Positions 1 to 48,081 of a stretch of DNA of 48,081 nucleotides are shown one piece after another. Made by a program: the position numbers and the translations under genes. The notes below the pieces were generated by a model that was not told the DNA's origin, did no database searches, and saw only the letters and a list, made by a program, of their open reading frames with translations. The DNA is taken from NCBI GenBank assembly GCA_022340465.1, contig JAJDNW010000074.1, forward strand, positions 1-48,081, given 5' to 3'. Numbering within the stretch: the first letter of the stretch is position 1; every line of letters begins with the position of its first letter. The stretch is from Deltaproteobacteria bacterium (GTDB lineage Bacteria > Desulfobacterota > Desulfobacteria > Desulfobacterales > B30-G6).

Positions 1-801
1 AAAGTAATCTATTTGTTTTCTCGAGACCTTCCTCAGGGAGGCCTTTGGTCCTACTTTCATTTCAACGGCAGCATCTTGATAAATCAGGGGTGGCTTTGGT
101 TTCTGCCGGTGCTGTTTTTGTTCGACATGGTTTATCTGGCAATGTCTAAAATCAATCTGCCCGTGCGGAACATCGGCCTGAAAGCTGTTGTTCCGGCCAT
201 GTTACTGATTGGATTTGTATACAGTTTTATAATGAGCAGGTATGGCCTTTACGGCTGGACCAAAACAGTTCTTTTGGATTTTCAGAATGAGAGACTTTTG
301 ATCTATTTCATGACCTTTCTGCTCGGAGCCTTATGCTATGAACTGGGCATTTTCAATGGAAAGCCCGCCGGTAAAAAACTCTACTACACTCTATGCGCGA
401 CCATCTGGATCCCAATGAACGTGTACATCATTTTCCTGTTGAATCTGATATTCAATCCGGGACAGTTTATCCTTTCAGGAACCATGGATGTATCTTTGAC
501 CTGGTTGGGTTTCCATCTGTCAATGCTTGGAATGATGTATATCGTCATCAATACATTCAGGTATTATTTGAATCGAAGCGTAAATTTTTTAGCTTGGTTG
601 AACAAATGCTCTTTCGGTGTTTATGTTGTCCACTTTATCGTAATGGGTGTTGCCGCAACCATGCTGCTCAACGCCGCCGTACCGTCGCTGGTAAAGTATA
701 GTCTTTTAGCCCTAATCACCTATGGAGCCAGTAGCTTGATGGTTTATTTTTATCATATGAGTATTCAAGGTTTGGGGCTCCTGAAGACGGACAGAGCATA
801 G
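1..801 (+). CDS. Acyltransferase-3 family membrane protein, C-terminal part
   Basis: The reading frame is open at base 1, so the start lies outside the window and only the last ~266 residues are seen. They are strongly hydrophobic with about seven membrane spans. Two stretches are typical of the acyltransferase 3 (OafA/OpgC-like) family: 'HLWFLP'-like 'GWLWFLPVLFLFDM' near the front and 'SFGVYVVHFIVMG' near the end. Such proteins move acyl groups onto sugars or glycans at the cytoplasmic membrane. The catalytic N-terminal His region is not in view, so the substrate cannot be named. Base composition is AT-richer than the genes beyond 3.6 kb, in line with an accessory region. A TTG at base 13 is in frame but is unlikely to be the true start. 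Confidence 0.8.
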   Translation, partial: KVIYLFSRDLPQGGLWSYFHFNGSILINQGWLWFLPVLFLFDMVYLAMSKINLPVRNIGLKAVVPAMLLIGFVYSFIMSRYGLYGWTKTVLLDFQNERLLIYFMTFLLGALCYELGIFNGKPAGKKLYYTLCATIWIPMNVYIIFLLNLIFNPGQFILSGTMDVSLTWLGFHLSMLGMMYIVINTFRYYLNRSVNFLAWLNKCSFGVYVVHFIVMGVAATMLLNAAVPSLVKYSLLALITYGASSLMVYFYHMSIQGLGLLKTDRA

Positions 802-843
802 CCTGGGAACAGGACTAATATACCGCTAAATAAAGGGTAAAAA

Positions 844-1680
844 ATGTTTGAAAAATTAGAGAAAATCAACGAAAGACCCGAACCGTTCCAATTTTACACC
901 GCAAGCGACCTATGGACCGATGAGCATACGTCAAAACAGATGCTCGCATTTCACCTCAATGAGGTCATCGATGTTTCTTCGCGAAACGCGGAATTCATCA
1001 CTCGATCGGTGGATTGGATCACAAACGAGATTAACATCGGCAGGGGCAATAAAATAATCGATTTTGGCTGTGGCCCTGGATTATACGCAGCACGTTTGGC
1101 GAAACATGGGGCGAATGTGACCGGCATCGATTTCTCGGGCAGTTCCATCGAGTACGCAAAGAATGTTGCAGCCCGGGAGCACTTGAACATTCGCTACGTG
1201 CATCAGAATTACATGGAGTTTGAAACCGAGGAACGTTTTGACCTTGTGTTAATGATCATGTGCGATTTCTGCGCTCTCAGCCAGATGCAAAGAAAGGGGC
1301 TTCTGCGAAAATTCCATGAGATCTTAAAACCGAGTGGGTCGGTTCTCCTTGATGTGTATTCCTTATCGGCATTTGAACAAAGGGAAGAGGTTGCGACATA
1401 CGAGATAAATCAGCTCAACGGATTCTGGGCAGCAAACAAGTATTACGGGTTTCTAAATACTTTCAAATATCGAGAAGAAAAGGTTGTGCTGGACAAGTAC
1501 ACAATTATTGAACTGGGTCGCACCAGAACGGTATACAACTGGCTGCAATATTTTGCTCCCGAAGACCTTGAGAAGGAGTTTGTAGACGCTGGCTTTTCGC
1601 TTGATGGGTTTTATTCGGACGTGGCAGGAACCCCGTATGATCAAAATTCGAGCGAATTTGCAGTCATCGCCAACGCTTGA
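844..1680 (+). CDS. Class I SAM-dependent methyltransferase
   Basis: A 278-aa protein with a Rossmann-type methyltransferase core. Motif I (SAM binding) reads 'IIDFGCGPGLYAARLAKHG' at about residues 75-93, followed by 'VTGIDFSGSSIEYA' (motif II acidic residue) and 'FDLVLMIMCDFCALS' (motif IV). The C-terminal third is a mixed domain with many aromatic residues. The start is the ATG at 844, preceded by AAAGGG with a normal gap. The substrate is unknown; small-molecule or sugar methylation is as likely as anything else. It follows the acyltransferase by 42 nt in the same direction, so the two may be co-transcribed, perhaps in surface glycan or secondary metabolite modification (inference only). 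Confidence 0.8.
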   Translation: MFEKLEKINERPEPFQFYTASDLWTDEHTSKQMLAFHLNEVIDVSSRNAEFITRSVDWITNEINIGRGNKIIDFGCGPGLYAARLAKHGANVTGIDFSGSSIEYAKNVAAREHLNIRYVHQNYMEFETEERFDLVLMIMCDFCALSQMQRKGLLRKFHEILKPSGSVLLDVYSLSAFEQREEVATYEINQLNGFWAANKYYGFLNTFKYREEKVVLDKYTIIELGRTRTVYNWLQYFAPEDLEKEFVDAGFSLDGFYSDVAGTPYDQNSSEFAVIANA

Positions 1681-1828
1681 TGTTAAGATCTACCATTATG
1701 ATAACAATACCTAACCAGAATGTCTAGGGTGCTTTGTGAAAAATCATGCAAAGTTTTCTTAACTAATTGGAAATACGAAATAAAAATTGAAATCAGACTT
1801 GTTAAGAATTGCGTAGAAGGTAACGAGA

Positions 1829-2278
1829 TTAGACGGGTTTCTGGAGCAACTTGAAGCGGATACGCAGGACACCATCCTCAAAGCTGGTGGTTGTTATCCG
1901 GAAAGAACCGATATCGCCGGTCGAGGATACATGCTCACCGATACAAGGGCAGGCATCGTAATCACCGACATGGACAATCCGGATGTGGTCATCACTAACA
2001 TCCTCAGGCAGCTTGTCGGTGTTGTATAGACGGTCGGCATCTGCCCCTGTAACGAAGGACTCGGTCACCGGCATGTTAGACTCAATTACACTGTTCACAG
2101 CGGACTGAATTTCCCGAATCTCATCCACGGTCAGTTGATGATCAAAGCGATAATCGCACTTGGATTTCTTGCGTTCAATATGGGCAGAGAAACATCGTCC
2201 GCAGTCGTACATGCGCACCATTGTCTGGTTCAGGATGTGCTCTGCTGTGTGCATTCGAGAATCGGTTTGTCTCTTCAT
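1829..2278 (-). CDS. AlaX-S-like trans-editing hydrolase
   Basis: A 149-aa protein resembling the short form of AlaX, a free-standing relative of the alanyl-tRNA synthetase editing domain that removes Ser or Gly from mischarged tRNA-Ala. The zinc site is visible: 'HTAEH' at residues 10-14 and the C-x3-H of 'CPCIGEHVSSTGDIG' near residue 110. The protein begins right at the HTxxH motif, so it lacks the N-terminal barrel of the longer AlaX forms, as in archaeal AlaX-S. Full-length alaS at 18.0 kb has its own editing domain, so this is an accessory copy. The start ATG follows GGATAGG. Specificity for tRNA-Ala rather than another tRNA is not provable from sequence. Confidence 0.75.
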   Translation of the reverse strand: MKRQTDSRMHTAEHILNQTMVRMYDCGRCFSAHIERKKSKCDYRFDHQLTVDEIREIQSAVNSVIESNMPVTESFVTGADADRLYNTDKLPEDVSDDHIRIVHVGDYDACPCIGEHVSSTGDIGSFRITTTSFEDGVLRIRFKLLQKPV

Positions 2279-2301
2279 TGCCTATCCATTTCTATTATTT
2301 G

Positions 2302-2338
2302 CCCCCGGGGGGAGATACCTATGGGGGTAGGGGGGTGG
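2302..2338. other. G-rich tract in the AlaX leader
   Basis: Upstream of the AlaX-like gene the plus strand carries runs of 6, 5 and 6 G (2307-2312, 2323-2327, 2330-2335) and then GG, within 32 bases. The transcript of the minus-strand gene would carry the C-rich complement in its 5' leader, about 25 nt before the start codon. Next to it, CCCCC/GGGGG at 2302-2311 is self-complementary. No gene lies in 2279-2457. The tract could form a three-run quadruplex-like structure on the plus strand, but it could also be chance. Confidence 0.35.
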
Positions 2339-2457
2339 CTCTCAGCGGCCGCATATGGGGACAAATACGGTACCTCGCATACAGGTTTTCCAGATTTTTT
2401 TTCACTTTCGCCTAAAATAAGCTCCTCTCACCTTTTTTTACATTACAGAGCCATACG

Positions 2458-2880
2458 CTATTCTATAAATCCTCGTTCCTGCATCAAATCGCTTTTAATA
2501 AATCGACCCATGCCCGTTTTCATCTTTCTGAATCCAAGTTTCTTATAGAACCCCTCCTTACCAGGAGATGCGTAGAGAATGATATTGCAGTGGGATAAAT
2601 GAGCTAACACGCTCTTCATGATGATTTTTCCGATCCCCTTTCCCTGAAATTCAGGGAGAACTGCACAGTCATAAATCGCCGCTTGATAGCTGCCATCTGA
2701 TATTGCTCTACCAATACCAATGAGTTGTTCAGAATTATAGACAAACACAGTTGTATGGCTCGCTTCAAACGCCTTTTTATGGATGCCAGAGCTATGGTAA
2801 GCCATGCCCGCAGATTTCAACAATTTCTGTACATCTTTCCAATCTACATCAGCACAGTCATATCGTATATCAAATTCCAT
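2458..2880 (-). CDS. GNAT family N-acetyltransferase
   Basis: About 140 aa with the GNAT fold. The acetyl-CoA pyrophosphate loop is clear in 'VLPEFQGKGIGKIIMKSVL' (motif A, Q/RxxGxG/A), and the C-terminal 'GFYKKLGFRKMKTGMG' is motif B. The order of strand, loop and C-terminal aromatic segment matches small GNAT acetyltransferases that acetylate amines; the substrate is unknown. An ATG at 2889 lies only 2 nt from a strong AAGGAGG. The second ATG at 2880 is 11 nt away, so it was preferred. It sits directly after the integrase remnant in the same direction and probably shares its transcript. AT-rich composition fits cargo of the decayed element. Confidence 0.8.
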   Translation of the reverse strand: MEFDIRYDCADVDWKDVQKLLKSAGMAYHSSGIHKKAFEASHTTVFVYNSEQLIGIGRAISDGSYQAAIYDCAVLPEFQGKGIGKIIMKSVLAHLSHCNIILYASPGKEGFYKKLGFRKMKTGMGRFIKSDLMQERGFIE

Positions 2881-2896
2881 ATTGATCATTGCCTCC

Positions 2897-3346
2897 TTAC
2901 TTCACCACCCACTTGCTGTCCTTGAGGTGCGAGAGATCAAGAGGGTAGGTAATCTTAGAGACAACCTCATCCAGTAGAACTTGAGGCTCAAACTGTTTAC
3001 CATATAGATCCCAAGTGATATCCCCACGACCCTTGTGACCAAAAAATTCTTTCACGTATTGCCTATGCGCACCATTTTCTTGGAGGTAATTGATGCACGT
3101 TTGTCGTAAGCTATGAAAAGTCATTTTTTGTCGTTCTGCTTCAATATCACACCTTTTCCTAAACTTGGTGAACCATTGACCGGGTCCATGTCCCCAACGG
3201 TGTTTTATCGAACCAGTCTGGAGACTATAGCGCAATTCTTTCTTGCCGACAACGTCATGGAGATCTTTCGGTACAAACATGCTGAAACAGAAAGAATGGG
3301 CGCTTCGAATGAGGTAAGAGGGGGAGGTTCGTCCGGAATATTTCAT
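2897..3346 (-). pseudogene. Tyrosine integrase with internal deletion
   Basis: The 149-aa frame reads through but joins two ends of a much longer protein. Residues 1-~45 resemble the N-terminal arm domain found in site-specific integrases (DUF6538-like 'YLIRSAHSFCFSMFVPKDL'). From about residue 55 it jumps to the end of the catalytic domain: 'FTKFRKRC', 'MTFHSLRQT' (HxLR, Arg II), 'FFGHKG' (His/Trp position) and 'WDLYGKQF' (Tyr nucleophile). The core-binding domain and the first catalytic Arg and Lys are absent, about 200 residues by comparison with the family. It should be inactive. The ATG at 3346 has AAAGGA at a good distance. It lies next to tRNA-Leu, the usual place for such integrases, so it marks an old insertion. 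Confidence 0.8.
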
Positions 3347-3400
3347 GGTCAATCCTTTCACTTGGTGTAACGGATTAGTGTAAGTGATTGGTTTTGACCG

Positions 3401-3466
3401 TGGTGCCGAATATCCAAACAAAAAAGCCTCTTTAATAACAGAGGCTTAGCTTTATGATGGTGCCGA
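3401..3466. repeat. 10-bp direct repeat of the tRNA-Leu 3' end (possible att)
   Basis: TGGTGCCGAA occurs at 3457-3466, where it is the 3' end of tRNA-Leu including CCA, and again at 3401-3410, between the tRNA terminator and the integrase remnant. Tyrosine integrases often use tRNA 3' ends as attachment sites and leave such copies. The match is short and the flanks differ, so an att role is only suggested. Confidence 0.4.
3416..3445 (-). terminator. Intrinsic terminator after tRNA-Leu
   Basis: Seven-bp stem AGCCTCT (3424-3430) / AGAGGCT (3439-3445) with an 8-nt loop. Read on the minus strand, it is followed by TTTTTTGTTT. It lies 11 nt past the tRNA-Leu 3' end and would end transcripts of the secG-tRNA unit. 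Confidence 0.8.
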
Positions 3467-3544
3467 AGGCGGGATTTGAACCCGCACGACCGTAGGTCAC
3501 TACCCCCTCAAGATAGCGTGTCTACCAAATTCCACCACTTCGGC
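3457..3544 (-). tRNA. tRNA-Leu(GAG)
   Basis: An 88-nt class II tRNA with encoded CCA. Acceptor arm GCCGAAG/CTTCGGC, D stem GTG/CAC, anticodon stem CTATC/GGTAG with loop TTGAGGG (anticodon GAG, read as CUC and CUU), long variable arm GACC-TAC-GGTC, T arm GCGGG-TTCAAAT-CCCGC. All parts expected of tRNA-Leu pair. It lies 54 nt after secG on the same strand and was the probable target of the neighbouring integrase. Confidence 0.95.
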
Positions 3545-3598
3545 ATGATATGTTAATTTGTTCCGGCCTAATGCATCGAGGGACGCGGCCGTAGCCCT

Positions 3599-3943
3599 TT
3601 ATTCGGTTTTCTCCTGATTGGCGTCAGGTTGCGCCGCCGGTTCGGCCGCCGGTGCCGGTGATGATTCTTCGACGGGCGCGGTGTTTTCCATTACCACGGA
3701 TTTTCCACCGCCATGGTTGCCGGCGACGTAGGCTAGCGAAAGGGAGGTCAGCATGAAAACAATGGCGGCAACCGTGGTTGCCTTGCTCAAAAAAGTGGAA
3801 GCACCTGTGCTTCCGAAAAGCGTCTGGCTGGAGCCTCCGCCGAAAGCGGCCCCCATGTCGGCACCCTTGCCGGTCTGGAGCAAAACGATCATGATAAGCG
3901 CGATCGATACGATGACATGAATGATGATTACCAGTAATGACAT
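3599..3943 (-). CDS. secG: SecG, protein translocase subunit
   Basis: A 114-aa protein with two membrane helices (about residues 3-22 and 53-72) around the conserved cytoplasmic loop 'GKGADMGAAFGGGSSQTLFG', the hallmark of SecG. With SecYE it forms the channel for protein export and helps the SecA cycle. The last ~35 residues are a low-complexity tail rich in Ala, Pro and Glu that is not part of the conserved fold. It follows tpiA by 62 nt and precedes tRNA-Leu, a common order (tpiA-secG-tRNA-Leu) in Proteobacteria. Confidence 0.95.
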   Translation of the reverse strand: MSLLVIIIHVIVSIALIMIVLLQTGKGADMGAAFGGGSSQTLFGSTGASTFLSKATTVAAIVFMLTSLSLAYVAGNHGGGKSVVMENTAPVEESSPAPAAEPAAQPDANQEKTE

Positions 3944-4005
3944 ATTATATCCCTTCCTAAGTTGAGCGTTTCAAATTTTAAAAATCACCCAAGTTAGGCT
4001 GCTGT

Positions 4006-4761
4006 TTAAAACTTTACGATCTGGCTGAACGAATCCGCATCCAGGCTTGCGCCGCCCACCAGCGCACCGTCTATGTCCGGCATGGACATCAGTTCGGCGA
4101 TGTTTCCCGGTTTAACGCTGCCGCCGTACAGAATTCTGATGCGTTGCGCCAGGGCGTCGTCGAATTGCTTGGCAATGGACGCCCTTAAAAACGTATGAAC
4201 CTCTTGAGCCTGCTCAGCAGTGGCTGTTTTGCCGGTTCCTATGGCCCAGATCGGCTCATAGGCGAGGACCAGGTCCTCCAGGTCACTTGAAACAAAACCC
4301 TTTAACCCAGCTTGAACCTGTTTGTCAAGCACAGAAAAGGTTAAATTTTCATCGCGTTCCGTTTCGGATTCCCCGATACAGAACACCGGTTTCAGCTGAC
4401 AGGATAGGGCGGTGCGAATTTTCAGGTTGACGGTTTTGTCGGTTTCCCCAAAAAATTGGCGCCTTTCGGAGTGTCCGATGATGACGAACCGGCAGCCTGC
4501 GGACAGGAGCATGTCGCCCGATATTTCCCCTGTGAAGGCACCCTCCTTTTCCCAGTAGAGGTTCTGCCCACCCACCGCAATGGGTGAGCCCTTGACGACG
4601 TTGGCCACCGGGAACAGAGCCGTATAGGTCGGAGCGATCATGATGTCCGTCGACGTTACGTCGCCCACGAGGCTTTTCAGTTTCTGTGCGGTTTCCACTG
4701 ACTCATCACAGGTTTTGTACATTTTCCAATTGCCGGCGATCAACGGTCTGCGATTTGGCAT
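4006..4761 (-). CDS. tpiA: Triosephosphate isomerase
   Basis: A 251-aa TIM barrel that interconverts dihydroxyacetone phosphate and glyceraldehyde 3-phosphate. Visible residues are the N-terminal Lys in 'AGNWKMYK', the catalytic His in 'IGHSERRQ', the catalytic Glu in 'AYEPIWAIGTG' and the phosphate loop 'YGGSVKPGN'. A GTG nine bases upstream overlaps the AGGAG ribosome binding site, so the ATG at 4761, with an 8-nt gap to AGGAG, is chosen. It lies downstream of gap, but a strong terminator stands between them, so it is expressed separately or by read-through. Confidence 0.96.
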   Translation of the reverse strand: MPNRRPLIAGNWKMYKTCDESVETAQKLKSLVGDVTSTDIMIAPTYTALFPVANVVKGSPIAVGGQNLYWEKEGAFTGEISGDMLLSAGCRFVIIGHSERRQFFGETDKTVNLKIRTALSCQLKPVFCIGESETERDENLTFSVLDKQVQAGLKGFVSSDLEDLVLAYEPIWAIGTGKTATAEQAQEVHTFLRASIAKQFDDALAQRIRILYGGSVKPGNIAELMSMPDIDGALVGGASLDADSFSQIVKF

Positions 4762-4902
4762 AGGTGACACTCCTGTTTTGACGTGTTGATATTTTAGCGT
4801 CTATTTTGCAGCTGCATGCACCGCAACGTCGCATGAACGGAGCCCGAGTGTGGAGCGGGAACCGCAGGCCCTATTTGTAGGAATAGCGGCGAAGCTGCGT
4901 TC

Positions 4903-4944
4903 AAAAAAGCATTGAACCGTTTCGGGAAACGGTTCGGTTCTTTT
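4903..4944 (-). terminator. Intrinsic terminator after gap
   Basis: A perfect 9-bp stem GAACCGTTT (4914-4922) / AAACGGTTC (4927-4935) with a 4-nt loop. On the minus strand it is followed by AATGCTTTTTT; on the plus strand a T-run also follows, so it could work both ways. It begins directly after the gap stop codon and separates gap from tpiA. Confidence 0.85.
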
Positions 4945-5949
4945 TTATAGCATGGAGCCGATCATGGCCGCCAGGTCCACCATTCGGCTGGAGTAGCCTG
5001 ATTCGTTGTCATACCACGAAAGCACCTTGACCATGTCCCCGATGACGTAGGTCGTTTCGGCGTCGAAAATAGACGAAAGCGTATCGCCGTTGTAGTCCGA
5101 TGACACCAGGGGCAGTTCGGAATACCCCAGTATGCCGGAGAGCGCGTTTTCGGAGGCTTCTTTCATGGCCTGATTCACATCGGAGCCGGTCACCCCGGAT
5201 TTTTCAATGGTGGCGACCAGGTCAACGATCGAAACATTGGGCGTGGGCACCCTGATCGCAAGCCCGTTCAGTTTGCCGGACAACTCCGGCAGAACCAGGG
5301 ACACGGCCTTGGCCGCACCGGTGGTCGTCGGTATCATGGAAAGGCCGGCCGCCCTGGCGCGCCGGAGATCCTTGTGCGGGAAGTCCAACAGGCGCTGGTC
5401 TCCGGTGTAGGCATGAATGGTGGTCATCAGGCCGGCTTTGATACCGAAGTTCTCCAGCAGCACCTTGGCCACGGGGGCCAGACAATTGGTGGTGCAGGAG
5501 GCATTGGAGACGATGTGGTGCTGACGGGGATCGTAGGTGTTGGCGTTGACCCCCATGACGATGGTCGTGTCGGGGTCCTTGGCCGGGGCCGAGATAATGA
5601 CTTTGCGCGCGCCGGCGGCTAAATGCTTGGCCGCGTTGTCGCGGTCACGGAAAAGCCCCGTGCATTCGGCGACGATATCGACACCGTAGGACTTCCAGTC
5701 CAGCTTTTCCGGGTCCCGCACCGCCGTGTAGGCGATGGAGCGTCCGTCCACTTCAATGGCGCTGTCCCCGGCGACGACGTCATGGTCCAGCCTGCCGTGA
5801 ACCGAATCATAAGCCAGAAGATGAGCCATGGTGGCGGCGTCGGTAAGGTCGTTGACAGCGACAACCTCCACGTCCGAATGCCGCAGCGCCGCCCTGAATA
5901 CGAGCCTTCCAATTCTTCCGAAACCGTTGATACCAATTTTTATAGTCAT
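4945..5949 (-). CDS. gap: Glyceraldehyde-3-phosphate dehydrogenase, type I
   Basis: A 334-aa NAD-dependent dehydrogenase of glycolysis and gluconeogenesis. The N-terminal Rossmann motif 'INGFGRIGRLVFR' binds NAD. The catalytic Cys is residue 152 in 'SNASCTTNCLAPV', and the helper His lies in 'TTIHAYTGDQ'. The C-terminal 'SWYDNESGYS' is also conserved. Length is standard. The start ATG at 5949 has GGGAGG a short distance upstream. It follows the EIIA gene by 39 nt and may be read from that operon; the terminator after its stop ends most transcripts. Confidence 0.97.
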   Translation of the reverse strand: MTIKIGINGFGRIGRLVFRAALRHSDVEVVAVNDLTDAATMAHLLAYDSVHGRLDHDVVAGDSAIEVDGRSIAYTAVRDPEKLDWKSYGVDIVAECTGLFRDRDNAAKHLAAGARKVIISAPAKDPDTTIVMGVNANTYDPRQHHIVSNASCTTNCLAPVAKVLLENFGIKAGLMTTIHAYTGDQRLLDFPHKDLRRARAAGLSMIPTTTGAAKAVSLVLPELSGKLNGLAIRVPTPNVSIVDLVATIEKSGVTGSDVNQAMKEASENALSGILGYSELPLVSSDYNGDTLSSIFDAETTYVIGDMVKVLSWYDNESGYSSRMVDLAAMIGSML

Positions 5950-5988
5950 GTCGTTTCCTCCCGGTTCGTTGTCTGCTTCCTAACGCTT

Positions 5989-6405
5989 TTATTTGTTTTT
6001 TTTGTTGCCCTTGAGTATGCCGCTGGCTGCCGAGATGCTTTTTTTCCCGTATGTTTCAAGGTGAGCGGCCAGTTCGGAAAGACCCATTTTTTCCCGCGAA
6101 CCGACGGCCTTGATCAATACAGGCAGATTGACACCGGATATCACTTCCACTTTTCCCTCTTCGAGAAATGAATAACTCAGGTTGGAAGGGGTTCCGCCGA
6201 ACATGTCGGTCAAGATCAGCACGCCCTTGTTTCGATTGACTTTTTTTATCGATTTGGCGATTTCCGACCGCAGAGCATCGACTTTTTCGTTGATGTCGAT
6301 GGAAACGGATGTAACCGCTTCCGGCTCATACCCCAAGATAAACCCGGCCGCATCGATAAGCGCGTCACCGAGTTTTCTGTGCGTGATAATGGTTATGCCT
6401 ATCAT
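5989..6405 (-). CDS. PTS mannose-type EIIA domain protein
   Basis: A 138-aa single-domain protein of the EIIA-Man/PTS IIA fructose-mannose fold. His9 in 'IITHRKLGDAL' matches the phosphorylated His, and 'LILTDMFGGTPSN' is the family signature. In many Desulfobacterota such proteins occur without a full sugar transporter and are thought to be regulatory; no EIIB, EIIC or HPr gene is seen here. In enterobacteria this place after rapZ is held by NPr (ptsO), so an EIIA-Man stands in a different phosphorelay here. It lies 66 nt after rapZ and 39 nt before gap. Confidence 0.88.
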   Translation of the reverse strand: MIGITIITHRKLGDALIDAAGFILGYEPEAVTSVSIDINEKVDALRSEIAKSIKKVNRNKGVLILTDMFGGTPSNLSYSFLEEGKVEVISGVNLPVLIKAVGSREKMGLSELAAHLETYGKKSISAASGILKGNKKNK

Positions 6406-6471
6406 ATTTACTTCTTACCTCTACTTCAGCTCTTAACTACTTGTTTATGCTTTAAATATGAAATACGAAAT

Positions 6472-7353
6472 TTAGGTTAGCGTTTGTGATTCCTGATCGA
6501 TATCCCTGTGCGAAAGGCTTATGTCCCTTTCATGCTTTTGGATATGGTTGTACAAGCTTTCGGCGATGGCGACTGAGCGGTGGCGTCCCCCGGTACATCC
6601 GACGGCTATCGTCAGGTACGCTTTTCCCTCATTTTCATATCTGGGTACCAGGAAATCGATCAGATCCAGATATTTTTGCATGAAAATCCCGGTTACCTGC
6701 CGGTCGAGAACAAAAGACCTGACCTCACTATCGCGCCCGTCCAACGGTTTCAACGACGGGATGAAATATGGATTTGGAAGAAACCGGACATCCATGACCA
6801 TATCCGCGTGAAGCGGGATACCGTACTTGAAGCCAAATGACAACACATTAATGCGAAAGTTATTCAGCTTCGTGTTTTTTTTAACAATTTCAAATATCGC
6901 CGATTTCAGGTCGTGTACGGTAAAGGCCGAGGTGTCTACGACCAGGTCGGCATCCCTTTTTAATTCTGCGTACAGGCTTTTTTCGGTCCTCACGCCGGCA
7001 AGCAAGTCGCCGTTCGATGCCAAAGGGTGTTGCCGCCTGGTTTGCGAGTAACGCCGCACAAGCGTTTTTTCATCCGCCTCGAGGAAGATGATTTCAAACG
7101 GGTATTTCTTCGAGGCAAGTTCAGTAAAAACGGGTTTGCAACTGTCGAGAAAACCTTTCTCCCGCAGGTCCATAACAAAGGCAAAACCCGGTCGTTCCGC
7201 ATTGACGGCTACGTATCGCTCCAGAAAAATCGGCAGGAGCGCCACGGGCATATTGTCGACGCAGTAAAAACCGGCATCTTCGAACGTGTCCAGAGCCGTA
7301 CTCTTACCCGAACCCGCCCGTCCGGTGATGATGAATATTTTCTTGTTTTTCAC
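6472..7353 (-). CDS. rapZ: RapZ-type nucleotide-binding protein
   Basis: A 293-aa member of the RapZ/YvcJ family. Walker A 'GRAGSGKST' sits at residues 11-19, with the family stretch 'DNMPVALLPIF' after it and the C-terminal domain signature 'VGCTGGRHRSVAIAE'. In E. coli RapZ binds small RNAs and steers RNase E to glmZ, setting glucosamine-6-phosphate synthase and thus cell-envelope precursors; in other phyla its RNA target is unknown. The start is a GTG with only a weak ribosome binding site. A 122-nt gap after ptsN leaves room for its own promoter. Confidence 0.93.
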   Translation of the reverse strand: MKNKKIFIITGRAGSGKSTALDTFEDAGFYCVDNMPVALLPIFLERYVAVNAERPGFAFVMDLREKGFLDSCKPVFTELASKKYPFEIIFLEADEKTLVRRYSQTRRQHPLASNGDLLAGVRTEKSLYAELKRDADLVVDTSAFTVHDLKSAIFEIVKKNTKLNNFRINVLSFGFKYGIPLHADMVMDVRFLPNPYFIPSLKPLDGRDSEVRSFVLDRQVTGIFMQKYLDLIDFLVPRYENEGKAYLTIAVGCTGGRHRSVAIAESLYNHIQKHERDISLSHRDIDQESQTLT

Positions 7354-7475
7354 GATTGCCCAATATTCCAGACCCGACCGGGTGCAGGGGGAATGGCAGT
7401 GGAGTCGTTGGCTGTGTGACGCAACTAACGGAGGACTGCAGCCTTTTACGCCCGGGTGACTTCACGGGCCGCACG

Positions 7476-7934
7476 TTAAAACTCTTCGTCCTCCTGCTGG
7501 ATGATATTATAGATGTCGTCCCTGTCGGATGCGTTGAGCAGCTGCTCTTTGAAAGATTCATCCTTGAGCAGTCTCGATATGCGCGCCAGCATTTTGAGGT
7601 GCAGTCCGGTCGAGTTTTCGGGTGTCACCAGCAGAAAAAAGATGTGGGTCGGCTTGCCGTCCATGGATTCGAAGTTAACCCCTTTGCGGCTCAGTCCAAA
7701 ACCCAGTACAATGTTTTCGAGATTTTTCAGTTTGCCGTGCGGAATCCCGACGCCGCCGCCAATTCCCGTACTGCCTAGCCGTTCGCGGTCCAACAGCACC
7801 CTGATGAGGCCGTCGACACCGACACCGGCCACCTTGGCCACCGGTGCGAGCAGTTCTTCCAGAACCCCCTTTTTATCAGTGGATTCTAGGTTTTCCAGAA
7901 TGGCTTCCTTGTTCAGTACATCCAGAATCTTCAT
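7476..7934 (-). CDS. ptsN: PTS IIA-like nitrogen regulatory protein PtsN
   Basis: A 152-aa EIIA(Ntr). The phosphorylated residue is His66 in 'GGGVGIPHGKL', and 'HIFFLLVTPENSTGLHLKMLA' is the conserved second half. It is the last phosphate acceptor of the nitrogen PTS and in other bacteria acts on potassium uptake, sigma-54 linked functions and stress. It lies 21 nt after hpf in the rpoN operon, its normal place. The enzymes that would phosphorylate it (EI-Ntr, HPr/NPr) are not in the window. Confidence 0.95.
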   Translation of the reverse strand: MKILDVLNKEAILENLESTDKKGVLEELLAPVAKVAGVGVDGLIRVLLDRERLGSTGIGGGVGIPHGKLKNLENIVLGFGLSRKGVNFESMDGKPTHIFFLLVTPENSTGLHLKMLARISRLLKDESFKEQLLNASDRDDIYNIIQQEDEEF

Positions 7935-7955
7935 CTCGATTCACCATGTTGTCAA

Positions 7956-8489
7956 TCAGGAGCTAGGCTGAATGAGTCCTAAGTGGCCGTCTTTACGGCG
8001 GTAGAGAACGTTTATGCGATCCGTGTGCGCGTTGGTAAAAACGAGAAAGCTGTCGTCGACAAGCTCCATTTGCATGACGGCTTCGTCGACGTCCATGGGT
8101 TTATACTCGATATTCTTGATTTTGATCTGTCTTTCGACATCGTCTTCCACCGGGAACCGGTCTTCTTCCTTTCTGCCCTTGTCCCTGAACTTGGCGCCGG
8201 TTCTTCTTTCGCGTACTTTTTCCTTGCTCTTTTTTATCTGCGATTCGAGTTTGTCCAAAACCATGTCGATGGCGGAATACATGTCTTCGGTTTCTTCCTT
8301 GCCGATGATGTTCATGCGGTCGCCGATGATATTGATTTCCGCTATGTGCCGAAACTTTTCAACGGCCAGAACGACATTGGCTTCTGCGGGATTGTATAGA
8401 TATTTGTCTAATCTATCCAGCTTATCAGAAACATAGGTTTTTAAATTGTCGGAGGAATCCAGGTTTTTGAACGTCACCGATGTCTGCAT
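7956..8489 (-). CDS. hpf: Ribosome hibernation promoting factor, long form
   Basis: A 177-aa protein. Residues 1-~100 are the S30AE/HPF domain ('TVSDKLDRLDKYL'-like start, 'AEINIIGDRMNIIGKEET'). A charged linker is followed by the C-terminal dimerisation domain 'VEYKPMDVDEAVMQME'-like segment seen here as 'IEYKPMDVDEAVMQMEL' and 'YRRKDGHLGLIQP'. Having both domains marks the long form, which alone can make 100S ribosome dimers in stationary phase. It sits 11 nt after rpoN. Confidence 0.94.
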   Translation of the reverse strand: MQTSVTFKNLDSSDNLKTYVSDKLDRLDKYLYNPAEANVVLAVEKFRHIAEINIIGDRMNIIGKEETEDMYSAIDMVLDKLESQIKKSKEKVRERRTGAKFRDKGRKEEDRFPVEDDVERQIKIKNIEYKPMDVDEAVMQMELVDDSFLVFTNAHTDRINVLYRRKDGHLGLIQPSS

Positions 8490-8500
8490 AAAGACCTCCT

Positions 8501-9934
8501 TTATAGTTGTTTGCGTTTATTCGATGATAACACACCCAGCATTTCGCGGTATTTGGCCACCGTCCTGCGGGCGATGTTGATGTTTTGCTTTTTGAGCAAC
8601 TCGGCCATCTTGCTGTCACTGTGCGGCTTGTGCGGGTTCTCGCTTTCTATTAATTTTTTTATTTTTTCCTGCACGCTTGCCGATGCAATGGCCTCGCCGT
8701 GGACACGCTTAATAGAACTGTTGAAAAAATATTTCAACTCAAAAATACCCTGTGGCGTGTAGGCATATTTGTTGGTCGTAACCCTGCTGATGGTCGACTC
8801 GTGCATGTTGATGTCTTCGGCGACATCCCTGAGCACCATGGGCTTTAAATGGGTGATGCCGTGATCGAAGAACGGCCGCTGGAACTTGAGGATGCTTTCC
8901 ATGACTTTGTAGATCGTCTTCTGGCGCTGGTGGATGCTCCTGATCAACCAGGCGGCGGAACGCAGCTTTTCCTGAAGGTATTCCTTTGTGTTTTCGGAAA
9001 CGGTTTCCCCGGTGGAAATGGCCTTCCGGTAATAGGGGTTGACCCTGAGTTTAGGCATGCCGTCATCGTTGAGAACGATGATGAAATCCCCCTCGGATTT
9101 GTACACGTAAATGTCCGGGGTGATGTACTGCGGCTCCTCCTCGCTGAACTGCCTTCCGGGCCGTGGTTCCAGCGTTTTGATGAGGTTGACGACGGCGACG
9201 ACGTCGTCCATGCGCACTTTCAGGGTCTTGCAAATGATCTTGTAATTTTTGTTCTCCAGATGGTTGAGGTGGTTGGTAACGATTTCCGTCATCAACGGAT
9301 CGTCGATGCCGAGATGCCGCGCCTGGATCAGCAGGCATTCGCCGAGGTTGCGCGAACAGACGCCGATGGGATCGAACGTTTGAAGAACCGCCAGCACTTC
9401 TTCCACCATTGACAGCGGGTATCCGGTGTTTTCGGCGATTTCTTCCAGCGCTGCATCCAGATAACCGTCCCTGTTGAGATTTCCAATGATCAGGCTGCCG
9501 ACTTTCTCTTCCTCGGGCGTGGGAAAGGTCATGAGAAACTGCCAGAGCAGATGGTCGACGAGCGACTCCTTCTTGGAAATGAAAGCGTCGAAACGCGGCG
9601 AATCTCTGCCCTCGGTTTCGAAATTGACCCTGCCGGGAGAGTTGTATTCGTCCAGGTAATTGTTCCAGTCGATTTCGTCGGGGATTTTTTCATCGATGGT
9701 GACCTCTTTTTCCGACGCTGCCCCGTCATCGCCCGATTCGGCCCTGTCCGTTTTCTGATCCTGGGTGATATCCTCCTGCACTTCCTCCAGCGCCGGGTTC
9801 TCCTCCAGTTCCTGGCTGATTTTGTCCATCAGTTCCAGCCTTGAAAGCTGAAGAAGCTTGATCGCCATCTGCAGCTGAGGCGTCATGATGAGCTGCTGGG
9901 TCAGTTTTAGCTGCTGCCGAAGTTCTATAGCCAT
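8501..9934 (-). CDS. rpoN: RNA polymerase sigma-54 factor
   Basis: A 477-aa sigma-54. Region I (residues 1-50) has the Gln/Leu-rich 'QQLIMTPQLQMAIKLLQLS' pattern that contacts activators; an acidic region II follows (about residues 50-115). The core-binding domain contains 'FDPIGVCSRNLGECL', and the C-terminal helix-turn-helix with the RpoN box 'ARRTVAKYREMLG' (with one N-terminal Arg change) reads the -24 element. It directs transcription that depends on AAA+ activators, for example nitrogen, motility and syntrophic functions. It begins 1 nt after the lptB stop, so the two are coupled. Confidence 0.97.
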   Translation of the reverse strand: MAIELRQQLKLTQQLIMTPQLQMAIKLLQLSRLELMDKISQELEENPALEEVQEDITQDQKTDRAESGDDGAASEKEVTIDEKIPDEIDWNNYLDEYNSPGRVNFETEGRDSPRFDAFISKKESLVDHLLWQFLMTFPTPEEEKVGSLIIGNLNRDGYLDAALEEIAENTGYPLSMVEEVLAVLQTFDPIGVCSRNLGECLLIQARHLGIDDPLMTEIVTNHLNHLENKNYKIICKTLKVRMDDVVAVVNLIKTLEPRPGRQFSEEEPQYITPDIYVYKSEGDFIIVLNDDGMPKLRVNPYYRKAISTGETVSENTKEYLQEKLRSAAWLIRSIHQRQKTIYKVMESILKFQRPFFDHGITHLKPMVLRDVAEDINMHESTISRVTTNKYAYTPQGIFELKYFFNSSIKRVHGEAIASASVQEKIKKLIESENPHKPHSDSKMAELLKKQNINIARRTVAKYREMLGVLSSNKRKQL

Positions 9935-9935
9935 C

Positions 9936-10658
9936 TTACAACCTGAATTCGTCCCCCAAGTAGATTCGACGGGCGATTTCGCTGGAAGCGATTTTATTGG
10001 GCGATCCCGACTCTATGACCTGCCCATCATTTAATATATACGCCTTATCGCAGGCTTCAAGGGTTTCCCGTACGTTATGGTCTGAAATGAGAATGCCGAT
10101 TTTTTTATTTTTCAAGTGGCCGATAATCTTCTTGATGTCAATGACAGCCAGTGGGTCTATACCAGCAAAGGGTTCATCAAGCAAAATAAAAGATGGATTG
10201 GTTACCAGGCATCTGGCAATTTCGAGCCGGCGTCTCTCACCGCCTGAAAGTACCCCGGCCTTCTGGTCCGACAGACGATGGATCCCCAGTTCCTCGATGA
10301 GCTTTGTCGCCCGTTCTTCCCTTTCCTTTCTTGAAAACGACATGGTTTCCAGGATAGCCATGACGTTCTGTCTGACCGTCAGCTTACGGAATACGGAAGA
10401 TTCCTGCGGCAGATACCCGACGCCGCGTCGTGCCCGCTGGTACATGGGCAGGTCGGTTATCTCCATGTCATCCAGGTATACATGCCCCTCGTCCGGTTTT
10501 ACCATGCCGACGGTCATGTAAAACGTCGTCGTTTTCCCGGCACCGTTCGGCCCGAGCAGCCCGATCACGTCTCCGGAATCGACCTCGAGGTCCACGGAAT
10601 TGACGACCCTGCGGCCGCGATAGATTTTTACCAGCTTGCGGACAGATAATGTGGACAT
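9936..10658 (-). CDS. lptB: LPS export ATP-binding protein LptB
   Basis: A 240-aa ABC ATPase. Walker A 'GPNGAGKTT' begins at residue 36, the signature is 'LSGGERRR', Walker B 'FILLDEPFAGID', and the switch His is in 'ISDHNVRET'. With LptF and LptG (not in the window) it drives extraction of lipopolysaccharide from the inner membrane into the LptC-LptA bridge. It follows lptA by 12 nt. Confidence 0.96.
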   Translation of the reverse strand: MSTLSVRKLVKIYRGRRVVNSVDLEVDSGDVIGLLGPNGAGKTTTFYMTVGMVKPDEGHVYLDDMEITDLPMYQRARRGVGYLPQESSVFRKLTVRQNVMAILETMSFSRKEREERATKLIEELGIHRLSDQKAGVLSGGERRRLEIARCLVTNPSFILLDEPFAGIDPLAVIDIKKIIGHLKNKKIGILISDHNVRETLEACDKAYILNDGQVIESGSPNKIASSEIARRIYLGDEFRL

Positions 10659-10670
10659 AATTTCTCCCGG

Positions 10671-11237
10671 CTATTGATCAAAAGACAGCCCTTTTTCACC
10701 TGAGAAGAACTGGGCCTCCACGCGCTCGTCGTCGTCGCCTTCGACCCTGATGCGGTTGTCCGCCTGATGAAGGGTGATCTTCGAGCCGGTGATGGTGTTT
10801 TTTCCACTGACTATCCTGGAACCCTTTCCGGTAAGCACGATCGTCTGTTCGCCGGGCGACCACTCGGCCCGATCCGTCGTCGCCAGCATTTCTTTGACGG
10901 TGATTTTCACGTTTCCTTCGGCCACGATTCGCCGAATGGATTCCACGCCCGGTTTGGCCTCCTTATTCCGGTCGCCGGAATCGGCATACAAAACTTTCAG
11001 CCGGTCCGACACAATGGTCATGTCGCCGCGTACGACCCGGACGCTCCCTATAAACTCCGCGGTTTGGGTTTGCGTATCCGTTAGCAAACGGTCCGCCGTG
11101 ACATGGATCGCATTGTCGCCTGCGGATGCCGGGTTTGCGGCACGGAGGCATACCGGCAGGCACAAGATCACGGCCAGACACACGATGACTGCAAACATTG
11201 CCGGGTATACTCGATTGCTATAAGTTGAAGGCTTCAC
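10671..11237 (-). CDS. lptA: LPS export periplasmic protein LptA
   Basis: A 188-aa protein with an N-terminal signal peptide (hydrophobic 'AMFAVIVCLAVILCLPVCLRA', cut about residue 34) and one OstA/LptA beta-jellyroll ('IHVTADRLLTDTQTQTAEFIG', 'VKITVKEMLATTDRAEWSP'). It forms the periplasmic bridge that carries LPS to LptD. The start is a GTG at 11237 with a GAGGGGGG site 6 nt before it, and it overlaps the end of lptC by 20 nt, as expected for a coupled pair. Confidence 0.92.
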   Translation of the reverse strand: MKPSTYSNRVYPAMFAVIVCLAVILCLPVCLRAANPASAGDNAIHVTADRLLTDTQTQTAEFIGSVRVVRGDMTIVSDRLKVLYADSGDRNKEAKPGVESIRRIVAEGNVKITVKEMLATTDRAEWSPGEQTIVLTGKGSRIVSGKNTITGSKITLHQADNRIRVEGDDDERVEAQFFSGEKGLSFDQ

Positions 11238-11799
11238 TGAGAACCCCCCTCACATTTCCCAGGAATTCGGATCTCCTGCTTTTCAGATCGACCGAAACGT
11301 TGTCGGCGCTCAATGTAAACATATCGCCCCACACCTTGACCGCTTGGTGCGTGTAAAGGCGCCGGGCCGTGTGGTTGTACGAGAGGGTCGAGGTTTCAAG
11401 GCGGTAGACGCCGTTGTCGACCACGACATTGCCCTCTACTTTGATGTCCTTGGTGTCCGTTTTCAGGTAACCCCGGTCGGCATGCACCGTGATCGCGTCA
11501 CCGTCTTTCATGTAGAAAACCACTTCCAAGTTATTCAAAAAAGCCTGGTTTTCGCTGTCCATGTAGTCGGCGGAATCCGCCGTCAACGTCCATTCTCTGA
11601 CGCCGTCCCTGGTGGCCGTGTGGTGTACTTTGCCGATGGAAATGGTGGCCTTGCCCCGATCACCGTGCAGGGTCTCCTCGCCGCCCTTCGTGTGTCGGCG
11701 GTACCTTACGAAGATCGTGACCACGGTGGCGATGGTAATGGCGATGGCCAGTATAAGTGCGAATTTCAGCAATCGCTTTTGTTTGTTTATGCCGACCAA
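11218..11799 (-). CDS. lptC: LPS export inner-membrane protein LptC
   Basis: About 193 aa with one N-terminal membrane helix ('LLKFALILAIAITIATVVTIF') and a periplasmic jellyroll that pairs with LptA. 'DSADYMDSENQAFLNNLEVVFY' shows the usual LptC repeat pattern in its first 20 residues. It docks LptA to the LptBFG transporter. A TTG at 11838 would overlap kdsC by 35 nt, but a second in-frame TTG at 11799 has GGAAGGAAG 9 nt before it and begins 4 nt after the kdsC stop, so it is preferred. The start is less sure than the gene. Confidence 0.88.
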   Translation of the reverse strand: MVGINKQKRLLKFALILAIAITIATVVTIFVRYRRHTKGGEETLHGDRGKATISIGKVHHTATRDGVREWTLTADSADYMDSENQAFLNNLEVVFYMKDGDAITVHADRGYLKTDTKDIKVEGNVVVDNGVYRLETSTLSYNHTARRLYTHQAVKVWGDMFTLSADNVSVDLKSRRSEFLGNVRGVLSEAFNL

Positions 11800-11803
11800 A
11801 GAA

Positions 11804-12337
11804 TCAGCGCTTCCTTCCGCCGGCAGCCCACTTTTCAATTATCTCATCGTAAAGGCCTCTGGCCTTCAGGATCGCGTCACATATCTCGCGAACCGCACCA
11901 TGGCCTCCGGGGGCTTGGGTAACCCAATCGACTCTTGGTATGACCGACTCATGGGCGTCCGCCACCGCAATGGAAACGCCCACCAGCCTCAAAAGCGGAA
12001 GATCCACCAGGTCATCGCCGGCAAATGCCATCTCGAGCGGATCGACGCCCGTTTTTGCACGGATCTGCTTAAAAACGGACGCCTTGTCGACAACGCCGTC
12101 GAACAAAAGATCGATTTTCAGGTTTTCACAGCGGTGGCGCAGAACGCCGGACGTTCTGCCCGTGACGATGCCCACCTCTATACCCGCGTCCTTCAGCAGG
12201 CGGATACCGAGGCCGTCGCGGGAATTGAACACCTTTACCTGCTCGCCGCTGTCCGTGTAAATGATGCCGCCGTCGGTCAGCACACCGTCAACGTCCAGGA
12301 GGAGCAGTTTAATTTTCTTGAGTTTTTCCGGGTTCAT
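11804..12337 (-). CDS. kdsC: 3-deoxy-D-manno-octulosonate 8-phosphate phosphatase
   Basis: A 177-aa HAD-family phosphatase without a cap domain. The catalytic Asp pair is Asp15 and Asp17 in 'LLLLDVDGVLTDGG', motif II Thr lies in 'VGIVTGRTS', and motif III/IV in 'MAFAGDDLVDLPLL'. It removes phosphate from KDO-8-P to give KDO for the LPS core. It lies between kdsA (62 nt) and lptC. Confidence 0.95.
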   Translation of the reverse strand: MNPEKLKKIKLLLLDVDGVLTDGGIIYTDSGEQVKVFNSRDGLGIRLLKDAGIEVGIVTGRTSGVLRHRCENLKIDLLFDGVVDKASVFKQIRAKTGVDPLEMAFAGDDLVDLPLLRLVGVSIAVADAHESVIPRVDWVTQAPGGHGAVREICDAILKARGLYDEIIEKWAAGGRKR

Positions 12338-12399
12338 GATCTAAGGGAAACCTTTATGGAGCAAAAAAACACGAAACTGTGAAACCACGAAAAAGGCAT

Positions 12400-13203
12400 T
12401 CAAACGATTTCACGGATACGTTTCAAGGTGGTCAGCAATTCCTCCAGGCTGTCCAGATACAGGGAGTTCGGTCCGTCGCAAAGGGCGTTGTCGGGGTCGG
12501 GGTGGACTTCCATAAAAACACCGTCCACACCAACGGCGACGGCCGCCTTTGCCAGGGCAGGAGCATACTCGCGTTGCCCTCCGGAGCGTTCGCCGCTTCC
12601 GCCGGGGAGCTGCACGCTGTGAGTTGCATCGAAAACAACCGGGCATCCGGTTTGCTGCATCATTCCGATCCCGCGAAAATCGACCACCAGGTTGTTGTAC
12701 CCGAACGTGGTGCCCCTTTCGGTCAATAAGATATCGGCGTTGCCCGTGGATTTCACCTTGTTGACGACATTGTGCATATCCATTGGAGCAAGAAATTGTC
12801 CCTTCTTGATATTGATCGGCCGGCCGGTTCGGGATATCTCGAGGATGAAGTCCGTCTGCCTGCACAAAAAGGCCGGCACCTGGATGATGTCGAGAACTTC
12901 CGCCGCCTGGGATATCTCGCTGATACGGTGAACGTCCGATAAGATGCTGATGCCCAACTCCGATTTGATACGGGACAGAATGGCGAGGCCCTCGTCGATT
13001 CCCGGCCCCCTGTAGGAATTGATGGACGTGCGGTTGGCCTTGTCAAAGGACGCCTTGAAAACAAAATTGAGCCCCATGCTCCCTGTCAGCGCTTTTAGAA
13101 AAGAGGCGATGCGGAAGGTTGTCTCATAATCCTCGATCACGCACGGCCCCGATATAACGAGAAGCGGATGGGACTTGCCTATTTGTATGCCGTTAATTTT
13201 CAT
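12400..13203 (-). CDS. kdsA: 3-deoxy-8-phosphooctulonate synthase
   Basis: A 267-aa class I aldolase-like enzyme that condenses phosphoenolpyruvate with arabinose 5-phosphate to KDO-8-phosphate. Family stretches: 'VISGPCVIEDYETT', 'FKASFDKANRTS', 'GPGIDEGLAIL', 'VQVPAFLCRQTD'-like 'IIQVPAFLCRQTDF', and 'DATHSVQLPGG'. It is the first gene of the minus-strand envelope operon. The ATG at 13203 is preceded by AAAGG. The 216 nt to the divergent M23 gene should hold its promoter, though no clear -35/-10 pair was found on this strand. Confidence 0.96.
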   Translation of the reverse strand: MKINGIQIGKSHPLLVISGPCVIEDYETTFRIASFLKALTGSMGLNFVFKASFDKANRTSINSYRGPGIDEGLAILSRIKSELGISILSDVHRISEISQAAEVLDIIQVPAFLCRQTDFILEISRTGRPINIKKGQFLAPMDMHNVVNKVKSTGNADILLTERGTTFGYNNLVVDFRGIGMMQQTGCPVVFDATHSVQLPGGSGERSGGQREYAPALAKAAVAVGVDGVFMEVHPDPDNALCDGPNSLYLDSLEELLTTLKRIREIV

Positions 13204-13350
13204 TTTGCCTTTGTATATCGGTGGCCCGAATATTGCAAGAGCAAATCACCATCCGCCATAGGTGGGCAAGCCTCGAAAATCGTTCAGTTCAGGCCAGGGA
13301 AAAGCGCTTTCCGCGACCACCGGGGTTTTTTCACGACACACCATTTAGCC

Positions 13351-13379
13351 TTGATTCCGGGATGCGTAGCTGTTATTGT
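13351..13379 (+). promoter_or_regulatory. Candidate sigma-70 promoter for the M23 peptidase gene
   Basis: TTGATT (13351-13356), a 17-bp spacer and TATTGT (13374-13379), with the predicted start of RNA about 35 nt before the TTG start codon at 13420. Each hexamer has two mismatches, so it is only a candidate. Confidence 0.35.
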
Positions 13380-13419
13380 TTCTGTTCTATTTCGAAAAAG
13401 AAAGGACAAGGGTAACTCA

Positions 13420-14793
13420 TTGAAAGAAAAAAGCAAAAAAGGAAAGGGCTGGCTGCTTATCCTGCTGACGGCGGTTGTTATGGTAACGGTTGCGGGGGTA
13501 CTGGTCGTCCGCATGGAGGGGGAAGCCCCCCAGGTTGAACTGACTCTCGGCACCACTGCATTCGGGCTGACGAAGGAAGTGAAGATAACCGTCGCCGACG
13601 GAAAAAGCGGGCTGCAGAAAATTTGGGCCGGCATTATCAAGGACGGCCGGGAAGTCGAACTTCTGAAAAAGACCTACGCTTCGTCGGGAATTTTAAGAAA
13701 GGGGAAGGTAAGTCGGGATTCCTTCGATTTCAGCGTAAAACCCAAGGAACTGGGGCTCACGGACGGGAGCGGGATGCTGCGGCTCGTGGTGACGGACTAT
13801 TCCTGGAGAGGTTGGGGCAAGGGCAATCGGACCTATATTGAAAAACCAATTAGCATAGATACGCAAGCGCCCCGCATCGACGTGCTGACCCACGCCCACA
13901 ACATCAGCCCGGGAGGGTCCGCCCTCGTTGTCTACAAATTGTCGGAACCGTGTGAAACCAGCGGGGTTGCGGTGGGGGAGCACTTTTATCCGGGGTATGC
14001 CGCCGGTGAAACGGAAAAAGATCTGTACATAGCATTTTTCGCTCTGGCCCAGGACCAGGCCAAGGGTACGCCCATCAGTCTCGAAGCGACGGACCCGGCC
14101 GGCAACCTGTCCAGGGCCGGGTTTTATCACTACATCAAGAAAAAAAATTTCAGAAAGGATGTCATCAGAATAAGCGATGGTTTTCTGGATGCCAAACTGC
14201 CGGAGTTCGAACCGCTGCTTGCCGGGCAGACCGGCAAAGAGCCCATCGAGAAATTTCTGTATGTCAATCGCGAGATCAGGAAGCAGAATAAAATCGTCAT
14301 CGACAAGATAACCGCCAGCAGTGACCGGCAAGTCCACTGGAAAGGCACTTTCATCCGGCTGCCCGGCTCCGCATCCCGGGCCCAGTTCGCCGACCGGAGG
14401 AGCTACCTTTACAAAGGCAAAACCATCGACCACCAGGTGCACCTCGGGCAGGACCTGGCGTCGCATTCCATGGCGCCGGTTCCGGCTGGCAACAGCGGGA
14501 AAATCGTATTCAACGAGTATTTGGGAATTTACGGCAACACGATCATCATCGACCACGGGTATGGATTGTTCAGCCTGTATGGCCATCTCAGCAGTTCAAA
14601 CGTCCGGAAGGGACAGATGGTGACCAAGGGGGACATCATCGGGCACACGGGAAAATCGGGTATGGCCGGAGGCGACCACCTCCATTTCAGCATGCTGGTA
14701 CACAACACCTTTGTAACGCCGCTGGAGTGGTGGGACGCAGATTGGATCAGGAACAATGTTACGGACAAATTGACGGAATTCGCAAAGAACTAG
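13420..14793 (+). CDS. Membrane-anchored M23 (LytM) family endopeptidase
   Basis: About 457 aa. A basic N-terminus and one membrane helix ('WLLILLTAVVMVTVAGVLVV') put the rest in the periplasm. Residues ~40-300 include two Ig-like or bacterial-immunoglobulin style segments ('VKITVADGKSGLQ', 'ISIDTQAPRIDVLTHAHN'). The C-terminal LytM domain keeps the zinc ligands: His341 and Asp345 in 'HLGQDLA', His420 and His422 in 'DHLHFSM', with 'YGHLSSSNVRKGQMV' between. It probably cuts peptidoglycan cross-links. A longer reading from an upstream ATG would overlap kdsA and add unrelated sequence; TTG at 13420, with AAGGG 7 nt before it, is chosen. Confidence 0.88.
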   Translation: MKEKSKKGKGWLLILLTAVVMVTVAGVLVVRMEGEAPQVELTLGTTAFGLTKEVKITVADGKSGLQKIWAGIIKDGREVELLKKTYASSGILRKGKVSRDSFDFSVKPKELGLTDGSGMLRLVVTDYSWRGWGKGNRTYIEKPISIDTQAPRIDVLTHAHNISPGGSALVVYKLSEPCETSGVAVGEHFYPGYAAGETEKDLYIAFFALAQDQAKGTPISLEATDPAGNLSRAGFYHYIKKKNFRKDVIRISDGFLDAKLPEFEPLLAGQTGKEPIEKFLYVNREIRKQNKIVIDKITASSDRQVHWKGTFIRLPGSASRAQFADRRSYLYKGKTIDHQVHLGQDLASHSMAPVPAGNSGKIVFNEYLGIYGNTIIIDHGYGLFSLYGHLSSSNVRKGQMVTKGDIIGHTGKSGMAGGDHLHFSMLVHNTFVTPLEWWDADWIRNNVTDKLTEFAKN

Positions 14794-14808
14794 CTCAGGG
14801 GACGGGCC

Positions 14809-15984
14809 ATGAAAAAATTCAAAGTTGAAAAGACCTACCGGGAGATCAATACCAGAATCAAAGCGGGAGAGGCCGTTGTCGTGACAGCGGAGGAAATGAT
14901 CGGCATGGTCCGGGAGGCTGGGCCGGTCGAGACCGCCAGACACGTCGATGTGGTAACCACCGGGACATTTGCACCCATGTGCTCGTCCGGCGCGTTTATC
15001 AATTTCGGGCACACCAAGCCTGGCATCAAAGCCTCGAAGGTCTGGTTGAACAACGTGCCCGCCTATGGAGGCATCGCCGCCGTGGATTGTTACATCGGGG
15101 CCACCGAGCCGTGTGAGGACGATCCCCTGAACAAGGTCTATCCCGGCGAGTTCCGGTACGGCGGCGGACACGTCATCCAGGACCTCGTGGCCGGTGAAAA
15201 AGTGCATCTGAAGGCCACGGCATACGGCACCGACTGCTACCCGAATCAAGGCATTGAAAAAGAGATAACCCTGCGGGAATTGAACAATGCCGTCCTGTGC
15301 AACCCGCGGAACGGTTACCAGAATTACAACTGCGCCGTGAGCCTGAAAAAGCACACGGTGTACACCTACATGGGGGCCCTGCGGCCGAACATGGGGAATG
15401 CCAACTTTTGCTCGGCCGGGCAGTTGAGCCCCCTGTTAAACGATCCCTACTACCTGACCATCGGACTGGGAACGCGCATTTTCCTTGGGGGTGCCGAAGG
15501 GTATGTCACCTGGAGCGGCACCCAGCACAAACCGGTTGTGAAACGCACGTCCAAAGGGGTGCCGGTCAGCCCGGCCGGAACGCTGTTCGTAATGGGCGAC
15601 CTCAAGAAAATGAAACCCAAATGGCTCACAGGGGTCAGCATTCAAGGGTACGGCTGTTCGCTGGCGGTTGGCCTGGGCATCCCCATCCCCATCCTGAATG
15701 AAAAGATGGCCCAATACACGGCCGTGTCCGACGAGGAAATCTTCACCCAGGTCATCGACTACGGCAACGACTACCCCAAAGGGGAGGCCCGGAGCCTGGG
15801 GCAGGTGAGCTACGCGGAACTGAGGAGCGGCTCCATCAAGGTGAAGGGTAAAACCGTCCCGACGGTCCCGCTCTCGAGCATGGTGCGCGCAAGGGAGATT
15901 GCCGACCTGCTGAAGCGCAGGATCGAGAGCGGCAATTTCCTGCTGGGAGAACCGCAGTTTACCCTGGGGCGCGGCTCGTTATAG
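14809..15984 (+). CDS. Homocysteine biosynthesis protein (HcyBio, DUF39)
   Basis: A 391-aa protein of the DUF39/HcyBio family with typical stretches 'GTFAPMCSSGAFINFGH', 'CNPRNGYQNYNCA', 'TYMGALRPNMGNANFCSAG' and 'GLGTRIFLGGAEGYV'. Several conserved Cys are present. In Methanosarcina and in sulfate reducers this family is linked genetically to making homocysteine directly from aspartate semialdehyde and sulfide, by-passing O-acetyl- or O-succinyl-homoserine. No C-terminal CBS domains are seen, which is the shorter bacterial form. The partner NIL/ferredoxin protein is not in the window. The ATG follows AGGGGACGGG, 15 nt after the M23 gene. Confidence 0.88.
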   Translation: MKKFKVEKTYREINTRIKAGEAVVVTAEEMIGMVREAGPVETARHVDVVTTGTFAPMCSSGAFINFGHTKPGIKASKVWLNNVPAYGGIAAVDCYIGATEPCEDDPLNKVYPGEFRYGGGHVIQDLVAGEKVHLKATAYGTDCYPNQGIEKEITLRELNNAVLCNPRNGYQNYNCAVSLKKHTVYTYMGALRPNMGNANFCSAGQLSPLLNDPYYLTIGLGTRIFLGGAEGYVTWSGTQHKPVVKRTSKGVPVSPAGTLFVMGDLKKMKPKWLTGVSIQGYGCSLAVGLGIPIPILNEKMAQYTAVSDEEIFTQVIDYGNDYPKGEARSLGQVSYAELRSGSIKVKGKTVPTVPLSSMVRAREIADLLKRRIESGNFLLGEPQFTLGRGSL

Positions 15985-16197
15985 CGGCCGCTTTGGGTTA
16001 GCGAGTTTGTTGAGTTGGCTGGTCATTGGGTTGCTTGAACTCGTTGGGTTCACCGGTTCATCGGGTTGCCCGCATTTTCCGATAACGCAATGAACGCAAC
16101 AAACGCAATTAACAAACAACCCATCAAATTTGAATTTGTTTCGAATTTCGATATCGGGATTTAGGATTTACCTGGAAGCGGGGGGCACAGCGGCCTG
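15985..16197. repeat. Low-complexity spacer of degenerate words
   Basis: No gene seen. The first half is built of variants of GTTGGGTT/GGGTTGC; the middle has AACGCAATGAACGCAACAAA-type repeats; the end (16130-16170) has GAATTT/GATTTAGGATTT words. Similar words recur in other spacers of this window (see findings). Confidence 0.5.
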
Positions 16198-16788
16198 ATG
16201 CGTGCATTCATTGCGTTCAAACTTCCTGAGGGGGTCACTGCGTCGCTGGGTTCCCTTCAGTCCCGTTTGAGACAATACGGTTTGAACCTGCGCTGGGTGC
16301 GACCGGAGAACATCCACCTGACGTTGAAGTTTCTGGGAAACGTCGACCCCGACCGGCGGGAAAGCCTGGCGGCGGTCCTCAGACAGGTTTCAGGAAACCA
16401 TCAGGGACTCTCCCTGCAAGCCAAGGGACTGGGCGTTTTCCCCACGATCAGGAAAGCGCGGGTGTTGTGGAGCGGCGTGCACGGCGATACCGACCGCCTG
16501 CATGACTTTCATGACGATTTGGAGCATGCCCTGGCGGCGGAGGGGTTCGAGCCCGAGAAACGAAGCTTCCGGGGGCATCTCACGCTCGGCCGCGTCAAAG
16601 GCCGCATACGGCCGCAGCAACTTGCAGGTGCCATCGAGTCGAACGGCTCTTTTTCTTCATCGCCGTTTTCCGCCGAAAGGGTGACGCTGTTCAGGAGCGA
16701 GCTGAAACCCTCGGGGGCGGAATATACGGAGATAGCCGGGGCAGACCTGACGGGGATGCCGCCGGGTGTTGGAAATGACTTAAATTGA
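16198..16788 (+). CDS. thpR: RNA 2',3'-cyclic phosphodiesterase
   Basis: A 196-aa 2H phosphoesterase (LigT/ThpR). The two HxTx motifs are His40-Thr42 in 'ENIHLTLKFLG' and His127-Thr129 in 'RGHLTLGRVKG'. The enzyme opens 2',3'-cyclic phosphate ends of RNA, giving a 2'-phosphate, and can join tRNA halves in reverse. The physiological role is unclear. It starts at ATG 16198 with only a GGGGGG stretch as a possible binding site. It lies just before recA, a common neighbour in this phylum (often with cinA/pgpA, which are absent here). Confidence 0.92.
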   Translation: MRAFIAFKLPEGVTASLGSLQSRLRQYGLNLRWVRPENIHLTLKFLGNVDPDRRESLAAVLRQVSGNHQGLSLQAKGLGVFPTIRKARVLWSGVHGDTDRLHDFHDDLEHALAAEGFEPEKRSFRGHLTLGRVKGRIRPQQLAGAIESNGSFSSSPFSAERVTLFRSELKPSGAEYTEIAGADLTGMPPGVGNDLN

Positions 16789-16886
16789 GCGATTTTCGGG
16801 TCTGCCGCTGAAAATAGTTTCATTTTGATCATTTTTATAATTTGAAGCGCTCAACATAGGAATGAATATTTTAAGGAGGGTTATAC

Positions 16887-17921
16887 ATGAGCATCTCACC
16901 TGAAAAAGAAAAGGCGGTGGACAACGCCATGTTGCAGATCGAACGCCAGTTCGGCAAGGGGTCCATCATGAAATTGGGAAGTCGGCCGATCATCGAGGTG
17001 CCCGTGATATCGACGGGTTCCATCGCGCTCGACAAGGCCCTGGGAGTGGGGGGGCTCCCGCGGGGAAGAATTATAGAGATTTACGGACCGGAATCTTCCG
17101 GCAAGACAACCTTGGCGCTCCATGGCGTGGCCAACGCCCAGAAACAGGGAGGCATCGCCGCCTTTGTGGACGCGGAGCACGCCCTGGACATCGGTTACGC
17201 CAAAAAACTGGGCGTAAATTGCGACGAGCTGCTGGTTTCCCAGCCGGATACCGGCGAACAGGCGCTGGAGATCGCGGACATGCTGGTCCGCAGCGGCGCG
17301 ATCGACGTGCTGGTGATCGACTCGGTGGCCGCTCTCGTTCCCCGGGCCGAGATCGAAGGCGAGATGGGGGATTCGCACATGGGGCTTCAAGCCCGGCTCA
17401 TGTCCCAGGCCCTCAGGAAACTGACCGGAACCATCAGCAAAACCATGACGTCCATCATCTTCATCAATCAGATTCGCATGAAAATCGGCGTCGTTTTCGG
17501 GAACCCCGAGACGACCACGGGCGGCAACGCCCTCAAATTTTACTCTTCGGTACGCATGGACATCCGCCGGTCCACCGCCATCAAGGACGGGCAGGAGGTT
17601 ACCGGCAACCGGACGCGCGTAAAGGTTGTGAAAAACAAGATGGCGCCGCCTTTCAAGAATGCCGAATTCGACATCATGTACGGTGAGGGCATATCCAAAA
17701 CGGGCGACCTACTGGATGTCGGCGTCGAGGAGGGCATCATCGAAAAGAGCGGTTCCTGGTATTCCTACAACGGTGAACGGATCGGCCAGGGACGCGAAAA
17801 CGTCAAAGTCTTTCTGGCCGACAACCCGGATATTTTCGAGGACGCCTACAGACGGGTAAGGGAATCCGTGGGGCTGGTTCCCAAGAAAACGCCGGATGAA
17901 GAGCAGGACGGGGAAAAATAG
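16887..17921 (+). CDS. recA: RecA recombinase
   Basis: A 344-aa RecA. Walker A 'GPESSGKTT' starts at residue 67, Walker B is '[19 protein letters not shown]', DNA loop L1 '[20 protein letters not shown]', and L2 around '[20 protein letters not shown]'. It forms filaments on single-stranded DNA for recombination and for LexA cleavage. The ATG has AAGGAGGG 8 nt upstream. A TATAAT at 16836-16841 fits a -10 element, but no good -35 stands before it, and no LexA operator could be named with confidence. Confidence 0.98.
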
Positions 17922-18010
17922 TGGCATGCCACGCACCAAGGTACGTGGCCTCCTCATATCCGTATGCCAAAAAAATCACATGACCATTGCAATTAACGTT
18001 GGGGGTACGC

Positions 18011-20647
18011 ATGACCGGCAACGAAGTACGCAGCACGTTTCTAAAATATTTTCACAAACACAATCATCAGATTGTCAGGAGCTCCTCCCTGGTTCCGCAG
18101 GACGACCCGACCCTGCTTTTCACCAATGCGGGCATGGTACAGTTCAAACGAACCTTTCTGGGAGAAGAGAAGCGGGGGTATGCACGGGCGACCACCTCGC
18201 AGAAATGTGTCCGCGCCGGGGGCAAGCACAACGATCTGGAAAACGTGGGCTACACGGCAAGGCACCACACATTTTTCGAAATGCTGGGCAATTTTTCGTT
18301 CGGCGACTACTTTAAGGAAGGGGCGATCGAATTTGCCTGGGACCTTCTGGTCAACGGGTATGGACTGCCGGCCGAAAAGCTGTACGCATCGGTGTACCTG
18401 GACGATGACGAAGCCTACGACTTGTGGCATGAAAAGATCGGCCTGCCCACAGATCGTATCGTCCGGTTCGGCGAGGAGGACAATTTCTGGGCCATGGGCG
18501 ACACCGGTCCCTGCGGCCCCTGCTCCGAACTGTTGCTCGACAGGGGAGAACCGTACGGCTGCGGCCGCCCCGACTGCAAGGTGGGCTGCGAATGCGACCG
18601 CTATCTGGAAATATGGAACCTGGTTTTCATGCAGTTCAACCGCAATGCCGCCGGTGAAATGACGCCGCTGCCTAAACCGAGCATCGACACGGGGCTGGGC
18701 CTCGAGCGCATGGTGACCCTGCTTCAGGACTTGCCCACCAATTACGAAACAGACCTCATCATGCCGATTATAAAAAAAGCCGAAGACCTGGCCGAGAGAA
18801 AGATGGGGGACAGCGGGGAAGACGACGTGGCCATGAAGGTGATTGCGGACCACAGCCGGGCGGCCGCCTTTCTTATCGGCGACGGCGTCCTGCCGTCCAA
18901 CGAAGGTCGCGGGTATGTACTGCGCCGGATTATGCGGCGGGCAATCCGCTACGGGCGCAACCTGGGGCTCGTGAAACCCTTTCTGCACAAGACCGCCAGC
19001 GTCGTGTTCGATATCATGGAGGATGCCTATCCGGAACTCAAGGAATCCCAGGCGTTCATTACCAAGGTCATCCAGAACGAAGAGGCGCGTTTTTCGGAAA
19101 CCCTGGATTTCGGGCTGAGGCTGCTCAATGACACGCTGGCGGATATCAGGGCCAAAGGGCGGAATCAGGTCCCCGGAGATGTGATTTTCAAGCTGTACGA
19201 CACCTACGGCTTTCCGGTGGACATCGTGAGGGACGTGGTCCGCGACAGGGCCATGGAACTCGACATGGACGGGTTCGAGTCGGCCATGGAGGGGCAACGC
19301 AAAAGGTCGAGATCCGTCACCGCCTTTTCAGGGGTCGGTGACGCCTATCGCGATCTGTCGGCAGAGGGGTTCGTCCCCGAGTTTTTGGGCTATGATCGAA
19401 TCGAAGCCGTATCGAAAATAAAACTGATCGTCGCAGACGGCAAGGAGATTCCTTGGGCGGAGAAAGGGCAGACCGTCGAGGTGCTCACGGCGGCGACGCC
19501 GTTTTACGGTGAATCCGGCGGGCAGGTCGGCGATACGGGCAGCATCGTTGCCGCCGACGGCACGGCCTTCGAAGTGGCGGTGGCGGACACCGTCAAGGAC
19601 CCCAACGGCCTGATCATTCATAAGGGAACGGTTGTTTACGGCACCGTGCGCAAAGGCGACGACGCCCTCCTTACGGTGGATGCCCAAAAGAGGGCCGCCA
19701 CCGCCCTGAACCACACCGCTACCCATATACTGCACTATGCCCTGCGGAAGGTGCTGGGGGAGCATGTCAAACAGGCCGGGTCTGCGGTTGGGCCCGACAG
19801 ATTCCGTTTCGACTTTACCCATTTTTCGCGGGTGGAGCATGACGCGCTGGATGAGATCGAGCGGTTGGTAAACGACCGTGTCCGCGAAAATGTTGCCGTG
19901 CAGAAAGAGGAGATGGACGCCGAAACGGCTCTCAAGTCCGGCGCTACGGCTCTTTTCGAAGAAAAGTACGGTGACAGGGTGCGGGTGATTTCCCTCTCCA
20001 ATTTCAGCAGGGAGCTGTGCGGTGGAACGCACACCGACCGGACCGGCGACATCGGCCTGTTTAAAATAATCGGTGAGTCGAGCGTGGCCTCGGGTGTACG
20101 GCGCATCGAAGCCCTGACCGGTTCGGCCGCCCTTACATTCGTACAGCAGTCGGTCGGCGTCTTGCAGGAAGCGGCGATGCTGCTGCGCGACAAGCCCGAA
20201 AGTGTCGCCCAGCGGATCGAGAAAATGATGGCCCAGCAGAAAAGCGCTGAAAAAGAGATCCAGCAGCTGAAAGCCAGGATTTCCACCATTTCGGCAGGCG
20301 AAACCGAGGATGCCTTCAAGAATGTGAACGGCGTCAAGGTGCTGGTGAAGAAAGTCGAGGTCGAATCCCCGGCAGCCCTGCGGGAACTGGCGGACCGGTT
20401 CAAGGACAGAATTGCGTCGGGGGTCGTCGTGCTTGGAGGGGTTGCGGGGGGCAAGGTGCTGCTGATCGCCGTGGTCACGAAGGACCTGGTCGATAAATTT
20501 CATGCCGGCAACATCGTCAAGCATGCGGCCGGGCTTGTCGGCGGCGGCGGCGGCGGAAGGCCGGACATGGCCCAGGCAGGCGGAACCCAGCCGGAGAATC
20601 TTGAAAAGGCGCTGGTTGCCGTTCTGGAGATGATAGAAAAGGCGTAA
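18011..20647 (+). CDS. alaS: Alanyl-tRNA synthetase
   Basis: An 878-aa class II synthetase that charges tRNA-Ala. The N-terminal catalytic part has 'SSSLVPQDDPTLLFTNAGM' and 'RHHTFFEMLGNFSFGDYF'. The editing domain has its four zinc ligands: His568 and His572 in 'HTATHIL', Cys670 in 'ELCGGTHTDRTGDIG', and the His of the same motif. The C-terminal C-Ala domain ends in a Gly-rich 'GGGGGGRPDMAQAGG' stretch. ATG at 18011 is used because it matches the family start; an upstream TTG would add eight residues. It follows recA by 89 nt; the recA-alaS pair is usual in this phylum. Confidence 0.97.
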   Translation: MTGNEVRSTFLKYFHKHNHQIVRSSSLVPQDDPTLLFTNAGMVQFKRTFLGEEKRGYARATTSQKCVRAGGKHNDLENVGYTARHHTFFEMLGNFSFGDYFKEGAIEFAWDLLVNGYGLPAEKLYASVYLDDDEAYDLWHEKIGLPTDRIVRFGEEDNFWAMGDTGPCGPCSELLLDRGEPYGCGRPDCKVGCECDRYLEIWNLVFMQFNRNAAGEMTPLPKPSIDTGLGLERMVTLLQDLPTNYETDLIMPIIKKAEDLAERKMGDSGEDDVAMKVIADHSRAAAFLIGDGVLPSNEGRGYVLRRIMRRAIRYGRNLGLVKPFLHKTASVVFDIMEDAYPELKESQAFITKVIQNEEARFSETLDFGLRLLNDTLADIRAKGRNQVPGDVIFKLYDTYGFPVDIVRDVVRDRAMELDMDGFESAMEGQRKRSRSVTAFSGVGDAYRDLSAEGFVPEFLGYDRIEAVSKIKLIVADGKEIPWAEKGQTVEVLTAATPFYGESGGQVGDTGSIVAADGTAFEVAVADTVKDPNGLIIHKGTVVYGTVRKGDDALLTVDAQKRAATALNHTATHILHYALRKVLGEHVKQAGSAVGPDRFRFDFTHFSRVEHDALDEIERLVNDRVRENVAVQKEEMDAETALKSGATALFEEKYGDRVRVISLSNFSRELCGGTHTDRTGDIGLFKIIGESSVASGVRRIEALTGSAALTFVQQSVGVLQEAAMLLRDKPESVAQRIEKMMAQQKSAEKEIQQLKARISTISAGETEDAFKNVNGVKVLVKKVEVESPAALRELADRFKDRIASGVVVLGGVAGGKVLLIAVVTKDLVDKFHAGNIVKHAAGLVGGGGGGRPDMAQAGGTQPENLEKALVAVLEMIEKA

Positions 20648-20878
20648 ATATGTTAGTGCTAAGTGTTAAACTTTATGTTCTAACGCATTTAAAATATAGA
20701 TTAATATCAAATTTAAAGACGTATTGAAATGCTGGCCACTTGAGCCTGGCCGCAGATATTTTGATACGCCGGTAACAGAGGCAATAAAATTCCAAGCACC
20801 AAATCCGAAATCCTAAACAATAGCGTATAAACCACATTCGACGTTGGATGTTGGACGCTGGATGTTCGATTTAGGTTG
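20648..20878. other. Spacer between convergent alaS and dapB
   Basis: No gene seen. AT-rich at first, then degenerate words: 'CCAAATCCGAAATCCTAAAC' near 20797-20818 and GTTGGATGTTGGACGCTGGA-like repeats near 20840-20865. No clear T-tailed hairpin for alaS was found. The spacer ends in the repeat element at 20879. Confidence 0.5.
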
Positions 20879-20939
20879 GAAATTGCCTTGGGCCTTGCGC
20901 CATAGGTTTTACGTTTCACCTCTCACGTTTCACGGTTTT
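20879..20939 (-). repeat. Dispersed 3'-end element, copy A
   Basis: A ~60-bp element directly after the dapB stop, read on the minus strand. Core words are CGTGAAACGTGAGAGGTGAAA and then CGTAAAACCTATGGCGCAAGG. A second copy with about the same order lies at 26979-27041, also just 3' of a minus-strand gene. It may shape 3' ends; it has no perfect hairpin. Confidence 0.6.
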
Positions 20940-21770
20940 TTATTTTCCCTTCAGCACATCGATCATGCTGAACACCTCGCCCTGGCTGCCGGCGCGCACT
21001 TTCGCGGCGAGGTAGACGATGGCATCCATGGTGCCCCGGGCGTATATCTCCCGGCCGTTGACGTTGTGGGTGAATGCAAACCTCACCGTCCGGTCGTCGG
21101 AATCAAGCGTGTAGGTATGCCACCCGTGGCCTTCGAGAAAGGCCTCGGGAATGCCCCACTCTTTGGACTGCACTTCCGGATTTCGCTCCATTTGAATCCT
21201 GCCGGCGTCGAATTCGATTCCGAGGTCGTTGAAGTAGCCGACCATCGCCTTGGCCGTCCCGCTGGTGTCGGCCTTGCCCTGCTGGTGGCTTTCGCGAACC
21301 GTCAGGGAGTATCCCTTGAAAAGGCCCGGGAAGGTTTGTGACGCCCACTCCATCATGGCCTGAAAGCCGACGATCTGCTTGGCCATGTTGGGCGCGATGA
21401 CCGCGGAAGCCAGCGACCCTTTGACTGCGTCCACCAGGGCCTCCCGGTCTCCCCCGGTGGTTCCCATGACGAACGGCAGGCCGTTTCCGGCGTAAAAAAG
21501 GGCGTTTTCGTTGACGGCCGAGGGGTGGGTGTAATCCACGGCGATAAACGGCTTCAGCTTCCCGAAATGATCCGCTGCCGCGGCTTCCCGTTCCGACGGA
21601 TGGATCAGTTTTATCTCCAAATCTCCGATGCAGCAGGACGACGCCTCTATTTCGGCGCCGGTCAGCGACCAGGAAAGCAAATTGAAACGGTGGTCTTCGA
21701 AGATATGCCGGGCGATAACCGTGGCGACGTTGCCGGGCAGGCCGTTGACCATGACGTTGATAGGGTTCAT
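20940..21770 (-). CDS. dapB: 4-hydroxy-tetrahydrodipicolinate reductase
   Basis: About 276 aa, NAD(P)H-dependent, in lysine and diaminopimelate synthesis. The N-terminal dinucleotide motif is 'VMVNGLPGNVATVI', then 'GTTGGDREAL' and 'APNMAKQIVGFQAMM'. The active-site stretch 'RESHQQGKADTSGTAKAMV' contains the Lys and the SGTA substrate loop. The form 'ESHQ' instead of 'ESHH' and the overall pattern fit the plant-type branch of DapB. The ATG at 21770 has AGGAGG 5 nt before it; longer readings add a tail with no family match. No other lysine gene is next to it. The 137-nt spacer upstream has only word-like filler. Confidence 0.9.
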   Translation of the reverse strand: MNPINVMVNGLPGNVATVIARHIFEDHRFNLLSWSLTGAEIEASSCCIGDLEIKLIHPSEREAAAADHFGKLKPFIAVDYTHPSAVNENALFYAGNGLPFVMGTTGGDREALVDAVKGSLASAVIAPNMAKQIVGFQAMMEWASQTFPGLFKGYSLTVRESHQQGKADTSGTAKAMVGYFNDLGIEFDAGRIQMERNPEVQSKEWGIPEAFLEGHGWHTYTLDSDDRTVRFAFTHNVNGREIYARGTMDAIVYLAAKVRAGSQGEVFSMIDVLKGK

Positions 21771-21907
21771 AGGCACCTCCTGTGTAATAATCAATAATTT
21801 CTGATCTTCTGTCCCACCTCCTCCGACCTCTGAGCTTTTCCCTACTACCTGCGTCTTATGCCCTACCATTCAAATCCGACTCTTGATGTCCTTTGTGCCT
21901 TTGTGGT

Positions 21908-23611
21908 TCACCCTCCCTCACGTGCGGCGCTCAACTTGTGGGAAGCCTGCTGCACCGCCTGTTTGAGCCGCTCCAATTTTTCACCGGGAAAGTATTTTTC
22001 CAGATTGTGCTTCAGCGTGTCAAGGGCCGTGGGAATGTAGGTCGCGAAATCCGATTTCCCCCTGTTTTTCGACAGGTGCCCGAAGGCGCCCAGGGCCTGG
22101 AGGTTGCGCGTAATGCAGCAGCAGGCATAGCCTTGCATGAAGCGTCCGGGTTCCATGTCTCGGTCACGGGAGAGGCGTTGCATGGCGAAGGAAAGGAGCG
22201 TCTCCTGGATCCTGGGGGGTAGGGCGGTATAGGGATCGATGAGCAGCGACGCCAGATCGTACTGCAGAGGGCCCAGACGACCTCCCTGGAAGTCGATGAA
22301 AAGCGGTTCGCCGGCACGGAGCATGATGTTGCGCGACTGGAAATCACGGTGCATGAACCCGGTAAAGGCGTTGTTCACGGTTTCTTTTGCCAGGCAGTCG
22401 AAATCCTCCGCCAAAGCAACATAGGCCACATCCATGCCCAGATAGAGATTAAGGAAGCATTCCACGAAATAGCGGCACTCCCTGTCCAGGATCAGTTGAC
22501 GGTCGTAGGACGGCGTCTGCCAGGCCCACGATGGATCGAATCCCTCCCCGCCCGAAACCGACATGCGGATCAATGCCGTGACGACTTTCCGGTAGAGGCA
22601 GATGACGGCCTTGTCGGAGGCGGCGCGGTGCACGGCTTCCTGCAGGTGCAGATCTCCCAGGTCCTCCAGGCACACCAGTCCGGCAAAGGTGTCGGCATAA
22701 TAAATCTCCGGAACCGCGACGTTGTTGTTGCGAAGGTGACGCCCGATGAAGACGAAAGCGTCCGCTTCGCTGGTGTGGCCGCCGCACCGGAGGCCGTGAT
22801 CCACCATGATCATGGTGCGGTTTTCACAGGCGATGCGGTACCATTTGCGATCGGAACCATCGCCTGACAGCCGCGTCATGTATCCGTTTTGCGTGGGTGT
22901 GCCGGGATAAACAAGACGGAAGGCCTTTTTCCACATTTCCCGGCGGGCGACCCGCGAGTAGCGGTCGAGCGTGCCCACGTCGTCCCACTGCACGTGGCCG
23001 GGAATGTAGGTGTGCACCGCCTCGCCCCGTTCAATCAGCAGGCGGTAGGTGTCGATGATGCTCGTAAAGCACCCGGAGGGGATCAGATCCAGTACACGCG
23101 GGTCGATGACATGGATGCCGGTGAATGTCCAGGTGTCGGCTCCCGGTTCCCTTTTTTGAAAATCGAAAACCGTGCCGTTTTCATGCAGGGCTACCTGATT
23201 GAAAGCGGGGTCGTCGCAGAGGACCAGGGTGACTGGACCGGTGTGGTTGCAGTGAAATCGGTAAACGGCCCGCAGGTCGATGTCGGTGTAAATGTCGCCG
23301 TTGACCACCATGAAGGGAGCGTCATCCCAGAAATGGGATACGTTTTTCAAAGCGCCCCCGGTTCCGAGAATCCGCCGTTCATGGCTGGTTACAACGGGGA
23401 TGCCATAGTCCGCGGCAGCCAGGTAATTTTCGACCATGGCGTGCAGATGGTGTGTGTTGACGACCACGGCGGAAGCGCCAGCCCGCACCAGACGTCGGAT
23501 CGTCGTGTCGAGAACGGTTTTTCCGGCTATGGTGAAGAGCGGTTTGGGGGTGTGCTTGGTGTAGGGCATGAGCCGCGAGCCAAAGCCTGCGGCCAACACC
23601 ATGGCTTTCAT
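21908..23611 (-). CDS. Fused nucleotidyltransferase and sugar kinase, MurU-AmgK-like
   Basis: A 567-aa two-domain protein. Residues 1-~235 are a sugar-1-phosphate nucleotidyltransferase: 'LAAGFGSRLMPYT' then 'PKPLF', and 'MVVNGDIYTDIDL'. Residues ~250-560 are an aminoglycoside phosphotransferase-fold kinase with His421-Asp423 in 'MHRDFQSRNIML' and 'IDFQGGRLGPLQYDLASLL'. This kinase pattern is close to AmgK, the anomeric MurNAc/GlcNAc kinase of Pseudomonas, and the N-terminal half to MurU, which makes UDP-MurNAc. In Pseudomonas these are separate neighbouring genes; here they are one chain. The likely role is MurNAc to UDP-MurNAc recycling (inference). Its ATG overlaps the plsB stop by 4 nt (ATGA). 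Confidence 0.8.
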   Translation of the reverse strand: MKAMVLAAGFGSRLMPYTKHTPKPLFTIAGKTVLDTTIRRLVRAGASAVVVNTHHLHAMVENYLAAADYGIPVVTSHERRILGTGGALKNVSHFWDDAPFMVVNGDIYTDIDLRAVYRFHCNHTGPVTLVLCDDPAFNQVALHENGTVFDFQKREPGADTWTFTGIHVIDPRVLDLIPSGCFTSIIDTYRLLIERGEAVHTYIPGHVQWDDVGTLDRYSRVARREMWKKAFRLVYPGTPTQNGYMTRLSGDGSDRKWYRIACENRTMIMVDHGLRCGGHTSEADAFVFIGRHLRNNNVAVPEIYYADTFAGLVCLEDLGDLHLQEAVHRAASDKAVICLYRKVVTALIRMSVSGGEGFDPSWAWQTPSYDRQLILDRECRYFVECFLNLYLGMDVAYVALAEDFDCLAKETVNNAFTGFMHRDFQSRNIMLRAGEPLFIDFQGGRLGPLQYDLASLLIDPYTALPPRIQETLLSFAMQRLSRDRDMEPGRFMQGYACCCITRNLQALGAFGHLSKNRGKSDFATYIPTALDTLKHNLEKYFPGEKLERLKQAVQQASHKLSAAREGG

Positions 23612-26250
23612 CGGTGGTTCATCCTGTCCTGGTAGCGCTTGATGGTGTCTGTGTAAAAAGCTATTTTTTCCTCATCTTCCGCTCCCTTGACACCATGCGT
23701 CGTAAAAAAGTTGCTCCCGTTCTCGAAATAGACCTTGGAGATGGCTTCAATGCAGTCCACTTCCCTGGCTTTGTACATCCTGTTGCCCAGTTTCTGTATA
23801 TTTTTCAAACGATCATTGGCGGAGGTCGTATTTCTTGGATGTTTTTTAAAGTACTTGAGCACGACCCAGTAGGCTTCGAAGTAGGTTTTCAGAAATCTGG
23901 CGTGCAGTTTCAGTTTCCGAAATCCGGCCGACGTGATGTTATACGTTTCCGGAATGGTGGGGTGGGGGATGATGATGGCGTCGTCGATGAAGGCTTTGAC
24001 GGTCTTGCGTACGTAATAGCCCGGCGTCAGATCCACATCAAAGGCAAACTCGTATTTGAAAAAGTCCTGGAGAAAGGCGTAATCGGCATGCAGGTCGGAT
24101 GCGGAAAACTGGAAGGCATCCTTGTCGAGGATGATCAGGGCGGTAAAAGCCGCCGGAACGAAAAAGGCGATGCAATTGTTTTTGTAAAACTCCAGCACGG
24201 GTCTTTTATCCTGATTGACCTTGAATTCACACCGTTCGAAGGGTGTCGTCCGGTCTTCGGCCACCCGTTCCACGAGTTTGCGGTCGACGTATGATTCCAG
24301 GGCATTGTTCACGGCGTGCACATGGTTCATCAACAGGGTGTCGGCAATCTCCACCTTCTGCATGTTGAGGTGGTTGAGATAGATTTCCACATCCTCCAGC
24401 AATTCCCGGTAGGGCAGTCGTTTTTTCGTTCTGTTCAAAAGGGCGCCTGCCACCAGCGCATGGGGGGTTACGACCGTCACGGTGTTGATGGAATTGATGA
24501 TGCGGTGTCCCAGATTGCGGCAAAGAGCGTTTTGCTCCTTTTGGGACATTTCGGCCAGGATGAGGTTTTCACGGGCGAGGATGGCGTTCAGCGATATGGG
24601 CTCGTTGAATTTGATGTAAATTTTTCCGTATCGGTTCTTGAGGAATTTTCTCGCATTGATAACCTGCAGAAAATTCTCATCCTTTTTCTGGCCGCCTTCG
24701 ACTTCATGAAGATAGGAATTTTCTTCGAGAACACGGTCGTAGCCGATATACACAGGCGCAAACACGAGATCTTCGCAGGCACCGTTCTTGTAGGCGTTCA
24801 TCAGGATGGATATGAAGCCGAGTTTGGGCATGATCAGCTTTCCGGTTCTGCTGCGCGTGCCCTCAATAAACACCTTCAGGTTGAACCCCTCCTCCAGCAG
24901 TTTGTGGATATATTCGCCGAAAACCTTGGCGTAAAGCACGTTGCCCTTGAATGTCCGGCGCAGGAAAAAAGCGCCCAGAGACCTGAACACCGGCCCTATC
25001 GGCCAGAAGGAGAGATTCTTGCCGGCAGCAACCAGGGGAACGGGCATATTTTTAATGTACATCAGGTATGGCAGCATCAGGTAGTCCACATGGCTTTTGT
25101 GGCAGGGTACGAAAACCAAAGGGCCTTTCTGAGCCATGGTTTTGACCCGATTCAATCCCTCCTCGTTGTAGTTGACGCCCTGGAACATGGCGTTGAGGAT
25201 CCAGCCGACAGACACTTCGCCGAACCTGAGAAGGCCCGGGTTTTGTTTGGCCGCGATTTCGTCGAGATAGCCGTCGGCCTTCTTTCTGACCTTCCAAAGC
25301 GGGATGCCGCGTTTTTCGGCATGATGGTCCATAAACGCTTTCACGCGTTGGTTAGTGAGAATGCTTTCTTTGACTTCCTCGATCGACTTCCGCATGGGGC
25401 CGGTAATGCTTTGCCGGTGGCGATTGATTTGTAGCAGCAGGTTGCGCCGCAGCATCAGCGCCTGCTGTTCGTCGGACAGGTCACGGATGTCGGGGGCGGC
25501 GAGAAACTGTTTGAGGTTGAGCGGTATGGAGACTTCGTAAAAAATTTTTTCCGGTGTTTTGAACAGAATGGCCAGACGGCGCAACCGCCCGGGTCGGGAT
25601 ATCGAACCGAAAAGAATGTCCTTGATGGAAGGGATGGAACGGGCGGGCCTTTTACCGAAAGACATGATTTGCGGGACGATGTACACGGCTTTTGCTGTGG
25701 ATTTCTGGTGTGTTATGAGAAATCTGATCGAATCGGTCTGCGCCTTCACGAAGCGGCGGTAAAACCCCCGCTTTTCCACCAGGGACATGAAGGCGCATTT
25801 TCCCTGCAGCAATTCCCGGGAGAAGTAGCCGTCCCGGTACGGATCCGGCAGCTTGTGATAGAGGAAAAGGGCATCCAGGGAAGAAAGGATGATTTTCAGC
25901 ACGCGGGTTATCGGCTGCAGAATGAAAAAGCGGTAACCAAGGCCGATTTCGGGGACCGGGAGATGCCTGTGCCGATACCGCGTGTGAAAAAACAGGAAGT
26001 CGAATTTACTTTTGAATTTGTTCAGGTAAACGACGGTGGCATCATCGGGCAGCTTGTCGATGACAGCCAGCTGTTCTTCGTTGTCCTTGATGCCGCGGTA
26101 GAAAAGCGTGAGGAGCCAGGTTGTGGTGGCGCCTTTTTTCGAGGGCAGGTAGTAAAAAAAATGATCGTGCGTCTGCGATAAAAGCCTGTTGATCGCCGCC
26201 CTCAATCGTTGCCGTATGCCGCCGGCATTTGATTTTTTATTTGTATCCAT
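23608..26250 (-). CDS. plsB: Glycerol-3-phosphate 1-O-acyltransferase PlsB
   Basis: An 880-aa membrane-bound acyltransferase that puts the first acyl chain on glycerol 3-phosphate. The catalytic HX4D is His384-Asp389 in 'PCHKSHVDYLML'. Further acyltransferase blocks are 'FFLRRTFKGNVLY', 'VFIEGTRSRTGK' and 'VFAPVYIGYDRV'. Length suits the long PlsB of Gram-negative bacteria rather than PlsX/PlsY. The 4-nt overlap with the downstream MurU-AmgK-like gene means their translation is coupled, which ties phospholipid start-up to cell-wall sugar recycling. The start ATG has a weak binding site. Confidence 0.95.
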   Translation of the reverse strand: MDTNKKSNAGGIRQRLRAAINRLLSQTHDHFFYYLPSKKGATTTWLLTLFYRGIKDNEEQLAVIDKLPDDATVVYLNKFKSKFDFLFFHTRYRHRHLPVPEIGLGYRFFILQPITRVLKIILSSLDALFLYHKLPDPYRDGYFSRELLQGKCAFMSLVEKRGFYRRFVKAQTDSIRFLITHQKSTAKAVYIVPQIMSFGKRPARSIPSIKDILFGSISRPGRLRRLAILFKTPEKIFYEVSIPLNLKQFLAAPDIRDLSDEQQALMLRRNLLLQINRHRQSITGPMRKSIEEVKESILTNQRVKAFMDHHAEKRGIPLWKVRKKADGYLDEIAAKQNPGLLRFGEVSVGWILNAMFQGVNYNEEGLNRVKTMAQKGPLVFVPCHKSHVDYLMLPYLMYIKNMPVPLVAAGKNLSFWPIGPVFRSLGAFFLRRTFKGNVLYAKVFGEYIHKLLEEGFNLKVFIEGTRSRTGKLIMPKLGFISILMNAYKNGACEDLVFAPVYIGYDRVLEENSYLHEVEGGQKKDENFLQVINARKFLKNRYGKIYIKFNEPISLNAILARENLILAEMSQKEQNALCRNLGHRIINSINTVTVVTPHALVAGALLNRTKKRLPYRELLEDVEIYLNHLNMQKVEIADTLLMNHVHAVNNALESYVDRKLVERVAEDRTTPFERCEFKVNQDKRPVLEFYKNNCIAFFVPAAFTALIILDKDAFQFSASDLHADYAFLQDFFKYEFAFDVDLTPGYYVRKTVKAFIDDAIIIPHPTIPETYNITSAGFRKLKLHARFLKTYFEAYWVVLKYFKKHPRNTTSANDRLKNIQKLGNRMYKAREVDCIEAISKVYFENGSNFFTTHGVKGAEDEEKIAFYTDTIKRYQDRMNHR

Positions 26251-26415
26251 AACGGGATTAGGGAAATATCAGATGGGATCTTTGTTTGCAATATTTTAAA
26301 TTTAGACTTGCGTTACGAAAATGGCTATGATATTCCCAAAATCATTGAGAGAGAGTAAAAAAATAGATGGATAACTCATTGAAATAATAATGTAATTCCC
26401 TAAGGAGGTTGGTTT

Positions 26416-26691
26416 ATGAAGACGTTGATTGGTGGAGCGGTGGCAGCTGTATTGGGCCTGATCGGCCTTTCCGTTTGGTTTGGAGCGTTTCTGCAGCTTC
26501 TGGCGGGTGCCCTGCCTCCTATGCTGCTTCTCGGTGGCGGCCTGGCCCTTTATCTGGGGTTTGACGAACTGAAGGACTCCTGGAAAAAGGACGATTCATC
26601 CTTTGAAGCGGCCGACGCATCCGATAACACCGAACAATATAAGCAAGAGATCGATGATCTGAAAAAAGAGATTGAAACCCTGAAAAAATAA
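26416..26691 (+). CDS. Small membrane protein with a C-terminal coiled coil
   Basis: A 91-aa protein I do not recognise. Residues 2-25 and 27-48 are two Gly- and Leu-rich hydrophobic segments, probably a membrane hairpin. Residues 50-70 are acidic, and the end ('YKQEIDDLKKEIETLKK') is a heptad-like coiled coil. AAGGAGG lies 7 nt before the ATG and a strong terminator follows, so this is a real single-gene unit with efficient expression. It is transcribed divergently from plsB, with 165 nt between. A membrane-scaffold or phage-shock-like role is conceivable but unsupported. Confidence 0.75.
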   Translation: MKTLIGGAVAAVLGLIGLSVWFGAFLQLLAGALPPMLLLGGGLALYLGFDELKDSWKKDDSSFEAADASDNTEQYKQEIDDLKKEIETLKK

Positions 26692-26727
26692 GACGATTAA
26701 AAAGCATCGCGAGCCTGTTGCAACGGG

Positions 26728-26759
26728 GCCTGCACACCGCCGGTGTGCAGGCTTTTTTT
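26728..26759 (+). terminator. Strong intrinsic terminator after the small membrane gene
   Basis: An 11-bp perfect GC-rich stem, GCCTGCACACC (26728-26738) / GGTGTGCAGGC (26742-26752), with a 3-nt loop, then seven T. It lies 36 nt past the stop codon. Confidence 0.92.
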
Positions 26760-26978
26760 GTGACTTATCCGGGGGACGCGCATGGCTGCATCCATCCCAG
26801 GCTGAAAGGCGTCTTTGAATGGGTACCTGTAAGGATCCGAGGGGCGAAGGATTCCAGGGGCCGAGGGTAAGACCTTGGAGAGGTCAGAGGCCAGATATCG
26901 GAAGTCAGAAATCAGAGGATTAACGCCCAATCAGCGCGCAGAACTCGAGGTGCATGCCGCTCAGCGCATGATGCTTTG
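26760..26978. other. Spacer between convergent genes, word-like filler
   Basis: No gene seen. Around 26870-26920 the sequence is made of AGGTCAGAGG/GAAGTCAGAAATCAGAGG-type words; before that, GGGGCGAAGGATTCCAGGGGCCGAGG-like purine stretches. It leads into repeat copy B. Confidence 0.45.
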
Positions 26979-27041
26979 AAATTGCCTTGCGCCATACGTT
27001 TTACTTTTCACATTTCACCTCTCGCATTTCACGATTTTTTT
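26979..27041 (-). repeat. Dispersed 3'-end element, copy B
   Basis: Starts 20 nt past the namZ stop and, read on the minus strand, runs ATCGTGAAATGCGAGAGGTG, then AAATGTGAAAAGTAAAACG, then TATGGCGCAAGGCAATTTC. It matches copy A (20879-20939) in order and orientation, with small gaps. Confidence 0.6.
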
Positions 27042-27061
27042 AATGGCTGTTGTCGCCGGTT

Positions 27062-28237
27062 TCAGTCGTAAAGATAATAGGAGCGGCTCATGCGTTCGAA
27101 GGCTTCGGTTTCATCCGTCCAGGATGCGACGACATCTTCAATATCGTCCAGGTTTTCGATGCGCTCACGGATATTTTTTCCCCCGAGAATGAGATCGATG
27201 GGCATTTTGTCGAATTCGTACTCATAGGGGGGCTGCTTCCATGCAAAGGCACCGGCGTGACAGGCGATCACTGCCTGAACCAGCAGCAGTGTCGTGGCAT
27301 AGGGTCGGTACAGCGTCGTGTCCTGGGGGTGCAGCTGGAAGCCGTGGCAGAGGGCGCCCTTCCATTTATTGGCCGTGGGTTCAAAGGCGGTGCTCCTCAA
27401 GACGACGCCCGCAAGAACGGCATCACGGAGGAAGGCTTCGATGGCAACCGGGTCGATATAGGGGGCGCCGAACAGCTCAAACGGTTGGGTGGTCCCCCTG
27501 CCTTCTGACACATTGGTGCCCTCCCAAATAACCTGGCCGGGATAGACCACGGTCGAGGCGGGGGTAGGCAGGTTCGGGGACGGGGCGACCCAGGGGAGTC
27601 CGGTGGCCGGGAAGAGCATATCGCGTTTCCATCCGTTCATGGGCACAACCGTGAGGTCACATCCAATACCGTATTCGCGGTTGAACAGCCGGGCCAGTTC
27701 CCCCATGGTGAGTCCATGGCGCATGGGTATGGGGTAGCGCCCCACAAAGGAGCTGTATGCCGGCGACAGGCAGTTGCCCTCGACGGCAACCCCTCCGATG
27801 GGATTCGGGCGATCCAGCAGCAGCACTTTCAGCTTGTGTTCGCGCGCCTTTTCCAGACAATACGAAACGGTGTACATGAAGGTATAAACCCGGGTCCCCA
27901 CATCCTGCAGATCCACAATCAAAACGTCGAGTCCGTCCATCATGCGCAGTTCCGGGACCCGTGTTTTACCGTAGAGGCTGAATACGGGAATCTTGAGGAT
28001 TGGATCCGAAGTGTCTGCGGATTCGATCATGTTGTCCTGTTTCTCGGAGAAAAATCCGTGCTGCGGGGAAAAAAGCGACTTCAGGCGGCAGGGCAGCTGC
28101 GCGTCAATCAACAGGCGAGCATGCCGCAGGCGGCTGTCCACGGACGCCGGGTTGCACAGAAGTCCGACATTTTTTCCTTTCAGCCACGCCGGCGGAGATG
28201 CGATCAGATTGTCCAGGCCGGTACGCACACCTCTCAT
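27062..28237 (-). CDS. DUF1343/NamZ-like exo-beta-N-acetylmuramidase
   Basis: A 391-aa protein of the DUF1343 family (GH171), whose Bacillus member NamZ cuts single MurNAc units from the non-reducing end of peptidoglycan chains. Family stretches: 'LFSPQHGFFSEKQDNM', 'DLQDVGTRVYTFMYT', 'LLLDRPNPIGG', 'PIPMRHGLTMGELARLFN', 'SPNLPTPAS' and 'WEGTNVSEGRGTTQPFE'. Unlike secreted NamZ, no signal peptide is seen from this start, and GGGAG 10 nt before the ATG supports the start. So it may act in the cytoplasm on imported muropeptide glycans. Its product would feed the MurU-AmgK-like enzyme 4 kb away. Confidence 0.82.
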   Translation of the reverse strand: MRGVRTGLDNLIASPPAWLKGKNVGLLCNPASVDSRLRHARLLIDAQLPCRLKSLFSPQHGFFSEKQDNMIESADTSDPILKIPVFSLYGKTRVPELRMMDGLDVLIVDLQDVGTRVYTFMYTVSYCLEKAREHKLKVLLLDRPNPIGGVAVEGNCLSPAYSSFVGRYPIPMRHGLTMGELARLFNREYGIGCDLTVVPMNGWKRDMLFPATGLPWVAPSPNLPTPASTVVYPGQVIWEGTNVSEGRGTTQPFELFGAPYIDPVAIEAFLRDAVLAGVVLRSTAFEPTANKWKGALCHGFQLHPQDTTLYRPYATTLLLVQAVIACHAGAFAWKQPPYEYEFDKMPIDLILGGKNIRERIENLDDIEDVVASWTDETEAFERMSRSYYLYD

Positions 28238-28493
28238 GATTCATCCACTCCCATAGACCGAGCGTTTGAGTTAGTGCCTATTTGCGAAATCCCATCATGT
28301 TTGCAAGAGATTTTGGTTTCGGATTGATGTTCGATATTATGATTTTTAGGTTTATCCGTGTTAGGTATCACAAAAACAGCACCGATGCCACATCCGCATG
28401 CATCTATACCCATTGACATGATTCTGTTCCGATTGAAACGTGTCACAGATAATCCTATTCGAAACGTTATTCTGGCAACGATTTTATTTGGGG
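28238..28493. other. Spacer upstream of the ATPase-kor operon
   Basis: No convincing gene. Frames exist on both strands but have no family match and poor codon use. Words GATTTTGGTTTCGGATTGATG and similar occur near 28309-28350. It divides namZ from the promoter at 28494. Confidence 0.4.
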
Positions 28494-28522
28494 TTGACAC
28501 CCTAATAAATAGAAAATACAAA
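28494..28522 (+). promoter_or_regulatory. Sigma-70-like promoter of the ATPase-kor operon
   Basis: Perfect -35 TTGACA (28494-28499), 17-bp spacer, -10 TACAAA (28517-28522, four of six). RNA would start near 28530, giving a leader of about 85 nt before the ATPase ATG at 28616. Confidence 0.55.
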
Positions 28523-28615
28523 ACAAGTTTATTCGAAGGAAGGGAAATTATTGATTTCGTTTGTCGGCGCGGCGTTCACCGCGAACCGGGCAAGCGGGAG
28601 GGACGCATTCGCGGC

Positions 28616-29311
28616 ATGAATATCGATCTGAACGGCATCGTCGTCGTCACGGGGAACTATGGGAGCGGAAAGACAGAGGTCTCCGTGAACCTTGCGTTGG
28701 AGCGTCGCGCCAAGGGGATCGACGTGCGCCTGGCAGACCTGGACCTGGTCAATCCCTATTTCAGGACGCGGGAAGCCCGGCACCAACTGCGCCGTCACGG
28801 GATAGAGGTCATTCTGCCGCGGGAGCAGTACATGGCGGCCGATCTGCCGATTCTGGTTCGCGAAGTGGCCGGTGCCCTTCGCGAGCAGTCCGGCCTGGTG
28901 ATCCTCGATGCCGGTGGTGACGATGCCGGTGCAACGGTGCTGGCTTCTCTGGCGGACCGGTTGCGGGACCTGCCGGTCAACATGCTTCAGGTTGTCAATC
29001 CGTTCCGACCCTTCACGGAATCAATAGCAGGATGCATTGCCATCAAGAAACAGATAGAAGCCGCGTCCAAAATGAAGATGACCGGTGTTGTCGGCAATGC
29101 CAATCTCATTGACGAAACCCTGCCGGAGCATATATACGACGGATACGAATTCGCCGCCGCATTCGCGTGCGAGTGCCACCTGAAGCTCGAGTTCATAACC
29201 GCGCCCGACAGCCTGGCGGCAGAGGTGGAAACCGGGCGCATGGCGTGCCCGGTGCTGAATATTAAAAGACAGCTTGTGCCGCCCTGGAAAGCGGCGGCAG
29301 CATTAACGTAA
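28616..29311 (+). CDS. P-loop ATPase linked to the oxidoreductase operon
   Basis: About 231 aa. 'IVVVTGNYGSGKTEVSVNLAL' (shown in part) holds a Walker A of the form GNYGSGKT, close to SIMIBI/CobQ-CooC type ATPases; 'VRLADLDLVNPYFRTREAR' is the switch I region, and 'GLVILDAGGDDAGATVL' the Walker B. Family members often handle metal insertion or carry nucleotide-dependent switches. The place directly before korD suggests a helper in cofactor or subunit assembly, which is inference. ATG at 28616 is the first residue that matches the family; an upstream ATG at 28358 would add 86 residues with no match. A GGGAGG lies 14 nt upstream, rather far. Confidence 0.75.
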   Translation: MNIDLNGIVVVTGNYGSGKTEVSVNLALERRAKGIDVRLADLDLVNPYFRTREARHQLRRHGIEVILPREQYMAADLPILVREVAGALREQSGLVILDAGGDDAGATVLASLADRLRDLPVNMLQVVNPFRPFTESIAGCIAIKKQIEAASKMKMTGVVGNANLIDETLPEHIYDGYEFAAAFACECHLKLEFITAPDSLAAEVETGRMACPVLNIKRQLVPPWKAAAALT

Positions 29312-29323
29312 GGAGAGAAGACG

Positions 29324-29542
29324 ATGGCCTATGATTACGCAATCGATATCGAGTACTGCAAGGGGTGCGGTTTATGCGTTGCCGTTTGCCCGAAAAATGT
29401 GTTGGAGCTATCCGAAAAGGTCAGTCCCAAAGGATATTTCCCGGCTTATCAGGCGCGGCCCGACGACTGCATTTACTGCGCGACCTGCTGCCGGATGTGT
29501 CCCGATGTGGCCATCACCATAGCAGAGAAAGAGGAGGTGTGA
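29324..29542 (+). CDS. korD: 2-oxoacid:ferredoxin oxidoreductase, delta (ferredoxin) subunit
   Basis: A 72-aa protein with two [4Fe-4S] sites: 'CKGCGLCVAVCP' and 'CIYCATCCRMCP'. It takes electrons from the TPP site and passes them to free ferredoxin. The ATG at 29324 has AAGGAG 8 nt before it, and the gene begins 12 nt after the ATPase. The second cluster motif has an extra adjacent Cys (CATCC). Confidence 0.92.
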   Translation: MAYDYAIDIEYCKGCGLCVAVCPKNVLELSEKVSPKGYFPAYQARPDDCIYCATCCRMCPDVAITIAEKEEV

Positions 29543-29595
29543 GCCGTTTTGCGCCGGCGACCGTCATCTTCATGCAACCTTATTTCAAAAGATCA

Positions 29596-29633
29596 ACTGT
29601 CGATGGTCGACCCTAGCGGGACTCATCGACGGT
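29596..29633 (+). other. Hairpin between korD and korA
   Basis: Ten-bp stem ACTGTCGATG (29596-29605) / CATCGACGGT (29624-29633) with one G-U pair, and an inner CCC/GGG. No T-run follows, so it is not a plain terminator; it lies 22 nt before the korA start. It could set the ratio of subunits by protecting or pausing the message. Confidence 0.45.
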
Positions 29634-29655
29634 GTTATCAACCTGGGAGGGAACC

Positions 29656-30723
29656 ATGGCTAAAGTATTGATGAAAGGCAACGAGGCAATCGGGGAGGCG
29701 GCCATCCGGTCGGGATGCCTCAACTATTTCGCTTATCCCATAACACCGCAGTCCGAGGTCGCGGAATACCTGTCCAAAAGAATGCCCGAGGTTGGCGGCG
29801 TCTTTCTTCAGGGTGAAAGCGAAGTTGCGGTTTCCTATATGATATTTGGTGCTTCTGCGGCCGGAGCCAGAATTTTCACCACCTCCTCGAGTCCCGGTAT
29901 CAGCCTGATGAGCGAGGGGATCAGTTACATAGCCGGCGCACAGTGTCCCGCCGTGTTCGTCAATATTATGCGGGGCGGACCCGGATTGGGCGGCATTCTC
30001 CCATCTCAGGCCGATTACTTCCAGGCCACCAAAAGTATCGGCCACGGCGATTTCAGGCTGCTGGTGATGGCCCCCGCCAGTGTCCAGGAGGCTGTGGAAA
30101 TGGTTATGGATGCCTTCCCGCTGGCGGAAAAGTACCGTAATCCGGTGATGATCCTCGGCGACGGGCTCATCGGCCAAATGATGGAACCGGTGGAATTTCC
30201 CGAAACGCTTAAAAAAGAACCTCTGAACAACGACGCCTGGGCCACAAGCGGTATGGACACCCGCAAAAGCGATCAGCGCAACCTGGTAAAATCCCTTTTT
30301 CTGGACCCGAAGCAGTTGAACGACAACAACCTGGTGCTCAAAGCGAAATATGAAAAAATGAAGCGGGAAGAGGTGCGCTTCGAGGCCTACAACACCGACG
30401 TTCCCTACAAGGCGCTAATCGTCAGTTACGGCACCATGAGCAGGGTGTGCCGCACCGCCATCGACCACATGAAAGAAGCCGGCGTCGAGGTGGGCATGAT
30501 TCGGCCGCAGACACTGTTTCCCTTTCCCGAGGAGGAGATCAGGAAAGCCGCGGATGTCGATCACTGCAGTGTCGTAGCCAGCATAGAAATGAGCATGGGG
30601 CAGATGATAGAGGACATCGAACGATCCGTTCGCGGAACCAAGCCGGTCAAGTGGTTCGGCAAGTGCGGCGGCGATGTCCCCACCCCGGAAGAAGTCATCG
30701 ATTTCATGCACACGCTGCTGTGA
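29656..30723 (+). CDS. korA: 2-oxoacid:ferredoxin oxidoreductase, alpha subunit
   Basis: A 355-aa alpha subunit (pyrimidine-binding part of the TPP site) of the Kor/Vor group: 'MKGNEAIGEAAIRSGCLNYF', 'YPITPQSEVAEYLSKRM', 'QGESEVAVSYMIFGASAAG', 'RGGPGLGGILPSQADYFQA'. The separate alpha, beta, gamma and delta genes suit 2-oxoglutarate:ferredoxin oxidoreductase, though a branched-chain 2-oxoacid enzyme (Vor) looks nearly the same. In complete oxidisers it makes succinyl-CoA and reduced ferredoxin in the TCA cycle, either way round. ATG at 29656 is right after GGGAGG; a TTG-type start 24 nt upstream is less likely. Confidence 0.92.
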   Translation: MAKVLMKGNEAIGEAAIRSGCLNYFAYPITPQSEVAEYLSKRMPEVGGVFLQGESEVAVSYMIFGASAAGARIFTTSSSPGISLMSEGISYIAGAQCPAVFVNIMRGGPGLGGILPSQADYFQATKSIGHGDFRLLVMAPASVQEAVEMVMDAFPLAEKYRNPVMILGDGLIGQMMEPVEFPETLKKEPLNNDAWATSGMDTRKSDQRNLVKSLFLDPKQLNDNNLVLKAKYEKMKREEVRFEAYNTDVPYKALIVSYGTMSRVCRTAIDHMKEAGVEVGMIRPQTLFPFPEEEIRKAADVDHCSVVASIEMSMGQMIEDIERSVRGTKPVKWFGKCGGDVPTPEEVIDFMHTLL

Positions 30724-30786
30724 GAGGCGGCCCGTTGACGCTTTTGTCATCATGCGCTTAAAAACACCTCACCTTAGGAAACAATA

Positions 30787-30803
30787 AAAGGCTGTAAGCC
30801 TTT
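30787..30803 (+). other. Small hairpin just before the korB ribosome binding site
   Basis: AAAGGCT (30787-30793) / AGCCTTT (30797-30803), 7 bp with a 3-nt loop, directly followed by GAAGGAG (30804-30810). It could block 5' decay or affect ribosome loading on korB. Confidence 0.45.
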
Positions 30804-30817
30804 GAAGGAGACGACAA

Positions 30818-31561
30818 ATGGGAAAAACATTCGCTAGACCGGAGGCATTGTCCACACAGGTGACCCACTATTGCCCCGGGTGCACCCACGGGGTGATTCA
30901 CAGGCTCGTGGCCGAAGTGATCGACGAACTCGGCATACGGGGGCGCACGGTAGGCATTGCACCCGTGGGATGTGCCGTTTTGGCATACAACTATTTCACC
31001 TTCGATTTCCAGGAGGCGGCTCACGGCCGGGCACCGGCGATGGCCACTGGCATTAAGCGTGTGCGCCCCGACCTGATGGTGTTCACGTACCAGGGTGACG
31101 GGGATCTGGCCAGTATCGGCATGGGAGAAATCATCCACGCAGCCAACCGGGGTGAAAAGTTCACGACGGTTTTCGTCAACAACGCCGTTTATGGAATGAC
31201 CGGCGGACAAATGGCGCCGACCACCATGCCGGGGCAGCGAACCACCACCTCGCCATTCGGCAGGAAGGTCGAAGAGGTGGGCATGCCGATCAAGGTCGCC
31301 GAGCTTCTGGCAGCCTTGCAAACGCCCGCCTACATCGCCAGGCAGGCCGTTCTCAAGCCCAAGTACATCGTCAAGGCCAAGAAGGCCATCAAGAAGGCTT
31401 TTCAGTATCAGTTGGAAGGAAAGTGTTTCAGCCTGGTGGAAATCGTCAGCACCTGCCCGACCAATTGGGGGATGACGCCCCTGGAAGCCACTCAGTGGGC
31501 GGAAGAGAACATGTTGCCCTACTATCAACTCGGGGAACTCAAGACACCGGAGGACGAATAA
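30818..31561 (+). CDS. korB: 2-oxoacid:ferredoxin oxidoreductase, beta subunit
   Basis: A 247-aa beta subunit that binds the diphosphate end of TPP. 'HYCPGCTHGVIHRLVAEVI' begins the protein; 'TYQGDGDLASIGMGEIIHAA' and 'FVNNAVYGMTGGQMAPTT' are the GDG...N TPP/Mg motif. GAAGGAG lies 7 nt before the ATG. It runs 1 nt into korC (TAATG). Confidence 0.94.
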   Translation: MGKTFARPEALSTQVTHYCPGCTHGVIHRLVAEVIDELGIRGRTVGIAPVGCAVLAYNYFTFDFQEAAHGRAPAMATGIKRVRPDLMVFTYQGDGDLASIGMGEIIHAANRGEKFTTVFVNNAVYGMTGGQMAPTTMPGQRTTTSPFGRKVEEVGMPIKVAELLAALQTPAYIARQAVLKPKYIVKAKKAIKKAFQYQLEGKCFSLVEIVSTCPTNWGMTPLEATQWAEENMLPYYQLGELKTPEDE

Positions 31562-32100
31562 TGCAGAATGAAGTTCAATTTGCCGGCTTTGGCGGACAGG
31601 GCATCATGCTGATCGGTAAAATTCTCGCCCACGCCGCAATGGAGGAGGGTTTCGAAGTGTCATGGGTGCCTTCCTACGGACCCGAGATGCGTGGAGGGAC
31701 GGCTTATTGTACCGTCGTGATCAGTGACCAACCCATCGGCTCCCCGGTCATCAGAAATCCGCGGCATCTGGTGGCGATGAACCGTCCGTCTCTGGAGAAG
31801 TTCGCTCCCGCCGTGAAGCCGGGCGGGACCGTGTTTATCAATGGGTCTTTGATCTCCGTGGACAGCGGCAGAGACGATGTCGACGAGCTGATTGTGCCGG
31901 TGGTGGAGATCGCCAAAGAGCTGGGAAATGTGAAGGCGGCCAACATTATCGCCCTGGCGGCTTTTGTGGCCAGAAGCGGCGTCGTCAGTATCGAAGCGCT
32001 CAAAGCGTCCGTGGCGGAGGAATTCGCCCATAAGCAAAAACTCATCCCGCTGAACATGAAAGCCATCGAGGCGGGGATCGAAGCTGCCAAAAAGGATTAA
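31561..32100 (+). CDS. korC: 2-oxoacid:ferredoxin oxidoreductase, gamma subunit
   Basis: A 179-aa gamma subunit: 'FAGFGGQGIMLIGKILAHAAM', 'SYGPEMRGGTAYCTVVIS' and 'NMKAIEAGIEAAKKD'. (First motif runs from about residue 7.) The start ATG shares a base with the korB stop (TAATG), so the pair is translationally coupled. It completes the korDABC set. Confidence 0.93.
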   Translation: MQNEVQFAGFGGQGIMLIGKILAHAAMEEGFEVSWVPSYGPEMRGGTAYCTVVISDQPIGSPVIRNPRHLVAMNRPSLEKFAPAVKPGGTVFINGSLISVDSGRDDVDELIVPVVEIAKELGNVKAANIIALAAFVARSGVVSIEALKASVAEEFAHKQKLIPLNMKAIEAGIEAAKKD

Positions 32101-32109
32101 TCCGGTCTC

Positions 32110-33204
32110 ATGGTGAAATTGAAGGTTTCGGATTCCGTTTTGTCCATTGCCCCCTATGTTCCGGGTAAGCCCATGGCTGAGTTGGAACGTGAGCTCGGCA
32201 TTTCGGAATCGATCAAACTGGCCTCCAACGAAAATCCGATGGGACCGTCTCCCCTGGTAAAAAAGGCGCTTCAGGATGCCATCGAAGCCCTCAACCGGTA
32301 CCCGGACGGCGGCGGATGGGATCTGGTGCAGAAACTGTCGGTTAAATTGAGCGTTGCAGCGGATCAGATCGTTCTGGGAGCCGGTTCCGACGATATCATC
32401 GGGATGCTGACGCGCGCACTGCTGATGCCCGGTGACGAGGTCATCATTCCCAAGCCGTCATTCCTGATGTACGATATCATGGTGCGCAGTGCATCCGCGA
32501 AACCCGTCTACGTCCCTTTGAAAGATCTGGCAATAGATCTTGAGGGCATGGCCGCCGGGATCAGCAAAGAAACCCGCATGGTTTTTTTGACCAACCCCAA
32601 CAACCCCACCGGAACCTGCATCGACAAGGATGCGTTCGAACGCTTTGTCAACGCCCTGCCCGCGGACGTGGTGATCGTTGTCGACGAGGCCTATGTCGAA
32701 TTCGTGCGTGACTCAACCTGCGTGGAAAGCCTCCGGTATGTCGACGACGACAGGGCTCTGGTGGTGTTGAGAACCTTCTCCAAAGCGTACGGATTGGCCG
32801 GCCTGCGCATCGGTTACGGCATTATGCCGACGTACCTTGCATCGCTGCTGCACCGGGTGCGGCAGCCCTTCAATGTCAACTCATTGGCCCAGGCTGCCGC
32901 CTCGACGGCGCTTGATGACACCGCTTTTCTGGAAAAAACGGTGAAGCTGGTGCACACGGGGATAGACACCATTGCCGCCCGGATGGAAAAGATCGCTGTC
33001 AGGCATTTCCCTTCACAGGCCAACTTCCTGCTCATCGATGTGGGTCGGCGTGCCGACGAGGTTTACGAGCGCCTGCTGCGGGAAGGTGTCATCGTCCGAT
33101 CGATGACGTCGTACGGCTTCCCCACGTACATAAGGGTAACGGCCGGGCTGCCGGAAGAAAATGAACGCTTTGTCGAAGCGCTCGAAGCGGTGCTGAAGGA
33201 ATAA
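32110..33204 (+). CDS. hisC: Histidinol-phosphate aminotransferase
   Basis: A 364-aa PLP fold-type I enzyme. The PLP Lys lies in 'RTFSKAYGLAGLRIGYG', the substrate-binding 'LASNENPMGPSPLV' near residue 37, and 'LTNPNNPTGTCI' and 'VVDEAYVEF' are conserved. It makes histidinol phosphate from imidazole-acetol phosphate and may also work on aromatic amino acids. It stands apart from any his operon, 9 nt after korC and before cmk, a common arrangement in this phylum. Confidence 0.93.
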   Translation: MVKLKVSDSVLSIAPYVPGKPMAELERELGISESIKLASNENPMGPSPLVKKALQDAIEALNRYPDGGGWDLVQKLSVKLSVAADQIVLGAGSDDIIGMLTRALLMPGDEVIIPKPSFLMYDIMVRSASAKPVYVPLKDLAIDLEGMAAGISKETRMVFLTNPNNPTGTCIDKDAFERFVNALPADVVIVVDEAYVEFVRDSTCVESLRYVDDDRALVVLRTFSKAYGLAGLRIGYGIMPTYLASLLHRVRQPFNVNSLAQAAASTALDDTAFLEKTVKLVHTGIDTIAARMEKIAVRHFPSQANFLLIDVGRRADEVYERLLREGVIVRSMTSYGFPTYIRVTAGLPEENERFVEALEAVLKE

Positions 33205-33217
33205 AGAGGTGCATCCC

Positions 33218-33883
33218 ATGATCGTGACCATAGACGGTCCCGCAGGCGCCGGCAAAACAACTGTCAGCAGGATTCTTGCACGGCGCCTGGGATACCGCTA
33301 TGTGGACACCGGAGCGCTTTACCGGGGCATTGCATTTGCCGCCACAAATGCCGGGATAGACCCGGCGGACGACAAAGGGCTGGAAAAGATGCTCGCCGGC
33401 ATGAAAATCGGTTTCACGGTGCGGGAGGGAAGCACCCGGCTGATGCTGAATGAAAAAGACATCACCGATAGGATCAGAACACCGCGGATCGCCATGGCCG
33501 CATCGGCTGTATCGGCAAGGCCGGTTGTGAGAAAGTTTCTGCTGGACATCCAGCGTGAACTGGGAAAAGAAAAAAAGGCCGTGTTCGAGGGACGTGACAT
33601 GGGTACGGTGGTCTTCCCCCAGGCCGACGTCAAGTTTTATCTGGACGCTTCGGTTCAGATGAGGGCGGCGAGACGTTTCAGGGAATTCGAGGGAGAAAGC
33701 GGCCAGAGTATGGAGGCGGTGGAAAACGACATCCGGCGTAGAGACGAAAACGACAGCAACCGGTCCCTAGCCCCGCTACGCAAGGCTGACGACGCCATCG
33801 CCATCGATTCCACCGACATGACCATCGATCGCGTGGTGGAAGCGATGTACCGCCATGTGTCGAAGCTGTCGGGGGGTGATTGA
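33218..33883 (+). CDS. cmk: Cytidylate kinase
   Basis: A 221-aa (d)CMP kinase. P-loop 'TIDGPAGAGKTTVSRILARR' is at the start, 'YVDTGALYRGIAFAA' binds the NMP, and 'FEGRDMGTVVFPQADVKFYL' and 'RRDENDSNRSLAPLRKADDA' are family stretches. A GTG at 33209 lies inside the AAAGAGG binding site, so the ATG at 33218 with an 8-nt gap is chosen. The cmk-rpsA order is widespread in bacteria. Confidence 0.95.
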   Translation: MIVTIDGPAGAGKTTVSRILARRLGYRYVDTGALYRGIAFAATNAGIDPADDKGLEKMLAGMKIGFTVREGSTRLMLNEKDITDRIRTPRIAMAASAVSARPVVRKFLLDIQRELGKEKKAVFEGRDMGTVVFPQADVKFYLDASVQMRAARRFREFEGESGQSMEAVENDIRRRDENDSNRSLAPLRKADDAIAIDSTDMTIDRVVEAMYRHVSKLSGGD

Positions 33884-33981
33884 GGGCTTTTAGGGACAGA
33901 AAGCAGGTTCTCAAGCCTGGCGGGTCAGGTTCCCTGCATCGGTGTCGAATCCGAAAATCGTTCAATTTAGTAAATTATAGC

Positions 33982-34010
33982 TTGAATTATGTTCAATGGA
34001 CTGTTATCAT
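33982..34010 (+). promoter_or_regulatory. Sigma-70-like promoter of rpsA
   Basis: TTGAAT (33982-33987), 17-bp spacer, TATCAT (34005-34010). RNA would start near 34017, leaving a ~53-nt leader, AT-rich, with AAGGGGG before a T-run and the ATG at 34070. Confidence 0.6.
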
Positions 34011-34069
34011 TCCTAGGTTAAGGTATGTATTAGAAGAGTTCAAAATCGGCTAAGGGGGTATTTTTTTTA

Positions 34070-35872
34070 ATGGAAGAATTTGTGGAAAACGACTCTACCA
34101 AGGAAGTCATGAATGAAGAGCCTGCCGAGGTATCACAGGATGCGCAGGGCGTGGAAAAGGATGCGGGGGCATCACTTGAAAGCCTGGACGAGGACCAGAG
34201 CATGGAAGAGATGATGGACATATATGAGGAGAGCTTTAAAAGGTTCGCCGAGGGCGAAGTCGTCATCGGAAAAATCATATCTGTCGATAAGGATCATGTT
34301 CTCGTCGATATCGGATACAAATCCGAAGGGCAGATAAACATTCATGAATTCAAGGACGAGCATGGAGACATAAAAGCCGGGGTGGGCGATCCGGTAGAAG
34401 TTATGGTGGAGTGGTGGGACGACGAAAACGAAGTCGTCATGCTTTCCAAGGAAAAAGCAGCCAAGGTCAAGGTGTGGGAAGACATCAAGAAAACCCATGA
34501 TGCCGATGGAACTGTCGAGGGCGTCATCACGAATCGGGTCAAGGGGGGCTTTTCCGTCGACATCGGTGTGCAGGCTTTTCTGCCCGGCTCCCAGGCGGAT
34601 CTCAGACCCATCCGTAATCTTGACGACATGGTCGGCAACACCTATGAATTCAAGATACTCAAGTACAACCGCAAAAGAAGTAACATCGTTCTGTCCCGAA
34701 GGGTCATCCTGGAAAAAGAGCGCGAGGAGAAACGCGCCGCTACGCTTGCCTCCATTCAAGAAGGCAGCGTCGTGGACGGGATCATCAAGAACATCACCGA
34801 GTACGGTGTGTTCGTCGACCTGGGGGGCGTGGACGGTCTGCTGCACATTACCGATATCAGCTGGGGGCGCGTGAAACATCCTTCCGAGATGTTTTCCATC
34901 GGCGATGAGATCAAGGTCAAGGTTCTCAATCTCGATCTGGAAAAGGAGCGTGTTTCCCTCGGTATGAAACAACTCACCGAGGATCCCTGGCTTTCGGCCG
35001 CCGAACACTACCCGGTGGGCGCCCGCGTCACCGGAAGGGTGGTCAGCCTCACGGACTACGGCGCATTCGTCGAATTGGAAGAGGGGATCGAAGGGCTGAT
35101 ACACGTATCGGAGATGTCCTGGACGCGTAAGGTCCGCCATCCTTCGAAGCTGGTTTCCGCCGGGGAATCGATCGACGCCGTCGTTCTGGACATCAAGCCT
35201 GACAACCGCCGCATCTCTCTTGGTATGAAACAGGTGGTCCCCAATCCGTGGGACGTCATCAGCGAGAAATATCCGGTGGGCACGACCATCGAAGGTAAAA
35301 TCAAGAACATCACCGATTTTGGACTGTTTATCGGCATTGACGAAGGCATAGACGGACTCGTTCACATATCCGACATTTCCTGGACGAAGCGCATCAAGCA
35401 TCCCTCCGAGCTTTATAAAAAAGGCGATGTGATCCAGGCGATCGTTCTGGAAATCGACAAGGATAACGAGCGGTTTTCACTCGGCATCAAGCAGCTGCAG
35501 GCCGATCCGTGGGAGACGGTCGGCGAGCGGTATGAAGTCGGCAAAGAGATCACCGGAACCGTCACCAACGTCACCGATTTCGGGATTTTCATCGAACTCG
35601 AGGAAGGCATCGAAGGACTGGTTCACGTATCGGAAATCAGCAAGGAAAAAATCAAAACGCCTGTTGGGATGTTCAACATCGGCGATGTGATTACCTCCAG
35701 GGTGATGAACATCAACAGTGACGAAAGAAGAATCGGCCTTTCCATCAAGCGCATGGAGATCGAGGATGACCAGGAGCTGCTGACGGAATACGTCAACAAC
35801 ATGGGACCGGCCACCTCTTCATTCGGTGAAATCCTTCGGGAAAATCTACAGGAAAAACTGAACGACGAATAA
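34070..35872 (+). CDS. rpsA: 30S ribosomal protein S1
   Basis: A 600-aa S1 with six S1 (OB-fold) repeats starting near residues 62, 146, 232, 318, 404 and 490. Repeats 3-6 carry the canonical 'GxVxxITDFGxFVxLxxGxxGLxHxSxxSW' pattern, and repeats 1-2 are the ribosome-binding pair. About 55 acidic residues lead the first repeat, longer than in E. coli S1 (557 aa). It brings structured or leaderless messages to the 30S subunit. It has its own promoter and terminator and is expected to be highly expressed. Confidence 0.97.
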   Translation: MEEFVENDSTKEVMNEEPAEVSQDAQGVEKDAGASLESLDEDQSMEEMMDIYEESFKRFAEGEVVIGKIISVDKDHVLVDIGYKSEGQINIHEFKDEHGDIKAGVGDPVEVMVEWWDDENEVVMLSKEKAAKVKVWEDIKKTHDADGTVEGVITNRVKGGFSVDIGVQAFLPGSQADLRPIRNLDDMVGNTYEFKILKYNRKRSNIVLSRRVILEKEREEKRAATLASIQEGSVVDGIIKNITEYGVFVDLGGVDGLLHITDISWGRVKHPSEMFSIGDEIKVKVLNLDLEKERVSLGMKQLTEDPWLSAAEHYPVGARVTGRVVSLTDYGAFVELEEGIEGLIHVSEMSWTRKVRHPSKLVSAGESIDAVVLDIKPDNRRISLGMKQVVPNPWDVISEKYPVGTTIEGKIKNITDFGLFIGIDEGIDGLVHISDISWTKRIKHPSELYKKGDVIQAIVLEIDKDNERFSLGIKQLQADPWETVGERYEVGKEITGTVTNVTDFGIFIELEEGIEGLVHVSEISKEKIKTPVGMFNIGDVITSRVMNINSDERRIGLSIKRMEIEDDQELLTEYVNNMGPATSSFGEILRENLQEKLNDE

Positions 35873-35923
35873 CATCGCCTTGGGGCAATGTTATGTGACG
35901 CGGCTGCGCCGCTATGAATAAAA

Positions 35924-35957
35924 GAGCTCCGGCGGCGACACCCGCCGGAGCTCTTTT
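35924..35957 (+). terminator. Strong terminator after rpsA that contains the sppA ribosome binding site
   Basis: Twelve-bp stem GAGCTCCGGCGG (35924-35935) / CCGCCGGAGCTC (35942-35953) with a 6-nt loop, then TTTT. The sppA ATG begins at 35961, 3 nt past the T-run, and the only good binding site, GGAG at 35947-35950, lies in the 3' arm. Confidence 0.9.
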
Positions 35958-35960
35958 GTT

Positions 35961-36875
35961 ATGTTCACCAGAAGACATCCCTACCTGTTTTTTTTGATGA
36001 TATGCTGCACCATGTTGAGTGCGGCGGTCATCATTGTATCCTTCCTGGTGGTAAAAGGTTTGGAAAAGACCGATTTTTCAGATCTCATCGTCGAGAACGA
36101 AGGCGGCCAGGTCGGTGTCGTGGAAATAAAAGGGGTTATCGCCGATTCCGCCGAAACCATCCGCTTGATCAAACGGTTCCGCGAGGATGACGCCATCAGG
36201 GCCATCGTGCTGCGGGTTGAATCCCCCGGAGGGGTCGTGGGGCCTTCGCAGGAGATCTATCGCGAGATCGAAAAAACGGTCCTCGTGAAGAAAGTGATTG
36301 CCTCCATGGGATCGGTGGCCGCTTCCGGAGGATACTACGTATCCGCCGCCGCTGACGGTATCATCGCCAACCCCGGTACGATTACGGGAAGCATCGGGGT
36401 TATCATGGGTTACACCAATTTCGAAGGCTTGCTCGATAAAATCGGCCTTACCCCGGTGGTCATCAAAAGCGGCGAATTCAAGGACATGGGGTCTCCCACC
36501 CGCAAGATGACTCCCCAGGAAAGGAAAACCCTGCAATACTTCGTCGATCAGACCCACCGGCAATTCGTAGCGGCGATCGCCAAGGGGCGTGACATGGAAC
36601 TGTCCGCGGTGGAGAAACTGGCCGATGGACGCATATACACCGGTGAGGAAGCCCTGAAACAGGGCCTCATAGATCGCCTGGGCAACCTGGAAGACGCTAT
36701 CGAGTGGGCGGGAAGACTGGCCGGGGTCGAAGGAAAGATATCCGCCGTCTACAAACGAGAAGAGAAGTTCTCCTTTTTGAAATACCTCTCTGAATCCGTT
36801 CTCAACGACCTTATCTCAAAAATCGCGGGAAACGGCCTGCAGGGGGGCTACATTTACAGGCCCGGCGGCGAATAA
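35961..36875 (+). CDS. sppA: Signal peptide peptidase SppA, short form
   Basis: A 304-aa S49 family membrane protease. An N-terminal membrane helix ('LFFLMICCTMLSAAVIIVSFL' in part) is followed by the ClpP-like domain. The Ser-Lys dyad is Ser122 in 'SVAASGGYYVS' and Lys174 in 'KSGEFKDMGSPTRK'; the spacing of 52 equals that in Bacillus SppA. It degrades cleaved signal peptides and other membrane-bound peptides. The N-terminus 'MFTRRHPYLFFL' is typical for the short family, which supports the ATG at 35961, even though this start lies directly after the rpsA terminator. Confidence 0.93.
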   Translation: MFTRRHPYLFFLMICCTMLSAAVIIVSFLVVKGLEKTDFSDLIVENEGGQVGVVEIKGVIADSAETIRLIKRFREDDAIRAIVLRVESPGGVVGPSQEIYREIEKTVLVKKVIASMGSVAASGGYYVSAAADGIIANPGTITGSIGVIMGYTNFEGLLDKIGLTPVVIKSGEFKDMGSPTRKMTPQERKTLQYFVDQTHRQFVAAIAKGRDMELSAVEKLADGRIYTGEEALKQGLIDRLGNLEDAIEWAGRLAGVEGKISAVYKREEKFSFLKYLSESVLNDLISKIAGNGLQGGYIYRPGGE

Positions 36876-36893
36876 TTCAGTAACTGCGGGCCG

Positions 36894-36972
36894 AATAACC
36901 AATTATCAATATCCAATTTTCAATAATCAAGTTTGCCGTCGGCTGGATATTGATCATTCGTTATTGGTTATT
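36894..36972. repeat. Long imperfect inverted repeat between convergent sppA and yrdC
   Basis: Outer arms AATAACCAAT (36894-36903) / ATTGGTTATT (36963-36972) and inner arms ATCAATATCCA (36905-36915) / TGGATATTGAT (36944-36954), all perfect. AT-rich with no T-tail. It probably folds as one long hairpin in both transcripts and could act as a two-way terminator or stability element. Confidence 0.65.
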
Positions 36973-37041
36973 GGAAATTCGAATGTTCAGCCAGAAAAGA
37001 GAAAAGATGCAGGTGCATTACCCAGCTTGATTTGAAGTGTA

Positions 37042-37650
37042 CTAGTAGAAGACACTCACATCCCCCAATCCCTCCCGCAGCACTTCCGGTTCGTCCATGA
37101 TCAGCGAAATCACGCTCGAGGGGCTGCCCGGTACCGGCCCGCCGTCGATCACCAAATCCAGCTGGTTACCGAGATGATCCTGAATCAGGGAAGGGTCGTG
37201 CAGGATGCCGTGTTCGGGAAGACTCGCACTGGTGGAAAGGATGGGATTGCCGAGCTGTTGAATGAGCGCAATGCATATCCGGTTGTCGGGGACACGAATG
37301 CCGGCGGTTTTACGCTTGGTCAGCATCATTTTGGGGACCATTTTGGATCCCTCCAGGATAAAGGTGTACGGCCCGGGCAAAAGACGCTTCATGGTCCGGT
37401 ATGCATAATTCGAAACCTTGGCGTAGCGACTGATATTTTTCAATCCCGAACAGATAAAACTGAAGGGCTTGTTCTTGTTGCGCTTTTTTATCCGGTAAAT
37501 TTTTTCGATGGCCTTTTTATTCATGATGTCGCAGCCGATGCCGTAATAGGTGTCGGTCGGGTAGGTGATGATGCCGCCCTGCTTGAGAACTTCCGCCACG
37601 TTGCGGATGAGTCTTTCTTGCGGATTTATGGGATTGATGTTGATCAGCAT
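37042..37650 (-). CDS. L-threonylcarbamoyladenylate synthase (Sua5/YciO/YrdC family)
   Basis: About 202 aa, YrdC-like domain only. 'KQGGIITYPTDTYYGIGCD' holds the Lys and Thr of the nucleotide pocket, 'IKKRNKNKPFSFIC' the KR-x-KP site and 'LLPGPYTFIL' the central loop; 'ILSTSASLPEHG' is near the end. True TsaC makes threonylcarbamoyl-AMP for the t6A base of tRNA. The YciO branch looks alike and has little of this activity, so the symbol is left open. ATG at 37650 is used; longer readings add unrelated sequence. Confidence 0.85.
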   Translation of the reverse strand: MLININPINPQERLIRNVAEVLKQGGIITYPTDTYYGIGCDIMNKKAIEKIYRIKKRNKNKPFSFICSGLKNISRYAKVSNYAYRTMKRLLPGPYTFILEGSKMVPKMMLTKRKTAGIRVPDNRICIALIQQLGNPILSTSASLPEHGILHDPSLIQDHLGNQLDLVIDGGPVPGSPSSVISLIMDEPEVLREGLGDVSVFY

Positions 37651-37845
37651 GAGAATTTGGCGTTTACTATGGCGGTGGGTGCATGTCAAGAAATGATTGC
37701 CAATCACCACGACATCTGGTATTGGGTGGGCAACTTTACACCCAATATGGTATGCTTCGAAACGGTTTAGACGGTATGGCCCGCAAGCCAACGCCGGCGC
37801 CCGGGCGGTGTCGAGGCTCCATTACCATCGAGACAGGAGGACATA

Positions 37846-39309
37846 ATGCTGGAGAACGCCCCCGAAGAGGCATATTCGTTCGATGATGTTTTGCTGATAC
37901 CGAGTTATTCCGCTGTATTACCCAGAGATGTGGGGGTTAGCACCCGCCTCACAAAGAATATCGATTTGAGCATTCCTATTGTCAGCGCGGCAATGGACAC
38001 CGTTACCGAAGCGCGCGCCGCCATCAGCATGGCGCGGGCCGGCGGCATCGGATTCATCCACAGGAATATGAGCATCGAGACCCAGACTCTGGAGGTGGAT
38101 CGCGTCAAGAAGTCGGAAAGCGGAATGATTGTCGATCCGGTCACGATACACCCCGAAAAAAAGGTCAAAGCCGTTCTCGAATTGATGAAAAAATACAGAA
38201 TTTCGGGGGTACCGGTTACGGAAGGCGACAAACTGGTGGGCATCGTGACCAACCGGGACCTGCGTTTCGAATCCGACACCGAAAAGAAAATCTCCGAGGT
38301 CATGACCAGCAACAACCTAGTCACCGTTTCGGAGGGCATCCCCCTGGAAGAATCCAAGAAGCTTCTCCACAAGCACCGCATTGAAAAGCTCCTGGTGGTC
38401 GACAAAAACGGAAAGCTTACCGGGATGATTACGATCAAGGACATCGAGAAAATCAAGAAGTACCCCAACGCGTGCAAGGACAGCATGGGGCGTTTGCGCG
38501 TGGGCGCCGCCGTCGGCGTGGGCGAAGACATGCAGGAAAGGGCGGAAAATCTGCTGCGCGCAGGTGCGGACGTCATCGCCATCGACACCTCCCACGGCCA
38601 TTCTGAAAATGTCATCCGCGCCGTAAAGATTCTCAAAGGCGATTTCAAGGATATCGAGATTGTGGCCGGGAACGTGGCCACGGGCAAAGGCGCGCAGGAT
38701 CTCATCGAGGCCGGCGTCGATGCGGTCAAGATCGGTATCGGCCCCGGGTCCATCTGCACCACACGCATCGTGGCCGGGGTCGGCGTTCCTCAGATGACGG
38801 CCATCATGAACTGCCGGGAGGCCTCGGAAAAAAGCGGTGTGCCGTTGATTGCGGACGGCGGCATTAAATTTTCCGGTGATATTGCCAAAGCCATCGGCGC
38901 CGGCGCGCACACCGTTATGGTCGGCGGCCTGTTTGCCGGCACCGAGGAAAGTCCCGGGGAATCCATCTTCTATCAGGGCAGAAGCTACAAGGTCTACCGG
39001 GGAATGGGATCTCTGGAGGCTATGAAGAAGGGCAGCAAGGACAGGTACTACCAAGGCGAGGATGAGGATGACGAAAAACTGGTTCCCGAGGGAATCGTCG
39101 GGCGCGTGCCCTACCGGGGGACACTCGCTTCCAACATCCATCAGCTGGTGGGGGGACTCAAGGCCGGCATGGGCTACCTGGGATGTGTCACGATCGAAGA
39201 ACTGCGGCAGAAAGCCCGCTTCATAAAAATCAGTGCCGCCGGCCTCCGCGAGAGTCATGTGCACGACGTGATCATCACCAAGGAAGCGCCTAACTACCGG
39301 CTGGATTAA
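37846..39309 (+). CDS. guaB: Inosine-5'-monophosphate dehydrogenase
   Basis: A 487-aa IMPDH, the first step from IMP to GMP. The catalytic Cys304 lies in '[15 protein letters not shown]'. Two CBS domains (about residues 93-205) interrupt the barrel ('[20 protein letters not shown]'-like region) and sense ATP/GTP. '[13 protein letters not shown]' and '[10 protein letters not shown]' mark the flap. ATG follows AGGAGGAC. It is divergent from the YrdC gene, with 195 nt between. No guaA follows. Confidence 0.97.
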
Positions 39310-39352
39310 TATGCCCTACGGAAAGAGGGTTCGAGGGCTCCATGGAAAAGCT

Positions 39353-39415
39353 CATAGCTGATAGTAAGTAGGTCATAGCCTGCTATCAGCAATTAGCTAT
39401 GACCTGTAAGCTTAT
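39353..39415. repeat. Interleaved inverted repeats after guaB
   Basis: Arms GCTGATAG (39357-39364) / CTATCAGC (39383-39390) and GGTCATAGC (39371-39379) / GCTATGACC (39396-39404), each perfect. The order A-B-A'-B' means the two hairpins exclude one another or form a pseudoknot. Word-like repeats of CATAGCT make up much of it, so chance from low complexity is possible. Confidence 0.55.
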
Positions 39416-39456
39416 TTTCACTTGACCCCCTGAGGCCCTTGGATCCTTGGCTCCAA

Positions 39457-39478
39457 GCCTTCGGTCTTGACCGAAGGC
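39457..39478 (+). terminator. Hairpin between guaB and dnaE, possible terminator
   Basis: Ten-bp perfect inverted repeat GCCTTCGGTC (39457-39466) / GACCGAAGGC (39469-39478). The bases after it (GCATGGCTTTCCTTTCTC) are only modestly T-rich, so termination would be weak. Confidence 0.5.
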
Positions 39479-39515
39479 GCATGGCTTTCCTTTCTCAAAT
39501 CAGACGTATGATTAG

Positions 39516-42500
39516 ATGTCGACCATGAATAACAAAAACACAAATTTCGTTCACCTCCACGTCCACACCCAGTACAGCCTTCTGGACGGCGCCATCAGGC
39601 TGGACCAGCTGTTCGACCGCACCAGGGAGCTGGGAATGGAGTCCGTGGCCATTACCGACCACGGGACCATGTTCGGCACCATCGAATTTTATGAAAAGGC
39701 CTTGAAGGCCGGCGTCAAGCCCATTATCGGTTGTGAATGCTATGTCGCCCCCCGCACGATCGACGACAAAACCCCCGAGGATCACCGTGGACTGACGCAC
39801 CTGATCCTGCTCTGTGAGAATCAGGAGGGCTACCGGAATTTATGTAAGCTGGCGTCCATCGCCCGCATCAGGGGATTCTACCACAAACCGCGCATCGACC
39901 ACTCGCTGTTGAAGGCGCACAGCTCGGGGCTGATCGCCCTGACGGCCTGCCTGCAGGGTGAAATTCCGCGACTGCTCCGCAAGGGCGACAGCGAAGCCGC
40001 GGATGCGGCGGCCCACCGGTTTCTGAACATTTTCGGGGAGGGCAACTTTTTTCTGGAGGTGCAGAACAATGGCATCGACGTCCAGGAGACGGTCAACAGG
40101 TCCCTGTTCGAGATGAGCGACCGGTTGTCGATCCCGCTCGTCGCCACCAACGACTGCCATTATCTGAATGCCACCGACGTGAAGGCCCACGATGCGCTGC
40201 TGTGCATTCAGACCGGTAAGACGATTCAGATGTCGGAGCGTTTGAAATTCGGTACGGACCAGCTCTACTTCAAGGCCGGGGAAGATATGGCCGCTTACTT
40301 TGCCGATCGGCCTGAAGCGCTCGCCAACACGGTCGCCATCGCCGGACGCTGCCAGGTGGAATTCGATTTCAACACCTACCACTTCCCCAGGTTCGACACA
40401 CCACCGGGACAGGACGAAGCCGTGCTTTTCGAAGAGAAGACGCGCAAGGGGTTCCAGCGTATTCTCGAGCAGGCCCGCCGGCGGAATCCGGACCTCGACG
40501 AGCGCGTCTATCTGGAACGGATCGAAAAGGAAATCGCTCTGATCAAGGAGATGGGTTTCCCCGGGTATTTCCTGATCGTGGCCGACTTCATCGGTTACGC
40601 CAAGGAAAACGACGTCCCCGTGGGGCCCGGCAGGGGCTCGGCCGCCGGAAGCCTGGTCGCCTATTCGCTCGGCATCACCAATCTCGATCCCATCGAACAC
40701 GGCCTGATTTTCGAGCGCTTCCTGAACCCGGCCCGCCAGAGCATGCCGGATATCGACGTGGACTTTTGCATCAACGGCAGGGAGCGGGTGTTCAAATACG
40801 TGGTTGAAAAGTATGGTGGCGGTGAAAAGGTCGCCCAGATCATCACCTTTGGAAAACTGAAAACCCGGGCGGTCATCCGTGACGTGGGCCGCGCCCTCGA
40901 CATACCGCTGAGCGAAGTCGACGCCATTGCCAAAATGGTTCCCGATGTTCTGAATATCAGCCTCGACGATGCCCTCGAGCAGGAACCCAAGATCATGGCT
41001 TTGGCGGAGCAGAAACCGGAGATCGCGGAGTTGATCCAGATTTCGCGTGTGCTGGAAGGCTTGCCGCGCCATGCATCGACGCACGCCGCCGGCGTGGTTA
41101 TATCCGACAAACCGCTGGTGGAGTATCTTCCGCTTTATACCGGAAAAAAAGAAGAGGTGGTCACCCAGTTCGATATGAAGGTCGTGGAGAAAATCGGCCT
41201 GGTCAAGTTCGATTTTCTGGGCCTGCGCAACCTGACCGTCATCGACAACACTTTGAAACTGATTGCGAGCCAGAAGAAGAAGGTGCCGGATCTGGAGACG
41301 CTGGACTTCACCGACGCGGCCACCTATCGGCTGCTGGCTTCGGGCGACACCACCGGCGTTTTTCAACTGGAAAGCTCGGGAATGAAGGATCTCTTGATCC
41401 GTATGCGGCCGGAATGCTTCGACGATGTCATCGCCCTTGTGGCGCTCTACCGACCGGGGCCCCTCGACAGCGGCATGGTGGACGATTTCGTTTTACGCAA
41501 ACACGGCAAAAAGAAGGTCGAATACCTGGTGCCCGAACTTGAGCCCCTGCTGAAGGAAACCTACGGTGTCATCGTGTACCAGGAACAGGTCATGAAGATC
41601 GCCGGCGTGCTCGCCAGCTACGAAATGAGCGAGGCCGATGACCTGCGCAAGGCCATGGGAAAGAAGATCCACGAAATCATGGCCAAGCATCGCGAACGCT
41701 TCATTGACGGCGCCGAAAAAAACGGTATCGATGTCCAGAAAGCCGCACAGATATTCGACCTCATCGCCAAATTCGGCGGATACGGGTTCAACAAGTCGCA
41801 CAGCGCCGCCTATGCGCTCATCGCCTTCCAAACGGCCTATCTCAAAACGCACTACCCGGTGGAATTCATGGCGTCGCTGTTGACCAGCGAGATGCACTCC
41901 TCGGACGGCGTCGTCAAATACATCTCCGAATGCCGCAACCACGACATCGAGGTGCTGCCGCCCGACATCAACGAAAGCGACATTGCTTTCACCGTATCCG
42001 CAGGAAAGATCAGGTTCGGGCTCGTGGCCGTTAAAAACGTCGGCGAGGCAGCCATCGAATCGATTCTCGCCAGCCGAAAGGAGGGCCGCTTCGAGTCCCT
42101 GTATGACTTCTGCCAGCGGGTGGACCCCGCCAAGGTCAACAAGGGCGTTCTAGTGAGCCTGATCAAGTGCGGCGCTTTCGACTGCACCGGGGCGGCGCGC
42201 TCCTGTCTCCATTCCGCCCTCGAAGACATAATGGATTACGGACAGACCATTCAGCAGGAAAAGGCGGATCCCCAGATGGGACTTTTCGACGTCTGCACAG
42301 AATCCCAGGGCATCAATCGCCCGCCGCTTCCCAACGCCGATGAGTGGGATGAAAAACAGCTGTTGTCCATGGAAAAAGAAGCGCTGGGATTCTACATAAC
42401 CGGGCACCCGCTGAATCGCTATGGTGCCATTATCGAAAAATTCACCAATGCGGACATCCTGGGAATCAAGGACCTCGACGATGCCGCCGTGGTGCGCATT

Positions 42501-43049
42501 GCCGGCATCGTGACCAACAGCAAAGTGATCAGAACCAAAAAGGGCGACCTCATGGCTTTCGTGACAATGGAGGACATGAACGCTTCAACCGAAATTGTCG
42601 TCTTCTCCTCCGTGTATGCCGAGGCCAACCAGCTGCTGACCGACGACAACCCTGTCCTGGTGGAGGGCCGGGTCCAAAAGGATGAAAATTCGGTGAAAAT
42701 CATTGCCGACAAAATCGTGTCCATCGAAAAGGCCGAGGAGACCTGGACGGCCAGTATCCACCTGAATCTTGAAGTGACGAGAATCGACCGGGGGGTGCTG
42801 GAGGCCCTGCAGGGCATCCTGAAGGCGCATGCCGGTCCGTGCGCCGCCTATCTGCATTTGAGGAACCCCGAGAATGCCGAGGCGGTGATCGCGTTGCCTG
42901 AATCCCTGAAACTGAAGGCCGGCGGCGCCCTGAAAAAGGATGTCGCCGCGCTGCTGGGCTATCAGGCGCTCGAGACGCTGTGCGACAAGGCCGGCAGTTC
43001 CATAAAACGCAACCATGCAAAAGCGAAATGGAGGGCTGCGCGTGCATGA
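39516..43049 (+). CDS. dnaE: DNA polymerase III alpha subunit
   Basis: A 1177-aa replicative polymerase of the DnaE1 type. The PHP domain comes first ('FVHLHVHTQYSLLDGAI'), then the polymerase with Asp412, Asp414 and Asp416 in 'MPDIDVDFCINGRERV', 'GRGSAAGSLVAYSLGI' (about residue 370) and 'HAAGVVISDKPL'. The helix-hairpin-helix, the OB domain ('VRIAGIVTNSKVIRTKKGDLMA' in part) and a C-terminal domain follow. ATG at 39516 has no strong binding site; a second ATG lies three codons on. Its last bases overlap the next gene. Confidence 0.97.
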   Translation: MSTMNNKNTNFVHLHVHTQYSLLDGAIRLDQLFDRTRELGMESVAITDHGTMFGTIEFYEKALKAGVKPIIGCECYVAPRTIDDKTPEDHRGLTHLILLCENQEGYRNLCKLASIARIRGFYHKPRIDHSLLKAHSSGLIALTACLQGEIPRLLRKGDSEAADAAAHRFLNIFGEGNFFLEVQNNGIDVQETVNRSLFEMSDRLSIPLVATNDCHYLNATDVKAHDALLCIQTGKTIQMSERLKFGTDQLYFKAGEDMAAYFADRPEALANTVAIAGRCQVEFDFNTYHFPRFDTPPGQDEAVLFEEKTRKGFQRILEQARRRNPDLDERVYLERIEKEIALIKEMGFPGYFLIVADFIGYAKENDVPVGPGRGSAAGSLVAYSLGITNLDPIEHGLIFERFLNPARQSMPDIDVDFCINGRERVFKYVVEKYGGGEKVAQIITFGKLKTRAVIRDVGRALDIPLSEVDAIAKMVPDVLNISLDDALEQEPKIMALAEQKPEIAELIQISRVLEGLPRHASTHAAGVVISDKPLVEYLPLYTGKKEEVVTQFDMKVVEKIGLVKFDFLGLRNLTVIDNTLKLIASQKKKVPDLETLDFTDAATYRLLASGDTTGVFQLESSGMKDLLIRMRPECFDDVIALVALYRPGPLDSGMVDDFVLRKHGKKKVEYLVPELEPLLKETYGVIVYQEQVMKIAGVLASYEMSEADDLRKAMGKKIHEIMAKHRERFIDGAEKNGIDVQKAAQIFDLIAKFGGYGFNKSHSAAYALIAFQTAYLKTHYPVEFMASLLTSEMHSSDGVVKYISECRNHDIEVLPPDINESDIAFTVSAGKIRFGLVAVKNVGEAAIESILASRKEGRFESLYDFCQRVDPAKVNKGVLVSLIKCGAFDCTGAARSCLHSALEDIMDYGQTIQQEKADPQMGLFDVCTESQGINRPPLPNADEWDEKQLLSMEKEALGFYITGHPLNRYGAIIEKFTNADILGIKDLDDAAVVRIAGIVTNSKVIRTKKGDLMAFVTMEDMNASTEIVVFSSVYAEANQLLTDDNPVLVEGRVQKDENSVKIIADKIVSIEKAEETWTASIHLNLEVTRIDRGVLEALQGILKAHAGPCAAYLHLRNPENAEAVIALPESLKLKAGGALKKDVAALLGYQALETLCDKAGSSIKRNHAKAKWRAARA

Positions 43050-44433
43050 AAAAAAAGACCATATTTTCCCGGTACTGCTTGCCGGCGGTTCGGGAACGCG
43101 CCTGTGGCCGGTATCCAGGGAACTGTACCCGAAACAGCTGGTCAACTTCATCGATGAGGACTCACTGGTCCAGGGGACCATCCGGCGCCTTGCCCCGGTG
43201 CTGGACCGGGAAAACGTGCGCATTGTCTGCGGGCAGGAGCACTTCAGCGAAACGGGGAAACAGCTGTCCGAACTGGGCATGAGACCGGAAGACAAAATCA
43301 TACCGGAACCATGCGGACGCAACACGGCGCCCGCCATTTTGCTGGCACTGCTGAACATACTGCGGGAAGATGCGGACGCAACCCTGTTCGTTTTTCCCGC
43401 CGACCATGTCATTCGCGATGTCGACCGGTTTCACGACCACTTAAACAGGGCGGCATCGCTGGCCGACCAGGGGTTTATCGTTACCTTTGGCATCAAACCG
43501 ACCTATCCCGAAACCGGCTACGGATACATCGAAGGCAGGGACGCTGTTGACCGGCGTGCGTTATCCATCGAACGCTTCGTCGAAAAACCGGACCGCGACA
43601 CTGCCGCGGCCTATATCCGGGCGGGCAATTTTTTCTGGAACAGCGGCATGTTTGCTTTCAAGGGTAGGGTGATGGCCGATGAGTACAGACGCCTGGCGCC
43701 GGACATGCTGCAGACAATGAAGGCGCTTCTCGACAAAGGCCGGCCGATAAAAGAGGCCGAATACCAAAGACTGCCGAATATTTCCTTCGATTGCGCCATC
43801 ATGGAGAATACGTCGCAAGGGGTGGTGCTGCCTTCCGATTTCGGGTGGAGTGACATCGGGTCCTGGAAATCGCTCTACGATTTTTTACCCAAGGATGCAG
43901 ACAACAACGTGATCGGCGGTGATGTGGTGGTGCAGCATGCGACCAACTGCTTCATCCTGGGGCATGACCGATTGATAGCCGCCAACCACATCGATGGGGT
44001 AGTCATCGTGGAAACATCGGATTCCGTTTTTGTCTCAGACCTTGAACACAGCCGCGACGTCAAGGAGATTGTCGGCACTCTCAAACATCAGCGGCGCCGG
44101 GAGTACCAGAAGCACAACGCCGAAAACCACCCCTGGGGGCGCAGCACGCTGCTTGAAGACAAGGACGATCTGAAAATCGTCAAAAGGTATATCACGCCGG
44201 GATCGACCTATCGCGAGTCGTTCCGAGGAGACCTGCTGTGGCATGTCCTGGTGGTCGAGGGCCGGGGCGTGTTCATGCTGAACGGCAGGCGTGTTTCCGT
44301 GGAACGGGGATATTCCGAATCGGTGGTGAACCCGGTGCGCATGTCTTTGGAAAACACCTCCCAGGCTCCCCTTTTGATTCTAGAGACCAGGGTTTTAACT
44401 GCAACTCAGGAAGGTGAGAAGATCAGACGGTGA
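43042..44433 (+). CDS. Mannose-1-phosphate guanylyltransferase with a degenerate isomerase domain
   Basis: About 463 aa, type II ManC/AlgA family. The GTP site 'GGSGTRLWPVSR' followed by 'YPKQ', 'VFPADHVIRD', 'TGYGYIEG' and 'FVEKPDRDTA' are intact, so GDP-mannose synthesis is likely. The C-terminal cupin begins near residue 363 ('HPWGRSTLLED') but where family members have a His-rich metal site (HHHR...H), this one reads 'TYRESFRGDLLWHVLV', so phosphomannose isomerase activity is doubtful. GTG at 43042 follows GGAGGG by 6 nt; an ATG at 43015 is possible. The start overlaps dnaE by 8 nt. Used for surface polysaccharide or glycosylation (inference). Confidence 0.88.
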   Translation: MHEKKDHIFPVLLAGGSGTRLWPVSRELYPKQLVNFIDEDSLVQGTIRRLAPVLDRENVRIVCGQEHFSETGKQLSELGMRPEDKIIPEPCGRNTAPAILLALLNILREDADATLFVFPADHVIRDVDRFHDHLNRAASLADQGFIVTFGIKPTYPETGYGYIEGRDAVDRRALSIERFVEKPDRDTAAAYIRAGNFFWNSGMFAFKGRVMADEYRRLAPDMLQTMKALLDKGRPIKEAEYQRLPNISFDCAIMENTSQGVVLPSDFGWSDIGSWKSLYDFLPKDADNNVIGGDVVVQHATNCFILGHDRLIAANHIDGVVIVETSDSVFVSDLEHSRDVKEIVGTLKHQRRREYQKHNAENHPWGRSTLLEDKDDLKIVKRYITPGSTYRESFRGDLLWHVLVVEGRGVFMLNGRRVSVERGYSESVVNPVRMSLENTSQAPLLILETRVLTATQEGEKIRR

Positions 44434-44440
44434 GAAAGGG

Positions 44441-44505
44441 CTGTTGCCTGTGGTCGGTGGCCGGTAATGGATCGAAAGCCACGGACTACATACCACGGGC
44501 GACAG
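44441..44505. terminator. Inverted repeat between convergent genes
   Basis: Arms CTGTTGCCTGTGGT (44441-44454) / ACCACGGGCGACAG (44492-44505), with two G-U or mismatched pairs, and an inner GTGGC/GCCAC. It lies 7 nt after the guanylyltransferase stop and 4 nt before the end of the opposite gene. A GGTTTTAG follows on the plus strand. A two-way terminator is plausible. Confidence 0.55.
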
Positions 44506-44508
44506 GTT

Positions 44509-44931
44509 TTAGCCGGGAATGAACTTCTTGACCTGCTGGTTGATGCAGAAATAGATCTCCTCGTCAGATCCGTATATGTCCACGGTGTCCTTGTGATTGA
44601 TAACCTGCTCGATGACGAAGGCGGTGACATAGATGCTGACAACGTGAGGGTTGTTGATGAGGCCTCTGAAAGGCGCTATCTGGTAATCGATATCGAAGTC
44701 TTCCGCACGGGTTAGTTTGTCGAGGCAACCGTTGATCTGTTTTTCAAGACCGTTCTTGTTGGTGGTCTCGACGAGTTTGCTCTCAACAAGCTTCATGGCG
44801 ATGGCGTTGCTCAAGGGATCGATACATTCGATGACCGCCTTGATGGCAAACCGCCGGGCGCGCTCCTTTGATGACTCTATCCGCGAAAGTATGCTCGCTT
44901 CACGACTACTGGGTCGAAAAACCTTGGACAT
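44509..44931 (-). CDS. Conserved-looking hypothetical protein
   Basis: About 140 aa that I do not recognise. It is soluble and charged, with a basic helix at the front ('KERARRFAIKAVIECIDPL') and a middle part 'FDIDYQIAPFRGLINNPHVVS' (shown past residue 80) that could bind a partner. It ends with a hydrophobic strand pattern. ATG at 44931 follows AGGTGG by 5 nt; the GTG three codons upstream lies in the binding site. Its single gene unit and clear codon use support it as real. No function proposed. Confidence 0.7.
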   Translation of the reverse strand: MSKVFRPSSREASILSRIESSKERARRFAIKAVIECIDPLSNAIAMKLVESKLVETTNKNGLEKQINGCLDKLTRAEDFDIDYQIAPFRGLINNPHVVSIYVTAFVIEQVINHKDTVDIYGSDEEIYFCINQQVKKFIPG

Positions 44932-45255
44932 GGTTTCCACCTATAATTTCAGGAGAGTGCGAATGGACACCGGTACTCTCATTTTCGAATGTAGCGCATC
45001 ATAATGTCCGTCCGTTCCAATTGCAAGAAAATAATGCATTGTTGAGAACAATTGGGTCCAAGGATTCGAGCGAAATAGAGATGAGCCCATAGCCGAAAGA
45101 TCATAGCTCATGGCTTGTGCTATTAGAGTGGTTGTGAGAAAAACGCTTCGAATGGCGTGCAGGGCCTTCCCTGATATTTTCAAGGCGGTTGAATGCCACG
45201 CGGTGCATGGTTTGATTAATTTTTCGTGAAAATCCATATTAATGAGGCAAGGGTA
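44932..45255. other. Spacer upstream of the gsp promoter
   Basis: No convincing gene in about 320 nt. Near 45083-45112 there are CATAGC words (CCCATAGCC, TCATAGCTCATGG) like those after guaB. The promoter of the minus-strand hypothetical gene should also lie here; no good pair was seen. Confidence 0.4.
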
Positions 45256-45284
45256 TTTACAACAAAAATGGGATCTACTATAAT
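45256..45284 (+). promoter_or_regulatory. Sigma-70-like promoter of the gspFGHI operon
   Basis: TTTACA (45256-45261), 17-bp spacer, perfect TATAAT (45279-45284). RNA would begin near 45291, about 80 nt before gspF. The leader has GGGCGCCGGG (45293-45302). Confidence 0.65.
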
Positions 45285-45371
45285 TGAACCCTGGGCGCCG
45301 GGTTTATTGCATCCTAAAATGTAAGCCTTTGTATTTTCAAACGGTTATGACAAGAATTGCGTGGCTGAATT

Positions 45372-46598
45372 ATGCCTGTTTACGAATATACCGCTCTCGA
45401 CTCGAAGGGCAAATCGGTAACCGGGATCATCGACGCCGACAGCGCGACGGCCGCCCGCCAGAAGCTCAGGACTTCCAAGACCTTTCCCACCGCCATCAAA
45501 GAGAGCGCCGACACCGGTGCCAGGGTGGAAAAAGAGAGGCCCGCCGTTTTTTCTCTGTTCTCACGCGTAAAGCAGTCCGACCTGTCCATGATGACGCGTC
45601 AGATGGCTACCCTGCTGGGGGCCGGTTTCCCTCTGGTTTCGGCCCTGGACGCTCTCATTTCCCAGACGCGCCACAAACCGTTTAAAAAAATCATGGTCCA
45701 GATCAAGGATTCAATCGTGGAGGGCAACAGCTTTGCCGGCGCTCTGTCGAAATTTCCTCATGTCTTTTCCGGGCTCTACACCAACATGGTGCGGGCCGGA
45801 GAAACATCGGGGACCCTGGAGATCGTCCTGGATCAGCTGGCGGACATAACGGAGAAACAGCAGGCGCTCAAGAGCAAAATCCGGACTGCTCTTGCCTATC
45901 CGGTGCTCATGCTGTGCATCGGGATCATCGTGCTTTTCCTTCTGCTGACGTTTATCGTACCGACCATAACGTCCATTTTTACGGACATGAATCAGGTGTT
46001 GCCGGCCCCCACCAGGGTGTTGATCGTTGTCAGCGCTTTCTTAAAAAAATTCTGGTGGCTGGTCCTGATCGCCTGCGGGCTGGTCGCCTTCGGTATCAGG
46101 AGTGCCAGGAAAACAAGCAGGGGGCGCTACGTCTTCGACAAGACGGTGTTGCGCCTGCCCCTGTTTGGGCCGGTGTCGCGGAAATTGTCGGTGGCAAGAT
46201 TCTCCCGGACCCTTTCCTCTTTGCTGAGAAACGGCGTCACCATGCTGGCATCCATGGAAATCGTAAAAAATATCACCGGCAACAGCTTGATATCCAGGGC
46301 CATCGAAGATGCCACCGAGGATATAAGCAAAGGGCAGGGGCTGGGTATTTCTCTGAACCGATCGGAGGTGTTCCCCGATCTTGCCATTCAGATGATCCAG
46401 GTGGGTGAGCAGAGCGGAGAACTGGAGGCGATGCTGGATAAAATGTCCACGGTATACGAAAACGAGGCCGAAGCCAGCATCCTCAGCATGACTTCCCTGC
46501 TGGAACCTCTCATGATTTTAGGCATGGGGGTGATCATGGGGTTTATCGTTCTGTCCATCTGTCTTCCGATATTCGAAATGAATCAGCTGGTCGGATAA
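45372..46598 (+). CDS. gspF: Type II secretion inner-membrane protein GspF
   Basis: A 408-aa polytopic protein with two T2SF domains. '[20 protein letters not shown]' is the classic N-terminus; '[20 protein letters not shown]' starts the first domain and '[19 protein letters not shown]' the second. Three membrane helices are seen (about residues 175-200, 220-240, 375-400). It is the platform between the GspE ATPase and the pseudopilus. No good ribosome binding site precedes the ATG. gspC, gspD and gspE are not directly upstream. Confidence 0.95.
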
Positions 46599-46657
46599 AT
46601 GCGCGTGCCACGCATTTATTGAAGCTAGGAAATGCCTTTATACCATATGGAGGATTA

Positions 46658-47113
46658 ATGAATTCAACAATAAATCATAGGGTTAGCAGCAACCTCGGTT
46701 TTACGCTAATCGAATTGATGGTGGTGATCGTCATTCTGGGAATTTTGGCCGGCCTCATCGTTCCCAGGATCATGGGAAGGCCGGAGGAGGCCAGACAGAT
46801 GAAAGCCAAAATGACCATCGAAAGTCTGGAGACCAGTCTGCGTCTCTACAAGTTGGACAACGGCTCCTATCCCACCACGGAGCAGGGACTGCAGGCGCTC
46901 ATCGAAAAGCCCGATACGGGCAACATACCCAAGCGGTGGCGGGAAGGCGGCTACCTGGAAAAAGGCAGGGTTCCCAAAGACCCCTGGGACAACGAGTTCG
47001 TTTATCTGAGTCCGGGGGTGAACGGGGATTTCGACATCGTATCCTACGGTGCCGACGGCGTTGCCGGAGGGGAGGGCAAGGATAAAGATATCAGCAACTG
47101 GGAACTGGAGTGA
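46658..47113 (+). CDS. gspG: Type II secretion major pseudopilin GspG
   Basis: A 151-aa prepilin. The leader of 14 residues ends in Gly, then '[18 protein letters not shown]' with the Glu at +5, cut and methylated by PilD/GspO. '[15 protein letters not shown]' and '[13 protein letters not shown]' (calcium site region) are typical of GspG. ATG at 46658 follows GGAGG by 4 nt; an upstream start at 46619 would make an unusual leader. It forms the pseudopilus shaft. Confidence 0.96.
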
Positions 47114-47661
47114 CCAGTCCAATCGAGAGGGTCGTGCAAACGGTCGAAAAGGGCCACGAAACGCTTCGGGAGGACGGGTACACACTGATAGAGCTTGTAG
47201 TGGTCATTGCCCTTATTTCCATTGTCTTCTCTGTGGCCATGCCCCGCTTCAGGGACAATGTTCTCGTCGACCAGAGAAAAAAAACGGCACGCTGGCTCAT
47301 TACCCAGGCGCACCATCTTAAGCAGCAGTCCGCCCGCGAAAAGAAGACCTACATCCTGCATGTCGACGTGGATGCCGGCAAACTGTGGGTTTCGACTCCG
47401 GATATGGAGGATGCGGCGCTCGAGAAGGCCGAAAAAGAAGCCTTTTTGTTGAAGGGAGACGTGTCCGTCGTGGATGTGGAATATCCGGTGAGGGGCAAGG
47501 TCAGCACGGGACGGGCCGACATCTATTTTTATGCCAAGGGCTATTCCGACAAAGCCCTGATCCACATGCAGCAAGGCACCGACCGACAATTTTCGTTTCT
47601 TTTCGAGCCCTTTCTGCCGTATGTCGAGTATGTTGAAGACTATGCTGAATTTGATGACTGA
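47110..47661 (+). CDS. gspH: Type II secretion minor pseudopilin GspH
   Basis: A 183-aa prepilin-like protein: a leader of 23 residues ending in Gly, then '[19 protein letters not shown]' with Glu at +5. The first mature residue is Tyr rather than Phe, which is tolerated. The start is GTG, overlapping the gspG stop by 4 nt (GTGA). The globular part has beta strands as in GspH/FimT. It joins the pseudopilus tip. Confidence 0.87.
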
Positions 47662-48081
47662 ACCGACGGTCTGTTTCCGGAAAGGGCCCCTTTCTATACC
47701 CCCGCGACGCGCCACAGACAGGCGCCACGGCTTCACCCTGCTCGAAGTGATGGTGTCCCTTGCAATTATCGCCATCGCTCTCCTGGCGATCTACGGTAAT
47801 TTCTCCCGCACGCTTTCCATGAACATCGAGCAGAAATTTAACGCCATGGCGCCTTTGCTGGCCGCTCAGGTTATCGCCGATTTCGAGAGCCGGCCTGCCG
47901 ATGAAATGACGGATGACAGCGGTGATTTCGGAGTTAAATTCGACGGGTATACCTGGAAGGCGTCGGTCGAGAGTGTCGAAACGCAAACCCTGGGAAGCAT
48001 CGCCGACGACTTGCGCACCATTGACGTGATCGTCTCTTTTGGGGAAGACCAAAGGGCTTTTGAGTGCAAAACGTTGCGATT
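47642..48081 (+). CDS. gspI: Type II secretion minor pseudopilin GspI, partial
   Basis: Open to the window end, about 146 codons. A long 30-residue leader with many Arg ends in Gly, then 'FTLLEVMVSLAIIAIALLAIY' (first 20 typical of GspI) with Glu at +5. 'AAQVIADFESRP' fits the family. ATG at 47642 lies in the end of gspH (20-nt overlap); a second ATG at 47654 is possible. It is expected to be followed by gspJ and gspK. Confidence 0.85.
   Translation, partial: MLNLMTEPTVCFRKGPLSIPPRRATDRRHGFTLLEVMVSLAIIAIALLAIYGNFSRTLSMNIEQKFNAMAPLLAAQVIADFESRPADEMTDDSGDFGVKFDGYTWKASVESVETQTLGSIADDLRTIDVIVSFGEDQRAFECKTLR

Follow-up and report, generated by a model that had tools for sequence, protein, structure and literature searches.

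Operon attenuators of the intrinsic-terminator type combine a GC-rich stem with a U-tract, and can occupy the gap between the stop codon of a ribosomal protein gene and the co-directional gene that follows. In E. coli, terminators more than about 27-30 nt from a stop codon are described as maximally efficient, ribosomes no longer hindering them (PMC4824070, in its treatment of this spacing). Hairpins that sequester a ribosome binding site, among them translational riboswitch platforms, hold a Shine-Dalgarno (SD)-like word in a paired state and flank the start codon with a stable stem. Structured start regions can also depend on ribosomal protein S1: in the E. coli examples as set out in two accounts, S1 on the 30S subunit melts the rpsO pseudoknot (PMC3858243) and binds the tisB standby site (PMC7708055).

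The gap between rpsA and sppA in the genome studied here (G000) can be set beside each of these systems. It lies in a 48,081-nt stretch of DNA (the window) from a 4.39-Mb assembly of 162 contigs; the relatives used are Desulfobacterales metagenome genomes, including its two congeners, G001 and G002. The 88-nt gap contains, from 5' to 3', a hairpin at the rpsA stop codon, the invariant word GCGGCTGCGCCGC and a 19-bp hairpin (Table 1). With attenuators the locus shares the GC-rich stem, the U-tract and the placement between a ribosomal protein gene and a co-directional gene; with sequestering hairpins it shares the paired SD-like word and a start codon flanked by a stable stem; and with rpsO and tisB it shares a structured start region, here adjoining the S1 gene itself. 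Between cmk and rpsA there is a promoter-like word (TTGAAT-17-TATCAT, with TG before the -10; positions 33982-34010), which suggests from its sequence that rpsA may have its own promoter, the number of such hits being not above that in shuffled DNA.

Table 1. Features of the rpsA-sppA region, in window positions
Feature	Position	Strand	Evidence
rpsA, 30S ribosomal protein S1 (600 aa)	34070..35872	+	ORF; NCBIfam NF004952, 840 bits vs cut-off 524
Stop-codon-proximal hairpin, 10 bp with one mismatch, 4-nt loop; first half of dispersed element	35869..35894	+	
GCGGCTGCGCCGC, invariant second half of dispersed element	35900..35912	+	31 exact genome copies
rpsA intrinsic-terminator hairpin, 19 bp, loop 35936-35941, GC-rich core 35924-35953	35917..35960	+	
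GGAG in terminator 3' arm, 10 nt before sppA ATG	35947..35950	+	
U-tract TTTTGTT, also outer A-U rich part of stem	35954..35960	+	
-10-like TATGTT, TG (35957-35958) before it	35960..35965	+	4/6 matches; -35 4/6 at 19 nt
sppA, signal peptide peptidase, N-terminus MFTRRHPYLFF	35961..36875	+	TIGR00706, 245 bits vs cut-off 155
In-frame ATG, alternative sppA start of the sequence-only reading; rejected	35997..35999	+	

A sequence-only reading of this DNA had placed the sppA start 3 nt after the T-run of the rpsA terminator, and had located the only GGAG in range in the 3' arm of a 12-bp stem. Both descriptions are borne out: the last T of the TTTT is at 35957, leaving 3 nt to the ATG, and the GGAG falls within the stem core. 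In the predicted fold, 35917-35935 pairs with 35942-35960, with an energy of -25.8 kcal/mol for the 12-bp core and -33.4 kcal/mol for the whole hairpin, and the 121-nt region is more stable than all of 200 shuffles (z -6.58). As expected of an intrinsic terminator, the stem-loop is stable and GC-rich and a U-tract (TTTTGTTA, 6 T of 8) directly follows the GC core. The first base of the hairpin lies 45 nt past the rpsA stop, farther than the 27-30 nt over which ribosomes hinder a terminator in E. coli. The hairpin occurs once in the genome.

The placement of this terminator is unusual within its own genome. In a 448-kb sample of G000 (loci L077-L096 plus the window), where 354 ORFs were predicted by greedy choice of the longest frame rather than by a gene finder, sppA is the only ORF whose start is abutted by a strong hairpin with a U-tract. 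Unlike the usual attenuator terminator, the one before sppA touches the next start codon, an arrangement seen for 1/354 sampled ORFs. The sample contains 23 terminator-like hairpins outside genes, counting both strands, and a co-directional start follows within 100 nt in two cases: sppA, 7 nt from the GC core, and another at 68 nt. Classical U-tract terminators are scarce in this sample as a whole (23 vs 354 predicted ORFs). SD-like words were found in the 3' arms of 2 of the 23, both being the rpsA-sppA hairpin read on its two strands; since such words are rare in the sampled terminator arms, the GGAG here may not be pure chance.

The start codon of sppA can be fixed by comparison. There is no in-frame start codon upstream of 35961 in the ORF, and an MFxRRHP-type N-terminus begins at an ATG in 106 of the 110 sppA loci examined, which were taken from genomes with a match (209 of 291) and from another set of 58 (L122, L130, L138 and L146 fail the motif and were dropped before counting, leaving 106 orthologs). 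Relative to G002, the first 12 codons carry 3 synonymous and no non-synonymous changes, and the whole gene has a dN of 0.144 and a dS of 1.79 (dN/dS about 0.1). Judged from these substitutions, sppA is under purifying selection and is read from 35961. Use of the ATG at 35997, which the sequence-only reading had offered as the case against a hidden start, would involve RNA begun near 35972 via an extended -10 at 35957-35965. This is barely credible: TGTTATGTT and a weak -35 are present, but the N-terminal motif is kept across the order, the first 12 codons have changed only synonymously and the sequence has no SD closely before 35997. The ATG at 35997 is not the start, since the N-terminus read from 35961 (MFxRRHPYLFF) shows both conservation and purifying selection. 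TATGTT at 35960-35965 is the sole promoter-like word near the start, and was missed by the promoter scan; RNA from it would begin near 35972, inside sppA.

On read-through RNA, opening the region from -15 to +13 around the sppA start is predicted to cost 27.3 kcal/mol. This is the highest value among the 106 orthologs (next 16.9, median 7.0 kcal/mol) and the second highest among 334 sampled genes (median 9.4 kcal/mol); the two congeners have predicted costs of 9.2 and 6.0 kcal/mol. By computation, then, the earlier proposal that read-through RNA would have a blocked start is upheld, the SD-like word and start codon being predicted to be inaccessible in the ground state, as in sequestering hairpins. 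The sampled gene above sppA, L085, has its start codon paired within a GC-rich hairpin with no U-tract, and its start call may be wrong. The sample shows a modest SD signal (-6 kcal/mol or lower at 119/334 first ATGs vs 68/334 with shuffled upstream sequence), which was scored, as promoters were, with a general anti-SD sequence and general consensus words rather than ones taken from this genome. Only one dominant stem was recovered by the search for alternative folds, in both the MFE and the centroid structure, and Rfam gave no match at gathering score across 33800-37400, with two sub-threshold hits only. In contrast to translational riboswitch platforms, no aptamer, competing fold or layout conservation was found at sppA.

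The predicted block would be relieved if the RNA had a different 5' end: with an end at 35936-35945, the opening cost of 27.3 kcal/mol drops to 8.1-8.9 kcal/mol, as for ordinary genes. Such a start could be freed by cutting, either by RNase III acting on the long perfect stem or by another nuclease that removes the 5' arm, or RNA could begin inside the stem, as the sequence-only reading had also proposed. This would account for continued selection on sppA. A promoter inside the stem is rejected, however, as the stem contains no -10-like hexamer and the scan finds no promoter there, and taken together the cutting or internal-start alternative appears unlikely. We consider it rather improbable that the stem is a lineage-specific double lock, ending rpsA transcription and burying the sppA start so that the stem must be cut (e.g., by RNase III) or otherwise opened for SppA to be made; if true, SppA synthesis in this species would reflect RNA processing. 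Should the block have its predicted strength, the purifying selection seen on sppA calls for a way past it, and none was found.

Comparison with the congeners bears on the identity of the GGAG. Both have a terminator in the equivalent place with GGAG also in its 3' arm, ending 60 nt (G001) and 73 nt (G002) before the sppA ATG. The GGAG therefore belongs to the terminator, and its assignment as the sppA ribosome binding site in the sequence-only reading is not supported. Moreover, the SD energy is weaker than -4 kcal/mol in 56 of the 106 orthologs, which have no clear SD, so a fixed SD is not a conserved feature of sppA.

The abutting arrangement does not hold in relatives. Terminators were scored with one hairpin finder that gives only the best hairpin per gap, so weaker hairpins against the start may have escaped it. 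On this basis, 1 of 106 orthologs (this genome) has its best-scoring terminator 10 nt or less from the sppA ATG, the orthologs being from related species and non-independent. None of 38 further loci has a terminator this close, the nearest ending at 16 nt. Sequestering hairpins are expected to be kept in relatives with the same gene pair, and this one is not; on this comparison, the abutting layout is not a conserved regulatory device. The nearest analogues are L034, L154 and L171, with 12-14 nt between the end of the best hairpin and the sppA ATG; the predicted opening cost at L034 is low (5.7 kcal/mol).

The gene order itself is general. rpsA lies directly upstream of sppA in 102/106 orthologs, with a gap of 35 nt or less in 22/102, and this order together with the short gaps makes co-transcription the simplest ancestral state and the terminator an attenuator. 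The same counts bear on the suggestion of feedback by S1, for which the sequence-only reading relied on the adjacency of the two genes only. Under such a scheme, the hairpin would be a regulated lock on translation that free S1, or 30S subunits bearing S1, could open, and sppA output would report the S1 level. The upstream gene does encode S1, and the actions of S1 at rpsO and tisB offer models, but the structures differ in kind: in experiments described in PMC3858243, mRNAs examined with S1 have their SD free of pairing, and the predicted tisB pseudoknot, at about -9.5 kcal/mol by the figure given in PMC7708055, is far less stable than the sppA stem at -33.4 kcal/mol. In addition, no other genome was found to have the abutting hairpin, 105 of 106 orthologs lacking it despite the general rpsA-sppA order, and no alternative fold was found for the gap. 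With no sign of S1 involvement at sppA, we regard an S1 switch as very unlikely.

We think it likely that the hairpin is an ordinary rpsA terminator or attenuator that was placed against sppA by lineage-specific loss of a spacer, lowering sppA expression. The hairpin, the start codon, purifying selection on sppA and the absence of the layout in relatives were computed here; the steps that connect them are predictions. As RNA polymerase leaves rpsA, most transcripts would end at the hairpin, which would attenuate transcription from rpsA into sppA, its conserved partner. A low level of sppA expression would remain, most simply through polymerase read-through. The spacer between terminator and start, present in both congeners, would have gone missing in this lineage, so that the terminator 3' arm occupies the ribosome landing site. 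Read-through RNA may then be poorly translated as the stem refolds over that site, adding a second, translational brake. The loss was presumably a chance event and no selected switch. Alternatively, the congeners could have acquired the spacer, with no loss here. The regulatory claim for the hairpin is a weak one. More broadly, loss of a short spacer could turn a terminator into a brake on translation of the next gene, and the two congeners with the spacer and the one genome without it provide a natural comparison.

An assembly fault could also produce the layout, if a spacer of the congener type had been dropped at the inverted repeat during assembly. Perfect inverted repeats are difficult for short-read assembly, the assembly is in 162 contigs and the layout is seen in this genome only. 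On the other hand, the contig is 48 kb long with both flanking genes intact, and the terminator stem differs throughout from the congener stems, which indicates that the gap region evolves fast anyway. We judge an assembly fault to be rather improbable.

The dispersed element beside the terminator may matter more than the hairpin, as it looks like a feature of gene 3' ends in Desulfobacterales with no Rfam match. At 35869-35912 it runs from a gene stop codon through a hairpin whose sequence varies and a spacer of about 5 nt to the invariant GCGGCTGCGCCGC, usually followed by T. The exact 13-mer has 31 copies in G000 (e.g., at L048, L049, L051, L053, L058, L062 and L064), and the reversed word has none. 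A stem of at least 8 bp ends 3-9 nt before the 13-mer in 14 of 30 distinct copies, and all 14 differ in their 5' arms; 100 shuffles gave 1.58 such copies on average and never more than 5. In 10 of the 30, a long open frame has its stop codon 26-29 nt upstream of the 13-mer. Downstream of rpsA in G001 and G002, the 13-mer is retained in position, with a hairpin of different sequence. From these sequence patterns, it is possibly an undescribed 3'-end element.

No Rfam match was obtained for ten loci bearing the element at E values up to 0.5, and the literature on the 13-mer yielded only an unrelated tick transcriptome paper. REP elements of the GTAG/CGTC-tagged kind carry one of these tags at one palindrome end (PMC3733652); the bases before the 13-mer are, by eye, mostly AAC or GAC, and this assignment was rejected. 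Also set aside was a transposase link, as nothing ties the Y1_Tnp genes of the genome (3 matches) to the element. In an alignment of 17 chosen copies, the hairpins are not in one register. The 13-mer has at least one match in 58/146 genomes, including other families of the order; it is also present in G001, G002, G085 and G113, and several of the copies read in G052, G033, G073 and G017 lie in a different context. At L053 (G000:C30:16029-16267), three 13-mers recur at 113-nt spacing within a near-identical tandem repeat.
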